Positions 1 to 51,529 of a stretch of 51,529 nucleotides of DNA are shown piece after piece. The notes under the pieces were generated by a model. It was not told the origin of the DNA. It did not search any database and saw nothing but the letters and a program-made list of their open reading frames with translations. Origin of the DNA: Bacillota bacterium. Lineage in GTDB: Bacteria > Sysuimicrobiota > Sysuimicrobiia > Sysuimicrobiales > Segetimicrobiaceae. The stretch's first letter is position 1, and every line of letters begins with the position of its first letter. Both the position numbers and the translations under genes were made by a program. The stretch is from contig JAJPJL010000076.1 in assembly GCA_021324255.1 (NCBI GenBank), forward strand, positions 1-51,529. The letters are read 5' to 3'.

Positions 1-1
1 C

Positions 2-337
2 CGCCCGGTCACGTTCGCCCACAAGAGCGAGGCCGAGTTCGCCAGAATCCTCGATTTTTACGGGATTCGATGGGAATACGAGCCCCGGACGTTTCCGCTC
101 CGGTGGAGCGACCAGGGCCGGATTCTGGAGAGTTTCAGCCCCGACTTCTACCTGCCGGACCTCGACCTGTTCATCGAGCTGACGACGCTCAAGCAGAGCC
201 TGGTCACGAAAAAGAACCGCAAGGTCCGCCTCCTACGAGAGCTTTACCCATGGATCCACATCAAAATCTTCTACGGCCGTGACTTCCGGCAGCTGGCCTT
301 GAAATACGGTCTCGAACCGCTCACGGCCGCCCCGTGA
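2..337 (+). CDS. PD-(D/E)XK-like hypothetical protein, C-terminal part
   Basis: The 5' end lies outside the window; 111 residues are visible in the frame starting at base 2. The visible part reads HKSEAEFARILDFYGIRWEY, then a SPDFYLP stretch followed closely by FIELTT and a lysine-rich helix (KKNRKVRLLRELYP). A D-x(n)-E-x-T arrangement on predicted strands followed by a basic helix is reminiscent of PD-(D/E)XK nuclease folds, although the usual final lysine of ExK is a threonine here, so activity is uncertain. The stop TGA overlaps the GTG start of hpt by four bases, so the two are probably translated from one message. I do not recognise a specific function. Confidence 0.7.
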   Translation, partial: RPVTFAHKSEAEFARILDFYGIRWEYEPRTFPLRWSDQGRILESFSPDFYLPDLDLFIELTTLKQSLVTKKNRKVRLLRELYPWIHIKIFYGRDFRQLALKYGLEPLTAAP

Positions 338-900
338 GCGAGGCGGCCGCCGACATCGCCGAGATCCTGTTCGACCGCGACCAGATCGCGGCGCGGGTCC
401 AGGACATCGGCCGGGAGATTTCGCGCGACTACCGCGAACGCGCGCCGCTGCTCGTCTCCGTGCTCAAGGGGGCGGTCTACTTTCTGACCGATCTGAGCCG
501 TGCCGTTGCGATCCCCGCCGAGATCGATTTCATGGCGATTACCAGCTACGGCGCGGCGCGCGCCCAGAGCGGCGTCGTGCGACTCATCAAGGATCTCGAC
601 GTCGAGATCACCGGCCGGCACGTCCTGCTGGTCGAGGATGTCATCGATACGGGGCTCACGGCAGGATACCTGGTGCGCCTGCTCCAGGCGCGCTCGCCGG
701 CTTCGCTCAGGATCTGCACGCTGCTCGACCGGCCGTACCGCCGCATCCTGGAGAGCCTGGACATCGCCTACCGCGGGTTCGAGATTCCGGACCGGTTCGT
801 GGTGGGGTACGGGCTGGACTACCGCGAGCGGTACCGCCATCTGCCGTTCATCGGGACGCTCAGGGACGACGTCCTGGAGAGCGCAGGACCACCGCTCTAG
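334..900 (+). CDS. hpt: Hypoxanthine(-guanine) phosphoribosyltransferase
   Basis: Purine salvage enzyme that joins hypoxanthine or guanine to PRPP, giving IMP or GMP; cytoplasmic. The 188-residue length is normal. The PRPP-binding signature is at residues 97-109 (VLLVEDVIDTGLT, acidic pair E101-D102), the flexible-loop region contains ITSYGAARAQSG, the PPi loop is VSVLKGAVYF, and the C-terminal GYGLDYRERYRHLPFIG segment is typical of bacterial HPRTs. The start is the GTG that overlaps the stop of the upstream gene (GTGA). The 3' end overlaps the end of convergent dinB by four bases (CTAG). Confidence 0.95.
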   Translation: MSEAAADIAEILFDRDQIAARVQDIGREISRDYRERAPLLVSVLKGAVYFLTDLSRAVAIPAEIDFMAITSYGAARAQSGVVRLIKDLDVEITGRHVLLVEDVIDTGLTAGYLVRLLQARSPASLRICTLLDRPYRRILESLDIAYRGFEIPDRFVVGYGLDYRERYRHLPFIGTLRDDVLESAGPPL

Positions 901-2102
901 CCGGAGTCCGGATCGCGGCCGCCGGGGTCGAGCACGCGGGCATGGCGCAGGGTGCCGTCACCGAACCGGGTGTTGATCTGGTCGAGGACCCGGTCCACGC
1001 GTTCGTGCCGATCCCCACCGAACAGCATGAGCTGCCTCGCCGCCGACCGCGTCAGGCGCGACGCGGTCACGCCCAACAGGCGGATCGGGCGCTCGAGCGG
1101 GAGCAGCCGTTGCCACATCAAGCCGATCGCCTCGCGCAATTCCGACCCGGCGTCCGTCGGCCACGGCAACGATGTCGCGCGCGTGATCGTGCGAAAGTCG
1201 GCGTAGCGGACCTTGAGCGTGACGGTGGCCGCGAGCGCGCCGTCAGCCCGCAGATGCGCCGCGACCTCCTCGGCCAGCTCGGTCAGCACGCGGTCCAGGA
1301 CGTCGGGAACGCTCGTGTCGCGGGCGAACGTCGTCTCACGTCCGATCGACTTGGCCTCCGCGGCGCCACCGACCGGGCGGTCATCGAGGCCGCGGCTGAG
1401 GTGGGCGAGCCGCTCGGCCGCAAACCCCACGGCGGCGCGCAACGCCGAGGTGGGCGTCCGCCTCAGGGCCCCAATGGTGGAGATCCCAAGGGCGGCCAGC
1501 CGCTGCTGGGTCTCCCTACCGACCCCCCACAGCATCGTGACGGGCAGCGGGTCCAGCGTGGCCTGCGCATCGGCCGCATGAATGCGACGCAGGCCGTCCG
1601 GCTTGGCGAGCTCGCTTGCGAGTTTGGCGAGGAACTTATTCGGCGCGACCCCTAACGAGGCGGGCAGCCCGAGCGTGTCCCGGATGCGCGCCTTGACGGC
1701 ATAGCTGATAGCCAGGCCCGGATCGGACCGCGCCTCGGCGGTCTTCGCCGGCGCCGGGCACCCTGTCAGGTCCAGAAACGCTTCATCGATCGACAGCGGC
1801 TCGACATACGGCGTGAACGCCTCGAGCAGGTCGAACAGGGTCGCCGAGACCGCCCGATATTTTTCCATGTCGGGCGACAGAAACACCGCATGCGGGCACC
1901 GCGCCGCCGCCTCGCGCGACGGCATCGCTGAGCGGACCCCGTGGGCGCGGGCCTCGTAGGAGCAGGCGGCGACGACCCCGCGGGCGTTCGGACCGGCACC
2001 CACGATCACCGGTTGCCCGCGGTAGCGGGGATTGTCCCGGACTTCGATGGAGGCGTAAAACGCGTCCATGTCGACATGGAGGATGACCCGAGTATCCGCC
2101 AT
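897..2102 (-). CDS. dinB: DNA polymerase IV (Y-family translesion polymerase)
   Basis: Error-prone lesion-bypass polymerase. The 401 residues carry the catalytic acidic residues in HVDMDAFYASIE (D11, D13) and SIDEAFLDLTG (D106, E107), the steric-gate region FYASIE, a helix-hairpin-helix segment (VTMLWGVGRETQQRLAALGI), and a C-terminal beta-clamp-type motif QLMLF. The ATG is the first residue of the conserved palm strand region and lies 31 bases from a perfect SOS box, so the gene is very likely LexA-regulated. It converges on hpt with a 4-base overlap of the stops. Confidence 0.96.
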   Translation of the reverse strand: MADTRVILHVDMDAFYASIEVRDNPRYRGQPVIVGAGPNARGVVAACSYEARAHGVRSAMPSREAAARCPHAVFLSPDMEKYRAVSATLFDLLEAFTPYVEPLSIDEAFLDLTGCPAPAKTAEARSDPGLAISYAVKARIRDTLGLPASLGVAPNKFLAKLASELAKPDGLRRIHAADAQATLDPLPVTMLWGVGRETQQRLAALGISTIGALRRTPTSALRAAVGFAAERLAHLSRGLDDRPVGGAAEAKSIGRETTFARDTSVPDVLDRVLTELAEEVAAHLRADGALAATVTLKVRYADFRTITRATSLPWPTDAGSELREAIGLMWQRLLPLERPIRLLGVTASRLTRSAARQLMLFGGDRHERVDRVLDQINTRFGDGTLRHARVLDPGGRDPDSG

Positions 2103-2132
2103 CGCGCCCCTCCGGAGCCGGACAGCCGAATG

Positions 2133-2146
2133 CGAACATATGTTCG
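2133..2146 (-). promoter_or_regulatory. SOS box (LexA/DinR operator) upstream of dinB
   Basis: The sequence CGAACATATGTTCG is a perfect 14-base palindrome, and the symmetry extends one base each side (GCGAACATATGTTCGC). It matches the Gram-positive/Terrabacteria LexA operator CGAAC-N4-GTTCG rather than the proteobacterial CTGT-N8-ACAG. It lies 31 bases before the dinB start codon, as expected of a repressor site over the promoter. Confidence 0.9.
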
Positions 2147-2199
2147 CAAATGAGCATACTCTGTGCGCGCCGCGCGGTCAATCGGCCCACGTCCCGGGA

Positions 2200-3096
2200 T
2201 TAGAGCACCTTCATCCGGGGATCTAGGGCGTCCCGCATCCCGTCTCCGAGCAGGTTGAACGCCATCACGGCGAGGAAGATCGCGAGCCCTGGAAACGCGG
2301 CGATGAACCACGATGACAACAGGTAGTTGACGGCGTCGCCGAGCATGGTACCCCACTCGGGCGTCGGCGGCTTGACGCCGAGGCCGAGAAAGCCGAGCCC
2401 GGCCGCCGTCAGGATGGCGATGCCGATCTGAATCGTGGACTGCACGATGAGGGGCGCCGCGGTGTTCGGCAGTACGTGGCGCACCATGATGCGCCAGTCG
2501 CGCATTCCGACGGACCGCGCGGACTCAACGTAGGTCAGCTCACGGGCCGCGAGCGTCACCCCGCGGATCAACCGCACGTACACGGGCATCGTCGAGATGG
2601 CGACGCTCAGGATCACGTTCGGCAGGCCCACCCCGAGCAGGCTGATCAGGGTCAGCGCCAGGAGGAACCCCGGGAACGCCAGCACCACGTCCATGACGCG
2701 CTGGATGACGAGGTCGGCCGCGCCGCCGTAGTATCCGGATATCAGGCCGAGCGGCACGCCCATGACCAGGGCGCACGCGACCGCGATCACCCCGATCGCG
2801 AGGGAGAAGCGGCCGCCGTAGACGACGCGGGCCAGGAGGTCGCGTCCGAGCTGGTCCGTGCCGAACGGGTGGGCCAGCGTGGGCCCCTGCAGGACGGCGT
2901 TGAAGTCGGCGGTGTCGGGATTGTACGGCAGGAGGACGCCCGCCAGCACGGCGGATCCGGCGAGCGCCAGCAGGATCGCCAGGCCCGCCACGGCGGTCTT
3001 GTTGCGCCGGAGCCGGCGGAGGACGGCGAGCGGATGGTGAAACTCCCGCTCGGCGCGCGCGTCAACCGTACCGAATACGCGGGTCGATGTAGCCAT
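2200..3096 (-). CDS. Peptide/nickel-type ABC transporter permease (DppC-like)
   Basis: Inner-membrane channel subunit of a DppBCDF/OppBCDF-type importer; 298 residues. Visible are the N-terminal cytoplasmic segment and first membrane helix (TAVAGLAILLALAGSAVL), the HPFGTDQLGRDLLARVVYGG motif specific to DppC-type permeases, and the EAA-loop region SARSVGMRDWRIMVRHVLPN that contacts the ATPase. It ends DALDPRMKVL, typical of this subunit. It overlaps the upstream DppB-like gene by 35 bases in another frame. No ATPase or binding protein follows, so partners must be encoded elsewhere. Confidence 0.93.
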   Translation of the reverse strand: MATSTRVFGTVDARAEREFHHPLAVLRRLRRNKTAVAGLAILLALAGSAVLAGVLLPYNPDTADFNAVLQGPTLAHPFGTDQLGRDLLARVVYGGRFSLAIGVIAVACALVMGVPLGLISGYYGGAADLVIQRVMDVVLAFPGFLLALTLISLLGVGLPNVILSVAISTMPVYVRLIRGVTLAARELTYVESARSVGMRDWRIMVRHVLPNTAAPLIVQSTIQIGIAILTAAGLGFLGLGVKPPTPEWGTMLGDAVNYLLSSWFIAAFPGLAIFLAVMAFNLLGDGMRDALDPRMKVL

Positions 3097-3994
3097 AGAG
3101 GATGTCGACCACCAGGTTCACCACGAGGAACGTGACCGCGAAGAGCAGCACGACGCCCTGGATGATGGGATAGTCCCGCGCCTGGATCGCGTTCACCAAC
3201 AGCGTTCCGATGCCCGGCCAGGAAAACGTCCGCTCGGTCAGGATCGCGCCCCCGAGCAACGTAGCCGACTGCAGGCCCGCCACGGTGATCACCGGGATCA
3301 GCGCGTTGCGGAGCGCGTGTCGGTAGACGACGATGCGACCCCCGAGACCTTTCGCCCGCGCCGTGCGGATATAGTCCTGGTGGAGCGTCTCCAGCATGCT
3401 GCTCCTCGTCTGGCGCTCGATCGTCGCCAGCGCGAATGCGGAGAGCGCGACGGACGGGAGGATCAAGCTCGACGGTCCGCTGTCGCCCCCGGCGGGCAGG
3501 AGGTGGAGCCCCACGGAGAAGACGACCATGAGCATCAGGCCGCCCCAGAACACCGGGATGCTGATGCCGGCCAGCGCGAGCACCGTGACCAGGTAGTCCG
3601 TCGCGGTGTACTGCCGCGTGCTGACGACGATCCCGGAGGCGACCCCCATCACGACGGAGATGACCGTCGCCGTCGCGGCCAGCAGCGCGGTCGCCGGCAA
3701 GCGCGTGCCGATCTCATAGGACACCGGCGCCTGCGTGACCACCGACCGTCCGAGATTGCCGTGCACCAGGTTGGCGATGAAGATCTCGTACTGCACGGCC
3801 ACGGGCCGCGTCAGGCCCAGCTGCACGCGGATGCGGCTCACCTCATCTTCCGTGGCGTTCAATCCGGCGAGCAGACGGGCGGGGTCACCGGGCAGCATGC
3901 GGACCATGAAAAATACGATGAGCGTGACGCCGAAGAGGGTTGGGACCGCCGCGAGGATGCGGCGCACCGCGAAGCCGACAAAGCCTCCGGTCAC
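3062..3994 (-). CDS. Peptide/nickel-type ABC transporter permease (DppB-like)
   Basis: Second membrane subunit of the same importer; 310 residues from a GTG whose first four bases are the stop of the MFS gene (GTGA). The N-terminus FAVRRILAAVPTLFGVTLIV followed by RMLPGDPARLLAG is characteristic of DppB. The extracytoplasmic loop starts DEVSRIRVQLGLTRPVAVQY, and the EAA loop is RTARAKGLGGRIVVYRHALRN. The C-terminus DILYGYIDPRIRYG is also typical. The open frame extends upstream for more than 1 kb, but that extension is an out-of-frame shadow of the MFS gene; the GTG gives the normal family length. Confidence 0.93.
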   Translation of the reverse strand: MTGGFVGFAVRRILAAVPTLFGVTLIVFFMVRMLPGDPARLLAGLNATEDEVSRIRVQLGLTRPVAVQYEIFIANLVHGNLGRSVVTQAPVSYEIGTRLPATALLAATATVISVVMGVASGIVVSTRQYTATDYLVTVLALAGISIPVFWGGLMLMVVFSVGLHLLPAGGDSGPSSLILPSVALSAFALATIERQTRSSMLETLHQDYIRTARAKGLGGRIVVYRHALRNALIPVITVAGLQSATLLGGAILTERTFSWPGIGTLLVNAIQARDYPIIQGVVLLFAVTFLVVNLVVDILYGYIDPRIRYG

Positions 3995-5223
3995 CGATCG
4001 CCTCCTTCTGAACTCACAATATGCCGCGAGGCGCCGGGCTCCTGCCGCGCGCGCGCCAGCCCGCCCGCCCCAACGGCGCAGACCGCCAGGATGGCCGCCG
4101 CCATGCCAAACACCGGGCGGATGCCGAATGCGGCCGCGCACACGCCCCCGACGATCGGCCCCATCAGGTTGCCGACCATGATCGTGCTGCTGGTCACGCC
4201 CATGATCGCCCCGAGCCGTTCCGCGGGCGTGAGCCGCGCCACGATCGCGTACAGCGGCGGCAGCACGCCGGCGACGAAGAACCCGAGGAGGGCGCGAAAC
4301 ACGAACAGCGTGTACATCGAATGGACGCCCGCCTGCAGCGCGTACGCCAGGCAGGCGCCCCACAGCACGATCACGAGCACACGCGCCTCCCCGTACCGGT
4401 CCGACGCGCGCCCCCACACGGGCGCGCCGAAGATCGCGGCGATGCCGGTGACGGAGAACAGGAAGCCCGCCACGGTCGCGACGCGGGCCGTCGGCACACC
4501 CAGCGTCTGCACGTAGATCGGGAAGATCGGCTCGATGACCATGACCGCCATCTGGCTCGCGCACAGGAACAGGCCCGCCGTGCGCAGCGCGGGCGATGCG
4601 AGGAAATACGCGAGGTTCTCGCGAACGCCGGGCCGCGCGGCCGGCGGCGGCGCCGCCGGCGCTTCCCGCACGCCGCGCAGCACCACGGCCGCGCCGACCC
4701 AGCACAACAACCCGTTCACCAGAAAGACGCGCCGGTACCCGACGAGGTCGGCGAGCGCGCCGCCGATCAGCGGCCCAATCACGCTCCCGGCCGTCATCGA
4801 CGTCTGCAGGAAGCCCATGGCGGCGCCGAGACGATCGCGGGGCATCGCCGCCGAGACCAGGGCGTTCGTGGCGGCCACAAAGCCGCTCACCCCCCCCTGC
4901 ACCGCTCGCAGCACGAGCAGCTGCCATACGTTCAGGACGAGCGCGGCCAAGATGTTCGTGAACCCGATCCCGCCGAGCGCCCGGATGACCATCAGCTTGC
5001 GACCGTACCGGTCGCCCAGCACACCCCACAGCGGGGCCGCGACGGTCTGCATGAGAAACGGCGCGGCAAACAGGGTACCGCTCCACCGTTCGACGGCCGC
5101 GAGCGGCGCCACGCCGAGGGTGCCGATGTACAGCGGCATGAACGGCACCACCAGCGACAGCCCGACCATGGCGAGAAACTGCGCCGCCCACAACGTGTAG
5201 AGATTGCGCTGCCACTGCGGCAT
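3991..5223 (-). CDS. MFS transporter (MdtG-like drug/metabolite efflux)
   Basis: A 410-residue major facilitator with about 12 membrane helices in two halves. The loop 2-3 signature GVLGDRYGRKLMVIRALG and its second-half copy GRASDRYGEARVLVIVLWG are plain, as is SVIGPLIGGALADLVGYRRV in the motif C region, which is typical of antiporters. The start ATG (MPQWQRNLYTLW) was chosen because the protein then begins just before helix 1. It is translationally coupled to the DppB-like permease downstream. This grouping is unusual because the two transporter classes are unrelated. Confidence 0.92.
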   Translation of the reverse strand: MPQWQRNLYTLWAAQFLAMVGLSLVVPFMPLYIGTLGVAPLAAVERWSGTLFAAPFLMQTVAAPLWGVLGDRYGRKLMVIRALGGIGFTNILAALVLNVWQLLVLRAVQGGVSGFVAATNALVSAAMPRDRLGAAMGFLQTSMTAGSVIGPLIGGALADLVGYRRVFLVNGLLCWVGAAVVLRGVREAPAAPPPAARPGVRENLAYFLASPALRTAGLFLCASQMAVMVIEPIFPIYVQTLGVPTARVATVAGFLFSVTGIAAIFGAPVWGRASDRYGEARVLVIVLWGACLAYALQAGVHSMYTLFVFRALLGFFVAGVLPPLYAIVARLTPAERLGAIMGVTSSTIMVGNLMGPIVGGVCAAAFGIRPVFGMAAAILAVCAVGAGGLARARQEPGASRHIVSSEGGDR

Positions 5224-5316
5224 CAGCGCGGCGCCCGTGCGCGCTGCTCCGGGAGGTGTCCCCTCGCCGCCGCGAGAATCTGTCGCGACGGCATCCCATG
5301 CGCTGCGGAGGATTGC

Positions 5317-6033
5317 ATGCCTACCCCGTTGTGTCCCGACGTGCTCGAGCGGCTCCGCGCGATTTCCACCCCGGCCGTGGCCAACGGCGTGGAAGTGTTC
5401 AACGTGCGGCCGCGCACCGCCGGCTTCATGTCGTGCGGGATCCGCTGCCTGTTCCCGGAGCTCGGCGCCATGGTCGGGTACGCGTTTACCGCGACGTGCC
5501 GGGCCACCGAACCCCCGCCCGCGGACGCGGACGAACGCCGCTTTGAGATGTGGCGTGCGCTCGAGCGCGTCCCCGCGCCCCGGATCGTGGTGCTGCAGGA
5601 CATGGACGACCCGCCGGGGGTCGGCGCGTACTGGGGCGAGGTCCAGAGCAACATCCATCGCGCCCTCGGCTGCATCGGCACGGTCACGAACGGGAGCGTG
5701 CGCGACCTGGACGAGGTGCGGGCCCTCGGGTTTCACTTCTTCGCCGGGAGCGTCGGAGTCTCCCACGCCTACGTGCACCTGGTCGACTTCGGCACGCCGG
5801 TCGAGGTGGGCGGCTTGCTGGTCCGGCCGGGCGATCTCCTGCACGCGGATCAGCACGGCGTCCTGGCGATCCCGCCGGCGATCGCGGGCGACCTCCCCCA
5901 GGGCGTCGCGCAGGTCGAGCGGCGCGAGCGCGAGATCATCGCGTACTGCCGGTCCAAGGAGTTTTCGCGCGAGGGGCTCGAGGCGCTGTACCGCCGGTCG
6001 CGCGACCGCGGCCGCGCCGGAGAGCGCCGCTGA
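5317..6033 (+). CDS. RraA-fold aldolase/decarboxylase (HMG/CHA aldolase-like)
   Basis: 238 residues with the signatures of the RraA/4-hydroxy-4-methyl-2-oxoglutarate aldolase fold: GTVTNGSVRDLDEVRALGFH, whose R-D pair binds the substrate and metal, and VRPGDLLHADQHGVLAIP, the G-D-x(5)-D-x(2)-G-V motif. Known members cleave 4-hydroxy-2-oxoacids or decarboxylate oxaloacetate; a few only inhibit RNase E. Start: ATG with GGAGGA four bases upstream. The stop and the ATG of the next gene share one base (TGATG), so this enzyme and the ThDP enzyme are made together. That favours a metabolic role, probably in 2-oxoacid breakdown; the substrate is not readable. Confidence 0.88.
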   Translation: MPTPLCPDVLERLRAISTPAVANGVEVFNVRPRTAGFMSCGIRCLFPELGAMVGYAFTATCRATEPPPADADERRFEMWRALERVPAPRIVVLQDMDDPPGVGAYWGEVQSNIHRALGCIGTVTNGSVRDLDEVRALGFHFFAGSVGVSHAYVHLVDFGTPVEVGGLLVRPGDLLHADQHGVLAIPPAIAGDLPQGVAQVERREREIIAYCRSKEFSREGLEALYRRSRDRGRAGERR

Positions 6034-7673
6034 TGCTCGCAAAGACCGCGCTGTTCGAGATGCTCCGCGAGGCGCGCGTCCGGCATGTCTTCGGCAACCC
6101 CGGCACGACGGAGCTCAGCTTCATGGACATGTTCGCGGACTACCCGGACATCACGTACGTCTTGGGGTTGCAGGACGCGATCCCGGTCGGCATGGCGTAC
6201 GGGTACGCGATCGCCAGCGGCGAGCCGGCGTTCGTCAACCTCCACATTACCCCCGGACTGGCGAACGGCCTCGCCAACATGTTCAACGCGTACCGGGCGA
6301 AGGTGCCGCTCGTCGTCACCGCCGGGCAGGTCGACCGGCGGATGATCCTGCAAGAGCCGAGTCTCTGGAGCGACCTGGCGCGGGTCGCGTCGCCGTTCAC
6401 CAAATGGTCCTACGAGGTGCGCGCCGGCAGCGACGTGCCGATCGCGCTCGCGCGGGCCTTCAAGATGGCGGCCGCTCCGCCGCCGGGCCCGGTGTTCCTC
6501 TCCCTGCCCATGGATTGCCTGGACGAGGACGTCACGGGGCCTGCCCCGTGGACCACGCTCGCGGGCGGCAGCCGGCCGGACGCGGCCGTGCTCGACCGGA
6601 TCGCCGCGGCGCTGGCGCGCGCCCGCCGGCCGGTCCTCATCGTGGGCGCGGGCGCGGCAACGCCCGCGGCGCGCACGGCGCTCGTGCGCATCGCCGAAAC
6701 CGTCGGGGCAGGCGTGTACAGCGAGCGCCTCCCGGTCCGTTCGGTCTTCCCGACCACGCACCCGCAGTACCTCGGCATGGTCGGACTCTCACTCAGCCAG
6801 TTGCAGAACGAACTCGGGGATGCCGACGTGGTGGTGCTCGCCGGGGCGCGCAAGTTCGCGTCGCTCCTCTACAGTCCGCCCGTGTCGCTCGCGGCCGGCA
6901 CCACCGTCGTCCACGTCGACACGGATCCCTGGGAAATCGGCAAGAACGTGCCGGCGACCCTCGGCGTGGTCGGCGACGCCGCCGCCGTCCTGTCCGAAGT
7001 TGCGGATCGGCTCCCGGGCCGGCTCGACGCCGCGGGCCGGCGCGCCGCCGAGACCCGGGCCGCCGAGGTGCGACGCGAGCGCGCGCGGCGCGAGGAGACG
7101 TGGAAGCAAGCGGCCGAGCTACCGGCGCCGTCGGAGCGGATGACCGTCGCCGCCGCCTACCGCATCCTCGGCGAGGCCATGGACGAGCAGGTGACGATCG
7201 TCGACGAGGCGATCACGGCCGCACGGCTGATCGATCGCTACGTGCCGTTTCACAGCGAGCGCTCATACTTCGGCGTCGCGGCGGGGTCGCTCGGGCTGGG
7301 CCTGCCCGCGGCCCTCGGCGTCCAGATGGCGTGGCCCGACCGGCGCGTCATCTGCACGATCGGCGACGGGTCGATCATGTACACGATCCAGGCCCTGTGG
7401 ACGGCGGCGCGCTATCGCATTCCGGCCACGATCGTGGTCGTCGACAACCGCGGATACCAGGTGCTCAAGAACGGGATGGCGGAGTACAAGGGCGGTCCTG
7501 TCCCCGCGTCGCGGCTCATCGGCATGGACATCGAGGAGCCGGCGGTGGACCTCCCCGCGGTCGCCAGGGGATTTGGCGTCCAGGCCCGGCATGTCACGGA
7601 TCCCGCGGGCCTGCGGGAGGCCTTGGCCGAGCGCGCCGAAGGTCCCCGGCTCATCGACGTGCTGGTGCGCTGA
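6033..7673 (+). CDS. ThDP-dependent benzoylformate decarboxylase-like enzyme
   Basis: 546 residues, three-domain ThDP enzyme. The N-terminal PYR domain begins FGNPGTTELSFMDMFADYPD, with GLQDAIPVGMAYGYA carrying the glutamine/acid region where pyruvate-family enzymes keep their catalytic residues. The PP domain holds the ThDP/Mg motif IGDGSIMYTIQALWTAARYR ending VVVDNRGY. The closest named family is benzoylformate decarboxylase (mdlC), non-oxidative decarboxylation of an aryl- or alkyl-2-oxoacid to an aldehyde, but acetolactate synthase-like and oxalyl-CoA decarboxylase relatives share the fold. It is coupled to the RraA-fold gene. Confidence 0.88.
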   Translation: MLAKTALFEMLREARVRHVFGNPGTTELSFMDMFADYPDITYVLGLQDAIPVGMAYGYAIASGEPAFVNLHITPGLANGLANMFNAYRAKVPLVVTAGQVDRRMILQEPSLWSDLARVASPFTKWSYEVRAGSDVPIALARAFKMAAAPPPGPVFLSLPMDCLDEDVTGPAPWTTLAGGSRPDAAVLDRIAAALARARRPVLIVGAGAATPAARTALVRIAETVGAGVYSERLPVRSVFPTTHPQYLGMVGLSLSQLQNELGDADVVVLAGARKFASLLYSPPVSLAAGTTVVHVDTDPWEIGKNVPATLGVVGDAAAVLSEVADRLPGRLDAAGRRAAETRAAEVRRERARREETWKQAAELPAPSERMTVAAAYRILGEAMDEQVTIVDEAITAARLIDRYVPFHSERSYFGVAAGSLGLGLPAALGVQMAWPDRRVICTIGDGSIMYTIQALWTAARYRIPATIVVVDNRGYQVLKNGMAEYKGGPVPASRLIGMDIEEPAVDLPAVARGFGVQARHVTDPAGLREALAERAEGPRLIDVLVR

Positions 7674-7722
7674 GTCCCGGCCGCGCCCGGCGGAGGCGGC
7701 GCCGCGCCATGCGCGGCCGCCG

Positions 7723-8640
7723 CTACGGCGCGGTGAGGTCCTGCTGGGCGCGCGTCCAGTACAGCGGGTTGACGGGCACGCCGTTCACGTACAATCCCCA
7801 ATGCAGGCCCGGACCCGTGACGAGCCCCGTGGCGCCGATACGCCCCACAACGGTGCCGCGGTCCACGCGGCTCCCCTCGGCGACGGCCAACGCGGACAAG
7901 TGCAGGTATTCGCTCAGCACGCCCTGTCCGTGGTCCACGACGACCGTGTTGCCGCCGAGCGGGAGCGCCCGCGCCAGCGCGACCACGCCGGCGTTGGCCG
8001 ACGTCACCGGGGCGCCCGCCGGCGCGGCAAAATCCACGCCCATGTGCCACCACTCCCGGCGGCCGTTGTACCAGCCTTGTTCGCCGTAGGGCGAGTCGAT
8101 CGGCGCGCCGGACGGCAGCGCAAAGACGCCGTGCCACCACGCGACGGGGGTGCGGCGGCCGAGCACCGGGACGAGCGCCCGGCGCTCGGTCTCGAGGTTT
8201 TGGGGGGTGATCAAACCAAACGTCGACGGCGGCAGCACGAGCCGCCGCACGCCGAAATGCGCCGCGCGGAGGCGGATCGTCCGCGTGGCGCGGTGCACGA
8301 CCCCGTTCGCCTCGCGCAGCACGAGACCGATCCGGTGCGGCCCCGCGGCGACGTCCGGATCCGTCCCGATGAGCGCACGCCGCGCCGTCCCGGCCCGGAA
8401 CGTCTCGACCGGGTTCCCGTCAAACGTCACCGCCGCCGCTCCGCCCGGCACGGTCGGGATCATGACGACGATGGTGTCCCCTTGGACCGGCGCGTCGGGG
8501 AGCACGCGCACCGCCTCCGGCGCCGGTGCAGCGCCACCGGGCCCCCGCCCCGCCGCCGAGCCGGCCGCCGGCGTCCCAAGCGATGCGGTGCCGAGGGCCG
8601 CGCAAATACACCCGAGCGCGCCCGCGATCCGCGCCCGCAT
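7723..8640 (-). CDS. Secreted M23 (LytM-fold) metallopeptidase, variant active site
   Basis: 305 residues. The start ATG (MRARIAGALGCICAALG) was chosen because it gives a signal peptide and has GGGAGGG upstream; the open frame runs 30 codons further with no such features. After an alanine/proline-rich linker and an immunoglobulin-like region, the C-terminal M23 domain has the first zinc site in WWHMGVDFAAPAG (HxxxD). The second motif reads VTGPGLHWGLYVNGVPVNP, where family members usually have HLH. The zinc-binding second His is kept but the first, general-base His is Gly. The likely role is cell-wall endopeptidase or a binding-only regulator. It converges on the ThDP gene. Confidence 0.9.
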   Translation of the reverse strand: MRARIAGALGCICAALGTASLGTPAAGSAAGRGPGGAAPAPEAVRVLPDAPVQGDTIVVMIPTVPGGAAAVTFDGNPVETFRAGTARRALIGTDPDVAAGPHRIGLVLREANGVVHRATRTIRLRAAHFGVRRLVLPPSTFGLITPQNLETERRALVPVLGRRTPVAWWHGVFALPSGAPIDSPYGEQGWYNGRREWWHMGVDFAAPAGAPVTSANAGVVALARALPLGGNTVVVDHGQGVLSEYLHLSALAVAEGSRVDRGTVVGRIGATGLVTGPGLHWGLYVNGVPVNPLYWTRAQQDLTAP

Positions 8641-8704
8641 CGCCCGGGTCCCTCCCGGGCGATTGGGGGTGCGCTCGGATTGCCACATCGCAGCGCCTGG
8701 TTCG

Positions 8705-9133
8705 CTACGGCAGCGCGGTGAGCCCTTCAATGCGGGCGGCCCGCGCCAGCCGAGGGTCGACGACCACCATCTCCCCGGCCTCCGGCAGCTTCATCCAGCT
8801 GAGCGCCGCCGCGAGCTGCAGCGCCTCAGGTGTCCGGAGCGCGTGCGACCGGACGAGCCTGCCCGCGATGGCGCGCACTTCGTCGCTCGGTTGAATCTCC
8901 ACCCACGTGCGCTCCAGCTCGCGCAGCAGGTCGCGGGCGGCATCCGCGCGCCCGTCGCCGCGATCCGGCCCCGTCGCGGCGGGGACCAGGCGAGCTAAGG
9001 CCGACCCGCACTCGAGCGCTGTTCCCCACCACACGACGATCCCGGGATCGGACCGGCACAGCACGCGGAGCGGCACGGTCTCGGCGGTGATCACGCACAG
9101 GGGGATGATCGCCGAGGCGTCCCAGAATCTCAC
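8705..9133 (-). CDS. PIN-domain RNase toxin (VapC-like)
   Basis: 142 residues, GTG start overlapping the antitoxin stop by four bases. The PIN fold acidic residues are visible: FWDASAIIPL (first Asp), ALECGSALARL (Glu), RTPEALQLAAAL (Glu where Asp is more common) and VVVDPRLARAA (last Asp). VapC toxins cleave tRNA, rRNA or mRNA when freed from the antitoxin. The gene order antitoxin then toxin in one coupled operon is the normal VapBC arrangement. Confidence 0.88.
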   Translation of the reverse strand: MRFWDASAIIPLCVITAETVPLRVLCRSDPGIVVWWGTALECGSALARLVPAATGPDRGDGRADAARDLLRELERTWVEIQPSDEVRAIAGRLVRSHALRTPEALQLAAALSWMKLPEAGEMVVVDPRLARAARIEGLTALP

Positions 9134-9420
9134 CGGCTGTCCCGCCTCGCCGTGAGGAGCGCCCCAAGGGCCCGACCGCCCGCGTCGCGAGGCCGCCGGC
9201 GCCGCCAGAAGTCAGCGGGCAGCCTCCGCGCCGGCAACCGCACCAGGCCCTGTCGCGCCATCATCGCGAGGCGCGCCTCGAGGCGCCGCGTGGCGGCAAT
9301 CGGCACCAGCCGCGCCACCGGCTTGCCGTGATCCGTCACCAGGACCTCTTCGCCGGCGCCGGCGGCCTCGACGTACTTGCTGAGCTGTGCCCGGAGCGCC
9401 GCAATCGAGACGCGCGTCAT
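9130..9420 (-). CDS. Antitoxin of the PIN toxin (Phd/YefM-like)
   Basis: 96 residues from the ATG at MTRVSIAALRAQLSKYVEAA, which has GGAAGGGAG upstream. The N-terminus (helix, AGEEVLVTDHGKPVARLVPI) is the classical Phd/YefM dimerising, DNA-binding half. The C-terminal half, rich in Arg and Pro, would wrap the PIN toxin. It should bind its own promoter; a pair of 16-base direct repeats lies just upstream. Confidence 0.88.
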   Translation of the reverse strand: MTRVSIAALRAQLSKYVEAAGAGEEVLVTDHGKPVARLVPIAATRRLEARLAMMARQGLVRLPARRLPADFWRRRRPRDAGGRALGALLTARRDSR

Positions 9421-9449
9421 GCCGTCTCCCTTCCGCCGCACCTGATCCG

Positions 9450-9483
9450 TTGGTTCATGACTATTGGTTGGTTCATGACTATT
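9450..9483. repeat. Tandem 16-base direct repeat, probable antitoxin operator
   Basis: TTGGTTCATGACTATT occurs twice, at 9450-9465 and 9468-9483, with a period of 18 bases. It lies 30-63 bases upstream of the antitoxin start codon, in a stretch much richer in A and T than its surroundings. Phd/YefM antitoxins bind repeated sites at this position, so autoregulation is the natural reading. This is inferred from position, not from a known consensus. Confidence 0.65.
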
Positions 9484-9495
9484 ATGTACAATTTC

Positions 9496-9524
9496 AAAAT
9501 ACCTCTATAGTCACTTTGAGTCAA
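9496..9524 (-). promoter_or_regulatory. Candidate promoter of the PIN toxin-antitoxin operon
   Basis: On the minus strand TTGACT (9524-9519) and TATTTT (9501-9496) are separated by exactly 17 bases, a good sigma-70-type spacing. Transcription would begin near 9489, so the direct repeats at 9450-9483 would cover the initially transcribed region. Confidence 0.5.
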
Positions 9525-9809
9525 GTCCATAGTGGGGCTCGCAAGTCCGTGGGGGCTCGCCGTGCTCGGGAGCAGCGATCTCGGCCCGCCGAGCCGCCAC
9601 CGGCACGCGGCGCCGCTCCGGCACCGGCGCGGCCGGCCCACGATCGGCAAGGGACGACCCTGATCGAGCGGCGCCGGGGGGACATGGTGCACCCCGGCAT
9701 CGACGGGACCGGCTTCCGGGATCATCCCGGTTCGCTCCGGCGTCGCCGGGATCGGCTCCGGGCGGCTGCCGGTGCCGGACGCAACGTGGACGTCACAGGA
9801 AGGAAAACT
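9525..9809. other. Intergenic stretch without a recognisable gene
   Basis: About 285 bases between the toxin-antitoxin promoter and a short reading frame. It is GC-rich, with several small inverted repeats, but I see no conserved protein, tRNA or T-tailed terminator. Confidence 0.5.
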
Positions 9810-9905
9810 ATGTCACCTACGAGGCGGGATTTCGCGGCCCGCGTCGAAGTCGATGCCCGAGGCTTGACCCGCCGCCCTATCATCATCTCGGACCCGTCGG
9901 TGTAG
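9810..9905 (+). CDS. Possible 31-residue small protein
   Basis: A short frame, MSPTRRDFAARVEVDARGL and on to ISDPSV, preceded by AGGAAGGA at good spacing to its ATG. The strong ribosome-binding-like sequence is the only support; there is no recognised family. It could equally be chance. Confidence 0.3.
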   Translation: MSPTRRDFAARVEVDARGLTRRPIIISDPSV

Positions 9906-9960
9906 AGCGCCGCGTCTGTCGTTGCGGCGGGCAGACTAACACGACACGGAGGGAGCGCCG

Positions 9961-10500
9961 ATGGAGTACGTGCTCGTCTATGATGCGCTGACGCAGGGCC
10001 GCCGCCGGCTCTTCGATTGGGTGCGCCCGCTGAGCCAGGAACAGTACACGCAGCCGTTTTCGTTCGGGATGGGCTCGTTGCGCGCAACACTGCTCGAGAT
10101 CGCAAAGGTGGAGTTGCTCTACGCGAAACGGCTCCGGGGCGAGGCCACGCCGCCGCCGCCGATTCCCGAAACGTTCCCGATCAGCGCCACCAACCAGCCC
10201 ACGTTCACCGATCTCGAGCGCGCGTGGACGGCGCAGGCGGCGGAGACCCGCTCCACGCTGGCCGGGATCACCGACTGGAACACGAGCGTCACCCGCCGCC
10301 TCGAGCAGGACGACAAGGTGGTCGCGCTCACTGTGACCAAGGCGCAGATCGCCACCCAGCTGCTGCTGCACGAGGTGCACCACCGCGCCCAGGCGATGGC
10401 GATGCTCCGGCAGCTCGGGGTGCCGGCGCAGAACCTGGACTACATCGGCTTCGTCGTCCGGCGTGAGGAGTTTCCGAAGGACAAGACCGCCAGCGCCTAG
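9961..10500 (+). CDS. DinB-fold (YfiT-type) four-helix protein
   Basis: 179 residues, unrelated to DNA polymerase IV despite the family name. The third helix carries LLLHEVHHRAQAMAMLRQLG, the HxxHH-type metal-binding signature, followed by a conserved acidic position near the C-terminus (LDYIGFV). The first metal ligand, normally a His in helix 2 within a LLxHxxxVE pattern, appears to be absent (LRATLLEIAKVELLY). DinB-superfamily members include thiol S-transferases and damage-induced proteins; the activity here is unknown. ATG with GGAGGGAG upstream. Confidence 0.85.
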   Translation: MEYVLVYDALTQGRRRLFDWVRPLSQEQYTQPFSFGMGSLRATLLEIAKVELLYAKRLRGEATPPPPIPETFPISATNQPTFTDLERAWTAQAAETRSTLAGITDWNTSVTRRLEQDDKVVALTVTKAQIATQLLLHEVHHRAQAMAMLRQLGVPAQNLDYIGFVVRREEFPKDKTASA

Positions 10501-10680
10501 TGGCGCGAGCCGGAAACGTGTGACACAGCACTATGCTGGTCTGGCGGATGCGCAAGGGTCTCGAGAGGTTAGTCCGCGTGTCACTCATCAATGACTCAGT
10601 CCACTAGTGGTCGGCGCCGCCGTCGCTCGGCGCAGGCCGGGCCGGTCGGCCGCGCCGCAGGCTGCCCGCGCGGGCCTCGC

Positions 10681-11562
10681 TCACGACTGGAGGTCGGGGC
10701 TCAGCCTGTCGCGCAGCCAGTCTCCAACCAGGTTGAACCCCATGACCGTCAGCATGATCGCCATCCCGGGAAACGTCGAGTCCCACCACGCCGTCTGGAT
10801 GTAGTTGCGGGCGTCGGCCAGCATTCCGCCCCATGACGGCACGGCCGGATCCACCCCGAGTCCGAGAAACGTGAGCGCGGCTTCGAGCAGGATGTTGTTG
10901 GCGATGCTGAGCGTGGCCAGGACCATCACCGCCCCGAGCGCGTTGGGCAGCACGTGCCGCCAGATGATGCGCGCGTCGCGCACGCCGAGCGCCCGCGCCG
11001 CCTGGATGTAGTCCGCCTCCTTGACCGCGATCGCCTCGCTGCGCACCAACCGCGCGTACGACGCCCACTGGGTGACCGCGAGCACAAACACGATGCGCCC
11101 GAGCCCGGGGCCCAGCACCGCGATCACGACGAGCGCAAAGAGGATAAAGGGAAAGCTGAGCTGCAGGTCGGCGACCCGCATCATCGCCTCGTCCCACCAG
11201 CCGCCGTAGTACCCCGCGGCGAGGCCGAGCGCCGTGCCCGCCACGCTGCTGAGCGCCACGGAGACGAGGCCCACCGTGAGCGAGATCCGGGCGCCGTAGA
11301 TGATGCGGCTCAAGATGTCGCGGCCGATCGCGTCGGTGCCGAGCACGTACGGGGAGCCCCCGGCGAACCAGGCCGGCGGCGTCAATCGCGCACGCAGGTC
11401 CGCAGCTTCGGGGTTGCGCGGCGCCAGCACCGGCGCGGCGACCGCGGCCGCGAGCGACAGCCCGACGAGCCCGAGCCCCAGCGCCAGCGTGAGGCGCAGG
11501 CCGATCGGCGCGCCCCGGCGCACCGGCGCCGGCAGCGCGACCGCCGGCGGCGTCGCCTGCAT
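10681..11562 (-). CDS. Peptide-type ABC transporter permease (DppC-like)
   Basis: 293 residues; last gene of a three-gene importer operon. Contains the signature YVLGTDAIGRDILSRIIYGA and the EAA loop ARALGVRDARIIWRHVLPN, ending RDRLSPDLQS. The start ATG shares an ATGA overlap with the stop of the DppB-like gene. About six membrane helices are predicted from hydrophobic stretches. No ATPase genes follow, so energising subunits must come from another locus or a shared pair. Confidence 0.93.
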   Translation of the reverse strand: MQATPPAVALPAPVRRGAPIGLRLTLALGLGLVGLSLAAAVAAPVLAPRNPEAADLRARLTPPAWFAGGSPYVLGTDAIGRDILSRIIYGARISLTVGLVSVALSSVAGTALGLAAGYYGGWWDEAMMRVADLQLSFPFILFALVVIAVLGPGLGRIVFVLAVTQWASYARLVRSEAIAVKEADYIQAARALGVRDARIIWRHVLPNALGAVMVLATLSIANNILLEAALTFLGLGVDPAVPSWGGMLADARNYIQTAWWDSTFPGMAIMLTVMGFNLVGDWLRDRLSPDLQS

Positions 11563-12485
11563 CAGCCGACCCGAACCCGCGGGTTGAGCAAGCCGTAGCT
11601 GAGGTCCACCAGCAGGTTGACCGCCACGACCCCGAGCGCGAGCACCACCACCACGCCCTGGACGACCGGGTAATCCCGGTAGCTGACGGCTTCCAGCGCC
11701 AGCTGCCCGAGCCCCGGCCAGGCAAAGACGTTCTCGAGAATGACCACGCCGCCGAGCAGCCCGCCGAACTGCAGGCCGATGAACGTGACGACCGGGAGGA
11801 GCGCGTTCCGGAGCCCGTGGCGTACGATGACGAGGCGCTCCGGCATGCCCTTCGCGCGGGCCGTACGGATGTAGGGCTGGCCGAGGGTGTCCAGCAGGCT
11901 GGCACGCACGAGGCGCACGAGGGTGCTCGCCAGGATGACGCCAAGCGTGAGGCACGGCAGCACGAGCGACGCCGGGCCGCTGTACCCGGACGGCGGGAAC
12001 CAGCGCACCCGCACGGCGAAGATCAGAATCAGCATGATCGCGAGCCAGAAGTTCGGGAACGACAACCCGAGCAGGCTCCCCACGCGGATCAGAAAGTCGG
12101 CCAGCGCGTCGCGGTGCATCGCCGCGTACGTGCCGAGCGGGAACGCCACGGCGAGCGCCACGGCCATACCGCCCACCGCAAGCGCCAGCGTCGCGCCCGC
12201 GCGCGCGGCGATCAGCGCGGACACCGGCTCGCCGCTCCGAAACGACGTGCCCAGGTCGCCGCGCAGCGCGGCGCCGGCGAACGCCGCGTACTGCACGAGG
12301 AACGGCCGGTCCGTGCCCAACGCTTGATGCATGCGCTGCACGTCCTGGACGCTCGGCGCCCCCGCGCCCTCGAACATGGCCACCGCGGGGTCGCCGGTCA
12401 GCCGGATCCCGAACGCCACGAACAGCGAAATCGCCGCCAGGACGGCGGCGGCCCCGCCGGCCCTGGCGGCGACAAACCGGGTCAC
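11562..12485 (-). CDS. Peptide-type ABC transporter permease (DppB-like)
   Basis: 307 residues from a GTG seven bases after the binding-protein stop. Typical features: the first membrane helix followed by RLTGDPAVAMF, the loop VQRMHQALGTDRPFLVQYAA, the EAA loop RTARAKGMPERLVIVRHGLR, and the C-terminus LSYGLLNPRVRVG. It forms the heterodimeric channel with the overlapping DppC-like subunit. Confidence 0.93.
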   Translation of the reverse strand: MTRFVAARAGGAAAVLAAISLFVAFGIRLTGDPAVAMFEGAGAPSVQDVQRMHQALGTDRPFLVQYAAFAGAALRGDLGTSFRSGEPVSALIAARAGATLALAVGGMAVALAVAFPLGTYAAMHRDALADFLIRVGSLLGLSFPNFWLAIMLILIFAVRVRWFPPSGYSGPASLVLPCLTLGVILASTLVRLVRASLLDTLGQPYIRTARAKGMPERLVIVRHGLRNALLPVVTFIGLQFGGLLGGVVILENVFAWPGLGQLALEAVSYRDYPVVQGVVVVLALGVVAVNLLVDLSYGLLNPRVRVG

Positions 12486-12492
12486 CGGGCGG

Positions 12493-14049
12493 CTACTTCA
12501 CCGAGACGGCGAGTAACCGCACGCGGTCATCCGGCGGCGCCGTGAATCCCTGCACCCGCTTGTTGACGCCCCACAAGTTGACCTGCTGCCACAACGGGAA
12601 GTCGATGGCGAGATCGTAGAGCCGGCGATCGAGCTGCATGAACGCGGCGAGCCGCGCCCGTTGCACGTTCGTGCTCCGCTCGGCGACGAGGTACTTCTCC
12701 ACGTCCGCGTCGCTGAAGACCGGGTTCCAGTATTCGCCCTTGTGGTAGAGGAGGTAGGCCGTATTGTCGAAATCGAGCGTCCACCCGCCCCACCCGAACT
12801 CGTAGAGCTGGCCGGTCTTGGCGTGCGGCACGGTGTCGCTGAAATACGTCACCTGCTCCACCGGCTGCAGCGTCAGCCTGAGGCCCACGGCCTGCAGGTA
12901 GCTCACCATCGCCTGCGCCGCCTCACGGAAGTCGGCGTTGTTGCTGGGGAAGCTCAGCGTCACCTCGGTGCCGGACTTGACCCCGGCCTCCGCGAGGAGC
13001 TGCTTGGCCTGTCCGGGGTCGTACGGGTACGGCTTGAGCGACGGGTCGTTGCCGAAGGACAGGGGGCTCTGGAACGTCGACACGCGGTGCCCGTAGCCGG
13101 CGAGGATCGACTGGATGATCGCCTGCACGTCGATCGCGCTGATCACCGCCTTGCGGAAGCGCACGTCCCCCGCCGGCGCCTTGGACGGGTCGAACCGGAT
13201 CTCGGTGACGGTCGGACTGCCCACCGGCATCAGCGTGAGGTTGGCGTCGTTTTTCACGACGTTGGCCTGTGACACGGGCACCGCCTGCGCGATGTCGGCA
13301 CGGCCGGCCTGCAGCTCGGCGACCCGCGTCGCCGCCTCCGGGACGAACCGGTACGTGACGACCGAGAGCTTGGGCGCGCCCGCCCAGTAGCTCGGGTTGG
13401 CGGCGAGCGTCAGATGGTCGTCCTTTCGGTACTCCACGAACTTGAACGGACCGGTCCCGACCGGGTTTGCGCCGAAGTACGCGCTGCCGTGTTCCTGCAC
13501 GTACTTGGGCGGCACGATCATCGCGCCGTACCCGGCGAGCTTGGTGATAATCACCGGGTCCTCTTCCTTCATCACGAAGTTCACGGTGTACGGGTCGACC
13601 ACCTGAACGTGGTCGATCGACTTGTAGTTGCCCTGCTGCGGTCCTTTCGCCCCCTCCGGCCCGAGGAGCCGATCGAACGTGAACTTGACGGCGTCGGCAT
13701 TGAACGGCTCGCCGTCGTGAAACGTCACACCCCGCCTCAGCTTGAACTGCAGCACGTTGGCGCCGACCCATTTCCAACTCGTCGCCAGGCCCGGCCGGAT
13801 CTTGAGGTCGGGCCCGCGATCCACGAGCGCGTCGAAGATGTTGCTCCCCACCATGCCCCAGGAGAGCAAAAACGTCGCGATCGGGTCCCAGTTTTGCGGG
13901 TCTTGGGCCTGCACGATGATGAGGGAATGCCCGCGGCTCTGGGCCGCGGATTGCGCACGCGCGGACCCGCCCCACGCAAGCGTGCCGAGCGCCGCGCAGA
14001 GCGCGAGAACAACCCCGGTGCGGATGCACCGTCCTTGCCGCCACGCCAT
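12493..14049 (-). CDS. Extracellular solute-binding protein, family 5 (peptide/nickel)
   Basis: 518 residues. The N-terminal signal peptide ends around ARAQS. SBP_bac_5 hallmarks: IRPGLATSWKWVG, FKLRRGVTFHDGEPFNADAVKFTFDRL, NPVGTGPFKFVEYRKDDHLTLAANPSYW, and VRFRKAVISAIDVQAII. This protein captures the substrate (oligopeptide or a similar ligand) outside the membrane and delivers it to the two permeases encoded just downstream. The C-terminal part retains GWGGWTLDFDNTAYLLYH, a region near the ligand pocket, but the ligand cannot be told from sequence. Confidence 0.94.
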   Translation of the reverse strand: MAWRQGRCIRTGVVLALCAALGTLAWGGSARAQSAAQSRGHSLIIVQAQDPQNWDPIATFLLSWGMVGSNIFDALVDRGPDLKIRPGLATSWKWVGANVLQFKLRRGVTFHDGEPFNADAVKFTFDRLLGPEGAKGPQQGNYKSIDHVQVVDPYTVNFVMKEEDPVIITKLAGYGAMIVPPKYVQEHGSAYFGANPVGTGPFKFVEYRKDDHLTLAANPSYWAGAPKLSVVTYRFVPEAATRVAELQAGRADIAQAVPVSQANVVKNDANLTLMPVGSPTVTEIRFDPSKAPAGDVRFRKAVISAIDVQAIIQSILAGYGHRVSTFQSPLSFGNDPSLKPYPYDPGQAKQLLAEAGVKSGTEVTLSFPSNNADFREAAQAMVSYLQAVGLRLTLQPVEQVTYFSDTVPHAKTGQLYEFGWGGWTLDFDNTAYLLYHKGEYWNPVFSDADVEKYLVAERSTNVQRARLAAFMQLDRRLYDLAIDFPLWQQVNLWGVNKRVQGFTAPPDDRVRLLAVSVK

Positions 14050-14170
14050 GTCGTCGCCTCCAGGTCCGGGCGGGTAGAGTCTATGGAGCGCCCGCGTGCA
14101 GCCCTGGTTTGACCCGAAGGAGACCGGTCCCTTCCCGGCGCCGGCGCGCGCGCGGCGGCCGGGGATGCGA

Positions 14171-14560
14171 TTATTCGATGCCGGCGGCGTCCAGCGCGAC
14201 GATCTCGCCGACGTCGCTGCGCACGTAGCACACGATGCGGACGCCGAGCACCCGGTCGTCCGTCAGGTCCGGGTCCTCGAGCGCGCCCACGCCGAGGAGC
14301 GCCATCCCATCGCCGTGCCAATCCTCCGGATTGCTCACATACCGGCACGGCTTTTCCAGCAAGGCGCCCCGATCTTTCTCCAGATCGACGACGTATTGAA
14401 ACAGCTCCGCGGTGTCGCCGTCGCGCGCGAGCGGAATGCGTTCGCCGCTCTGGAGCCGATAGGCTTCCACGGTGCGCTCGTCGCTCATCATGATGAGATC
14501 CCGCGGACCGATCTCCACGATTCTGCCGCGCCGATCGACCTCGAAAATCGTCTGGGGCAT
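14171..14560 (-). CDS. Hypothetical protein, 129 residues
   Basis: I recognise no family. The start at MPQTIFEVDRRGRIVEIGPR was preferred because GGGAG lies about eight bases upstream; an ATG 13 codons earlier is possible. The protein is acidic, without a signal peptide or membrane helix, and predicted mostly beta. It ends RIVCYVRSDVGEIVALDAAG. It follows the small protein at 14656-14844 on the same strand after about 100 bases. Confidence 0.65.
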   Translation of the reverse strand: MPQTIFEVDRRGRIVEIGPRDLIMMSDERTVEAYRLQSGERIPLARDGDTAELFQYVVDLEKDRGALLEKPCRYVSNPEDWHGDGMALLGVGALEDPDLTDDRVLGVRIVCYVRSDVGEIVALDAAGIE

Positions 14561-14655
14561 CACGTCACTCCCGTACGCGGGTGCGCCCTGTTCCCTCATC
14601 TCGTACTATCCACCGGAGCGCGAAACGGATGGCGGCGCGCCCGCGCCCCGGGCGT

Positions 14656-14844
14656 CTATTCCGCCTCGTCCCGCTCCCGCTCGTCGTGGTCATCGTCCTT
14701 GCGCTTGGTTTTCCCTTCGAGGATGACGGCCTGGGCGGTCGTGCCGACCACCTTGAAGCCGCCGCGGGCCGCCTGGCTCAACGCTTCTTCCGCGGCGCCT
14801 CGATCGTCCATCCAGATCACCTTGTACTCCCGCTTGCTTGCCAT
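14656..14844 (-). CDS. Small charged protein, 62 residues
   Basis: MASKREYKVIWMDDRGAAEE begins a compact domain, followed by a highly charged tail (KTKRKDDDHDERERDEAE). A very good ribosome-binding site (GAGGAGG) precedes the ATG. The N-terminal half, with a strand, a helix and FKVVGTTAQAVILEG, looks like a small alpha-beta fold of unknown function. It lies just downstream of tRNA-Glu on the same strand. Confidence 0.6.
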   Translation of the reverse strand: MASKREYKVIWMDDRGAAEEALSQAARGGFKVVGTTAQAVILEGKTKRKDDDHDERERDEAE

Positions 14845-14916
14845 GCCGACCTCCTCACCGCCGTCCCGGCCGGAAATGGTGGCACGCGAACGGACCGCGC
14901 GTCGGGCTACGGGGTC

Positions 14917-14992
14917 TGGTGGCCCCAGGGGAATTCGAATCCCCGTTTCGGCCTTGAGAGGGCCGCGTCCTAGGCCTCTAGACGATGGGGCC
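14917..14992 (-). tRNA. tRNA-Glu (anticodon CUC)
   Basis: 76 bases including an encoded CCA. The acceptor stem GGCCCCA pairs with TGGGGCC, the D arm is GTCTAGAGGCCTAGGA, the anticodon stem CGGCC/GGCCG encloses the loop CTCTCAA (anticodon CTC, reading GAG), and the T arm is GGGGATTCGAATCCCC. All cloverleaf stems pair fully. It is close to the Escherichia coli tRNA-Glu layout. Confidence 0.96.
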
Positions 14993-15011
14993 GCAGTGTA
15001 AGCCAAAACGC

Positions 15012-15040
15012 AGTATAACAGGCCGCGTCCGCACGGGCAA
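15012..15040 (-). promoter_or_regulatory. Promoter of tRNA-Glu
   Basis: On the minus strand TTGCCC (15040-15035), a 17-base spacer, and the extended -10 element TGTTATACT (15020-15012). Transcription would start near 15005, about 12 bases before the mature 5' end of the tRNA. Confidence 0.7.
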
Positions 15041-15120
15041 ATGACGCCCCGGCGTCGTCGTCGGCGTCGTCGGGCGACGTCGCGCCGCGCCGCAGGGTTG
15101 AGCCTCGGGCCGCCGAGCCG

Positions 15121-16158
15121 TTACTGCGCCGCGGTGGGCGCCGTTACGCCGATCTCGAAGACCTGGCCGTAGTACGCGTACCGCGGATCGGTCTGGATGA
15201 CGACCCACAGCCCGAGCCCCGGGTAGACCAGCGTGCGCAGGCCGTGCTGCGGGTCCGCCGCTACCTGGGCCGGCTTGCCCAGCGCCGCGAGCGCGTCGGC
15301 CTCCGTCGTCCCAACGTGCACCCGGTCTTGGATCGCATAGGCGGGATCGTTCACGACCCACGCTCGAAAGATGACCCCGGCCGGCGTCGCGCGGACGCCG
15401 ACACCGCTGTTGTTCGGCGGAGCGAACCACTGATACAGGACGTTCCCGTCCGCCAGCGTCTGCCTCCGCACCGGCTGACCGAGCGCGTCGATCGCGTCCT
15501 GCACGCGCATGCCGAGCCGCACGACCCCGAGCGCTTTGCCGGGCACGATGCTCTGGAGCCGCCTCGCGGGCGCGGGCGATGGAGGCGACACCCGCGGCTG
15601 GTTGCCAAGCGGCTGCGCGCGGAGCGTCTCGGGCTCGCCGGACGGCGGCGCGACCGCGGACGCCTTGAACGGAATCGTGATCGCCTGCGGCGGTGAGGGC
15701 GGCACGTCGGCGGCGGCAACCGGCGCCGATGCAGGACCTTCGGCGCGCACGTCCTGATCGCCGATCCCCACGATCAAGCCCGCCCGGTCGGGAAACGGCG
15801 TGATCTGAAACGGCTCGGCCCGAACCATCTCCACCACGACTCGGACGACGCCGGCCTGAAACTGCCCGACGCGAACCCGCGTCACCGCGTGGCCCGCGAC
15901 CGGCACCGGGCCGGGCCGCATCGCAAGCTGCGCGGGCGACACATCCAGCACGATCCAGGTCGGCCGGACGTCGCGCAGCTGATATTGCACCGGCGCCGAC
16001 GCCACAACGGCGACGCGGACGCCCTGCCCCGCCTCGCTGACCGTCACCTGGGTCACGATGGCCGGCGACGCATGCGCCGGCGCCGCGCCCCATCCGACGC
16101 CGCCGGCGAGCAGAACCCACGCCAAGACTGCCGCGATTCGACGGTGCAGCGCGCGCAT
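15121..16158 (-). CDS. Secreted AMIN-domain protein with two BamE/SmpA-like repeats
   Basis: 345 residues from the ATG with GGAGGTG six bases upstream. Signal peptide MRALHRRIAAVLAWVLLAGG, cleaved near AHA-SPA. Residues about 30-125 form an AMIN domain (IVTQVTVSEAGQGVRVAVVA, then RPTWIVLDVSPAQL), a peptidoglycan-localising module. After a proline-rich linker come two related segments, LGVVRLGMRVQDAIDALGQP and VHVGTTEADALAALGKPAQV, each resembling the start of a BamE/SmpA fold. No amidase domain is present. It probably acts as a cell-envelope adaptor. Confidence 0.78.
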   Translation of the reverse strand: MRALHRRIAAVLAWVLLAGGVGWGAAPAHASPAIVTQVTVSEAGQGVRVAVVASAPVQYQLRDVRPTWIVLDVSPAQLAMRPGPVPVAGHAVTRVRVGQFQAGVVRVVVEMVRAEPFQITPFPDRAGLIVGIGDQDVRAEGPASAPVAAADVPPSPPQAITIPFKASAVAPPSGEPETLRAQPLGNQPRVSPPSPAPARRLQSIVPGKALGVVRLGMRVQDAIDALGQPVRRQTLADGNVLYQWFAPPNNSGVGVRATPAGVIFRAWVVNDPAYAIQDRVHVGTTEADALAALGKPAQVAADPQHGLRTLVYPGLGLWVVIQTDPRYAYYGQVFEIGVTAPTAAQ

Positions 16159-16284
16159 CACCACACCTCCGTGCCGCTCTCCATGCCGGGCGCCGAGCGG
16201 TCTGTGACGCCTCCCGCGACGGCCCGGGACGCCGGGCGTGACGACGGCCACATTGTAGTCAAGGATCTCGCCGCGCGCCAGTGG

Positions 16285-17253
16285 TTAGGACGCGACGCCC
16301 GGCAAGACCTCGTCGATGACCCGGCGCAGCTGGCCAATCTGGTCCCAGGCTGTGCAGCGCAGCCCGATCGTATGGACGCCCATGCGGGCGTACGCGTTGA
16401 GGTGGTCGATGCACTCCGCCGGCGAGCCTGCGGCCGTCCAGCTCTCCACCCGGTCCATGGGGAAATCCACCATGTAGTAGGCCTCGAGGAACCGCTTCGA
16501 TTCCGCCAGCGCGGCATCCCGGTCGTCGTTGACGTTGATGTTGTGGTAGAGACTCGTCTCCAGCGCATCGGGGTTCCGCCCCTGCTCGCGCGCCTTCTCA
16601 CGGACGTCGGCCAACCGCCAGGCGACATCATCCAGGTCGGATAGGGACGTCTGCCAGCCGTCGGCGTGGCGGGCGACGCGGCGGTGCGTGCGCTCGATCC
16701 GGTCACGCGACCCGGTGGCGTTGTTGGCGATCCAAATCGGCGGGCGCGGCTTGGCCGCGGGCTTGGGCTCGATCGTGAGTCCCTCGAGACGATAGTGCCG
16801 CCCCGTGAACGTCACGTCGTCCTCCGTCCACAGCCGCTTGAGGATCGTGATCCATTCCACCATCCGCTCGACCCGCGCCTTGTTGTCGAGGCCGTAGTGC
16901 GCGGCCTCCAGCGCGCCCCCAACTTGCGGGACGATCCCCGTGCAGGCGATGAGCAGCGTCCGGCCGCCCGCGAGGAGGTCCAGGCTCGCCCACTGGTACG
17001 CGAGCAGCACGGGATCGCGCAGCGGAAAACTGGCCATGCACGCGGGGGCGATGCGTACCCGTTGCGTGCGCGCGGCGATGCCGGCCAGCAGCGTCAGCGA
17101 CTCCATCCGCGGCTTGCCCAGCAGACTGTCGCCGACCCACACATCGTGAAAGAGCCCCGACCGGTCGGCCGTCTCGGCCATCTCGAGCATCTTTCCCGGC
17201 GTGGTGACGCCGAACAACACACCGCGGTTCGGCAGCGTCAAGGCAAACTTCAC
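16285..17253 (-). CDS. LLM-class flavin/F420-dependent oxidoreductase
   Basis: 322 residues, luciferase-like monooxygenase fold. N-terminus VKFALTLPNRGVLFG, then DVWVGDSLLGKPRMESLTLL and IAARTQRVRIAPACMASFPL, typical of F420-dependent LLM enzymes; the central PKPAAKPRPPIWIANNATG is the usual pterin/flavin-region signature. Known members oxidise or hydroxylate small organics using F420 or FMN; the substrate is unknown. The GTG start overlaps the stop of the VOC gene upstream (GTGA), so the pair is an operon. Confidence 0.88.
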   Translation of the reverse strand: MKFALTLPNRGVLFGVTTPGKMLEMAETADRSGLFHDVWVGDSLLGKPRMESLTLLAGIAARTQRVRIAPACMASFPLRDPVLLAYQWASLDLLAGGRTLLIACTGIVPQVGGALEAAHYGLDNKARVERMVEWITILKRLWTEDDVTFTGRHYRLEGLTIEPKPAAKPRPPIWIANNATGSRDRIERTHRRVARHADGWQTSLSDLDDVAWRLADVREKAREQGRNPDALETSLYHNINVNDDRDAALAESKRFLEAYYMVDFPMDRVESWTAAGSPAECIDHLNAYARMGVHTIGLRCTAWDQIGQLRRVIDEVLPGVAS

Positions 17254-17918
17254 GCGATCGTCACGACCCCCTGGGTGGTCTCGACCTCCACCGCCTCCAC
17301 GCCGCTCGCCGCCGCGCGCTCCACGGCCACCGGGAGATCGCCGAGGAGCGCGCGGAGCCGCGCCGCCGCCGGCGCCGGATCGGGATCCCCGAGCCGGACC
17401 GCGCGGATGGCGCGCGCGCCCGAGGCATGCCGCACCGGCGCGGCGCCCGGGTGCTCGTCCGGCGGCACGCGCCACTCGATGACGAACGGCAGGATGCCCG
17501 GCGTCTCCGGAGAGCCGAGCAGCTGCGCGCGCCATCGCAGCGTGACACCGTCGGGACGCTCGCGCGCGCCGGCGAGCGGCGGCGGGAGGTCGAGTCCCGC
17601 GGCGGCGAGATGCTCCCGCAGGCCGTCGAGGTCGTCGGTGCGGACCGCCCAGGTCGCGAAGGTGCGGCCTTCCTCCACGGCGCGCATGATCCGCCGCCCC
17701 GTGGGCGCCTGCCGTGCTTGTTCCGGATCGACGACCGCGATCAGCTCGAGGTACGCGGAGCCGAGGGGGACGATCATGTTGGCCGTCCCGACGCCCGGGT
17801 GACGACCACCCTCGAGCGCCCGGAGCCCGTACGCGGTCTCGAATCGCCGGGCGGCGTCCGTCAGATCACGAACGGCGACGAGCACATGATCCGTCACTAC
17901 CTGGGGATGCGCACGCAC
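17250..17918 (-). CDS. VOC-superfamily protein (Glyoxalase_3-like)
   Basis: 222 residues. The first module begins TDHVLVAVRDLTDAARRFET with YGLRALEGGRHPGVGTANMI and YLELIAVVD, a bleomycin-resistance/glyoxalase-like fold of the Glyoxalase_3 kind. The second half is shorter and Ala/Arg-rich. The His near the start and the Glu of YLELIAVVD could be metal ligands. It is coupled to the LLM oxidoreductase, so a shared catabolic substrate is likely but not identified. Confidence 0.82.
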   Translation of the reverse strand: MRAHPQVVTDHVLVAVRDLTDAARRFETAYGLRALEGGRHPGVGTANMIVPLGSAYLELIAVVDPEQARQAPTGRRIMRAVEEGRTFATWAVRTDDLDGLREHLAAAGLDLPPPLAGARERPDGVTLRWRAQLLGSPETPGILPFVIEWRVPPDEHPGAAPVRHASGARAIRAVRLGDPDPAPAAARLRALLGDLPVAVERAAASGVEAVEVETTQGVVTIA

Positions 17919-18151
17919 GCCTCACGCGTTCGCTGCGCCGCAGCGCGAGTCCTCCGGCGGACGCGCGAGGCGTCAGTATGCCGGCGGCGCGTACACGTTG
18001 ACCGTGACGAGCGCGGCACGCCCTGTGTTGCGAATCTCGTGACGCCATGCGCCCACTCGCCGGCGCCCGCCGGTCACGTTCTCCCGTCGCGCTCCGTCAC
18101 AAGGGATGACGCGGCACGCGCCGCGAACGTCACCATCCGGAGGGAACATCG

Positions 18152-18544
18152 ATGAAGATCAAGCTGACCAGCGTGTACGTGGACGACCAGGAAAAGGCTC
18201 TGCGCTTCTACACCGAGGTGCTGGGCTTTACCAAGAAGGCCGATGTCACTCAAGGTCCGTTCCGCTGGCTCACCGTGGCCTCGGCGGAGGAGCCAGACGG
18301 CGCGGAACTGCAACTGGCGCTCAACGACAACCCAGCGGCCAAGGCCTACCAACAGGCCCGATTCCAGCAGGGCCAGCCCGCGGCGATGTTTTACACCGAC
18401 GACGTGACGGCCGACTACGAGCGCATCAAGGCGCGCGGCGCCCAGTTCACCATGCCGCCGACCAAGGTGCCGGGCTCGACCATTGCCATGTTGGCCGACA
18501 CCTGCGGGAACCTGATCCAGATCGTCCAGCTGTCGCGCGGGTAG
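18152..18544 (+). CDS. VOC family protein (glyoxalase/bleomycin-resistance fold)
   Basis: 130 residues with two beta-alpha-beta-beta-beta modules: LTSVYVDDQEKALRFYTEVL and GFTKKADV in the first, MFYTDDVTADYERIKARGAQ and LADTCGNLIQIVQL in the second. It resembles the common stand-alone VOC proteins with YVDDQ at the N-terminus. ATG with GGAGGGAAC upstream. It is a separate single gene, not in the operon to its left. Confidence 0.9.
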   Translation: MKIKLTSVYVDDQEKALRFYTEVLGFTKKADVTQGPFRWLTVASAEEPDGAELQLALNDNPAAKAYQQARFQQGQPAAMFYTDDVTADYERIKARGAQFTMPPTKVPGSTIAMLADTCGNLIQIVQLSRG

Positions 18545-18716
18545 GACTGAGCACGGTGGCTGCCGGGGAGCGCCGGCGCCCGCCCCTCGCACGGCAGGGT
18601 ATGGCGGCGCTCCCGGCGCGCCGCCGTCGCTCGGGAGCCACTCCGATGCGTACGTGACCGGGCCGATACGGAGCCCTCCTACGATCGTGCCAGATCGGGC
18701 CGCGGAGGAGTCTAGT

Positions 18717-19307
18717 GTGCGTATCGCGATGCTGTTGGCCGTCTTGGTCACGGTGCCGGCCGCCCCGGTCGCCGGTGTCGCGGTGCCCGGCTTGCTCCCT
18801 ACGGGGATGTTCCAGATCGTTCCCGGCGAGTCGTCGGCGGCTTTTTTTGTCCCGGACAACCGGGGCGGCTTTTCCGGAAAGACGACGCGCGTGACCGGAC
18901 GGGTCATCGTCGTCGCGCGTGACGACCTCTATGCCGCGCAGGTGGAGGCGGCCATCGACGCCGGCACGCTCGAGACCGGCGTCGGAATCCGGGACGCCGC
19001 GATGCGAGCGACCTACCTGCGAACGGACCAGTATCGGTCGATCATCTTTACCGGGACGGCATCGGCCCGGCCGGGCCTCGCCGTTCGACCGTTTCCGACG
19101 GACGTCCAGGGACGGCTGACGATCCGCGACGTCTCTCGGGACGAGCGGTTTTCGGCCACGGTCCTCGCGCTGGCCCGCGAATACCGGGCGGACGTCACGA
19201 CGGCGATCAAGATGGCGGACTACGGCATACCCTACCCGAGCATGTTCATCTTCCGCGCTCGCGATCCGGTCACGGTCACGCTCCACATCGTCGCCCGCCA
19301 GCCGTGA
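18717..19307 (+). CDS. Secreted YceI-family lipid-binding protein
   Basis: 196 residues from a GTG with GGAGGAG six bases upstream; an upstream ATG would give a 21-residue extension without a signal. The signal peptide MRIAMLLAVLVTVPAAPVAG precedes the lipocalin-like YceI domain: GMFQIVPGESSAAFFV, GFSGKTTRVTGRVIVV, IRDAAMRATYLRTDQYRSII and VQGRLTIRDVSR. YceI proteins bind isoprenoid-type lipids in the periplasm or at the cell surface. Confidence 0.88.
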   Translation: MRIAMLLAVLVTVPAAPVAGVAVPGLLPTGMFQIVPGESSAAFFVPDNRGGFSGKTTRVTGRVIVVARDDLYAAQVEAAIDAGTLETGVGIRDAAMRATYLRTDQYRSIIFTGTASARPGLAVRPFPTDVQGRLTIRDVSRDERFSATVLALAREYRADVTTAIKMADYGIPYPSMFIFRARDPVTVTLHIVARQP

Positions 19308-19406
19308 CCCCAGCCTGCGACCCCGCCTCGGGCCGCCGCGGGCCACCGCAGCGAAGCGGTCGTCCGTGGTCGGGGGCCCGGGTGGGGCACGGCCCGAGCG
19401 GAGCGC

Positions 19407-20168
19407 TTACCCCGACCGCCGCCGTGCCGTACGGGTCCGCTCAGCGAACCCGGCGATCCCGAAGATGCCGACTCCCGCCGCCCACGCGAGGCTGATCCAC
19501 GCCTGCCACCACGAAATCCGGTCGGTGAACGTCGCGGCGACCGTCATCTGCATCGGGTAAAACGTCGGAAAGTACTCGACGATCCGCGCGTTCGCGGCCG
19601 GACTGCCGATGGGATTCTGCAAGAAGGTATCGACCAGGCTCAGCATGATGATCAAAAAGAATCCTTCGAGATCGCCTCGCGTGAGGACGCCCACCAAGAC
19701 ACCGATGGACGCATACGTCAGGACCGCGCCGAAGACGCCGGCCCACGCGGCCGCGGGGTGCCGCAGCGGCATGAAGCCGTGGAGGAGAACGACCGCGTAC
19801 GCGGCCACGACCATGGCCGCGAGCGCGAGCGCGGTGAGACGGCCGATCACCAGCATGGCGCGCGAATGCCCGCACAGCACGAGCCGCCGGTCCACGGGCG
19901 CCGATGCGCGGACGGCGCGCAGCGCCACAAACCCCATGATCAGCGTCGTCGCATTCAGCATGCCGGTGTTCAAGCTCAACCGCTGCTGCCCCACGGCGAC
20001 GAACACGTCGAGGGCCCGGAGTTTGAATCCGACCGAGCCGCTGCCGGACAACGAGTAGATGATGGCGTACCAGGCGGGGAGGTAGACACCAAGGAGCAGC
20101 ATCGCGAATCGATTGTGCCGCTGCTCGACCAGGCTGAGACGGAGCGCCGTTGCGTACTGGGCGATCAC
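19407..20168 (-). CDS. ABC transporter permease (ABC-2-like)
   Basis: 253 residues, GTG start overlapping the ATPase stop (GTGA). About six membrane helices. It begins with a cytoplasmic amphipathic segment (VIAQYATALRLSLVEQRHNR), then ALLLGVYLPAWYAIIYSL-like hydrophobic segments, and MVVAAYAVVLLHGFMPL further on. No EAA motif is present, so it fits exporter-type ABC-2 permeases rather than importers. The substrate is unknown; together with the upstream ATPase it makes a two-gene exporter. Confidence 0.78.
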   Translation of the reverse strand: MIAQYATALRLSLVEQRHNRFAMLLLGVYLPAWYAIIYSLSGSGSVGFKLRALDVFVAVGQQRLSLNTGMLNATTLIMGFVALRAVRASAPVDRRLVLCGHSRAMLVIGRLTALALAAMVVAAYAVVLLHGFMPLRHPAAAWAGVFGAVLTYASIGVLVGVLTRGDLEGFFLIIMLSLVDTFLQNPIGSPAANARIVEYFPTFYPMQMTVAATFTDRISWWQAWISLAWAAGVGIFGIAGFAERTRTARRRSG

Positions 20169-20830
20169 GAGCCGGCGCCCCCGAGCAGCGCGCCGTTGCG
20201 CAGGCTGAGCACCCGGTCGAAGCGGCCGCGCTCGAAGAAGAGGTGGGAGATGACGACCACGGCGCACCCGTTCCCGCGGACGCGCTCCGCGATCTCCCAG
20301 AATCGGAGATACGTCTCCCAGTCGAATCCCTGGTAGGGCTCGTCCAGCAAAATGACATCCGGGTTGTGCATCAAGGCGATCGTGAGGTTCAATTTCTGTC
20401 GCGTTCCGCCGCTCAGCGTTTCCACGAGGGCATGGCGGTCGGCGGCGAACCCGAGATGCTCGACCAAGGCGTCGCCGGCGTGAGGGTCGGACAAGCGGTA
20501 CGCCGCCCGGAACCACTCCAGGTTCTGGAGCACCGTCAGTCCGGGATGGACCTGCGGCTCCTGCGGACAGTAGCCGAGGCGACCCCGCACCGACACCGAG
20601 CCGCTCGCGGCGGGTAGCAGGCCGGCCACGATCTTCAGCAGGGTCGACTTGCCCGCCCCGTTTTCGCCGACGACACCGATCATCTCGCCCGGCCGCGCCG
20701 CAAAGCTCACCCCCCTGAGTACCTGGCGGCGGCCGAATGAGCGGGTGACGTGACGGACTTCGAGCAACGTGGATTGTCCGGCCGGTCCCGTGGTCGTCCA
20801 TGGCGCGTCTGCGACGCGATGCGTCACCAT
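20165..20830 (-). CDS. ABC transporter ATP-binding protein (exporter type)
   Basis: 221 residues. Walker A GENGAGKST, Q-loop CPQEPQVHPGLTVLQNLEWF, signature LSGGTRQKL, Walker B DVILLDEP and the switch His in VVVISHLFF are all visible. The ATG at MVTHRVADAPW was chosen because AGGAG lies five bases upstream; two ATGs further upstream lack this. It is coupled to the ABC-2-like permease. Confidence 0.9.
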   Translation of the reverse strand: MVTHRVADAPWTTTGPAGQSTLLEVRHVTRSFGRRQVLRGVSFAARPGEMIGVVGENGAGKSTLLKIVAGLLPAASGSVSVRGRLGYCPQEPQVHPGLTVLQNLEWFRAAYRLSDPHAGDALVEHLGFAADRHALVETLSGGTRQKLNLTIALMHNPDVILLDEPYQGFDWETYLRFWEIAERVRGNGCAVVVISHLFFERGRFDRVLSLRNGALLGGAGS

Positions 20831-20951
20831 CCTGGCTCCTATGGACATCCCATCATGGGAATGTAACGACCGATGCATTGGCGATCAAACACACAACGGT
20901 CGCGTGTCGCGGCCCGAACTGGATCTCGAGCCGGGAGCTCCCCGCGGCGAA

Positions 20952-21068
20952 CTATGCCGCGCGCACGGCTCCGTTGCGCGGCGCTCCGGACTCGTCCGCC
21001 GTGATTTCGATGACGCCCCCGTCCTGGCGGCGCGGCGCGGCGCCGGGTCCCGGCCACGGCACCGTCAT
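20952..21068 (-). CDS. Possible 38-residue protein coupled to fuconate dehydratase gene
   Basis: Its ATG overlaps the stop of the dehydratase gene by four bases (ATGA), the same junction type seen between many true gene pairs here. The sequence MTVPWPGPGAAPRR then GGVIEITADESGAPRNG has no family I know. It may be a genuine leaderless small protein, a remnant of a larger gene, or chance. The rest of 20831-20951 shows nothing recognisable. Confidence 0.35.
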   Translation of the reverse strand: MTVPWPGPGAAPRRQDGGVIEITADESGAPRNGAVRAA

Positions 21069-22411
21069 TGGCGGAAGGTCGCTCGCGCCGCCGGCGTGCC
21101 GTCCGCACTCTGCGCGCGCCAGAAATCCCCAGTAGGAAACTCGTACGCGGCGAGCGACTCCGGGCGCATCGTGACGCTGAACCCGGGGCGTTGCGGTGCG
21201 GCGTACCGCCCCGCGTGGATAACGACCGGATCGAGGAAGTGCTCGTGGAGGTGGGCGACGTACTCGAGGACGCGGCCTTCCAGGGACGCCGAGACCGCGA
21301 TATAGTCGAAGATCGACAGGTGCTGCTCGTACTCGCAGAGTCCGACGCCGCCCGCGTGCGGGCACACGGGAACGCCGAACTTCGCGGCGAGCAGCAGCAC
21401 GGCCAGCATCTCGTTGACGCCGCCGAGGCGCGCCACGTCGGGCTGGCACACGCCGACGGCGTTGGCCTGACACAACTGCTTGAACATCACCCGATTGTGC
21501 ACGTGCTCGCCCGTCGCCACCGCGACGGGCGCGACCGCGCGCGCGATCGCCGCGTGGCCGAGGATGTCGTCCGGGCTTGTGGGCTCCTCGATCCACCGCG
21601 GCTCGAAGCGGGCGAGCGCGTGCACGCGGTCGATCGCCGTCCCCACGTCCCAGCACTGGTTGGCGTCCATCATCAGCGCCCGGTCAGGCCCGATCTCCTC
21701 GCGGATCAACGCCGCGCGGCGCTCGTCGGCGCCGGCGTCGACCCCGACCTTCATCTTGAAGTGCGTCCACCCCTCGGCCACCGCCTCGCGGCACAACCGC
21801 CGCACCTTGTCGTCGGGGTATCCGAGCCAGCCGGCGGACGTCGTGTACGCCGGGAAGCCGTGCCGGCGGATCTCCGCCTCCCGGTCCGCGCGCGCCGGCA
21901 CGCGGCGCCGGAGCATGTCGAGGGCTTCCTCCGGCGTCAGGGCGTCGGTCAGATAGCGAAAGTCGATGGCGCTCACGAGCGCGTCGGCCGGCAGATCGAC
22001 GAGCAGCTTCCAGAGCGGCTTGCCCGCGGCTTTCGCGTAGAGATCCCAGACGGCGTTCACGAGGGCCGCGGTCGCGAGGTGCACGGCGCCCTTCTCCGGG
22101 CCGATCCACCGGAACTGGCTGTCGCCGGCAACCGTCCGCCAGAACGCGCCCATGTCGCCGGCGATCGACTCCAGCGTCCGCCCGCGCACGAGCGGCGCCA
22201 AGGCGCGGATCGCCGCGACGCAGATCTCGTTTCCGCGGCCGATCGTGAACGTCAGCCCATGGCCCTCGAGCCCCGCGGGGTGATCCGTGCGGAGAACGAC
22301 ATAGGCGGCCGAGTAGTCGGGGTCCGGGTTCATCGCGTCCGACCCATCGCGCGCCCGGGACGTCGGAAACCGGATGTCGCGGGCCACCACGTCGGTAATG
22401 GTCGTGGGCAT
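21065..22411 (-). CDS. L-fuconate dehydratase-like enzyme (enolase superfamily)
   Basis: 448 residues from MPTTITDVVARDIRFPTSRA. The N-terminus DGSDAMNPDPDYSAAYVVLR followed by LEGHGLTFTIGRGNE is distinctive for L-fuconate dehydratases of the mandelate racemase group. Catalytic residues: the KxK motif in WTHFKMKVGVDAG, the metal ligands in MMDANQCWD, WIEEPTSPDD and ATGEHVHNR, and the basic His in VCPHAGGVGL. The expected reaction is removal of water from L-fuconate to 2-keto-3-deoxy-L-fuconate. It is a single transcription unit apart from a tiny coupled frame downstream. A related acid sugar is the main alternative substrate. Confidence 0.9.
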   Translation of the reverse strand: MPTTITDVVARDIRFPTSRARDGSDAMNPDPDYSAAYVVLRTDHPAGLEGHGLTFTIGRGNEICVAAIRALAPLVRGRTLESIAGDMGAFWRTVAGDSQFRWIGPEKGAVHLATAALVNAVWDLYAKAAGKPLWKLLVDLPADALVSAIDFRYLTDALTPEEALDMLRRRVPARADREAEIRRHGFPAYTTSAGWLGYPDDKVRRLCREAVAEGWTHFKMKVGVDAGADERRAALIREEIGPDRALMMDANQCWDVGTAIDRVHALARFEPRWIEEPTSPDDILGHAAIARAVAPVAVATGEHVHNRVMFKQLCQANAVGVCQPDVARLGGVNEMLAVLLLAAKFGVPVCPHAGGVGLCEYEQHLSIFDYIAVSASLEGRVLEYVAHLHEHFLDPVVIHAGRYAAPQRPGFSVTMRPESLAAYEFPTGDFWRAQSADGTPAARATFRQ

Positions 22412-22557
22412 CCCCTCGCTCCCGGAACACGATCTGGTCACACCACGGGCCGTGGCCGCCGCGCGGCGTCGCGCCACACCAGCGGTTTGCTATCTGATCG
22501 AGGACCTACCGGACCAAAGGCCGATCGCCCCGAGACGCGACGGCCGCGCCCAAGACC

Positions 22558-23121
22558 CTACTTCTTGAGTCTCGTGATCTTCGCGCCCTGGAGCGAGACG
22601 TCGAACATCAATCCCTTCTGACCCACCACAAACGCGACGATCGGCTGGTTGATCTGCATCGTGCTCACGTCGGCGCCGGCGCCGACGTTGATCACGGTAA
22701 TCGCGCCGTTGACCCCCACCTGCCACCCGGACGACTGCTCGAAGCTTCGCAACGCCGCCTGGTCCTCGAACACAATGATCACGTCCTTCTTTTGGATGCC
22801 GATCGACGCGCCCCACGAGCCGCCCGCGATGCTGTAGTAGCCGTAGGTGTGACCGCCGACCCGCAGCGCGCCCTCACCGTACTGCCCGCCGAACACGAAC
22901 GCGGCTTTGACAACACCCGGGAGCACGAGCACGCCTCGGGATCGTGCGAGAAGCTTGGCGCCTCCTTTGACCTGCTCGTTGAATCGAGCCAAGGCCGCAT
23001 CGACGTTCGCGTCGATCTGCGCGGCCGTCGCCGCCTGCGAAGGGACGGGGCTCGCCAGGCTGCCTATGAGTAGCAAAGAGATACCCGCAACCACCAGTGC
23101 AACGAACGGTCGGCTCCTCAT
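22558..23121 (-). CDS. SYLF-domain (YSC84/Ysc84-like) lipid-binding protein
   Basis: 187 residues. The ATG chosen gives the signal peptide MRSRPFVALVVAGISLLLIG; the frame extends 28 codons further without one. The domain shows AKLLARSRGVLVLPGVVKAA, FVFGGQYGEGALRV, GYYSIAGGSWGASIGIQKKD and VIIVFEDQAALRSF, which is the SYLF pattern. Bacterial members are secreted or periplasmic and thought to bind lipids; the function is unknown. Confidence 0.88.
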   Translation of the reverse strand: MRSRPFVALVVAGISLLLIGSLASPVPSQAATAAQIDANVDAALARFNEQVKGGAKLLARSRGVLVLPGVVKAAFVFGGQYGEGALRVGGHTYGYYSIAGGSWGASIGIQKKDVIIVFEDQAALRSFEQSSGWQVGVNGAITVINVGAGADVSTMQINQPIVAFVVGQKGLMFDVSLQGAKITRLKK

Positions 23122-23265
23122 CGAGGCACGCTCCGTGGTCTCGGAATTGTGGATCGCGCACTCCGCGCACGTGCGCGGCGCCGCCGTCCAACATTCGCCG
23201 CGCATGCCCGCATGGACCTCGTCGAGTTCGATGGGTGTCTCCCGGCGACCTGCCCGGCGGGCCGG

Positions 23266-24618
23266 CTATGCCGCCTCCGCGAAGCGCCGCACCACATCTG
23301 CGATCAGGAGGATCGTCTCGCGATAGTCCGCCATCCGAACGTTTTCGTCCGGCGCGTGGGCGCGCGCGTTCCAGTACCCGGCACCGACGCTCACCATCGG
23401 CACGCCGAGCACCGGCCCGATGTCGTGCATGGGGCCCGTGCCGGCCGACGTCGGATAGATGAGCACCGGCCGCGTCGTCGTGTCCTCGATCGCGCGGCGC
23501 ACGACCCCGACGAACGGATCGGCGGGGTCCGTGCGGTACGGAAACTCCGCCCCCAAGACCGTCAGCGCGACGTCGTGGAAGCCCTGGGCGTCGAGGTGCC
23601 CCCGGACGTTGCGGGCGACCTCGTGCGGATCCTGATCGGGCACGAGGCGAAAGTCTACCTTGGCGCGCGCAACCTTCGGCAGCACGGTTTTCGAGCCCTC
23701 GAGCGTGTAGCCGCCCCACACACCGCACACCGTGCACGTCGGCGTCAGCAAGAGCTGGCGCACCGCGTCGGGCCCGCGCACGCCGCCGATCAGCGTCTCC
23801 ACGCCGGCCTGGCGTTGCAGCCCTTCAACGACGTCGGGAGGAATCTGCCGGACGGCCGCTTCTTCCGCCGCGGTCGCGGGCCGGACCCGGTCGTAGTGTC
23901 CGGGGATCCTGATCCGCCCGTTCTGCTCCTTGAAGGTGGCCAGCGCCCAAATCAGGCGGAGCGCGGCGCCCTCGACCAGCGCGCCGAAGGACGAGTGCAG
24001 ATCGACGCGTGCCGTTGTCGCCTCGAGCTGCAGGTAGCAGATGCCCTTCATGCCCAGCACGAGGTGCATCCGCTCCTGATGGTCCCGCTCGCCATACTCC
24101 CAGATGCACGCGTCCGCGCGCAGGAGGTCCGCGTGGGCCCGCGTCGCCGCGCCGAAGTGCACGCTGCCGATCTCCTCCTCGCCTTCCACGACGAACTTGA
24201 TCCGGCACGGCAACCCGCCGGCGGCCTGCAACGCCCGCAGCGCCGCGACCCGGCTGACGAGGTCGCCCTTGTTGTCCGCGACGCCCCGGCCGATCAGGAG
24301 CCCGTCCCGCTGCGTCAGGTCGAACGGCTCGGCGGTCCGCTCCTCCAGCGGCTCCGCCGGCTGGACGTCGTAGTGGTTGTAGAAGAGCAGCGTGCGCGGC
24401 GAACGCCCCTCGAACTCGGCGACCACCACGGGGCTGGCGCCATCCTGCTCGATCGTGGTGACGCGCCCGCCCGCACCGCCCAGCAGGCCCGTCACGGCTC
24501 GGACGCACTCGGCGATCCCGCGACGCTGCGCCGCCACCGACGGAATCCGCACCAATCCACGCAAGTCTTCGAGCGTTTTCGGCATCTCGCGATTCACGTG
24601 CGCCACCAACGCGTCCAT
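23266..24618 (-). CDS. M20-family metallopeptidase (dipeptidase-like)
   Basis: 450 residues, ATG with GGAGGG four bases upstream. Zinc/cobalt site residues: LLFYNHYDVQPAEP (His), GRGVADNKGDLVSR (bridging Asp), VVEGEEEIGS (catalytic and ligand Glu), a later Asp, and NARAHAPDENVR (last His). The dimerisation domain sits between. M20 enzymes of this shape cleave dipeptides or N-acyl amino acids such as beta-Ala-His. It fits the peptide-scavenging theme of nearby transporters, but has no direct operon partner. Confidence 0.9.
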   Translation of the reverse strand: MDALVAHVNREMPKTLEDLRGLVRIPSVAAQRRGIAECVRAVTGLLGGAGGRVTTIEQDGASPVVVAEFEGRSPRTLLFYNHYDVQPAEPLEERTAEPFDLTQRDGLLIGRGVADNKGDLVSRVAALRALQAAGGLPCRIKFVVEGEEEIGSVHFGAATRAHADLLRADACIWEYGERDHQERMHLVLGMKGICYLQLEATTARVDLHSSFGALVEGAALRLIWALATFKEQNGRIRIPGHYDRVRPATAAEEAAVRQIPPDVVEGLQRQAGVETLIGGVRGPDAVRQLLLTPTCTVCGVWGGYTLEGSKTVLPKVARAKVDFRLVPDQDPHEVARNVRGHLDAQGFHDVALTVLGAEFPYRTDPADPFVGVVRRAIEDTTTRPVLIYPTSAGTGPMHDIGPVLGVPMVSVGAGYWNARAHAPDENVRMADYRETILLIADVVRRFAEAA

Positions 24619-24881
24619 GCGCCCTCCTCGGCGGCCCCGCCGCTCATGCCCGCGGCGGGACCCGGGATACTGCGATCGGCCGGCGATTCCCGGTGGTCGG
24701 AGCCACGAGGCCGCGGCGGCTCCCTCTTCTTCGGGGTCCCCCGTTCGCGTTCCCGGTCCGCGCCAACCCGAGCCGGCACGCCGCGGGCGATCGCTCGCCG
24801 AGGTCGCGGTCCGGCCCCACCCCTCCCGAGGGGCGGGTCTACGCATGGCTTGGGCGCCCTTGTCAGCTTGCCGCGGGTATG

Positions 24882-25136
24882 TTAGCCAACGGACACGGGA
24901 AGCGAGTCGGCGCAGCGTGTGAGCGCGGCGGCTGCCGACAACCACGCGTTGCGGGACGACGCGTCCTCTTGCAACGCGGCGCTCGCGAGCGCATAGGTGA
25001 CCAAGCGCTGCACCACGTTCAGCAGCCCGTGCTGCGCGACCGAGGCACTGAGCGTCAAGTCCGCAACCTCGGTACTACACGCGCGCCACGGGGGCTCCGG
25101 GAGTACCGAGATGCCGCCAACCGGTTGAGTCTGCAT
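24882..25136 (-). CDS. Hypothetical protein, 84 residues
   Basis: No family recognised. ATG with GGAGG seven bases upstream. It is rich in Ala and Leu, with one long amphipathic helical region (LLNVVQRLVTYALASAALQE, residues about 38-57) and two cysteines (PPWRACSTEV, LTRCADSLP). No signal peptide. The 157 bases upstream, to the GGDEF gene, hold its promoter region; I see no clear -10/-35 pair. Confidence 0.5.
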   Translation of the reverse strand: MQTQPVGGISVLPEPPWRACSTEVADLTLSASVAQHGLLNVVQRLVTYALASAALQEDASSRNAWLSAAAALTRCADSLPVSVG

Positions 25137-25293
25137 GATGTCGCCTCCGAGTGGTGCTGGGACCGGAGATCGCTGTCTCCGAGGGCTACTTTACCGGCCT
25201 GCCATGAAACCGCGGTGGACATGTTGTGAAGAAGAGGTGAATTCCGGCGGCGGTCCCCTGGGAGTGAGGACCAGTGGCGGATGACGCGCCACG

Positions 25294-28200
25294 CTACGCG
25301 ACGCGCACGCAGTTTCCCCCGGCGCGCTTCGCCTCGTACATCCGTTGATCCGCGGCCTCGATGAGGGCCTCTCCCGTCATGCCGTCCTGTGGGGTCGTGG
25401 CGAGCCCGATGCTGACCGTGATCTGCGCGGGCCGCGCGAACATGAGCTCCGCGATCCGGGCGCGCGCCCGCTCCGCAATCTGGCACGCCGTCCCGGCGTC
25501 CGTGTCCGCCAAGAGGATGACGAACTCGTCGCCCCCAAACCGGGCCACCATATCCATGGCGCGGCTGTTTGCCCGGAGCGAGTCCGCGATGGCTCGAAGA
25601 ACTCGATCGCCCTCGAGGTGGCCCAGCACATCGTTGCAATATTTGAAGCGATCGACCTCGATCACGAGCACGGACACGGGACGACTCTCGCGCTGGCCGC
25701 GCGCGATCTCCCGCTCCAGCGCCTCCCACAGCGCCCGGCGGTTCGCCAGGCCGGTGAGCCCGTCCGTGAGCGCGAGGCGCGTGAGATCGTCGTCACGCTG
25801 CGCTCGCAGAATCGCCAGCCCGGCCAGGATGGCGAAGGCCTCCAGCACCTCGCGGTTCTCCTTGGGGAAGGCGTCGACCGCCGGACTTTCCACGTTCAGC
25901 ACGCCGATGATCCGGTCGTCGACGATCAGCGGGAAGGCGGCGTCGGACCGGGTGTCGGGAAACGCGGCCACATAGTATGGATCCAGGACCACGTCCGGGG
26001 CGTAGTAGGCGCGTTTGTGCCGGGCGACCCAGCCGACGATGCCGCGCTCGCCGATCGGGAATCGCCACTGGGCGACGCCCGCAGCGAACCCGCGCTGGGC
26101 CATCACGTAGAGCTCCTGTGTCTCTTCGTCGATGAAAAAGACGCCGCACAGCGAGTAGCCAAAGACCTCCTGGATCTGGCGCAGGATCTCGTCCAGCACC
26201 GTGGGCAGGTCGAGAGGCCGCAACAGGCGCTTGGCCAAATCCGTCAGCGCGGGGAGCGCCTGCTTGACGCGCGGTGCCGTGGCGGCCGACGGCGCAGCAC
26301 GGGGCGCCGGAACCGGCGCCGCCGCGCCCGCGCCGGGCGTACCGGCATCCACCTGCGCCCTCCCGGGGTCGTCGCAGGCGAGCATGTGACAGAATGCGTC
26401 GACGATGGCGGGATCGAACTGCGCCCCGGCGCACCGCCGGAGTTCTTCCAGGGCCTCGCCGGGGGTGCGCGCGCGTGCATACGCTCGATCGTCGAGGATG
26501 GCGCTGTACGCGTCCACGACGGCCAGTATGCGCGCGCCCAGCGGGATGCCGTCGCCCCGCAGCCCGTCCGGATACCCGGTGCCGTCCCAGCGCTCTTGAT
26601 GTGCGCGGACGAGACGGGCCACGTGCGCCATGCGCTCCACCGGCCGCAGAATCTCGGACCCGACAACGGGATGCTGCCGCATGATCTCCCAGTCGGACGG
26701 GCTCAACGGTCCGGGCTTCTGCAGGATGTCGTCGGGCACGCTGAGCTTGCCGATATCGTGCAGGCGCGCCGCCCACTCGATGTCCCGCACCTCCTCGTCG
26801 GCGCAGCCCAGCGCCCGCGCCAGCCGCACGGCTCGACTCGCGATCACCTCGCTGTGATTGCTCGTGTAGCGGTCCCGGGCGTCGACGGTCCTGGCCAGCG
26901 TCAGGACCATGTCCAGATAGGCGCGCTCAAGATCGCTGTGCAAACGGGCGCGGCGAATCGCGGTCCCCGCGATCTCGGCGCACCCTTCCACGAGACGCAC
27001 CTCGGCATCTGTGAAGGGGAGCACGCCCGGACGATTCCACCGCGCCATCCGGAGCGTGCCGATCACCTGCTCCTCTGAGCGAACCGGCACGATGACGAGG
27101 GGACCGGCGAGATGGTAGGGCGTCCCCTCGGGCCACGGCGAGGCGACTTCCGCGCTGAAGTTGGGCGTGACAAACGTGGTCCCCGTGCGCAGCACGAGGC
27201 CGGAGTGGACGGGTTGGGCCCCGAACACCCAGCCCGGCCTCTCCTTCTCGATGCCGGCCGTGTAGGCGACCGTGAAGGTCTCCTTCTCCGGCGATGCGAA
27301 GGCGAGCGCGCCTTGATCGGCGTTGACCAGCTCCCGCGCGTGCTCCACGACGATCGGATACATGTCCTGTTCGCCGCGCGCCTCCCGCAACCGCCGGCCG
27401 AGATCGCAGAACGCCTCGAGTTCGGCCGTGCGCCGCGTCACCTCGGCCTGCTGCAACCTGTGCACCGCCGCGCCGATCTGCCTGCCGATCGCTTCGATCA
27501 GCTGCAGTTCGTCGGGCGCCCACGCTCTGGGCCTGACCGACAGGACGACCACGCCGCCGACCGGTCGATCCCCGGCCAGGATCGGGGCGCGCATCGAGGC
27601 GCAAAACCCGCCCGCGGCCACCGCCGCGGCCAGCTGTTCGGAGCCGGCCGGCGGGTGCGCGGCCCAATCGTTGACGGCGCGTGCGCCATACGGATCCGCG
27701 CCCGTGGCCAGCCTCGCCGCCCGCAACGATGTGCCGACCTCGCGCGACATGCCGCGCAGGACCGACGTGGTCAGGGTCCACATGTGGCCGGCATCGGCCC
27801 GGAGTGTCTTGAGCGCACTGTCGATCGTGAACTCGAACAACGACTCGATATTCGTGGCTGCGACCGCCGACGAGGTGATCGCGTTGAGCGTCTCGAACCG
27901 GGCCGCGCGCCAGCGCGCTTGTTCCTCCGCCCGGACACGGTCCGTGATATCGACGAGCGCCCCTTCGACATACGGCGCCGCGCCGTCCGGCGACCGGACG
28001 AGGCGCGCGGTCAATCGCACCCACACGACGTCTCCGCCGTACCGGCGAACCGCGCACTCGACATCGGCGGCAACGCCGTCGCGTGCGAGTGCCTCGAGCA
28101 GCGATTGTCCCGCGGTGGGGTCGGCGAACACCTCCCGGACGTCCACCTTTCGGAGGGTGTCGAGACCGGGGTAGCCGAGCAGATCGAGACATGTCGCATT

Positions 28201-28356
28201 CGCGTCCAGGACCTCGCCGTCCACGGAAGCCCGGTAGAGCCCCACGATGGCGTCGGCAAGGCTGCCGGCGTGGGCGACGGCGTCCTGCCGGCCCGCTTCC
28301 GTGCCATGGGACTGCGCTGGACGAGCCGAGCGAGAACCGTAGTGCCGTCGAGGCAC
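25294..28356 (-). CDS. Cyclic-di-GMP enzyme: PAS-GAF-GAF-HD-GYP-GAF-GGDEF
   Basis: 1020 residues without membrane helices. Approximate order: PAS (33-140, IVGLYRASVDGEVLDANATC), GAF (150-300), GAF (310-465), HD-GYP phosphodiesterase (475-650), a Pro/Ala linker (665-695), GAF (700-850) and GGDEF cyclase (855-1020). The HD pair is H533-D534 (RLHDIGK), the GYP motif is at 594-596 (HQERWDGTGYPDGL), and GGDEF is intact at 941-945 with an inhibitory-site RxxD at 932-935 (RAMD). Both the making and the breaking activity for cyclic-di-GMP look competent, presumably gated by the PAS/GAF sensors. The GTG start at 28356 is uncertain. Confidence 0.9.
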   Translation of the reverse strand: MPRRHYGSRSARPAQSHGTEAGRQDAVAHAGSLADAIVGLYRASVDGEVLDANATCLDLLGYPGLDTLRKVDVREVFADPTAGQSLLEALARDGVAADVECAVRRYGGDVVWVRLTARLVRSPDGAAPYVEGALVDITDRVRAEEQARWRAARFETLNAITSSAVAATNIESLFEFTIDSALKTLRADAGHMWTLTTSVLRGMSREVGTSLRAARLATGADPYGARAVNDWAAHPPAGSEQLAAAVAAGGFCASMRAPILAGDRPVGGVVVLSVRPRAWAPDELQLIEAIGRQIGAAVHRLQQAEVTRRTAELEAFCDLGRRLREARGEQDMYPIVVEHARELVNADQGALAFASPEKETFTVAYTAGIEKERPGWVFGAQPVHSGLVLRTGTTFVTPNFSAEVASPWPEGTPYHLAGPLVIVPVRSEEQVIGTLRMARWNRPGVLPFTDAEVRLVEGCAEIAGTAIRRARLHSDLERAYLDMVLTLARTVDARDRYTSNHSEVIASRAVRLARALGCADEEVRDIEWAARLHDIGKLSVPDDILQKPGPLSPSDWEIMRQHPVVGSEILRPVERMAHVARLVRAHQERWDGTGYPDGLRGDGIPLGARILAVVDAYSAILDDRAYARARTPGEALEELRRCAGAQFDPAIVDAFCHMLACDDPGRAQVDAGTPGAGAAAPVPAPRAAPSAATAPRVKQALPALTDLAKRLLRPLDLPTVLDEILRQIQEVFGYSLCGVFFIDEETQELYVMAQRGFAAGVAQWRFPIGERGIVGWVARHKRAYYAPDVVLDPYYVAAFPDTRSDAAFPLIVDDRIIGVLNVESPAVDAFPKENREVLEAFAILAGLAILRAQRDDDLTRLALTDGLTGLANRRALWEALEREIARGQRESRPVSVLVIEVDRFKYCNDVLGHLEGDRVLRAIADSLRANSRAMDMVARFGGDEFVILLADTDAGTACQIAERARARIAELMFARPAQITVSIGLATTPQDGMTGEALIEAADQRMYEAKRAGGNCVRVA

Positions 28357-28534
28357 GCCGCCCCCCTGAGTGGGTCCATCGGGTTCCTGGCCTGGATGTC
28401 CATCGTATCGTGCCCACGTACGCGCCGCTCAAGACTCGTCGAGTGTCGGTCGAATGTCGTGGCGTCGCCGCGGCCTGAGCGATGGAGGGCACTTGCCGAA
28501 CTCCGGTCGTCTCCGTGCCGAGGGAAGCCCTCGC

Positions 28535-29713
28535 TCAGCGACACACCGCCCACACAAAGGGCTTGACCTTGGCTTCCACCAGCGCCACGCCGAGGCCGGG
28601 CCGCGGCGAGACCGGAATCCGGCCGCCCCGAACCTCCAGTTCCGGCGCGCGGTCCACGATCTCGAAGTGCTCGGGAGTCCGGTACGGGTAGAGCTCTTGG
28701 ATCAGCAGGTTGGGAGTGCACGCGCCGACCTGGACCGCGGCCGCGGTGGACACCGGGCTCGCGCAGTTATGCGGGGCGACGCGCGCGTTGTAGGCCTCGG
28801 CCATCGCCGCGATCTTCTTCGTCTCCATGATCCCGCCGGTGTTGGCGACGTCCGGCTGCAGGATGTCCGCGGCGTGAAACTCGAGCACCCGCCGGAACGC
28901 GTAACGCGTGTAGAGCCGCTCGCCGACCGCGATGGGCAAATGCACGTGCTCCGATACTTTCTTCAGCGCGTCGACGTCGAACGGATCGACCGGCTCCTCG
29001 AAGAAGAGGATGTCGAAGCGCTCGAGCTGCCGGCCGATGCGGATGATCGCGTCCGTCGTCAGTTCCGCGCTCATGTCGACCATCACGTCCACGTCCGGTC
29101 CGACGGCTTCCCTGACGGCGCGGACCCGGTCAACGGCCCGGCGCTCGGCCGCGCGGTCGACGGACCGGTGCGAGACGTGCCGGATGTGCCCGTGCGCGTC
29201 GAGCTCGGCCGTGGCGAGCGGGTAGAGCTTCAGCGCGGTGTAGCCGCCGTCGACGACGCGCCCGGCCTCGCGGGCGAAGTCGTCCGGCGTCACGCAGCGG
29301 AACGACCAGCCGTTCGCGTAGGCGCGGATCTCGTCGTGCACCCGCCCGCCGAGGAGCTCATAGACCGGCGCGCCCAGGTGCTTGCCCTTGATGTCCCACA
29401 GCGCCTGCTCGAGCGCGCTGATGCCGGCAAACACGATCGGGCCGCCGCCCTTGGCCCAAAAAGTGTGCGCGTACATCTCGGCCCACAGCGCCTCGATGCG
29501 GAAGGGGTCGGCGCCGAGCATGAACCCCTCGACGAGGTCCTTGACCATGCCCGCCGCGGCCGTGACGCCGGTCCCGTAGGCCAGCCCCGCTTCGCCGACG
29601 CCGGTCACCCCGGCATCGGTCTGGAGCTCGACCAGCACCGGGTGCCGGCCGCCGATGTCGACGATGAAGACGCGCGCGCCCGTGATCCTCACGTCCCGCA
29701 CTTTGACGCGCAC
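28535..29713 (-). CDS. Enolase-superfamily sugar-acid dehydratase (galactonate dehydratase-like)
   Basis: 392 residues, mandelate racemase/muconate lactonising fold. The capping domain runs to about residue 125; the barrel holds metal ligands in VDVMVDMSAEL, LFFEEPVDPFD and AVGERLYTRY, and the catalytic His in RVAPHNCASP. The motif ALWDIKGKHLGAPVYELLGG is typical. It resembles D-galactonate/D-gluconate dehydratases and is distinct from the fuconate enzyme 6 kb away. The substrate cannot be set by motif alone. The start codon is the GTG at 29713; other near starts exist. Confidence 0.85.
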   Translation of the reverse strand: MRVKVRDVRITGARVFIVDIGGRHPVLVELQTDAGVTGVGEAGLAYGTGVTAAAGMVKDLVEGFMLGADPFRIEALWAEMYAHTFWAKGGGPIVFAGISALEQALWDIKGKHLGAPVYELLGGRVHDEIRAYANGWSFRCVTPDDFAREAGRVVDGGYTALKLYPLATAELDAHGHIRHVSHRSVDRAAERRAVDRVRAVREAVGPDVDVMVDMSAELTTDAIIRIGRQLERFDILFFEEPVDPFDVDALKKVSEHVHLPIAVGERLYTRYAFRRVLEFHAADILQPDVANTGGIMETKKIAAMAEAYNARVAPHNCASPVSTAAAVQVGACTPNLLIQELYPYRTPEHFEIVDRAPELEVRGGRIPVSPRPGLGVALVEAKVKPFVWAVCR

Positions 29714-29791
29714 GAAAATCTCGCCTGCCCGGCCGAACCGTCGCGCCGTGCGGGCCGCGCGCGGGCCGCGTAGCCTCGCGCACCCGACAGC

Positions 29792-30559
29792 CTACAACAC
29801 CTTCCCCAGAAACGAACGCGTCCGCTCATGCCGCGGCGCGGCGAAGAACTCCGCGGGCGGCGCCTCCTCGACGATCACGCCGCCGTCCAGCATCACGACG
29901 CGGTCGGCCGCCTCGCGCGCAAATCCCATCTCGTGCGTGACGACGATCATGGTCATGCCGCCCTCGGCGAGGCCACGCATCGTCTCGAGCACCTCGCCGA
30001 CCAGCTCCGGATCGAGCGCGGAGGTCGGCTCGTCGAAGAGCATCAGCTTGGGGTCCATCGCGAGCGCGCGCGCGATGGCCACGCGCTGCTGCTGGCCTCC
30101 CGACAGATGATGCGGGTGCACGTGCGCCTTGTCGGCGAGCCCTACGCGGGCGAGGAGGGCCATCCCGAGCTCGCGGGCCGCCGCCCGCGGCACGCGCCGC
30201 ACGTGCACCGGCGCCTCGCAGACGTTCTCCAGCGCGGTGAGATGCGCGAACAGGTTGAACCGCTGGAACACCATGCCGATCCGCGCCCTCCGGGCCGAGA
30301 CGACGCGGTCGGACTCCTCCCGGAGCCGCCCGCCCGGCAGCAGACGGTAGCCGACCATCTCGCCGTCGACGCGGATCGTCCCGGCGTCGATCGTCTCCAG
30401 ATGATTGATGCAGCGCAGCAGGGTCGTCTTGCCGCCGCCGCTCGGCCCGAGCAGGCAGACGACTTCGCCGGCGGCGACGTCCATCGTGATGCCCTTCAGC
30501 ACTTCGAGCGAGCCGAAGCGCTTGTGCACGCCGCGGATCTCGACCAGCGGCGCCGTCAG
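29792..30559 (-). CDS. Polar amino-acid ABC transporter ATPase (GlnQ-like), CTG start
   Basis: 255 residues. Walker [10 protein letters not shown], signature [15 protein letters not shown], Walker [15 protein letters not shown] and the switch His in [12 protein letters not shown] are all intact, as in GlnQ/HisP ATPases. There is no ATG, GTG or TTG at the proper N-terminus. The frame [15 protein letters not shown] starts with CTG, overlaps the permease stop by four bases (CTGA), and has GGGAGG four bases before it. The next usable start, a GTG at 30529, would remove the first strand of the nucleotide-binding domain. A CTG start coupled to the permease is therefore likely. Confidence 0.9.
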
Positions 30560-31299
30560 CGCGCCTCCCGGGCGGCGCCCGCCCCGAACAGCCGCGACAG
30601 CAGCCCCTGCCCTGCCCCGCCGAGGCGCGCCCGCTCGAGTCCCACCCGGCGTTCCAGCCGGCGCTGGGCCAGCGTGAGCACCGTCGTCAGCGCAAGATAC
30701 CAGATGCTGACCACGCACAGCACCTCGAAGTACCGGAAGTTCACCGTGTAGATATTGGTGCCCTGAGCGAAGATCTCCGGCACGGCGATCGTAAAGAGCA
30801 GCGACGTCGTCTTCAGCATCCCGATGAACTGGTTGCCCGTCGGCGGGATGATGATCCGCACGGCCTGGGGAATGACGATCCGCCGCATCGTCAGCGCGTT
30901 CGTCATGCCGAGCGACCGCGCCGCCTCTCGCTGCCCCGGGTCGACGGACAGCAACCCCGCCCGTACGATCTCGGTCATGTACGCGCCCTCGTTGATGCCG
31001 AGCGCGACGACGCCGGCAATGAGCGCCGGCAGGTTGATGATGTTGTTGGTCAGCTCCGCGACCGCGTCGTACCAGAAGACGATCTGCACGAGGACGGGCG
31101 TGCCTCGCACGAGCCACAGGTAGCCGGCCACGATCCACCGCAGGGAGGAGTGCCGCGACATCGCGCCGAGCGCGCCGAACAGGCCGAGCGCGAGTCCGAT
31201 CGCCATCGCCGCGACGGTCACCCAAAAGGTCGTCCACGCCGGGGCGAGGAACGCCGTCGAGAAGAGCAGGTGCCAGAAGTACGGAAAGTCGAACGTCAC
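30556..31299 (-). CDS. Polar amino-acid ABC transporter permease
   Basis: 247 residues, His/Glu/Gln/Arg-type permease. The pattern [16 protein letters not shown] and [20 protein letters not shown] (EAA loop contacting the ATPase) are characteristic; AIAGVV-like helices and [16 protein letters not shown] also fit. As a single permease it probably works as a homodimer. Order on the minus strand is binding protein, permease, ATPase. Confidence 0.93.
30564..30569 (-). promoter_or_regulatory. Ribosome-binding site supporting a CTG start
   Basis: GGGAGG on the minus strand, followed after CGCG by CTG (30559-30557). It lies inside the 3' end of the permease gene and is the only strong Shine-Dalgarno sequence near the N-terminus of the ATPase reading frame. 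Confidence 0.6.
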
Positions 31300-31372
31300 G
31301 CCGGGACGAGACCGCTACGCCGCGGACGCCCCCTCGCGAACCCCGCCGGGCGGCGCCGGCCGCGAACGCGTG

Positions 31373-32257
31373 TCACTGCGCCCTGCGGATGTCTCCCTCC
31401 TCGAGGCGCCACTTCGCCAGAATCCTTGTGTACGTGCCGTTCTGCTCGATGTTCGCCAGCGCCTGGGTCAGCGCGGCCTTGAGCGCGTCGTCGCCCTTCC
31501 GCAACATCCAGCCCTGCCGGTGGCGCGGCTGGCCCGGCGCCTCGCCCGTCAGCACGGGGCTGCCGAGCGCGTACACATCGGGATTGTTTTGGACGTCGTA
31601 CGCCGCGAGGTTCCAGTCGATGAACACGACCTGCACCGTGTTCTTCCGGAGCTGTTCGAGCGCCTCGTTGTTGCTGGGGTAGATGCGGATGTCCATCGGA
31701 GAGCCCGCCGGGCACTGGTCCTTGTACTTGTCGAGGTCGTGCGCCTCCACGGAACCGGCAAGCGTGGCCACCGAGTGCCCGCACAGTCCGATCTCGGTCT
31801 GGAAATAGAGGCCGCTGCCCTTGCGCACGACAAAACGGATGCCCCCGAGGAAGTAGGGGACGAAATCGTAGCTCTGCTCCCGTTCGGGCGTGATGCCGAT
31901 GCCGGCCATGGCGACGTCGAACTTGCGGGCGTTCAGCGCGGGGAAGAGGCCGGCGAACGCCAGGTTGACGAATCGCACGCGCAGGCACATCTGCGCCGCG
32001 ACCGCCTGCGCCAGTTCCACCTCCATCCCGGTCGGCGTGCCGTTCTGCAAAAACGCCCCGGGCGGCCCGCCGAACGTCACGCCGAAGGTCAGGGCCCCGC
32101 CATTCACGAGCCCCGGCGGCGCGGCCACGGGGCACGCGGCGGCGGCGGGCGCCGGTCCGTACGCCCACGGAACCATCGCGATCACCGCGGCGATCAGGAC
32201 ACCGCTCAGGATTCGCGGCACGTCACGTCGATGCGTCACCCGCTTCACCTCCCCCAC
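31373..32257 (-). CDS. Amino-acid ABC transporter substrate-binding protein (family 3)
   Basis: 294 residues with an N-terminal signal (IAAVIAMVPWAYGPAPAAAA) and the SBP_bac_3 lobe signatures TPTGMEVELAQAVAAQMCLR, FAGLFPALNARKFDVAMAGI, ITPEREQSYDFVPYFLGGIR and a C-terminal NGTYTRILAKWRL. It feeds a polar amino acid to the permease/ATPase downstream. Four or more cysteines (ACPVAA, MCLR, GLCGHS, DQCPAG) are unusual for this family and may form disulfides. Confidence 0.92.
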   Translation of the reverse strand: MGEVKRVTHRRDVPRILSGVLIAAVIAMVPWAYGPAPAAAACPVAAPPGLVNGGALTFGVTFGGPPGAFLQNGTPTGMEVELAQAVAAQMCLRVRFVNLAFAGLFPALNARKFDVAMAGIGITPEREQSYDFVPYFLGGIRFVVRKGSGLYFQTEIGLCGHSVATLAGSVEAHDLDKYKDQCPAGSPMDIRIYPSNNEALEQLRKNTVQVVFIDWNLAAYDVQNNPDVYALGSPVLTGEAPGQPRHRQGWMLRKGDDALKAALTQALANIEQNGTYTRILAKWRLEEGDIRRAQ

Positions 32258-32413
32258 AGTCGGACGCTTCCCGGCACTTCCCCGCGAACGCCTGTCTCCC
32301 TGCCCTGGCCGGCCTCAGACGGCGGGCGGCGTCTCGTCCGCGGACTGGATCAGGGTACATTTGACAGCGTGTAGGCGCACAACGCGTAGGGACGTGGACA
32401 TCACGGGTCCGCT

Positions 32414-33634
32414 CTACGGGGGCGCGGTGCGCGGCCGCAGCACCTCGCGCAGCCGCCGCGCGACGACGGCTTCCTCGCCGGGGTGCAGCGTCGAGGCGAC
32501 CACGCCGATCGCCCGCTCCCGGAGGAACTGCTGCGAGACGCCGATGGCCGGCTCACCCTCCAGCAACTCGCTCACGATCGTCTCCGCCGGCCGCCCCAGC
32601 ACCGCCTCATCGAGGCGGACGACAAGAACCGGATAGCCGCGATGATCGTCCGCGTGCGGAGCGAAGCCGGCGCGCACCCCGGGCGTGTCGCCCAGCGCAT
32701 CCAGAATCGTCTCCAACTGCGCGCGCTGCCGTTCGCCCGCAGCCCGGTGATCGCTCGCGACAAAGCGCCGGAGCGCGACGAGGAGCCCCACGATCTCCTC
32801 CCGGCCCACCTTCATGCCCCGGCCGATCCCGTGATGCGGCGGCCCGGCCAGGACCCCGGTGGCGAGATACCGGTCCCGCCACGGCCACGTCTCCGGGTGC
32901 ACGTCCATGTCCTGATGCTGCAACGCCACGGACTCGATGAGATCACGCCGGCCCACGAGGATGCCGCTCGCCTGGGGGCCGCCGATGGCCTTGCCGCCGC
33001 TGAAGGCGACGAGGTCGGCGCCTTGGGCGACGAACCGCCGCAGGTTGTCCGCGGGCGGCAGGGCCGCGGCGGCATCGACGATCACGGGAAGCCCGTGACG
33101 GTGCGCGACACGGGCCACCTCCGGCAGCGGCACGCTGCCCGGCGCGTCGCACACGGCGTACGCGATCGCGGCCGTGCGCTGGGTGATCGCCGACTCGATC
33201 TGCCAAGGCCACGTCGCGCCCTGCCCGGGATATCCCAGGTACCCCACCTCGATGAGGCGGGCGCCGGCGACGCGCAGCGCGTGAGTGTACGCGGTCAGGT
33301 GCGGACGTTGAACGATGATCTCGTGCCGCAGGCCCGCCGCGTCGGGGAGACGGTCCATCGCCGCCACGTCGAGTCCGGCCATGCAGGCCGCGGCCGCGAG
33401 CGTCAGGCCGGCGGCCGCCCCGGCGGTCACGTAGCCGGCCTCGGCGCCGGTCACCTCGGCCAGATAGCGGCCCGCAGCTTCCTGCAGCTCGTCAATGCGG
33501 GCACACGTGCCCGCCGCCTCGGCCATCGCCGCGGCGACCTCCGGCGCAAGCGGCGCTCCCCCGAGGCGCGTGAGGGGCCCCGCGGCGTTGATGATCGGGC
33601 GAACGCCGAATCGCTCATAGATGCTGAAAGACAT
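32414..33634 (-). CDS. SelA-fold PLP enzyme (DgaE-type ammonia-lyase-like)
   Basis: 406 residues, fold-type I PLP enzyme of the SelA/selenocysteine-synthase-like group. It starts YERFGVRPIINAAGPLTRLG; the PLP lysine is in LVAFSGGKAIGGPQASGILV; PVIVDAAAALPP holds the Asp that pairs with the pyridine nitrogen. Family members near this length and start include D-glucosaminate-6-phosphate ammonia-lyase (DgaE) and related lyases, and it sits among amino-acid and sugar-acid genes. True SelA is longer and has an N-terminal tRNA-binding region that is missing here. It is divergent from the dipeptidase gene. Confidence 0.85.
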   Translation of the reverse strand: MSFSIYERFGVRPIINAAGPLTRLGGAPLAPEVAAAMAEAAGTCARIDELQEAAGRYLAEVTGAEAGYVTAGAAAGLTLAAAACMAGLDVAAMDRLPDAAGLRHEIIVQRPHLTAYTHALRVAGARLIEVGYLGYPGQGATWPWQIESAITQRTAAIAYAVCDAPGSVPLPEVARVAHRHGLPVIVDAAAALPPADNLRRFVAQGADLVAFSGGKAIGGPQASGILVGRRDLIESVALQHQDMDVHPETWPWRDRYLATGVLAGPPHHGIGRGMKVGREEIVGLLVALRRFVASDHRAAGERQRAQLETILDALGDTPGVRAGFAPHADDHRGYPVLVVRLDEAVLGRPAETIVSELLEGEPAIGVSQQFLRERAIGVVASTLHPGEEAVVARRLREVLRPRTAPP

Positions 33635-33764
33635 GGCGCCGCTCCCTCCACGTCGGGACCGGGCACCGTGCGCGCGCGAGCCGAACCGAGACAGGTCTGC
33701 GCGCGCGCGAGCCTAATGTACTATCGCACGGCACCGGCTGCCTTGTAAACCGATCGGAGGAAAC

Positions 33765-34862
33765 ATGCTCATCATCGATAGCCACCTGGATCTGGCCCTG
33801 AACGCGCTTCAGGGTAACCGCGACCTGCTCGCGTCCGCGTACACCGTGCGCGCGCTGGAGCAAGCGAGACCCGGCAAGGGGGGCGCCCAGGGCACGGTGG
33901 GGTTTCCGGAGATGCGCCGGGGACGGGTGGCGCTCTGCTTCGCCACCGTGCTCGCGCGGTCGACCGGACACCCCGTGCCCCACCTGGACTTTGCGACGCC
34001 GGCGCAGGCCTACGGCATCGCGAAAGGTCAACTGGCCTACTATCATGCACTGGAGCGGCAGGGCCACATTCGGATCATCCGCGACGCGGCCCAGCTCGAC
34101 GCGCACATGGCGGCCTGGTCCAAGTGGGACGCCGAGCATCCCGGTGAGGCGGACACCCCGCCGCCGCCCCTCGGCGTCGTGATCACGATGGAGAGCGCCG
34201 ACGCCGTCCTCGATCCCGCAGCGCTCCGGGAATGGTGGGAGAGCGATCTTCGCCTGCTCGGTCCGGCACACTTCGGACCGGGACGCTACGCCGGCGGCAC
34301 GGGCTGCGAGGTCGGCCTCACGGAGCTCGGCCCCGCCCTGCTCTCCGAGATGCGGCGCATGGGCATCGCCCTCGACCTTACGCACTGCTCCGATCAAGCG
34401 TTTTGGCAGGCCCTCTCCCGGTACGACGGCCCCGTGCACGCCAGTCACACGAATTGCCGCGCGTTGAATCCCCACCAGCGGCAGTTCGCCGATTCCCAAA
34501 TCCGCGCCATCATCGAACGCGATGGCGTGATCGGGGTCGTGCCGGGCTGCTGGCAGCTCAGGCCCGGCTGGCGGGACGGGGACACCAACGAAACCGTGAG
34601 CCTCGCCGACGTCGTGGCGCACATCGATCACATCTGCGACATGGCCGGCTCGAGCCGGCACGCGGGGATCGGCAGCGATCTCGACGGCGGGGTCGGACGT
34701 GAAGGCTTCGCGCACGACCTGGACACCATCGCCGACCTTCAAAACATCGGCGCCCTGCTGGCCGACCGCGGGTACAGCCCCGCCGACGTGGCGGCGATCA
34801 TGCACGGGAACTGGCAGCGCTACCTGCGGCGCATCTGGTCGGAACCGAGAGCCGCCGGATAA
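33765..34862 (+). CDS. M19-family membrane-dipeptidase-like peptidase
   Basis: 365 residues. The zinc ligands of renal-dipeptidase-type enzymes are visible: DSHLD at the N-terminus (H7, D9), the bridging Glu in VITMESADAV, the His in LDLTHCSDQA, the His in HASHTNCRAL, and the Asp in GIGSDLDGGVG. The expected reaction is hydrolysis of dipeptides, including D-amino-acid containing ones. ATG with GGAGGA four bases upstream. No signal peptide, so cytoplasmic. Confidence 0.9.
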   Translation: MLIIDSHLDLALNALQGNRDLLASAYTVRALEQARPGKGGAQGTVGFPEMRRGRVALCFATVLARSTGHPVPHLDFATPAQAYGIAKGQLAYYHALERQGHIRIIRDAAQLDAHMAAWSKWDAEHPGEADTPPPPLGVVITMESADAVLDPAALREWWESDLRLLGPAHFGPGRYAGGTGCEVGLTELGPALLSEMRRMGIALDLTHCSDQAFWQALSRYDGPVHASHTNCRALNPHQRQFADSQIRAIIERDGVIGVVPGCWQLRPGWRDGDTNETVSLADVVAHIDHICDMAGSSRHAGIGSDLDGGVGREGFAHDLDTIADLQNIGALLADRGYSPADVAAIMHGNWQRYLRRIWSEPRAAG

Positions 34863-34928
34863 CTCGAGCGGCGCACGCCGCGGGCGTCTCCGGCGCCGGC
34901 CCAAGAGGGCCGACATTGGCGTGGTGAC

Positions 34929-37205
34929 ATGCAACCCAGTGGTGAATCCGAACTGCCCAGGGCGGCCGTCCGATCCGTAGCCGCCGGGGTCGTGCGAGCC
35001 GCGCGGACCGCGCGCCTGCACGACCCGGGACGCCTCGCGCTGCGCCGGGCGGCGCGCGTCGCGATCACCTTGCCGTTGCTGCTGGCACTGGGCCTCGAGA
35101 CGTGGCACAGCCCGCAGATGGCGGCGTTTGCCGCGTTCGGAACGTTCTCGATGCTGGTCTTTGCCGACTTCGGCGGGCCTCCGGCCACGCGCGCCGCTGC
35201 GTACGGCGCCCTGACCGGATGCGGCGCGCTGCTCATCGTGGCGGGCACGCTGCTGAGCGGCGCGACGTGGCTCGCGGCTGCGGGGATGGCCGCCGTGGGA
35301 TTCGTCGTCGTGTTCGCGGGTGTGCTCGGCGGGTACGTCGCGGCCGGGGGATTCGCCGCGCTTCTGGCGTTCGTCCTGGCCGTAATCACCCCGGCCACGG
35401 TCGCCGACCTACCCGCCCGACTCCTCGGCTGGGGCGCTGCGGGCGCGGTGTCTATGATCGCGGCCCTGGCGCTGTGGCCGGCCCGTCAACGGCAGGCGCT
35501 GCGGCGCCTCGCAGCGGCAGCCGGGACGGCCGTCGCCGGCCTCGTCGCGGTCCTGTACGACTCCGGCGCAAACCTGACGGCCGTCGGAGAGCGGCGGACA
35601 CGCGCGGCCTCCGCGGTGGCGGCCCTCGAGCGGTTCTATGCGGCCGCGCCCTACAGGCCCGCCGGCCCGACGGTCCACGACCAGGCGTTTGCGTATCTGG
35701 TCAGAGAACTCAGATGGGTCCTGCAGTCGGCGGACGAACTGGCAGCCGGGCCGGCGCCGCCCGAGACCTCATCGCCGGACGACCGGGCGCTCGCGGCCGC
35801 GGCCGCGGCCGCGCTGCGCAACGCGGCCGCGACGCTCGTGGACCCACGCCGGCCCGTCGATCTCACCGCGCTGGAGCAGGCGCGGCGCGACCACATGGAG
35901 GCGCTCAGGGCTTCCCTCGGCGCGACACCAGACAGCCGTAACGCCGCACGCGCCGGCGAATCGCGGCTCTACTACGCGTCGCGCGTGCGGATCCTGGCGT
36001 TTGCCGCGCTCTCCGCGGCGGCCAACGCGGCCCTCACCGCGCGGGCGCCGCTGGTGTCCGGCGATCCCGACGGGTCTCCGCTGGTCCCCCACGACAGGCC
36101 GGTGCGGCGCCTGACGACCGAATTGTTGAGCCACCTCCGGCTCGCCTCGGTGTGGTGCCAGGCGGGGATCCGCGCGGCGATCGCGCTGGCCGCGGCCGCG
36201 GTGATCGCGCGGGTCGGCAACTTCGAGCATGGGTTCTGGGTCGTGCTCGCGGCGCTGTCCGTGCTGAAGTCGCGTGCCGCGGACACGCGTCACACGGCGT
36301 GGCAGGCATTCGCCGGCACCGTGGCGGGGTTTGCGGTGGCGAGCGCGTTATCGGCGGCGCTGGGCGGTCCTCGTCCGGCGCCGTGGGTCGCGCTCCCCAT
36401 CTGCGCGTTTCTCGCAGCCTATACGCCGACGGCCGTTCACTTCGTGATCGGCCAGTCGATGTTCACCGTGCTGGTCGTCGTGCTCTTCAACCTCATCCAA
36501 CCGGAGGGCTGGCGCACCGGGCTCGTCCGTCTGGAGGACATCGTGATCGGCATCGGCACCGCGGTGATCGTCGGTGCTCTGTTCTGGCCGCGCGGTGCCC
36601 GGGGGCAACTCCGCGCGTGCCTGCGGGCGCTGTTTGAGACGGGGGCCGCCTATGTCGCCGCGGCGGCCCGCAGCGTGCTGGGGCGCGGCTCCGACGACGC
36701 GGTGGCGGCGGCACACACGGCATGCCTGGCCGCCAACCTCCGGGCGGACGACGCGTTCGCCACGTTTCTGAACGAGCACGGTCCCAAGCAGCCGCCGATC
36801 TCGACCTGGAGCGACCTCCTGGTCGGCGGCGGCCAGCTCCGCGTCGTGGGCGAAGCGTTGACGGGGCTCCGGCGCGAGCACCCCCCCGTCCCGGAACTGT
36901 CCGACGTGACGAGGGAGATGGACGGGGCCGTCGGCAACCTGGAGCAGGCCATCATCGCCGCCGGCTACTCGATCGCCCCGGACCCGCGACGGTCCCCGGC
37001 CGCCCTGCGGCTCGATGCGGGCGCGCGCGACCCCGTGGAACTCGTGGCCGAGGCCGGGCGCGCCACGCCGGCCATCGCGTCGGACGCGGGCATGCGAGAC
37101 ATCGTCCACGTCGCGTGGGTCGCGGCGTGGATCGTCTACCTGCGCCGGGCGCTCGACCGGCTCACGGAGGCAGTGGCGCAGGTACGCGGGGGGCACGGCG
37201 ATTGA
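34929..37205 (+). CDS. FUSC-family membrane protein (aromatic-acid-efflux-like)
   Basis: 758 residues, two blocks of about five membrane helices (residues about 40-190 and 410-560), each followed by a cytoplasmic helical region, the usual layout of FUSC/AaeB/YccS proteins. The second block contains the FUSC motif region NFEHGFWVVLAALSVLKSRA and LPICAFLAAYTPTAVHFVIG. Such proteins export aromatic acids in some bacteria; here this is inference only. It follows the dipeptidase by 66 bases and may share its message. Confidence 0.85.
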   Translation: MQPSGESELPRAAVRSVAAGVVRAARTARLHDPGRLALRRAARVAITLPLLLALGLETWHSPQMAAFAAFGTFSMLVFADFGGPPATRAAAYGALTGCGALLIVAGTLLSGATWLAAAGMAAVGFVVVFAGVLGGYVAAGGFAALLAFVLAVITPATVADLPARLLGWGAAGAVSMIAALALWPARQRQALRRLAAAAGTAVAGLVAVLYDSGANLTAVGERRTRAASAVAALERFYAAAPYRPAGPTVHDQAFAYLVRELRWVLQSADELAAGPAPPETSSPDDRALAAAAAAALRNAAATLVDPRRPVDLTALEQARRDHMEALRASLGATPDSRNAARAGESRLYYASRVRILAFAALSAAANAALTARAPLVSGDPDGSPLVPHDRPVRRLTTELLSHLRLASVWCQAGIRAAIALAAAAVIARVGNFEHGFWVVLAALSVLKSRAADTRHTAWQAFAGTVAGFAVASALSAALGGPRPAPWVALPICAFLAAYTPTAVHFVIGQSMFTVLVVVLFNLIQPEGWRTGLVRLEDIVIGIGTAVIVGALFWPRGARGQLRACLRALFETGAAYVAAAARSVLGRGSDDAVAAAHTACLAANLRADDAFATFLNEHGPKQPPISTWSDLLVGGGQLRVVGEALTGLRREHPPVPELSDVTREMDGAVGNLEQAIIAAGYSIAPDPRRSPAALRLDAGARDPVELVAEAGRATPAIASDAGMRDIVHVAWVAAWIVYLRRALDRLTEAVAQVRGGHGD

Positions 37206-37225
37206 CACGCGCCCTCACCCGTCGC

Positions 37226-37840
37226 TCAGGCAGAATGGTCCAACCCGCCCGCGGGCGGTTGTGAGGCCGCGAGAAACGGCCCTTCGCGCGTGTGGACCGG
37301 GGCCGCGCAGAAATCGTTGGCGTCCACGCGCAGCGGCCGGTTCGACTTGGCGTTGTAGTTCTCGTGCGCGATGTGCGCCGTCAACTCGACGATCTCGCGC
37401 TCCGAAAACAACGCTTGCAGCCGCGCGAAGAACTCGTCCGGGACGTCGACGGGCGTGGCGCTCACGCGGTCCGCGTACTCCAGCGCGATCCGCTCCCGTT
37501 CGGACAGCGCGGCGGCGTCCCTGATCCCGAGCGCGGCCTCGATCTGCTCCTGCGACAGTCCGGCCTTGCCGCCCCCGGCGGCGTTGGCGTCCATTCAGAA
37601 CGGACACCCATTCCGCGCCGCCACCCGGATGCGGATCAGAAACGCGAGGGGCGCGCCGATCTCCCACCGTCCCGAGTTGAAGATCATGTTGGGCAGGAAC
37701 GAGGCCAGCATCGCGCGGCGGGAATGCGCGTACACCTTGATCGGGTTCAACGGCTTGCCAAGAAACACGCGGAACATGCCCTGAATGATTCCCGCGAGGA
37801 GGCCCGCCTCGCGCCCTTCAAGCGATCGGACCCGGGCCAT
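37226..37840 (-). CDS. Carboxymuconolactone-decarboxylase/AhpD-like protein with in-frame UGA (probable selenocysteine)
   Basis: 204 codons if the UGA at codon 82 (37597-37595) is read through. The helix before it reads LIRIRVAARNGCPF and the frame continues MDANAAGGGKAGLSQEQIEA, exactly where CMD-family proteins have CxxC (NGCPFC-MDxNxA). So the UGA replaces the second redox cysteine, giving Cys79-Pro-Phe-Sec82. The rest is an intact family fold: LSERERIALEYADRVSATPV, ELTAHIAHENYNAKSNRPLR. The alternative is a nonsense mutation or sequencing error, but no frame change is needed and a hairpin follows at selenocysteine-insertion distance. Members act as peroxidases or thiol oxidoreductases. 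Confidence 0.78.
37563..37588 (-). promoter_or_regulatory. Candidate bacterial SECIS hairpin
   Basis: Downstream of the UGA, GCCGCC pairs with GGCGGC around a GGG loop, and below an AAC/AA internal loop GCC pairs with GGC. The apical loop begins 18 bases after the UGA. This fits the published bacterial SECIS description (hairpin 16-37 bases after UGA, small loop with G in its first two positions). In GC-rich DNA such hairpins also occur by chance. Confidence 0.55.
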
Positions 37841-38001
37841 CGCGATCACCGTCCTTTCGGGGAGATTCGGTGAACCGATCGTCTGTGCCGCCGGTTCCGG
37901 GGAGGCCGGCACGCGCGCCGCTCGACCCGGGTGTCACCGCCAAGATGATGACGAAACACAGCGGGGTCATGTGACGGCACGAGCGGAGGGTGTGTGGTGC
38001 T

Positions 38002-38655
38002 CTATCTACCCGCGGCGCCGCTTCCCCTGGGCCGGCGCACAGCCCTCACCTTGCCGGTTCGGTCTCCGCCGCAGAAGAACCGGTCGCGGCCGTCGGACTC
38101 GAGGCCCGACACGCTCATGCCCGGGGGCATCTCAATCGTCTCGAGGACCTCCCCGGTTTCGGGGTCGATCCGCCTCAGATCGCTCGCGTCGTGTTCCCAG
38201 GTACCGTGCCAGAGCTCTCCGTCGACCCACGTGACCCCGGTGACGAAGCGCCTGCACTCGATCGTGCGAAGAATCGCCCCCGTCTCGGGATCGATTTGAT
38301 AGATCTTCCGGTCCCGGTACTGTCCGACCCAGAGCGTTCCTTCGGCCCATGCGAGCCCCGAGTCGCCGCCGCCGCCCGGCGCCGGGATCGTCGCGACCAC
38401 ACGGCCGGTCGCCGGATCGACCTTCTGGATGCGCCCCCCGGCAAGCTGAAAGAGGTGTCGGCCGTCGAAGGCCGTGCCAGCTTGGGCGGCGACATCGATC
38501 GAGCGCAGCAATGTCCCGCTCGTGGGATCGAGGGCGTGCAGCTTGTCTCCGCCCGCAACCCAGACGTGCCGGCCGTCGAACGAGACCCCGTGCACGCGCT
38601 CGACGCCGGGGAACGGCCCGTACTCACGGACGATTTCCGCCGCCGATCGCTTCAT
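38002..38655 (-). CDS. Beta-propeller protein (Vgb/glutamine-cyclotransferase-like)
   Basis: 217 residues made of repeated blades: HGVSFDGRHVWVAGGDKLHA, GTAFDGRHLFQLAGGRIQKV, GLAWAEGTLWVGQYRDRKIY and GVTWVDGELWHGTWE. Each blade has the form LDPxTG. It lies nine bases after the regulator gene on the same strand, so it may be controlled by or report to that regulator. The enzymatic activity is unknown. Confidence 0.75.
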   Translation of the reverse strand: MKRSAAEIVREYGPFPGVERVHGVSFDGRHVWVAGGDKLHALDPTSGTLLRSIDVAAQAGTAFDGRHLFQLAGGRIQKVDPATGRVVATIPAPGGGGDSGLAWAEGTLWVGQYRDRKIYQIDPETGAILRTIECRRFVTGVTWVDGELWHGTWEHDASDLRRIDPETGEVLETIEMPPGMSVSGLESDGRDRFFCGGDRTGKVRAVRRPRGSGAAGR

Positions 38656-38664
38656 GCGTCCATC

Positions 38665-39936
38665 CTAGCCGACCGGCAGCGGCGCGGGAAGCAGCAAGGC
38701 CGTCGTAAACTCCGGACCAGGCGGGGTCATCCACCGGCGGGCCCGCCCGCGGCCAAACGACTGCACCTTGCCCGCCGCCGCGAGCGCATCGAGCGCCCGC
38801 TGCGCCGTACGCTGGCTCGTGCCGAGCGCGAGCGCAAGGGCCGAGCTGGACCACGGTTCACCGTCGGCGAGCAAGGCGAGCACCGCCGCATGCTCGTCCT
38901 CGACCGGGCGCGCCAGCACGACGACCTCGCGGGCGCGGCGGGGCACCAGGGCAAACCCGCGCGCCGTCGCACGGATGTCGGCCTGGGCCCGAAGCGCCCT
39001 GCGCAGCCGGCCGACTTCGACGCGCAGCCGCGCGCGGTACGATTCGTCGGCAACCCCCCAGCCGAAGGCGCGGGCGACGAGCGCGCCTCTCGGCACATCC
39101 TGCGGCCATGCCTCACCGAGCGTGCGCGCGAGCGCGAACAACACCGGACGCCGTGCCAGCGAGACCGCCGTGCGCGCGTCACGCACGGCGTAGCGGCACG
39201 CGTCCACGACGAGCGCACCCGAGCCCATGAGCGCTTCGACGTCCTCGAGCGTGATGAGCCGCGCCTCGCCGTCCGCGATCAGGCGCGCCGCGGGCGTGTG
39301 CAGGGCCAGCTGGGCGCGTTCCACCTCCGCGGTCAGCGCGGGGACGCGCGCGTGGCGCGCGGCACGCTGTGCCCGGGTCAGCGCCGCCCGCGCCGCCTTC
39401 ATCCGGAGGCGCCGTATCGCGATACCGGCGGCGACGAGCTCGTAGGCGGCGCGCGACGCCGCCGGAAAGGACGTCGCGCCGAGCCCGTCGCGCGTTGCCC
39501 GCGTCGCGCGTGGACCGAGGGCGGCCATCGCCCGCTCGGCCTCGTCGAGGCGCCCGATGAGGAGGAGGCGCCGCACCTCGAGCAGCCGCGCATACGAGGC
39601 GTTCATGCGGTCGCCGTGCCGTTCGAGCGTGGCGCGCGCCCCCTCGAGCGCCTTCGCCGACCATCTCAGGTCGCGCGAGGCGAGCGCGATCTCGGCCTCC
39701 GCGACGATGCACCGCGCCCGGGCGACCGTCTCCGCCGGACCGAACGCGCGGGCGGCGCGCCGGAGGAGCGCCTTTGCGCGCGCGAGATCGCCGAGCTGCG
39801 CCACCGCGACGCCCCGGAGCGCGAGGCCCGGCGCATCGTCGCGCAGGGCGACCCGGTTCAACGCACCGAGAGGATCGCCGGCGGCGAGCGCGCGCGCCGC
39901 GGCCGCGATCGGCGGATCCATCCGAAATCCCGCCAC
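38665..39936 (-). CDS. Putative transcriptional regulator with helical-repeat N-terminus and winged-helix C-terminus
   Basis: 423 residues from a GTG with GGGAG upstream (an ATG five codons later is possible). The first 200 residues are Ala/Arg-rich helical repeats like TPRs. Residues about 210-330 (VEALMGSGALVVDACRYAVR, then RLRVEVGRLRRALR) resemble an OmpR/SARP-type winged helix. A final helix-turn-helix-like segment LALALGTSQRTAQRALDALA is typical of DNA-binding. The family is not recognised. It is divergent from the DUF899 gene and may control it. Confidence 0.7.
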   Translation of the reverse strand: MAGFRMDPPIAAAARALAAGDPLGALNRVALRDDAPGLALRGVAVAQLGDLARAKALLRRAARAFGPAETVARARCIVAEAEIALASRDLRWSAKALEGARATLERHGDRMNASYARLLEVRRLLLIGRLDEAERAMAALGPRATRATRDGLGATSFPAASRAAYELVAAGIAIRRLRMKAARAALTRAQRAARHARVPALTAEVERAQLALHTPAARLIADGEARLITLEDVEALMGSGALVVDACRYAVRDARTAVSLARRPVLFALARTLGEAWPQDVPRGALVARAFGWGVADESYRARLRVEVGRLRRALRAQADIRATARGFALVPRRAREVVVLARPVEDEHAAVLALLADGEPWSSSALALALGTSQRTAQRALDALAAAGKVQSFGRGRARRWMTPPGPEFTTALLLPAPLPVG

Positions 39937-40032
39937 ATTTGTCACTCCCACCCGCCAACCCTCCGGCACTACTATACCGCGTGACGGCACAGCGGCACGC
40001 CGTACCATCCGGCGAAGGGAGTGAACGGCGAC

Positions 40033-40782
40033 ATGGAACACGCAACCGGGACACGTGAACAGTGGCTGGCGGCGCGGCTCGCGCTGCTCGAGGCGGAGAA
40101 GGAGCTCACGCGGCGCAGTGACGAGGTGGCGCGCCAGCGGCAGGCCCTGCCCTGGGTTCCCATCGAGAAGCCATACCGCTTCGAGACCGACGAGGGGACC
40201 GCATCCCTCGCCGATCTCTTCAAGGGACGCTCGCAGCTCCTCATCTACCACTTCATGTTCGGGCCCGACTACACCGCCGGCTGTCCGTCTTGTTCGGCGA
40301 TCGCGGACGGGTTCAATGGTTTCGCCGTCCACCTGGCGCACCACGACGTCATGCTGGCGGCGGTGTCGCGGGCGCCGCTCGCCAAGCTGCAGGCATACAA
40401 GCGGCGGATGGGGTGGACGTTCCCGTGGGCGTCCTCGTTCCGCAGTGACTTCAACGCCGACTTCAGCGTCGGGTTCACCGAGCAGCAACAACGCGAGGGC
40501 GGCATCGAATACAACTACCGGCGCGAGGCCGCGTGGCGCGAGCCCAAGGGCGGCGCCCGCGCCGACACCCACGCGACGATGTGCGGAACCGATATGGCCA
40601 CGTACATACGCGAACGGCCCGGCATGAGCGCGTTCGCGCTCAAGGACGGCGTCGTGTACCATACGTATTCGACCTATGCGCGCGGGCTGGACGCCCTCTG
40701 GGGGATGTACCAGTGGCTCGACCGCGCACCCTTGGGACGCAACGAGACGGGCCCCTGGTGGCTTCGCCATGACGAATACTAG
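40033..40782 (+). CDS. DUF899 (thioredoxin-like) family protein
   Basis: 249 residues. Features of the family: LPWVPIEKPYRFETDEGTAS, LLIYHFMFGPDYTAGCPSCS with a CxxC-like pair (TAGCPSCSAIADGF), and WTFPWASSFRSDFNADFSVG. The CPSC motif sits where a thioredoxin would have its redox center. The ATG was chosen for good spacing to AGGGAG; a GTG at 40021 is the alternative. The 3' end overlaps the DUF2182 gene by 14 bases. Confidence 0.88.
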   Translation: MEHATGTREQWLAARLALLEAEKELTRRSDEVARQRQALPWVPIEKPYRFETDEGTASLADLFKGRSQLLIYHFMFGPDYTAGCPSCSAIADGFNGFAVHLAHHDVMLAAVSRAPLAKLQAYKRRMGWTFPWASSFRSDFNADFSVGFTEQQQREGGIEYNYRREAAWREPKGGARADTHATMCGTDMATYIRERPGMSAFALKDGVVYHTYSTYARGLDALWGMYQWLDRAPLGRNETGPWWLRHDEY

Positions 40783-41425
40783 AACAGCCGCCGCGGCGGT
40801 CGCGCTGGCGGCGACCCTCGGGCTTGCCGCCGCATCCTGGGGCGTCGCGGTGCGGCAGATGAGCGGGATGGACATGGGCGTGGCAACCCGGCTCGGCTCG
40901 TTCGGCTCGTTTGTCGCCCTGTGGGTGCCGATGATGGCGGCGATGATGCTGCCGGGCGCCGTCCCGGCGGTGCTGAGGCACGCGCATACCAGCGGCCGTG
41001 TGCGCACGGTGCTGCTGTGGGTGGGGTCGTATCTCGTCGTCTGGACACTCGTCGGCGTCGCGGTCTATGCGCTGTACCGCCCGCATGGGCCGTTCGCCGC
41101 CGGCGTGATCGCGATCGCGGCGGGCCTCTACGAGTTCACGCGGCCCAAGCGCGTCTGCCGCCGGCGGTGCTACGAGCGCGTCCTCTCCGGATTCGGGTTC
41201 GGGTGGTGCTGCGTGGGCTCGAGCATCGGGCTGATGCTCGTGCTCGTGGCCCTCGGCATCATGAGCGTTCCTTGGATGTCCGTGATCACCGCCCTCGTCC
41301 TCGTCCAGAAGCTCCTGCCCGCGAGGGCCGCCGTCGATGTGCCGCTGGCCTTGGCGATCATCGGGCTCGGCGTGCTGATCGTCGTCGCGCCCTCGTCGGT
41401 TCCCGGGCTGACGCCGTCGATGTGA
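40769..41425 (+). CDS. DUF2182 integral membrane protein
   Basis: 218 residues, about six membrane helices. The methionine-rich segment MSGMDMGVATRLGSFGSFVA followed by ALWVPMMAAMMLPGAVPAV and a cytoplasmic cysteine pair (KRVCRRRCYERV) are the family pattern. Metal binding is often suggested from these residues. The ATG overlaps the last 14 bases of the DUF899 gene, so a joint function is likely. Confidence 0.88.
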   Translation: MTNTRTAAAAVALAATLGLAAASWGVAVRQMSGMDMGVATRLGSFGSFVALWVPMMAAMMLPGAVPAVLRHAHTSGRVRTVLLWVGSYLVVWTLVGVAVYALYRPHGPFAAGVIAIAAGLYEFTRPKRVCRRRCYERVLSGFGFGWCCVGSSIGLMLVLVALGIMSVPWMSVITALVLVQKLLPARAAVDVPLALAIIGLGVLIVVAPSSVPGLTPSM

Positions 41426-41610
41426 GACGCCGCCGGTTCACGCGGGAGCGTCGTAGGAGTTGCCTCTCCGCTCGCAAGTGTGCCGAGCTTCCTGCGCGCC
41501 GCCGCATGGCCGCGGGAGGACACGTGGACCGGAGGCTCGGCGCGTCCGGGTTGAGGGTGGGCCGCAGGACGGCTGGTTCGGAATCTGTGCGCCCGCAGCG
41601 CGCTCCGGAG

Positions 41611-41619
41611 TGATATAGT
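41611..41619 (+). promoter_or_regulatory. Extended -10 promoter of the small basic protein gene
   Basis: TGATATAGT, an extended -10 element (TGN-TATAGT), 32 bases before the TTG start of the next gene. There is no -35 match at 17 bases, which extended -10 promoters tolerate. The rest of the 225-base gap before this gene shows nothing clear. Confidence 0.5.
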
Positions 41620-41650
41620 GAGATGGATTTCGAAGGAGGGAGCGTGATAC

Positions 41651-41842
41651 TTGAAGCGTCCAAACTACAATGCCGCAAAACGCGCACGCGAACTGAAGCA
41701 GAAGGCGAAACGCGACTCGAAGTTGGCGCGCCGGCATCTTCGGGCGGGCGCTCCGGCATCGCAGCCGGATGCCCCGCAGGCTGATGGTCCGGACGGACCG
41801 AACTCCGTACCCGCACCGATCCCGCCCGAGCCTGGGCACTGA
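41651..41842 (+). CDS. Small basic protein upstream of the cold-shock gene
   Basis: 63 residues. The lysine/arginine-rich N-terminus LKRPNYNAAKRARELKQKAK is like a widespread group of short, uncharacterised basic proteins (xRPNYxxxKRxxEL), often of 50-70 residues; the tail is Pro/Ala-rich. TTG start with GGAGGG upstream. It lies 134 bases before the CspA-type gene; nucleic-acid binding is a guess from charge. Confidence 0.7.
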   Translation: MKRPNYNAAKRARELKQKAKRDSKLARRHLRAGAPASQPDAPQADGPDGPNSVPAPIPPEPGH

Positions 41843-41900
41843 GACGCGCGGAGATCTCGACGCCATAAGCACCGCGATCAAACCCCTTGCGTTTGCGTAC

Positions 41901-41915
41901 CAGTATGTCATACTG
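41901..41915. promoter_or_regulatory. Perfect inverted repeat in the cold-shock gene leader
   Basis: CAGTATGTCATACTG is a 7-1-7 perfect palindrome 61 bases before the cold-shock ATG. It could be a repressor site or a short hairpin in the mRNA leader. TTGCGT with CATACT at 16 bases spacing overlaps it as a weak promoter candidate. Confidence 0.5.
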
Positions 41916-41976
41916 AGAGAGCATCAGCAGACTGCATAGGTCGGTTGGTAGCTTGGCTTAGGGGTGGGTGAAACTC

Positions 41977-42183
41977 ATGGCAGTTGGTACCGTCAAGTGG
42001 TTTAACGCGGAAAAGGGATATGGCTTCATCACTCCCGATGACGGGAGCAAGGACTTGTTCGTGCATTTCAGCGGCATCGCCGGGGACGGATACAAGTCGC
42101 TGAATGAGGGGCAGAAGGTCGAGTACGAGCCCACCCAGGGGCAAAAGGGACCTCAGGCTACCAACGTCCGCGTCACTGGCTAA
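41977..42183 (+). CDS. Cold-shock-domain RNA chaperone (CspA family)
   Basis: 68 residues from [23 protein letters not shown]1 (KGYGFIT) and RNP2 (LFVHFSGI) are intact. A GTG three codons earlier is less likely because the family starts at this methionine. It binds single-stranded RNA and DNA and melts structure. A strong intrinsic terminator follows directly. Confidence 0.96.
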
Positions 42184-42203
42184 CACCGGCACGACGAAGA
42201 ATC

Positions 42204-42250
42204 ACACCGCGGGAGGCGGCTCCACCAGGAGTCACCTCCCGCGGTGTTTT
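42204..42250 (+). terminator. Intrinsic terminator after the cold-shock gene
   Basis: A 13-base perfect stem, ACACCGCGGGAGG (42204-42216) with CCTCCCGCGGTGT (42235-42247), an 18-base loop, and a run of four T at the end (TGTTTT). Confidence 0.85.
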
Positions 42251-42347
42251 GGTCGGCGCTACCAGGCGTCTCCGCCACGAACTCGGGGTCAAGCGGCATG
42301 GACCAGTTTTCCCTCCCGCAATACGGTGGCCGGCAGCGAGGACGGTT

Positions 42348-42428
42348 CGAATCAACGATCGATACCGCGTATGCTTTCGGTGGACTGAGCAGGGCGCGGA
42401 AGATGTCGAGATCGCCGACTATCATTAG
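42348..42428 (+). pseudogene. 3' remnant of a higB-type toxin gene
   Basis: The last 26 codons before a TAG read RINDRYRVCFRWTEQG and then AEDVEIADYH, a near-perfect match to the C-terminus of HigB/RelE-type toxins (RINDQYRICFRW...VEIVDYH). Upstream of 42348 the frame no longer fits the family, and there is no room for the remaining about 65 residues before the cold-shock terminator. The toxin is therefore deleted and inactive, beside an intact antitoxin gene. Confidence 0.72.
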
Positions 42429-42440
42429 GTGGTGACGCAG

Positions 42441-42752
42441 ATGACCATGATGATCCGAACTCCGCGGAAGCGACCACCCACCGCTCCGGGAGAAATGTTG
42501 GCGGAGGAATTCCTCAAGCCGCTTGGCATGACCCAAAAGGACCTGGCAAAGCGGATTCACGTCTCGCTCCCCCGCGTGAACGAGATCGTGCGAGGCAAGC
42601 GAAGCATTACGCCCGACACAGCGCTCCGTCTCGCCCGCTTGTTCAAGACCAGCCCGGAGTTTTGGCTGCACGGCCAACTGGCGTGGGACCTTTACCATAC
42701 AATCCATTCCAGGATATCGAAGCAGATCGATAAGATCCGCCCCGTCGCCTGA
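42441..42752 (+). CDS. higA: HigA-type antitoxin (XRE helix-turn-helix), toxin partner broken
   Basis: 103 residues. HTH: LGMTQKDLAKRIHVSLPRVN followed by EIVRGKRSITPDTALRLARL and FKTSPEFWLHGQLAWDLYHT, the HigA/VapI hallmark. Start chosen at an ATG with AGGTGG eight bases upstream; GTG codons at 42429 and 42432 also follow the toxin TAG directly. In an intact system it binds HigB and represses the operon. Here it may only repress or be selfish debris. Its base composition is lower in GC than its neighbours, consistent with transfer. Confidence 0.88.
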   Translation: MTMMIRTPRKRPPTAPGEMLAEEFLKPLGMTQKDLAKRIHVSLPRVNEIVRGKRSITPDTALRLARLFKTSPEFWLHGQLAWDLYHTIHSRISKQIDKIRPVA

Positions 42753-42917
42753 GGCCGCCGGGCAGTTTGCCGTCCGGTGTGTCAAGGCCCGTCCATCGGA
42801 TTGTCCGGATGCATGACGTCGATTGCGCCCGCCACAGCTTACCACCTCCGAACATTGCGGTCACGGATATACTGTGACCGGCTCCGCGGTTCTCAAGAAG
42901 CAGCGCCGGCGGGTGTG

Positions 42918-43334
42918 CTATTCGAACCAATAGTCAAGCGTGATCGTCGCGGCCTGTCCGACGTCGGCAGTGAACCCGCCCTCGCCGCGCAGCCCTTTCA
43001 ACTGTCCGCTCCCCGACCCCGGCACAACGAACCAGGTTCCGCTCACGGTCCCGCCCTCGAGCGTCCCGGCATCCTGCAGGACGAAACTCCCGGGCCGGCC
43101 GCCGACCTTGCCGACGACGCGCTCGAGGCCGACGAAGCTCGCGGAGCCGTCGCTGCGCAGCAGCTGCAAAAACTCTGCCGTCCCTTCGCCTTCGATGTCT
43201 CCGCTGAAGGTCTCGCTCACGCTGATGCGCACGAGTCTGGGACCGTCCGCGGGTTCATCGTACGGCTTCGGCAGGTACGTCTTCACCTGGATCCTGCCGG
43301 TACCGTGAACTCTCTTCGGTTTCGGATCCGGCAT
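42918..43334 (-). CDS. DUF3224 family protein
   Basis: 138 residues, beta-rich. Family features: [60 protein letters not shown] and [23 protein letters not shown]3224 resembles a lipocalin/allene-oxide-cyclase-like barrel of unknown role. It is divergent from the HxlR regulator, which is a likely controller. Confidence 0.88.
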
Positions 43335-43535
43335 GTTTCGTCACCCTCCCCCGTCATGCGTTCGGCCGTCGGACACCTGCGATTCCCGCCATCTCCGCCA
43401 TTCTCGTGTCATCTTGTGCCTCCCGCACCGCCCGCATATACTACAGGGCGGCTCGCGGATGGGCTAGTACGCAGAATTTTCCGACATAGTATTGATTTCG
43501 AGACTACCGAGGACGCCGTGACCGGAGGAGCGCGC

Positions 43536-43889
43536 GTGGATGACCACGACTGCGGGGTTGAAGCGACCCTCGGCGTGATCGGGGGTAAATGGAAGGCGCG
43601 AGTCCTGCACCACCTCGAGAACGGGACCAAGCGGTTCGGCGAGCTCCGGCGGCTGGTCCGAGGCGCGACGCCGCAAGTGCTGACGGCGCAGCTGCGGGAG
43701 TTGGAGCACGACGGGCTGGTGCATCGCGAGGTGTACCCCCATGTCCCCCCCAAGGTGGAATATTCTCTGACCCCGTTTGGCCGCACCGTATCCCCCATCC
43801 TGAAGACGATGTGCCGGTGGGGCGCTCACAACGCCAGCCGAATCAAGGACGCGAAGACGGCCGGTCGAAAGAAGGCCCGGCCGACGTAG
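43536..43889 (+). CDS. HxlR-family transcriptional regulator
   Basis: 117 residues from the GTG with GGAGGAG five bases upstream. The signature begins [20 protein letters not shown], with the single Cys of the HxlR/YodB group (redox- or aldehyde-sensing in relatives), then [20 protein letters not shown] and [20 protein letters not shown] (wing). It lies close to DUF3224 on the opposite strand; the shared 200-base gap carries two TAGTA boxes around 43464 and 43487, possible operator half-sites. Confidence 0.92.
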
Positions 43890-43953
43890 CGTCCGCGGGG
43901 TGAGCGGGCGGCCCGCTGCGCCGCGGCAGGAGTCTCGACCGGGAAGGTCAAAC

Positions 43954-44673
43954 GTGGGCGCCATGGATCCGCGCGTTGCGGGCGCCCAGCGGAGAGGGCA
44001 CAACGGCGGCGCGGGCCGGCGGCCGGGGCTGACGGCCCCGGCGCTCCCGGACGCGCTCGGTGTATTCCGGCATGTCGCGGACGGCGTCATGGCCTTGGAC
44101 GCCGAAGGCACGTTCGTATTTTGGAACGACGCGGCCGAGGCGATCCTTGGCTACACCGCATCGGACGTGCTCGGCCGGCCGTGCTGGGAAGTCCTCGATG
44201 GGCGGACCGAGCAGGGCAATCTCAGTTGCCATCCGCATTGCCACGTGCTTGCGATGGCGGCGCGGCACGAGCCGGTACGCACGTACGACTTCCTGACCCG
44301 CGCCAAGGACGGCACCCCGCGCTGGGTCAACATCAGCACGATCCAGATCCCCGCCGCCGGCGGCTACCTCATCGTCCGGCCATTCCGGGACGTCACGCGG
44401 CAGCACCAGTTGACCGAGGCCCTGTTTGAGCGGTTGGGGGGCGCGCAGGCGCACCCGGCCCACAAGACAACCCGGATGGCAACTCCCCTCACCCTGCGCG
44501 AGCAGGAGGTGCTCCACCTGCTGGCCCAGGGGGAGGCCGTCGGCGCGATCGCGGAACGCCTGGGCATCCACGCGGCCACGGCCCGCAATCACATCCAGAA
44601 CATTCTCTCCAAACTGGGCGCCCACAGCCGGCTCGAGGCCGTCGCGATCGCCTCGCGCGCCGGGATAGTGTAG
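43954..44673 (+). CDS. PAS-LuxR response-type regulator
   Basis: 239 residues, GTG with GGGAAGG six bases upstream. PAS domain about 45-150 (DALGVFRHVADGVMALDAEG, FWNDAAEAILGYTASDVLGR), with a cysteine/histidine cluster in GNLSCHPHCHVLAMAA that could bind a metal or Fe-S. The C-terminal LuxR HTH is LTLREQEVLHLLAQGEAVGA with HAATARNHIQNILSKLGAHS. It probably senses a small ligand or redox state; the target may be the oxidase operon just downstream. Confidence 0.9.
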   Translation: MGAMDPRVAGAQRRGHNGGAGRRPGLTAPALPDALGVFRHVADGVMALDAEGTFVFWNDAAEAILGYTASDVLGRPCWEVLDGRTEQGNLSCHPHCHVLAMAARHEPVRTYDFLTRAKDGTPRWVNISTIQIPAAGGYLIVRPFRDVTRQHQLTEALFERLGGAQAHPAHKTTRMATPLTLREQEVLHLLAQGEAVGAIAERLGIHAATARNHIQNILSKLGAHSRLEAVAIASRAGIV

Positions 44674-44764
44674 GGCGAAACCTGTCCACCTTCTAAAGCA
44701 ATTTCCTCATCCCGGGGCGGTCTTGCTGATTCATTTGCTTCACTCGCATGGCGCAACGGCTTCA

Positions 44765-44793
44765 TTGTCCTCGCGCGCCGCGCTGCCTATGAT
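44765..44793 (+). promoter_or_regulatory. Promoter of the heme-copper oxidase operon
   Basis: TTGTCC (44765-44770) and TATGAT (44788-44793) with an exact 17-base spacer, about 46 bases before the subunit II start. Confidence 0.7.
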
Positions 44794-44839
44794 GCACTCA
44801 GACGGGCAACTGATGCGTTTCAGGACGCGGGGGACGGCG

Positions 44840-45364
44840 ATGAATCCCTGGGTACCGTTTGTCGTGTTCCTGGTCATCGGGACGGCCTGGACGGTCGCGT
44901 GGGGCTGGACAATCGCGCGGGCGGGCGGCCCGCCGGCCGCCTATGACCCGATCTATCGCGGGGGCGGGTGGATCCGACGCCGCCTCTTCGCGGCGCTGAT
45001 CGTCGTGCTCGGCGCCGCATTCCTCGCCTCGCTCTGGTGGCTGCCCTACCGCGGCGTCGCCGCGTCCCGGCTCGGCGCGCCGACGGCGAGGGTGACGGTC
45101 ACCGCGCGAATGTGGCAGTGGACGTTGAGCCGGACGCAGACTCCCGCGGGCACCCCGGTCGAGTTCGACGTCACATCGGTGGACGTCAACCACGGGTTCG
45201 GCATCTACGGAGCGTCCGGCCACCTTGTGGCCCAGGTGCAGGCGATGCCGGGCTACACCAATCATCTGATCGTCCGGCTCCAGCCGGGCCGGTATGTCGT
45301 CCGCTGTCTCGAGTACTGCGGCGTGCCCCACATCGGGATGCTGACGGCGTTCGACGTCAAATAA
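44840..45364 (+). CDS. Heme-copper oxidase subunit II-like CuA protein
   Basis: 174 residues. Two hydrophobic segments (residues about 2-20 and 50-65) anchor it; the cupredoxin domain has the CuA ligands in DVNHGFGIYGASG (His) and RCLEYCGVPHIGM (Cys-x3-Cys, His, Met). An intact CuA site indicates electrons come from a cytochrome c-type donor. It is short for A-family subunit II but normal for B-family (ba3-like) enzymes. It forms an operon with subunit I 13 bases downstream. Confidence 0.9.
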   Translation: MNPWVPFVVFLVIGTAWTVAWGWTIARAGGPPAAYDPIYRGGGWIRRRLFAALIVVLGAAFLASLWWLPYRGVAASRLGAPTARVTVTARMWQWTLSRTQTPAGTPVEFDVTSVDVNHGFGIYGASGHLVAQVQAMPGYTNHLIVRLQPGRYVVRCLEYCGVPHIGMLTAFDVK

Positions 45365-45377
45365 GGAGGGCGTCGGC

Positions 45378-46892
45378 ATGGCCTCAACGCTCCTGAACGG
45401 GCGCAACGGCCCGGCGCTCCGTGCCGCGCTCGTCTATCTGTACGTCGGATTCGCGCTGTTCCTGCTGCTCGGACTGCTCGGGCTCACGATGCGGCTCGCC
45501 CACGCGGAGGCCCTGCCGATGGATCCCGCGCTGTACGACCAATTCTTCACGCTGCACGGGGCGGGCATGATCGCCGCGGTTCTGCTGGGGGCGATGGGCG
45601 GGATCGTTGCGGTGCTGAGCCCGCACGTGCATCTGGATCTCCGGCTGCTCTGGATCGGCTTCGTCCTCTACCTCCTCGGCGTCTGCTACATCCCGATCGC
45701 GGTGCTCCTCGGCGGCTTCTCCGCCGGGTGGACGGTGCTCTACCCGCTGCCGGTCGCGTACCAGGCGGGGTGGACGTCATGGTCCGCGTTCGCATTTCTC
45801 CTCGGGTACCTGTTCGTGGCCCTGGGGTTCGGGGTTTGGTGCCTGGCCGTGCTCCTCGGCACCGCCGGCACCTACGGCGGGCTGAGACGCGCCATGGCGT
45901 GGCCGCTGGTGTTCTCCGGCGGGCGGGCGACCGGCCCGCAGCCATACCTGCAGGACATCGTGGCGACGGTGATCGCGATCTACGGGATCGGTTCCGTGCT
46001 CGTGGGCGCGGTCTATCTCATCCCGTTGTTCGGGCAGAACCTCAGCCTGAGCGGCGCCGTGAACGCGCTCCTGATGAAGAATCTGGTGTTTCTGTTCGGC
46101 CACAACATGGTCAACCTGACGATCTACCTCGGGGCCGGCCTCGTCTACAGCATTCTGCCGCTCTACGCGGGACGCCCGTGGAAGACCTCGTGGCTGAGCG
46201 CGTTTGTGATCAACCTGCTGTTCGTCTCGATGCTGCTGCCGTTCTTCCATCACATGTACCAGGACTTCGTGAACACGGTACCGCTGCATCTGATCGGCGA
46301 GATCGGCTCGTACGGTTCCGGCCTGCCGGTTCTGCTCGTAACGATTCTCGGCGGACTCGGACTAGTGTACCGGGCGGGGATGCGCTGGGCGGTGCCGTCG
46401 ATCTTGATCCTCATCGGGTTCTGGGGTTGGGTGTTCGGCGGGATCGGGGCGCTCGTGGACGCGACGATCCCGATCAACCAGATCTACCACAACACCTTGT
46501 GGGTGCCGGCGCACTTCCATACCTACTACCTGCTGGGCGCGGTGGCGTTCGTCTGGGCGTTCCTGTACCACCTCACCGCGGATCTGAGCGGGCACCGCGA
46601 ACCGGGACTCAGTCGCACGGCCGCGTGGCTCTACGGGATCGGCGGGGCCGGCTTCGTCCTGATGTTCTTTATCGCCGGCGCGGCGGGGATGCCCAGGCGC
46701 TACGCGATTCCGGTGGCCGGCACGGGCGAGACGACCCTGGCCGCGATCGGATCGGCCTTCACGGCCCTGCTGGGCCTGGCGCTGGCGTGGCTTGCGTATG
46801 ACCTGCTGCGCCAGCTCCGACCGGCCTGGCGGCGGACGCTCGGTGCTTCGACCGAGCCCACGGTGCGGCCGACCGGGGGAGCGGCGACGTGA
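45378..46892 (+). CDS. Heme-copper oxygen/nitric-oxide reductase catalytic subunit I
   Basis: 504 residues, about 13 membrane helices. Low-spin heme His in FFTLHGAGMI; CuB His pair in LPFFHHMYQDF; heme His residues in NTLWVPAHFHTYYLLGAV. The CuB helix VI reads VFLFGHNMVNLTIYLGAGLV: the His is kept, but the residue four later, tyrosine in O2 reductases (HPEVY), is Asn. Without the cross-linked Tyr, O2 reduction would be unusual. Families derived from B-type oxidases that reduce NO share this loss. The operon also encodes heme O synthase and CtaG, so heme o/a is likely used. Confidence 0.9.
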   Translation: MASTLLNGRNGPALRAALVYLYVGFALFLLLGLLGLTMRLAHAEALPMDPALYDQFFTLHGAGMIAAVLLGAMGGIVAVLSPHVHLDLRLLWIGFVLYLLGVCYIPIAVLLGGFSAGWTVLYPLPVAYQAGWTSWSAFAFLLGYLFVALGFGVWCLAVLLGTAGTYGGLRRAMAWPLVFSGGRATGPQPYLQDIVATVIAIYGIGSVLVGAVYLIPLFGQNLSLSGAVNALLMKNLVFLFGHNMVNLTIYLGAGLVYSILPLYAGRPWKTSWLSAFVINLLFVSMLLPFFHHMYQDFVNTVPLHLIGEIGSYGSGLPVLLVTILGGLGLVYRAGMRWAVPSILILIGFWGWVFGGIGALVDATIPINQIYHNTLWVPAHFHTYYLLGAVAFVWAFLYHLTADLSGHREPGLSRTAAWLYGIGGAGFVLMFFIAGAAGMPRRYAIPVAGTGETTLAAIGSAFTALLGLALAWLAYDLLRQLRPAWRRTLGASTEPTVRPTGGAAT

Positions 46893-47845
46893 CCGGGACG
46901 GTTCGTCCGCCCGGGGCGCCCGTCGGGCCGGTCTCAGCCGCGGCGTTGGCGGCGGCGCCGGCAGGCCTTCTGGCCGCGCCCGCCGCGGCGGTGCTCCGCG
47001 ATTACGCGGCGCTGACGAAGCCGCGGATCGTACTCCTGCTGCTTGTCACGACCGTGACCGCGATGATCGTGGCGTCCCCGCGCCACCTCTCGTCCCTGAC
47101 GCTGGTGCTGACGCTGTTGGGCGGCGCGCTCGCGGCCGGGTCCGCCAACGCGTTCAACATGTACCTCGACCGCGACATCGACGCGCTGATGCCGCGCACC
47201 CGGCTGCGCCCCGTGCCGTCGGGCCGCCTGCGTCCGGTGCAGGTGCTCGGGTTTGGAGCGACGGCGGGCCTCCTCTCGATCGCGATACTGGGGTGGGGCG
47301 TCAACCCGCTGAGCGCGGCCCTGTCCCTGGCTGGGATCGTGTTCTACGTCGCGGTCTACACGGTCTGGCTCAAGCGCCGGAGTTCCCAGAACATCGTGAT
47401 CGGCGGCGCCGCTGGCGCAATCCCGCCGCTGGTCGGGTGGGCCGCGGCGACCGGGCACGTCGGCTTGTCCGCGGCCGCACTGTTCGGGATCGTGTTCCTG
47501 TGGACGCCGCCGCACTTCTGGGCGCTTGCCCTGCGGAAGGCGGACGAATACCGAGCGGCCGGGGTCCCCATGCTGCCCGTGGCCAGGGGAGAGCCGGAGA
47601 CCCGGCGGCAGATCTTCGCCTACGCACTCGTCCTGACCGCGGCGACGCTGCTCCCGTACGCGCCTCTCCACGCGCTGGGCTCCCTGTATCTAGCGGCTGC
47701 CGCGGTGCTCGACGGCGTCTTCGTGTGGCTGGCATGGGCTGTGCTGCGCCGGCGGCCCGGAGCGGACGCCGCCCTGTTCGGGTACTCGATCGTGTATCTC
47801 GCGGCGCTGTTTGTGGCGATGGCGGCGGATCGGCTGGCGGCGTAG
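46889..47845 (+). CDS. ctaB: Heme O synthase (protoheme IX farnesyltransferase)
   Basis: 318 residues, UbiA-type prenyltransferase. First Asp-rich motif in SANAFNMYLDRDIDALMPRT (NxxxDxxxD), second in LALRKADEYRAAGVPMLPVA; the substrate loop TPPHFWALALRKADEY is specific to heme O synthases. It attaches a farnesyl group to heme b. Its GTG overlaps the stop of subunit I (GTGA), so heme o (or a) is destined for this oxidase. Confidence 0.95.
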   Translation: MTGTVRPPGAPVGPVSAAALAAAPAGLLAAPAAAVLRDYAALTKPRIVLLLLVTTVTAMIVASPRHLSSLTLVLTLLGGALAAGSANAFNMYLDRDIDALMPRTRLRPVPSGRLRPVQVLGFGATAGLLSIAILGWGVNPLSAALSLAGIVFYVAVYTVWLKRRSSQNIVIGGAAGAIPPLVGWAAATGHVGLSAAALFGIVFLWTPPHFWALALRKADEYRAAGVPMLPVARGEPETRRQIFAYALVLTAATLLPYAPLHALGSLYLAAAAVLDGVFVWLAWAVLRRRPGADAALFGYSIVYLAALFVAMAADRLAA

Positions 47846-47913
47846 CGGCACTCGGGCGTCTCGTCGACGGCGATGCCTGGTGCCGCGCGCGGCCGTCCGA
47901 CCGGGAAGCGCCC

Positions 47914-48840
47914 ATGACCTGGTCCGCGGTCGCGGGGGCCTGGGAGTGGCGGCCCGACGTACTCGCGGCGCTCTGCATCGTGAGCCTCGTGTACGTACGC
48001 GGATGGGTGATCCTGCGGCGGCGGGGCTTTCCGAAGGTCGCCTCCGGAGTTCGCCTGGCCGCGTCGCTAGCGGGCTGGGGGATCGTCGGGGCGGCGCTCC
48101 TCTCACCGCTGGATCTATTGCAGCGGCGCCTCCTGTCCGCCCACATGGTCCAGCACGAACTGCTGATGGTCGCCGGGCCGCCGCTCATTCTAGCCGGCCG
48201 CCCGGTGCCCGTCGCCTTCTGGGGACTGCCCGCGGATGTCCGGACGTGGGCCGGCCGGGCGGGCCGCCCGCGAGGGCCAGCGCGCGGCGCCTTCGATCTC
48301 CTGACGGCGCCTCTACCGGCCTGGCTCGTCTCCACGGGTATCCTGTGGACGTGGCACGTCCCCGCCGTGTATAACGCGGTCGAGAGCAACGGGATGCTGC
48401 ACAACGCTCAGCACCTCTGTTTCCTTGTGGCGGGCCTCTTGTTCTGGTGGCCGGTGATCGGGGCCCCGCCGCGCACGCGGTCCCTGAGCCTCCCGGCGCT
48501 CAGCGCCTATCTGCTTGCCGGGATGACCCAACGCTCCCTGCTGGGGGCCCTCATCACGCTGTCCCGCCGCGTCTTGTACCCGCACTACGCCGCGGTGCGG
48601 GGCATCGGGGCGGCGGCCGCGCTGGACGACCAACACGTCGCCGGCGCGGTCATGTGGTTTGGCAGCGGGATCGTGTTGCTCGCCATCACCCTGGGCGCTA
48701 TCTGGCGGGCGCCCGCGCCTCGGCTCCCCGCCGAAATTTTCTCGGATGAGGCGCCCGGTGCCGCGGGCGCTCCCGCCGTCGAGCCCGCGCCCGCCGCGGC
48801 GGAGGTCCGACCCGCCGGTCCCGCGGCCGGGAGCGGCTGA
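47914..48840 (+). CDS. CtaG-type cytochrome oxidase assembly protein
   Basis: 308 residues, about seven membrane helices. Family features: LLSPLDLLQRRLLSAHMVQH, HVPAVYNAVESNGMLHNAQH with conserved histidines, and DDQHVAGAVMWFGSGIVLLA. The caa3-type CtaG fold is linked to CuB insertion. ATG with GGGAAG five bases upstream. The Pro/Ala tail is not conserved. It completes the operon. Confidence 0.9.
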   Translation: MTWSAVAGAWEWRPDVLAALCIVSLVYVRGWVILRRRGFPKVASGVRLAASLAGWGIVGAALLSPLDLLQRRLLSAHMVQHELLMVAGPPLILAGRPVPVAFWGLPADVRTWAGRAGRPRGPARGAFDLLTAPLPAWLVSTGILWTWHVPAVYNAVESNGMLHNAQHLCFLVAGLLFWWPVIGAPPRTRSLSLPALSAYLLAGMTQRSLLGALITLSRRVLYPHYAAVRGIGAAAALDDQHVAGAVMWFGSGIVLLAITLGAIWRAPAPRLPAEIFSDEAPGAAGAPAVEPAPAAAEVRPAGPAAGSG

Positions 48841-48962
48841 CGGCACCGGCGTCCCCTGTTTGCCGTGCTGCCGCCTCAGTGCCACGCGATCATCGAACAG
48901 CGCGGCGGCGCCATACGCGACGTAGCCCCCCGCTTCCTCCTTCGGCCCTGATTGCGGGCGGA

Positions 48963-48978
48963 CTTGATATATGTCAAG
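48963..48978. promoter_or_regulatory. Inverted repeat upstream of the Xre-RES pair
   Basis: CTTGATATATGTCAAG: half-sites CTTGA and TCAAG around an AT-rich core, 21 bases before the antitoxin ATG. It is a likely antitoxin operator; the core may also contain the -10 region. Confidence 0.5.
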
Positions 48979-48998
48979 ATGGAACTAGAGGGCGAAAC

Positions 48999-49364
48999 AT
49001 GGGTGCGGTCGCCGAGACGATTCCGGCTCAAAAGCTTCGAAAGGCACGCAGATTGCTCGGCCTCACGCAGGTCGAGGCCGGTCGAGCGCTTGGCCGCGTG
49101 CGGCCTGAAACTGTGTCCCGGTGGGAGAGCCGCTCGGCGAAGGCGCGCCCCCTGCATGCGCAAACGGCGCGGTATCTAATCGAGATCGCGCGCATGCTCC
49201 GGGACGTGGCGCCGGCCGAAGAGGATCGGCGGCGATTCCTCAACTCACCGCAGCCTGACCTGCACGGCAAGACGCCTCACCAAGTCATGCTGGAAGACCC
49301 ACCGTTTGGCGCTCGACAGGTCTACGACCTGCTGGGTCGCGTGCTCCACGGAATTCCGTCCTAA
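48999..49364 (+). CDS. Xre/MbcA-type antitoxin (DUF2384)
   Basis: 121 residues. N-terminal HTH LRKARRLLGLTQVEAGRALG with RPETVSRWESRSAKARPLHA; the C-terminus is the DUF2384/MbcA toxin-binding domain (FLNSPQPDLHGKTPHQVMLE to QVYDLLGRVLHGIPS). ATG with GAGGG eight bases upstream; the frame runs farther upstream but lacks conservation. It is paired with the RES toxin six bases later. Confidence 0.9.
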   Translation: MGAVAETIPAQKLRKARRLLGLTQVEAGRALGRVRPETVSRWESRSAKARPLHAQTARYLIEIARMLRDVAPAEEDRRRFLNSPQPDLHGKTPHQVMLEDPPFGARQVYDLLGRVLHGIPS

Positions 49365-49370
49365 CTCAGC

Positions 49371-49910
49371 ATGCCCAGGGAGCCGTTGCGCCGCGTCGAG
49401 GCGGCCATGGCCGACTTGCGCCCCCGTCGTGTCGAGGGCGTCTGGCACCGCTTCGTCGCCGAACAGCACAAAGAAACCGCAGATAGCGACCGAGGCGCGT
49501 TTGAACATGGTGGTCGCTACAATCCACGCCGCGAATTTGGCGCGCTTTACCTCTCCGAAAGCCCGGCGGCGTGCCGGGCTGAGATGCAGCGACGCCCGGG
49601 CGTCCGTCTCCGGTACTGGCACGCCCGCGTCAGCATCCGCATTACCAAGGCCCTTGATCTCACGGATCCGTCCACCTGTAACGCGTTAGGTGTCGTCAAG
49701 GCAGACCTCGTATCCGACGATTGGGACCTCACGCAAGACATTGCCAGGGCGGCACGGCGTGCCGGCTTTGATGCGTTGATCGTGCCATCCGCCGCAGGGA
49801 ATTACCGCAATCTCGTCGTCTTCAAGGATCTGCTTTCCGAGGAAGAGGCCGCCCCGAGACTGAGCGCGTCACTGCCACGCCTCAAGGCTCCTAGACTGCG
49901 CCCCCGGTGA
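49371..49910 (+). CDS. RES-domain toxin (NAD+-degrading)
   Basis: 179 residues. RES fold signatures: the Arg/Phe region VWHRFV, GGRYNPRREFGALYLSESPA (GRYN and the Glu/Ser region), AEMQRR, and DALIVPSAAGNYRNLVVFKD. Known RES toxins degrade NAD+ and stop growth when freed from Xre. Key residues look intact. It ends 24 bases before an IS21 remnant on the opposite strand. Confidence 0.9.
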   Translation: MPREPLRRVEAAMADLRPRRVEGVWHRFVAEQHKETADSDRGAFEHGGRYNPRREFGALYLSESPAACRAEMQRRPGVRLRYWHARVSIRITKALDLTDPSTCNALGVVKADLVSDDWDLTQDIARAARRAGFDALIVPSAAGNYRNLVVFKDLLSEEEAAPRLSASLPRLKAPRLRPR

Positions 49911-49933
49911 CCTCCGAGAACCTCCAAGCCGAC

Positions 49934-50379
49934 GGAATGAGCGTTAGGATCGGGACGGTGGTTCGGGTCGGTCTGATAGAACCCCCGGCCGTAGAGGCGG
50001 ATATGACTGGCAACGCACCGGCCGTGGTGCAGGATCTCGACGGTCTGCGCGGTCGGGCGGACGTCGACACGCGTGCCGGCGAGCCGGTGAGGCGTGGAGT
50101 AAAAATTGTGATCGGCGGCGCCATGGCAGTCGATCCCGACCTTGGACTGTGTCCATTCCGCAAACTCGTACGGGATCGTCGGCAACGAGCGCAGGGCCCA
50201 ACGATCCACCTGTTTCAAACAACGTGCGCCGGGACCCGTCTTGCTTCCGAAACGGTCGATCATTCAGCGCCTCGCGCAGCGGTGCAATTGCCGCACGCGA
50301 CGTCTGAGACTGCGGGCGATGGAACGCATGCTCAGTGCCGGGACCAGTGAAGCTGAAAAATGCTCTTGAGCTGCCGCAT
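49934..50379 (-). pseudogene. Decayed IS21-family transposase (istA) fragments
   Basis: On the minus strand the first codons (MRQLKSIFQLHW, then SMRSIARSL in another frame) resemble the IstA N-terminal HTH. They run directly into C-terminal IstA sequence (ALNDRPFRKQDGSRRTLFET, then after a frame shift DRWALRSLPTIPYEFAEWTQ, DHNFYSTPHRLAGTRVDVRP, TVEILHHGRCVASH). The DDE core is deleted and at least two frame changes are present. istB is absent. The remnant is inactive. Confidence 0.82.
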
Positions 50380-50510
50380 CGCGAGCCTCCGATTGGCCAC
50401 ACCCTCCGTCCTTCTCTCCGTCCGGCTTGAGACCGGTTGCGGAGGACATGGGCCGGAATCCGGGCACCGTGAGACCCCGAGGGGCCCCGGCGCTCCGGAG
50501 GGGCCGCCGG

Positions 50511-50576
50511 TGATCACGAATTACCGGAATCGGTGATCAGGAATTACCGAAACGGGTGATCAGTTTGGTCCGGAAT
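50511..50576. repeat. Triple terminal repeat of the IS21-like element
   Basis: TGATCACGAATTACCGGAAT (50511), a near copy at 50534 (TGATCAGGAATTACCGAAAC) and a third at 50557 (TGATCAGTTTGGTCCGGAAT), with a 23-base period. Repeated TGATCA...CCGGAAT boxes are characteristic of IS21-family ends, where the transposase binds. The end probably finishes with CA at about 50580-50581. Confidence 0.8.
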
Positions 50577-50579
50577 CTA

Positions 50580-51529
50580 CAACGGCGGAAACGTCGCTTG
50601 CGTCGGCGTCGTACTGCGCGTTGAGCCAGTCGCTTCAATGGGGCCGCCGTTTCTCAACGGCGGAAACTTATCATTCCAACCAGGGCGCTGGGGTCAATGG
50701 ACAGCTTCAATGGGGCCGCCGTTTCTCAACGGCGGAAACGCGTGTTGCGTACGTGGTTTCGCTTCCTCGTCGACGCTTCAATGGGGCCGCCGTTTCTCAA
50801 CGGCGGAAACTCCTCAACGTCGAAACGTACTGGCTGGACAAGGTCAAGCTTCAATGGGGCCGCCGTTTCTCAACGGCGGAAACGTCTGCCACGCGTCGGG
50901 GCCGATTACCCAGTCTTCGCTTCAATGGGGCCGCCGTTTCTCAACGGCGGAAACGTGTTCAACGGGCTCAGCCCGCAGGGCGTGGGAGGCCTTCAATGGG
51001 GCCGCCGTTTCTCAACGGCGTAAACCGCTGCCGCGTGTGCGGCGAACCGTGGGACATGGACCCTTCAATGGGGCCGCCGTTTCTCAACGGCGGAAACCTA
51101 CTCGGCCGCCGCGAGCCTGCGCCGGGCTGGGTACCCTTCAATGGGGCCGCCGTTTCTCAACGGCGGAAACCTCGCCACCCAGCGCTGCGTTTCCCTTTTC
51201 GCCGCCTCCTTCAATGGGGCCGCCGTTTCTCAACGGCGGAAACGCGCGCCCCTTTGTTCAGTGATGTCGTGAGACAACACCTTCAATGGGGCCGCCGTTT
51301 CTCAACGGCGGAAACTCGTGCCCTCGGGGGCAAGTGGTACGCGGGGGACACCTTCAATGGGGCCGCCGTTTCTCAACGGCGGAAACTCTGATTGAGCCAT
51401 GAGCATCCAATGGTACCGCGGGGCCTTCAATGGGGCCGCCGTTTCTCAACGGCGGAAACAGGCACTCCGCCCACACAAGCTGCGGATGAAGATCCCTTCA
51501 ATGGGGCCGCCGTTTCTCAACGGCGGAAA
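50580..51529 (+). CRISPR. CRISPR array, 13 repeats plus a truncated one; continues past the window
   Basis: Repeat of 35 bases beginning CTTCAATGGGG and ending GGCGGAAAC, with an internal palindrome CCGCCGTT-TCTC-AACGGCGG. Full repeats start at 50633, 50705, 50776, 50849, 50920, 50991, 51063, 51136, 51209, 51281, 51352, 51425 and 51496 (last cut by the window end). Spacers are 36-38 bases; the first, between the truncated repeat (50580-50592) and 50633, is 40. The repeat at 50991 has one base change near its end. GAAAC-type ends suggest plus-strand transcription. No cas genes are in this window. Confidence 0.96.

Follow-up and report, generated by a model that had tools for sequence, protein, structure and literature searches.

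A UGA codon at a redox position in an AhpD-like gene

The window, by which we mean the whole 51,529-nucleotide stretch of DNA that was analyzed, carries on its minus strand at positions 37226–37840 a gene for an AhpD-like protein of 204 aa, which we read as a selenoprotein. The frame (37840 to 37226, 204 codons) starts with the ATG at 37838–37840 (MARVRSLEGRE... / MARVRSLEGREAG...), ends with the TGA at 37226–37228 and contains a single in-frame TGA at 37595–37597 (minus strand), which is codon 82, in the context ...RVAARNGCPF-U-MDANAAGGG... and without a frame shift. Alignment to CMD/AhpD proteins places this codon in the column of the second cysteine of the CxxC motif; read as selenocysteine (Sec82), it would be the second redox residue of a C79-P-F-U82 motif. 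The first residue, Cys79 (TGT, 37604–37606, minus strand), is invariant across the 20 aligned proteins. Another cysteine near the C terminus, Cys178 (37307–37309, minus strand), is present in every aligned Sec relative except one (L038) as well as in the closest Cys homologues, and could be a third redox residue. The initial annotation of this DNA had the coordinates right and left the strand unstated; its claims that NGCPF-UGA-MDANAAGG is read without a frame shift and that the UGA stands for the second cysteine of CxxC agree with the intact minus-strand frame, from ATG to final TGA, and with the alignment. As it had also foreseen, gene calling with translation table 11 splits the gene into two ORFs, at 37595–37912 and 37226–37594 (both on the minus strand); gene calls at this locus come out wrong when Sec is left out of account.

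A scan of the whole window for codon-position GC bias showed that the TGA at 37595–37597 is the sole convincing one with gene-like bias on both sides, and its in-frame location is more than chance. The two other TGA candidates of the scan were rejected, one because its frame lacks a gene-like profile and one because it lies where one gene ends and another starts, and the scan found no second Sec gene in the window.

Conservation of the UGA and selection on its two sides

A search of 84,980 species genomes returned four orthologues of the protein (L021–L024), which were 67–91% identical to it and started at the position matching the ATG of the window gene. L021 belongs to a bin labelled Bacillota (isolate Centralia_MAG_233), lies on the same contig as G026 and shares its genus with the window's own genome, L022 belongs to a bin labelled Acidobacteria, and L023 and L024 belong to bins labelled Deltaproteobacteria, which are Myxococcota in the labels of the tree tool. 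Hence the TGA at codon 82 is present in five of five orthologues, counting the window gene, from bins with three phylum labels, and it is also present in 10 remoter relatives; other homologues have Cys (TGC) in this column. The dN/dS ratio against L021 was 0.10 for the codons preceding the UGA and 0.12 for those following it, while for the comparison of L023 with L024 it was 0.07 in either part, which shows that both halves are under purifying selection. The second half of the gene is thus translated in frame.

These data bear on a different explanation, in which an ordinary CMD protein with CxxC shows a TGA owing to a mistake in sequencing or assembly or to a recent nonsense mutation. This explanation could draw on the MAG-like character of the sequence and on decayed copies in related species. 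However, the same TGA occurs in the four orthologues from other assemblies and in the remoter relatives, selection is intact past it, and the 84,980 genomes yielded no orthologue with Cys at this codon, even with a Cys-bearing peptide pattern included in the search. A sequencing error is very unlikely because the separately assembled L021/G026 sequence, which is 91% identical, has the same TGA, and the explanation as a whole deserves next to no credence.

The decayed copies were found in two genomes. In the G025 copy (L027/L042, G025:C115), a deletion of about 150 bp removed the CPFU site together with the hairpin described below, and there is a frame shift in addition, while in G027 only a short 3′ remnant of the selenoprotein gene was found (L034, G027:C76). 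Both genomes have selB although the gene decayed, and the selenoprotein gene is therefore dispensable in some relatives. The family is also rare, because a search of 395 genomes of the phylum of L023, at an E-value of 1e-25, gave matches only in the two known carriers and in the distant L057 (IGCPFU).

Among the Cys forms, L032 and L040 read VCLFC, while L033, L041, and L043 read NGCAYC, and a homologue from Aeromonas caviae with 37% identity reads NWCRFC, with Cys in the Sec column. The placement of Cys versus Sec forms in the tree is limited by long branches. The A. caviae record NZ_AP026896.1 (L070) is listed as a plasmid with 18 annotated features only; its size of 4.9 Mb points to a misfiled chromosome.

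Selenocysteine machinery in the host and its relatives

The window's own genome (3.74 Mb in 142 contigs, 95% complete) contains on contig C83 the selA (440.9 bits), selB (321 bits), and tRNA-Sec (selC; 74.2 bits) genes in a row within about 5 kb, and the anticodon of the tRNA is TCA according to ARAGORN. The selD gene on contig C92 (383 bits) has an in-frame TGA of its own, reading CAGU, and the formate dehydrogenase gene fdhA on contig C84 reads NRTUHAPSV across a TGA, which is a canonical Sec site. The initial annotation had proposed a probable CMD/AhpD selenoprotein with a CxxU motif, had advised a genome search for selA, selB, selC, and selD and for other in-frame UGA genes, and had said that a lack of Sec machinery, or homologues of close relatives ending at the UGA, would speak against the proposal. 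All four genes are present, further in-frame UGA codons occur in SelD, FdhA, and a second AhpD-like protein, and among the intact close homologues none stops at the UGA; together with the conserved TGA and the selection on both sides, this bears the proposal out.

In the order as a whole, selB scored above its curated cut-off in 31 of 43 genomes, and in 11 of 12 from the window's own family; the matches below the cut-off elsewhere are probably ordinary EF-Tu. The L022 and L023 genomes have a tRNA-Sec above the cut-off, while none above the cut-off was found in that of L024, which may be incomplete. A SelA-like PLP-dependent protein encoded within the window (32414–33634, minus strand) matches PF03841 with 48.8 bits and also matches aminotransferase class V; it is not a genuine SelA, which is the one on contig C83.

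A reading of the UGA as Cys or Trp instead of Sec, by a change of code or by plain read-through, gained no supporting point. TGA is a normal stop in the window, where it ends 10 of the 24 credible genes, and it ends the selenoprotein gene itself, while the in-frame TGA takes the place of a redox Cys and the host has a full Sec system, all of which makes this reading most improbable.

A conserved hairpin downstream from the UGA

A putative bacterial SECIS hairpin, GCCGCC-GGG-GGCGGC, is located at 37568–37582 (minus strand). Its loop begins 18 nt after the UGA, and a stem of 6–7 bp with a loop starting with G is found in the same place in five of five orthologues; in L024 two of the pairs are turned into G-U. 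The hairpin is also present in L057, and it is not seen in the Cys forms, whose stems have 4–5 bp only. The hairpin of the host fdhA gene has a loop that starts with GG, likewise 18 nt after the UGA. In the bSECISearch model, the SECIS loop reportedly lies about 16–37 nt past the UGA and has a G at its start. The +18 nt loop fits this geometry in all five orthologues, and in a single sequence such a fit is not beyond chance.

When the synonymous codons of the window sequence were randomized, an equal stem appeared anywhere in the range in 17% of cases, and at the exact place in 7%. The single-sequence fold of the hairpin (z of −0.74) proves nothing, because comparable stems form in those 17% of randomizations. 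On the other hand, synonymous identity was 76% in the hairpin codons (26 of 34 comparisons) versus 46% elsewhere (424 of 928), and the chance of finding the hairpin in three lineages near synonymous saturation was about 3 in 10,000, as the product of the figures of about 7% with independence assumed. Hence, the window hairpin is weak when taken alone, and its weight comes from conservation. Covariation was dropped as proof of a SECIS element, since the stem is nearly invariant and the only changes are the wobble changes in L024.

Family membership and predicted structure

The joined frame matched the Pfam CMD model (PF02627) with 37 bits against a cut-off of 23, in keeping with the alignment to CMD/AhpD families that the initial annotation had called for, while the two halves taken separately fell below the cut-off. 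The AhpD core-domain model TIGR00778 was also matched (30.9 versus 27.8 bits). However, the scores for the strict AhpD model TIGR00777 (18.4 versus 191.95 bits) and for the peroxidase-related model TIGR01926 (32.5 versus 81.8 bits) were below their cut-offs. The protein thus belongs to the CMD/AhpD superfamily without being a strict-sense AhpD.

An AlphaFold model built from 20 relatives had a pLDDT of 75.4 and a pTM of 0.70, with most of the helical core above 85 and the last 30 residues unreliable. The model shows an all-helical AhpD fold, with C79-x-x-Sec82 where a helix begins, and it matches AhpD-like PDB structures with a probability of 1.00, the debrominase Bmp8 and the antioxidant Mlr4105 leading. 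The fold is shared with Atu0492 (2gmy), PA0269 (2ijc/7xw1), Mlr4105 (3c1l), Deinococcus radiodurans AhpD (6k40), and Bmp8 (6ohi/6ohj). In the printed alignments, which are those of 2gmy, 2ijc, 7xw1, and 6ohi, a CxxC is at the same position as the CxxU, for example NGCAFC in Atu0492. These structures differ from the window protein in having Cys at the Sec position wherever an alignment was printed, and the identity in the structural alignments is 19–29%. Mycobacterium tuberculosis AhpD (1gu9), a member of the CMD superfamily with a CxxC redox pair, is a poor structural match (E-value of 2.1), and the window protein scores below the cut-off of the AhpD-specific model.

The two ORFs of table 11, and the ATG that directly follows the UGA in five of five orthologues, could be taken to mean two separate genes, or a short gene that stops at the UGA and a second half that is translated from a start codon of its own. 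In the relatives, though, the methionine after the UGA is replaced by V, T, or I and is thus not a conserved start; moreover, the CMD core crosses the UGA, the helix bundle takes in both halves, and the Cys homologues are one protein. We consider this arrangement highly unlikely, and the gene is better read as a single frame across the UGA.

Comparison with known selenoproteins

Selenocysteine in AhpD-like proteins has long been described. The AhpD-like 1 and 2 selenoproteins (COG2128/PF02627, with CxxU) were reported in 2008 from the GOS survey of marine metagenomes (PMC2398784), and such AhpD-like and CMD-like CxxU selenoproteins are listed in reviews of 2022 (PMC9312934) and 2026 (PMC13188914). 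The initial annotation was therefore right that such proteins are known elsewhere and fair in calling this one a plausible new instance; a new kind it would not be. The window protein resembles AhpD-like 1 and 2 in its CMD/AhpD superfamily, in the Sec at the second CxxC position and in having known Cys homologues. It differs from the AhpD-like entry of the 2026 review (PMC13188914), whose given model is TIGR01926, in scoring below the cut-off of that model. The same model is matched with Sec by L038 of a related genome (G033:C30:11713-12177; 82.2 versus 81.8 bits), another AhpD-like selenoprotein, which reads NGCEYU and has the hairpin CCGCTTC-GGG-GAAGCGG following its UGA.

The best NCBIfam match was NF053654 (GroundWater_YciW, a YciW-related (seleno)protein), with 105 bits against a cut-off of 310. 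The match takes in the CxxU core and the C-terminal half; however, only residues 61–175 match and the score is far under the cut-off, so this is a sister subfamily of which the window protein is not a member. The orthologue L023 scored 92.7 bits. Similarly, GSU3128 (NF041047), a distant AhpD homologue, is a bacterial CxxU AhpD-like selenoprotein, but its family is short with a single core, and the window protein scored 15.1 bits against the curated cut-off of 110. The kind of protein is thus already known, while the subfamily falls below the cut-offs of all the NCBIfam selenoprotein models that it matches. The most fitting description is an AhpD-like CxxU selenoprotein subfamily that has no name yet, the comparison with the GOS AhpD-like 1 and 2 being by description only. 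The window gene adds this well-supported subfamily to the bacterial selenoproteome, and a curated model from the five orthologues would mend annotation in other genomes.

A paralogous subfamily with 33–41% identity reads NGCPFU too and has one copy in the host genome, on contig C46. This second AhpD-like selenoprotein (L036, G000 C46:91534-91998) has relatives in several other members of the host's family, and with an NF053654 score of 143.5 bits against the cut-off of 310 it represents another unnamed subfamily.

Proposed activity

The intact frame, the conserved UGA, the two-sided selection, the Sec machinery, and the fold were established computationally; Sec insertion itself is what we infer from the sequences, and we put the probability that the UGA is decoded as Sec in a protein of the CMD/AhpD superfamily at about 93%. 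SelB, Sec-tRNA(Sec), and the hairpin just past the UGA would decode codon 82 as selenocysteine, Sec82 would attack a peroxide or another reducible small molecule, and C79, possibly with C178 as well, would resolve the selenenyl intermediate. The protein is probably a thiol/selenol redox enzyme that uses C79-U82, while for a peroxide as the substrate the odds appear slightly short of even. C178 may be a further resolving residue, located in a region where the structure model is unreliable.

The proton relay of AhpD consists of Glu118, His132, and His137 around the CxxC (M. tuberculosis numbering). Counted without gaps from the second redox residue, these positions correspond to F67, F81, and N86 in the window protein, which by this simple offset makes canonical AhpD chemistry doubtful. 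The apparent lack of the AhpD relay residues could also favor a Sec protein acting on a non-peroxide, for example in reductive dehalogenation like that by the AhpD-fold debrominase Bmp8, which (6ohj) is the best structural match with a TM score of 0.70–0.76. However, the identity to Bmp8 is just 19%, and the antioxidant AhpD-like proteins 3c1l and 6k40 match about equally well, so we regard such an activity as unlikely. Equally speculative is the view of a distinct, unnamed subfamily, Sec-only so far and spread across three phyla, whose Sec82, C79, and conserved C-terminal C178 would make up a three-residue redox relay for a substrate that is not an alkyl hydroperoxide.

A gene neighbor common across the phyla was looked for and none was recognized; because the neighbors vary between genomes, the gene context gives no clue to function. 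The only neighbor common to the window locus and its close relative L021 is a convergent FUSC gene.

Follow-up and report, generated by a model that had tools for sequence, protein, structure and literature searches.

Does a heme-copper enzyme that has lost the active-site tyrosine of the oxygen reductases reduce nitric oxide (NO) instead, and if so, to which family of NO reductases (NORs) does it belong? The question is raised by an open reading frame at positions 45378-46892 (+) of the window, by which we mean the whole stretch of 51,529 nucleotides of Sysuimicrobiota DNA analysed here. Its product of 504 residues and 12 helices matches the heme-copper oxidase subunit I family (PF00115, E 2e-46), and its assignment as an sNOR-type subunit I also draws on relatives, trees and a structural model. 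In helix VI (FLFGHNMVNLTIY) the motif GHNMVN (residues 241-246; positions 46098-46115 (+)) contains the CuB ligand H242 and, at His+4, N246, at the position where all A-type and B-type rows have Tyr in a column comparison across families. This tyrosine, which is cross-linked in O2 reductases, is a redox-active residue needed by O2 reductases and absent from NORs. The earlier note on this DNA had read both the replacement of Tyr by Asn and the survival of the CuB and heme histidines from the sequence, and both readings held: all six metal-ligand histidines (H60, H242, H291, H292, H379 and H381) are kept. A displaced Tyr of the kind found in cbb3 oxidases was considered and rejected, as Met (M285) occupies the corresponding position, six residues ahead of the HH pair in helix VII, and Y250, at His+8, is too far away for the cross-link.

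N246 and the six histidines are invariant in an alignment of family members (48/48 rows), and FGHxxxN recurs in all 80 relatives' loci fetched in a genome-wide scan, so that Asn246 is neither a chance replacement nor a sequencing error. These loci come from about a dozen phyla (Chloroflexota, Thermomicrobiota, Gemmatimonadota, Pseudomonadota, Acidobacteriota, Actinomycetota, Bacillota, Bacteroidota, Vulcanimicrobiota and others), and the Asn-bearing subunit I is, at the level of sequence, a family and no one-off. Four further residues, Y250, W351, D361 and Y383, are invariant in the clade and occur in none of the A-type, B-type, eNOR and cbb3 rows compared. The predicted model of subunit I (pLDDT 89.4, pTM 0.92) has 12 long helices and by Z score lies closer to A-type oxidases (42) than to ba3 (36), a closeness that fits the common 12-helix core; ancestry is not decided by the model.

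To place the protein, we used a maximum-likelihood tree of 84 heme-copper enzymes, with 38 Asn rows including the window protein and with no bNOR or Nitrosomonas NorY sequence. The 38 Asn rows form one side of a branch with an SH-aLRT support of 100. In a careful search on the alignment without helix VI, the clade is supported at 100/100, and the other families are separate too. It contains Ruegeria (Silicibacter) pomeroyi DSS-3 and excludes the A-type, B-type, cbb3 and eNOR rows. A phylogeny with reference families had been proposed earlier as a check, and its outcome favours the NOR reading: the window protein sits with R. pomeroyi outside the O2-reductase rows, with no replacement Tyr. Matches in plasmid records had E values of 1e-58 (R. 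pomeroyi) and 4e-47, whereas other oxidases reached about 1e-12 at best. In a search for a bNOR reference, which covered plasmids (with B-type queries) and 249 genomes from the phylum of a Bacillota MAG, every sequence read was either an oxidase with Tyr or an eNOR with Gln, and no subunit II homologue was found in viral contigs.

The deeper position of the clade is less firm. It joins the B-type and eNOR enzymes with moderate support (89/81), and an alternative tree that groups it with the A-type enzymes is not rejected (AU p 0.45), trailing by only 0.95 log units; B-type and eNOR rows together exclude it at 100/98, and it is therefore not nested in the sampled B-types. In the literature, sNOR is assigned to the B family. 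In light of the moderate support, the A-type alternative and a model that fits A-type enzymes better than ba3, the descent from B-type oxidases implied in the earlier note is only one possible origin.

Which NOR family is meant can be read in part from the residue at the Tyr site, where O2 reductases have Tyr and the NORs carry Glu (cNOR, qNOR), Asn (sNOR, CuANOR), Gln (eNOR) or Asp (gNOR) (PMC8756737, Table A4); the same table gives CuANOR one proton channel and sNOR none, and lists Silicibacter and Geobacillus as sNOR carriers. In Bacillus, two Asn types have been described (PMC3475470). Type I, full-length and with 13 helices, is the CuANOR purified from B. azotoformans, an NO reductase with Asn at the Tyr position; type II is shorter, with 12 helices and a two-helix subunit II, is linked to SenC/SCO1 and a protein of 4-5 helices and, in Geobacillus, to a heme a synthesis gene (PMC3475470). 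That paper uses ‘sNOR’ for type I, unlike our usage. With its Asn, its 12-helix subunit I and its two-helix CuA subunit II, the window enzyme has the architecture of type II, and as Geobacillus is listed under sNOR in Table A4, we infer that type II CuANOR is sNOR. Together with the clade shared with R. pomeroyi, this architecture makes it well supported, on sequence grounds, that the window protein is a new member, from Sysuimicrobiota, of the known predicted NO reductase family sNOR. The family and its Asn hallmark are already published; what is new is the member.

Other families were rejected in turn: eNOR, which has Gln at the Tyr position in 11/11 rows and forms a separate clade; cNOR and qNOR, defined by Glu at His+4 and His+8, where the window protein has N246 and Y250 and the cNOR row in the tree (L117) has Glu at both and branches elsewhere; cbb3 (C-type) oxidases, by M285 and a separate clade; and the A- and B-type O2 reductases, whose cross-linkable Tyr at His+4 is replaced by Asn. 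The earlier note had proposed an NO reductase of a kind such as eNOR, bNOR or sNOR. The proposal survives for sNOR, with the Asn hallmark, the tree and the relatives' neighbourhoods behind it, and fails for eNOR (Gln, other clade) and for bNOR (length, helix count).

Subunit I lies in a tight cluster of the order subII(CuA)-subI-ctaB-ctaG. Subunit II (44840-45364, +; 174 residues) has two N-terminal transmembrane helices, seen as hydrophobic segments, and a CuA cupredoxin domain (PF00116, E 4.8e-5) with a complete CuA motif, H...CLEYCGVPHIGM; its frame is open from 44723, and the start at 44840 is preferred. The heme O synthase gene ctaB (46889-47845, +; 318 aa; NCBIfam NF003349, 357.9 bits against a cut-off of 246) begins within the last 4 nt of subunit I. 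Next comes a gene for a copper delivery/assembly factor of the CtaG type (47914-48840, +; 308 aa; PF09678, E 5.1e-54). A heme O synthase and a CuA subunit II thus do stand beside subunit I, as had been noted. The further argument that heme O synthase marks a working enzyme is weak, because CtaB is found near sNOR in only 3/83 loci, an A-type oxidase comes after ctaB in the sister locus L011, and the host genome has another ctaB outside the cluster (71% identity between the two copies); neighbours alone are insufficient for it. Upstream, a PAS-LuxR transcription regulator (43900-44673, +; PF13426 and PF00196) could possibly regulate the cluster; it has a homologue near sNOR in 3/83 loci. No senC/SCO gene and no gene for a small (~200-aa) membrane protein was found in the window cluster or in its closest relatives, which have ctaG there instead, and no NsrR-like regulator or nitrite transporter in the window. 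Directly after the cluster, positions 48879-49910 encode an Xre/MbcA/ParS-type antitoxin and RES-domain toxin pair, and a CRISPR array occupies positions 50630-51529, up to the contig end; its repeats (core CTTCAATGGGGCCGCCGTTTCTCAACGGCGGAAAC) number at least 13, are nearly identical and have a spacing of 71-73.

The neighbourhoods of the relatives bear on the substrate. Neighbour genes of 83 loci were clustered with a codon-position filter against spurious high-GC reading frames. A subunit II homologue adjoins subunit I in 81 of the 83; SCO is near in 37 loci and the ~200-aa membrane protein in 34, and CtaG in 16 by clustering and 20/83 by tblastn, these being the loci nearest the window protein. 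Rrf2 regulators, mostly divergent, occur in 20 loci and formate/nitrite transporters in 19. NsrR was the best NCBIfam match for four of five Rrf2 proteins tested, all below the curated cut-off, and NirC that of the single transporter tested, also below cut-off. NsrR is an NO sensor, and the NsrR-like regulators and nitrite transporters of the relatives favour NO as the substrate.

Two relatives of the same order have cupredoxin-like genes just upstream of subunit II (L006, 3545-4156 (-); L007, 352-954 (+)), whose products are possible electron donors; the window cluster has no such gene. Several other heme-copper loci also came to light. On one Chloroflexi contig (L012/L115), an sNOR cluster with Asn stands back to back with an eNOR cluster with Gln, and the same genome encodes a C-type-like heme-copper protein (L114, 557-2047) that reads VHNIFN, with Asn at His+4, and falls outside the sNOR clade. 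A B-type-like subunit I (L116, 505-2409) has FHVNHYV in helix VI and a single His at the site of the CuB HH pair. On a plasmid of Thermus thermophilus TF25, a Gln eNOR-type enzyme (L092, 3839-5524) adjoins nirS, in which the low-spin heme ligand motif is HFK, not HFH.

The host is represented by a draft genome of 3.7 Mb. Contamination was considered and dismissed: two congeners carry another gene of the contig at 95% and 88% identity, and the contig therefore belongs to the host genome. The sNOR gene is present in 3/43 Sysuimicrobiota genomes, one same-order carrier being Candidatus Segetimicrobium, and is missing from two congeners and the other family members searched. At the DNA level, six family members gave no strong match to the sNOR genes, the ctaB region excepted, and the accessory region around them has few matches in family members, mainly in that region. 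This patchy distribution points to acquisition by transfer or to loss on several occasions. In the phylum, norB has been reported in one family only (PMC11604079). The four COX1 (PF00115) matches of the host are two A-type enzymes, the sNOR gene and a fragment, which leaves no other NOR candidate. NarG is present (1688 bits). NirK was not found, NirS gave only weak, doubtful propeller-like matches and NosZ matches to CuA domains only, so that the host genome shows no clear NO source.

Taken together, these results lead us to favour, at a probability of roughly three in four, a membrane-bound NO reductase with two subunits, belonging to the proposed sNOR family, and NO reduction by the window enzyme is likely from its sequence. 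Electrons would pass from a soluble carrier, presumably cytochrome c or a cupredoxin, to CuA of subunit II, from there to the low-spin heme (H60/H381) and on to the site of high-spin heme (H379) and CuB (H242, H291, H292) in subunit I, where two NO would be coupled to N2O. Asn246 stands in place of the cross-linked Tyr, from which O2 reductases draw an additional electron and proton, and by analogy with the cNOR row it is plausible that N246 and Y250 are the counterpart of the cNOR Glu pair at His+4 and His+8. The enzyme would most likely serve either to remove or to respire the NO that is formed around nitrate reduction. That NO is the main substrate we infer, as we do the electron donor, the heme type and this role; no measurement of sNOR activity was found in the literature searched, and the primary function of sNOR has been called unresolved, with indirect evidence for NO (PMC6967387).

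The same enzyme might instead reduce O2 with high affinity and dispense with the cross-linked Tyr, perhaps by way of Tyr250, NO being reduced in a side reaction. Such a role has been argued for the sNOR of N. europaea from its transcription, which is induced under O2 limitation (PMC6967387). Y250 is specific to the clade (38/38 rows, and missing from every other family compared) and lies two helical turns along helix VI, CtaB and CtaG are neighbours typical of oxidase clusters, and a clear NO-forming nitrite reductase is missing from the host genome. However, His+8 would by geometry lie about 12 A along the helix, out of reach of the usual His-Tyr cross-link; Y250 fits a NOR equally well, given that the cNOR row also has a Glu there; and the host already has two A-type oxidases. 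The cross-linked Tyr is, to our knowledge, kept in every established O2-reducing family, and its loss and the NO-related neighbours of the relatives speak against O2 as the main substrate, so that we consider this alternative unlikely. More doubtful still is its extension to the sNOR family as a whole, in which O2 would be mainly reduced without a His-Tyr cross-link and Tyr250, with its partners Asp361 and Tyr383, would supply proton and electron; if true, O2 reductases could no longer be defined by their cross-linked Tyr.

An enzyme of the CuANOR/bNOR type has the same Asn and a CuA subunit, but its subunit I genes of 1683-1707 bp encode 13 helices and its subunit II has one helix (PMC3475470), against 504 residues, 12 helices and a two-helix subunit II in the window. 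The positions of the ba3 K-channel residues Y244 and S309 are moreover A and V in the window protein, against the one channel tabulated for CuANOR and none for sNOR, while the equivalents of Y248 and T312 are kept. On the whole, this assignment is very improbable. A degenerate or non-catalytic oxidase paralogue, to which the patchy occurrence in the phylum and the absence from relatives of the host might point, is the least credible reading, as the frame is intact, all ligands are kept, residues are invariant across about a dozen phyla and the partner subunit is retained in nearly all loci.

The sNOR assignment matters beyond this contig, which adds a member of the family from a little-known candidate phylum of soil. 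General annotation calls sNOR proteins cytochrome c oxidase, and NO-reducing capacity and N2O production are therefore probably under-counted in soil genomes; N246, Y250, W351, D361 and Y383 provide an alignment-level signature that tells sNOR from oxidases.

Compared with known systems, the window enzyme shares with the B-type ba3 oxidase the heme-copper fold and two K-channel residues (Y248 and T312 of ba3, Y257 and T322 here), but it lacks the cross-linked Tyr and the Y244/S309 pair and belongs to a separate clade. It resembles eNOR in the loss of Tyr and in a CuA-type subunit II and differs from it in having Asn for Gln and in its clade. With the CuANOR/bNOR of Bacillus azotoformans, which is absent from the tree, it has in common the Asn and the CuA subunit, and not the longer, 13-helix subunit I or the one-helix subunit II. 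On a megaplasmid of Thermomicrobium roseum, TRD_RS11250, annotated as a cbb3-type subunit I, is 49.5% identical and reads FGHTLVN; its locus resembles that of the window in a CuA subunit II upstream and a CtaG-type gene downstream, and differs by a formate/nitrite transporter in between and by the lack of ctaB. The match in architecture is with sNOR itself (NorSY of ammonia oxidisers, R. pomeroyi and probably the ‘type II qCuANOR’ of Bacillus and Geobacillus), which has the same Asn, 12-helix subunit I and two-helix CuA subunit II, although the window protein is only ~37% identical to that of R. pomeroyi and its cluster has ctaB and ctaG where genes for SCO, an NsrR-like regulator, a nitrite transporter and the ~200-aa membrane protein are missing.

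Follow-up and report, generated by a model that had tools for sequence, protein, structure and literature searches.

A type I-G CRISPR array whose leader-distal end carries a cut repeat and a decayed IS21-family element

The window analysed here, 51,529 nucleotides long, is the whole of contig C85 (JAJPJL010000076.1) of a draft genome of 142 contigs with an estimated completeness of 94.85%. Near its right end, read from left to right, three IS21-type boxes run into an IS end; next come an incomplete CRISPR repeat, a spacer of 39-40 bases and a series of intact repeats. The features discussed below are the following:

49002..49910, + strand: Xre/RES toxin-antitoxin pair, a neighbour outside the array (Pfam Xre_MbcA_ParS_C and RES)
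49952..50581, - strand: decayed IS21-family remnant with istA pieces and the istA-side terminus (tblastn, and blastn against C5:19146-22026)
50509-50531, 50532-50554 and 50555-50577, no strand assigned: three 23-bp IS21-type terminal boxes (GGTGATCA...); the complete copy has more at the same end
50581, no strand assigned: last IS base (...GGAATCTACA) and insertion junction; identity with the C5 copy, which has the target duplication TCTATG, stops exactly there
50582..50592, - strand: remnant of the cut repeat, its 5' 11 nt in crRNA direction, GTTTCCGCCGT
50593..50631 (or 50632), - strand: leader-distal, oldest retained spacer, of a length that fits the other spacers
50632 (or 50633)..51529, - strand: CRISPR array on the window contig, repeats 1-13, the 13th being 1 base short at the contig end

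The repeats follow each other at intervals of 71-73 bases up to the contig end, where the last 105 bases (51425-51529) are identical to positions 1-105 of contig C127 and include one spacer that is unique in the genome. Based on this contig-end overlap, not on reads, we propose that the two contigs join, so that C127 would add 8 repeats to give an array of 21 full repeats. The length of the overlap probably reflects the word length of the assembly. The contig break at this overlap lies inside the array and perhaps marks a branch from strains with differing leader-side spacers. Each repeat is 36 nt long (GTTTCC...ATTGAAG(C/G)). The intact repeat folds into an 8-bp stem (z -3.58); the cut repeat together with the IS sequence folds no better than shuffled sequence (z +0.75). 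An Rfam search returned no match to a CRISPR family.

Past the 8 repeats, C127 contains about 230 bases with no coding assignment and then, all as open reading frames on the - strand, cas2, cas4-cas1, csb2, csb1, csx17 and cas3. PADLOC labels the effector genes Cas7g, Cas56g, Cas8g and Cas3g, corresponding to Csb1 (Cas7), Csb2 (Cas5-6), Csx17 (Cas8) and Cas3. Among the NCBIfam models, TIGR02165 scored above its cut-off and Csx17 reached 142 bits with TIGR04113, just under the cut-off of 150. The Cas4-Cas1 fusion comprises 555 aa with both domains, and Cas2 matches TIGR01573. These effector genes, Cas4-Cas1 with Cas2, a stem-loop repeat with a ATTGAAGC-like 3' end and a leader next to cas2 identify the locus as type I-G. 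In the type I-G operon of another locus in our collection (L008:2968-3681), the interval between cas4-cas1 and csb2 contains a gene for a HEPN-domain protein in the same orientation.

To the left of the array, the IS sequence could be read against a complete relative in the same genome. IS21-family elements have TG...CA ends, multiple internal terminal boxes and target duplications of 4-8 bp. The copy at C5:19146-22026 (2,881 bp) shows all of these features: its istA and istB products exceed the NCBIfam cut-offs for IS21 proteins (NF033546, 254 bits; NF038214, 260 bits), several boxes occur at both ends, the termini, an imperfect inverted pair (TG..GATTCCGG), read TGCGGATTCCGG and TGTAGATTCCGG when written as inverted repeats, and TCTATG flanks the element as a 6-bp target duplication. 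The window copy is far less complete. Residues of the 558-aa C5 IstA that can still be aligned are 1-58 (83% identity), 313-350 (63%) and 338-437 (60%); the window copy lacks the stretch from 58 to 313, all residues beyond 437, istB and the opposite IS end, and stop codons appear in all three frames shown. Together with that end it has lost the second copy of the target, which leaves the insertion without proof from a duplicated target site. The Xre/RES pair directly adjoins the scar at this shortened left side.

Compared with the C5 copy, the scar (49965-50581) is a mosaic: identity is 71% in istA, 79-84% over the 5' part of istA and 92-100% in the end region. A mosaic origin of the element could explain this rise from 71% to 100% toward the IS end, and so could a chimeric assembly, in which the near-identical IS end would have linked an old scar of IS21 next to RES/Xre with an IS copy on the CRISPR side. 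The abruptness of the change, from 71-84% upstream to 92-100% within the last ~140 bases, and the fragmentation of the draft genome into 142 contigs speak for such a chimera. Against it, the box region of the remnant differs from C5 by a deletion, and the longest exact stretch shared with C5 that reaches the IS end measures 50 bases, less than the 105-base overlap between contigs. We consider a chimera very unlikely.

The same 50 bases define the junction. Over this length the window is identical to the C5 copy (blastn), through ...GGAATCTACA at 50581, and since the identity ends at the very next base, the junction is the true terminus of the element. This is the outcome expected of transposition and not of random deletion. 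What follows is repeat sequence: the 13-mer CAACGGCGGAAAC (50580-50592) occurs in 12 copies on the + strand of the window, and the copy at 50580 is the only one to the left of the first full repeat. The initial annotation, made from the sequence alone, had described this segment as the last 13 bases of the repeat. The 13-mer is indeed there, but CA at 50580-50581 fits the IS and the repeat alike, so that only the 11 nt ACGGCGGAAAC are unambiguously repeat. From base composition, the chance expectation on both strands is about 0.002 for the 13-mer and about 0.035 for the 11-mer. Because the junction falls, to the base, where the complete copy with its 6-bp target duplication ends, the proposal in that annotation that an IS21-type end was inserted into a CRISPR repeat is well supported. 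Its other observations on this side also agree with ours. The three boxes precede the repeat piece, although they end at 50577 rather than at 50576; the adjacent 39-40-base segment, noted there as a 40-base spacer-like sequence before full repeats, is within the 36-40 bases of the other 20 spacers; and the IS end could be mapped from an intact copy, as had been suggested.

The same annotation stated that array sequence had been lost to the left of the insertion. We searched the whole genome for the first 24 repeat bases, allowing up to 3 mismatches, and obtained 23 matches, every one in a repeat of this array that is either intact or at a contig end. The draft assembly thus does not contain the rest of the cut repeat, and the proposed loss is supported. 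Orthologous flanks in 12 relatives were only ~70-76% identical, and neither a strain-level sister nor an empty site was seen among them; a search for the IS in 10 genomes likewise found no strain-level relative. An array from the same genus (L039/L020) ends in a full-length repeat beside an unrelated gene.

Which end of the array has been cut depends on the position of the leader, and several lines of evidence place it on the right, on C127. First, of the 55 scored Cas4-Cas1 (I-G) loci with an array, 54 have it downstream of cas1, as is the case here (the array finder returned 59 loci with array-like matches, of which L020, L021, L024 and L054 were left out of scoring). Second, among the 27 arrays contained entirely within their locus, mutations occur in the last, cas-distal repeat of 9 and in the first repeat of 1, and they are more numerous in the distal half of 11 arrays and in the proximal half of 3, with 13 ties. 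Third, the sequence preceding the first repeat can be aligned with its counterpart in the same-genus locus L039 over 77 nt (71% identity, E 6e-12), compared with a best E of 0.8 in two control pairings; in an alignment with more distant loci, TTGACAA and the inverted pair GCGAGCGG/CCGCTCGC recur in the nearest ones. Fourth, the 36th base of the repeat is C in the five repeats closest to the IS (50632, 50704, 50775, 50848 and 50919) and G in the other 16. Of 48 consensus repeats of 36 nt, 39 end in GC, 5 in AC, 3 in GG and 1 in AG; as C is the usual last base, it marks the IS end as the old state. This change of the last repeat base, which is also the last base of the handle, looks like a one-time switch from C to G that spread with new spacers and left the five oldest repeats unchanged. 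Finally, a published integration assay with the type I-G system of M. barkeri gives leader-side products ending in ...GGAAAC and spacer-side products ending in ...ATTGAAGC (PMC10274657). Together, these observations show that the leader lies on the GGAAAC (+ strand) side, and the IS therefore occupies the leader-distal, oldest end of the array.

The frequent mutation of leader-distal repeats in I-G arrays (the 9 of 27 above) also bears on whether the insertion struck a repeat at all. One could read the 11 bases as a terminal repeat that degenerated naturally and that the IS adjoins by accident. All 11 bases are perfect, however, and they stop exactly at the IS terminus, and the same-genus L039 array closes with a full-length repeat that carries one change. 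We thus regard a degenerate repeat as highly improbable and retain insertion into an intact one.

The position of the leader also decides the fate of the array. In some other CRISPR subtypes GAAAC is the 3' end of the repeat. The repeats in the window end in GAAAC on the + strand, and, on condition that GAAAC marks the 3' end, the initial annotation had taken the lost side for the leader side and the array as possibly frozen, while naming a leader at the opposite end as an observation that would speak against this view. The leader was found at that opposite end: together with cas2 and cas4-cas1 it lies to the right, and the GGAAAC end of the I-G repeat faces it, the reverse of the polarity assumed. 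Removal of the leader side by the IS is therefore extremely improbable. Since the adaptation genes and the leader are undamaged, nothing points to a frozen array; what has been clipped is its old end. The misreading was a plausible one: judged by repeat direction alone and by what is customary in other subtypes, an immune locus that may be working would have counted as frozen.

We propose the following history. Transposition would have brought an IS21-family element into one of the repeats of a type I-G array, at its leader-distal end or close to it. Subsequently a deletion or rearrangement would have removed the element's far half along with the rest of the repeat and everything beyond, and what remained of istA would have decayed. 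This order of events and continued activity of the array are inferred. Read from C127, the arrangement would be: the leader, 16 repeats ending in G, 5 ending in C, one spacer, 11 repeat bases and the IS scar. Insertion of an IS21 element at the old end, followed by loss of its far half, with leader, adaptation and effector genes left intact, is in our judgment very probably what happened. Judged from its genes and leader, the array could in principle still be transcribed and extended. According to PMC9638904, the Csb2 cut falls 4 nt past the stem of the repeat, on its downstream side; an 8-nt handle results, and Csb2 remains on the 3' hairpin. Read from the cas2 side, the array is predicted to yield crRNAs with the 5' handle AUUGAAGG or AUUGAAGC. 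The last spacer would retain its upstream repeat, and with it the 5' handle, and would lack the downstream hairpin for Csb2. Only this spacer appears to be affected, and it has presumably lost its function.

We also asked what the spacers may recognize. The whole array, used as query against its own genome, matched only the array and IS copies and revealed no protospacer in the genome itself or in the IS. Against phages and plasmids, the IS-side spacer gave best E values of 0.2 and 0.04 with no match covering 80% of its length, hence no significant protospacer; in viral contigs, where the 21-base core served as query for 2 of the 21 spacers, none was found either. CreTA-like control of the adjacent RES/Xre pair by the IS-side spacer was considered and rejected. 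This spacer is the best of the 21: 24 of its 39 positions agree with sequence upstream of xre, a level also attained in 6 of 2000 shuffles and in 1 of 326 other stretches. The agreeing positions are dispersed and form no contiguous seed, and the likeness is not significant once 21 spacers are counted.

To place this case among others, we looked for transposases at array ends. The 25 large ORFs flanking 21 of the 27 contained I-G arrays, one or two per array, had no match to a transposase family; of the other 6 arrays, 5 have no large ORF before the end of the stretch and one is L113. Likewise, L113 was the only match when 83 loci were searched with IstA and IstB by tblastn. In this locus, from Thauera aminoaromatica S2 (NZ_AMXD01000005.1), an IS21-like istA/istB element lies between the repeats at 10707 and 13270. 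It interrupts a spacer (L113:10743-13270), with an apparent target duplication, TTCATG, read by eye. A literature query on IS21 with an interrupted CRISPR locus returned no match. PMC6889575 describes an IS21-family (ISRso19-like) element within a CRISPR repeat in four strains of Xanthomonas citri pv. citri, and a second case in a spacer. That IS21 elements repeatedly land in type I arrays, as in X. citri, Thauera and here, and that the deletions they promote prune the oldest memory while adaptation continues at the leader, is a generalization we hold to be very improbable.

In gene content, position of the array downstream of cas2 and form of the 36-nt repeat, the present locus equals known type I-G (formerly I-U) systems with a Cas4-Cas1 fusion; it departs from them notably only in its truncated end and in the C to G change at the last position of the repeat. 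Thauera S2 shares the subtype; there, unlike here, the element sits in a spacer and both halves of the array are kept. The X. citri case is, like this one, an IS21-family element within a CRISPR repeat; there both insertion flanks were recovered, whereas in our case the element has decayed and the far flank is lost. Insertion of IS21 into a CRISPR repeat is thus already published, and the present locus is an ordinary, decayed example of it. It adds one more IS21 element in an array, with a clear age polarity: the old repeat state and the scar at one end, the leader and the cas genes at the other.
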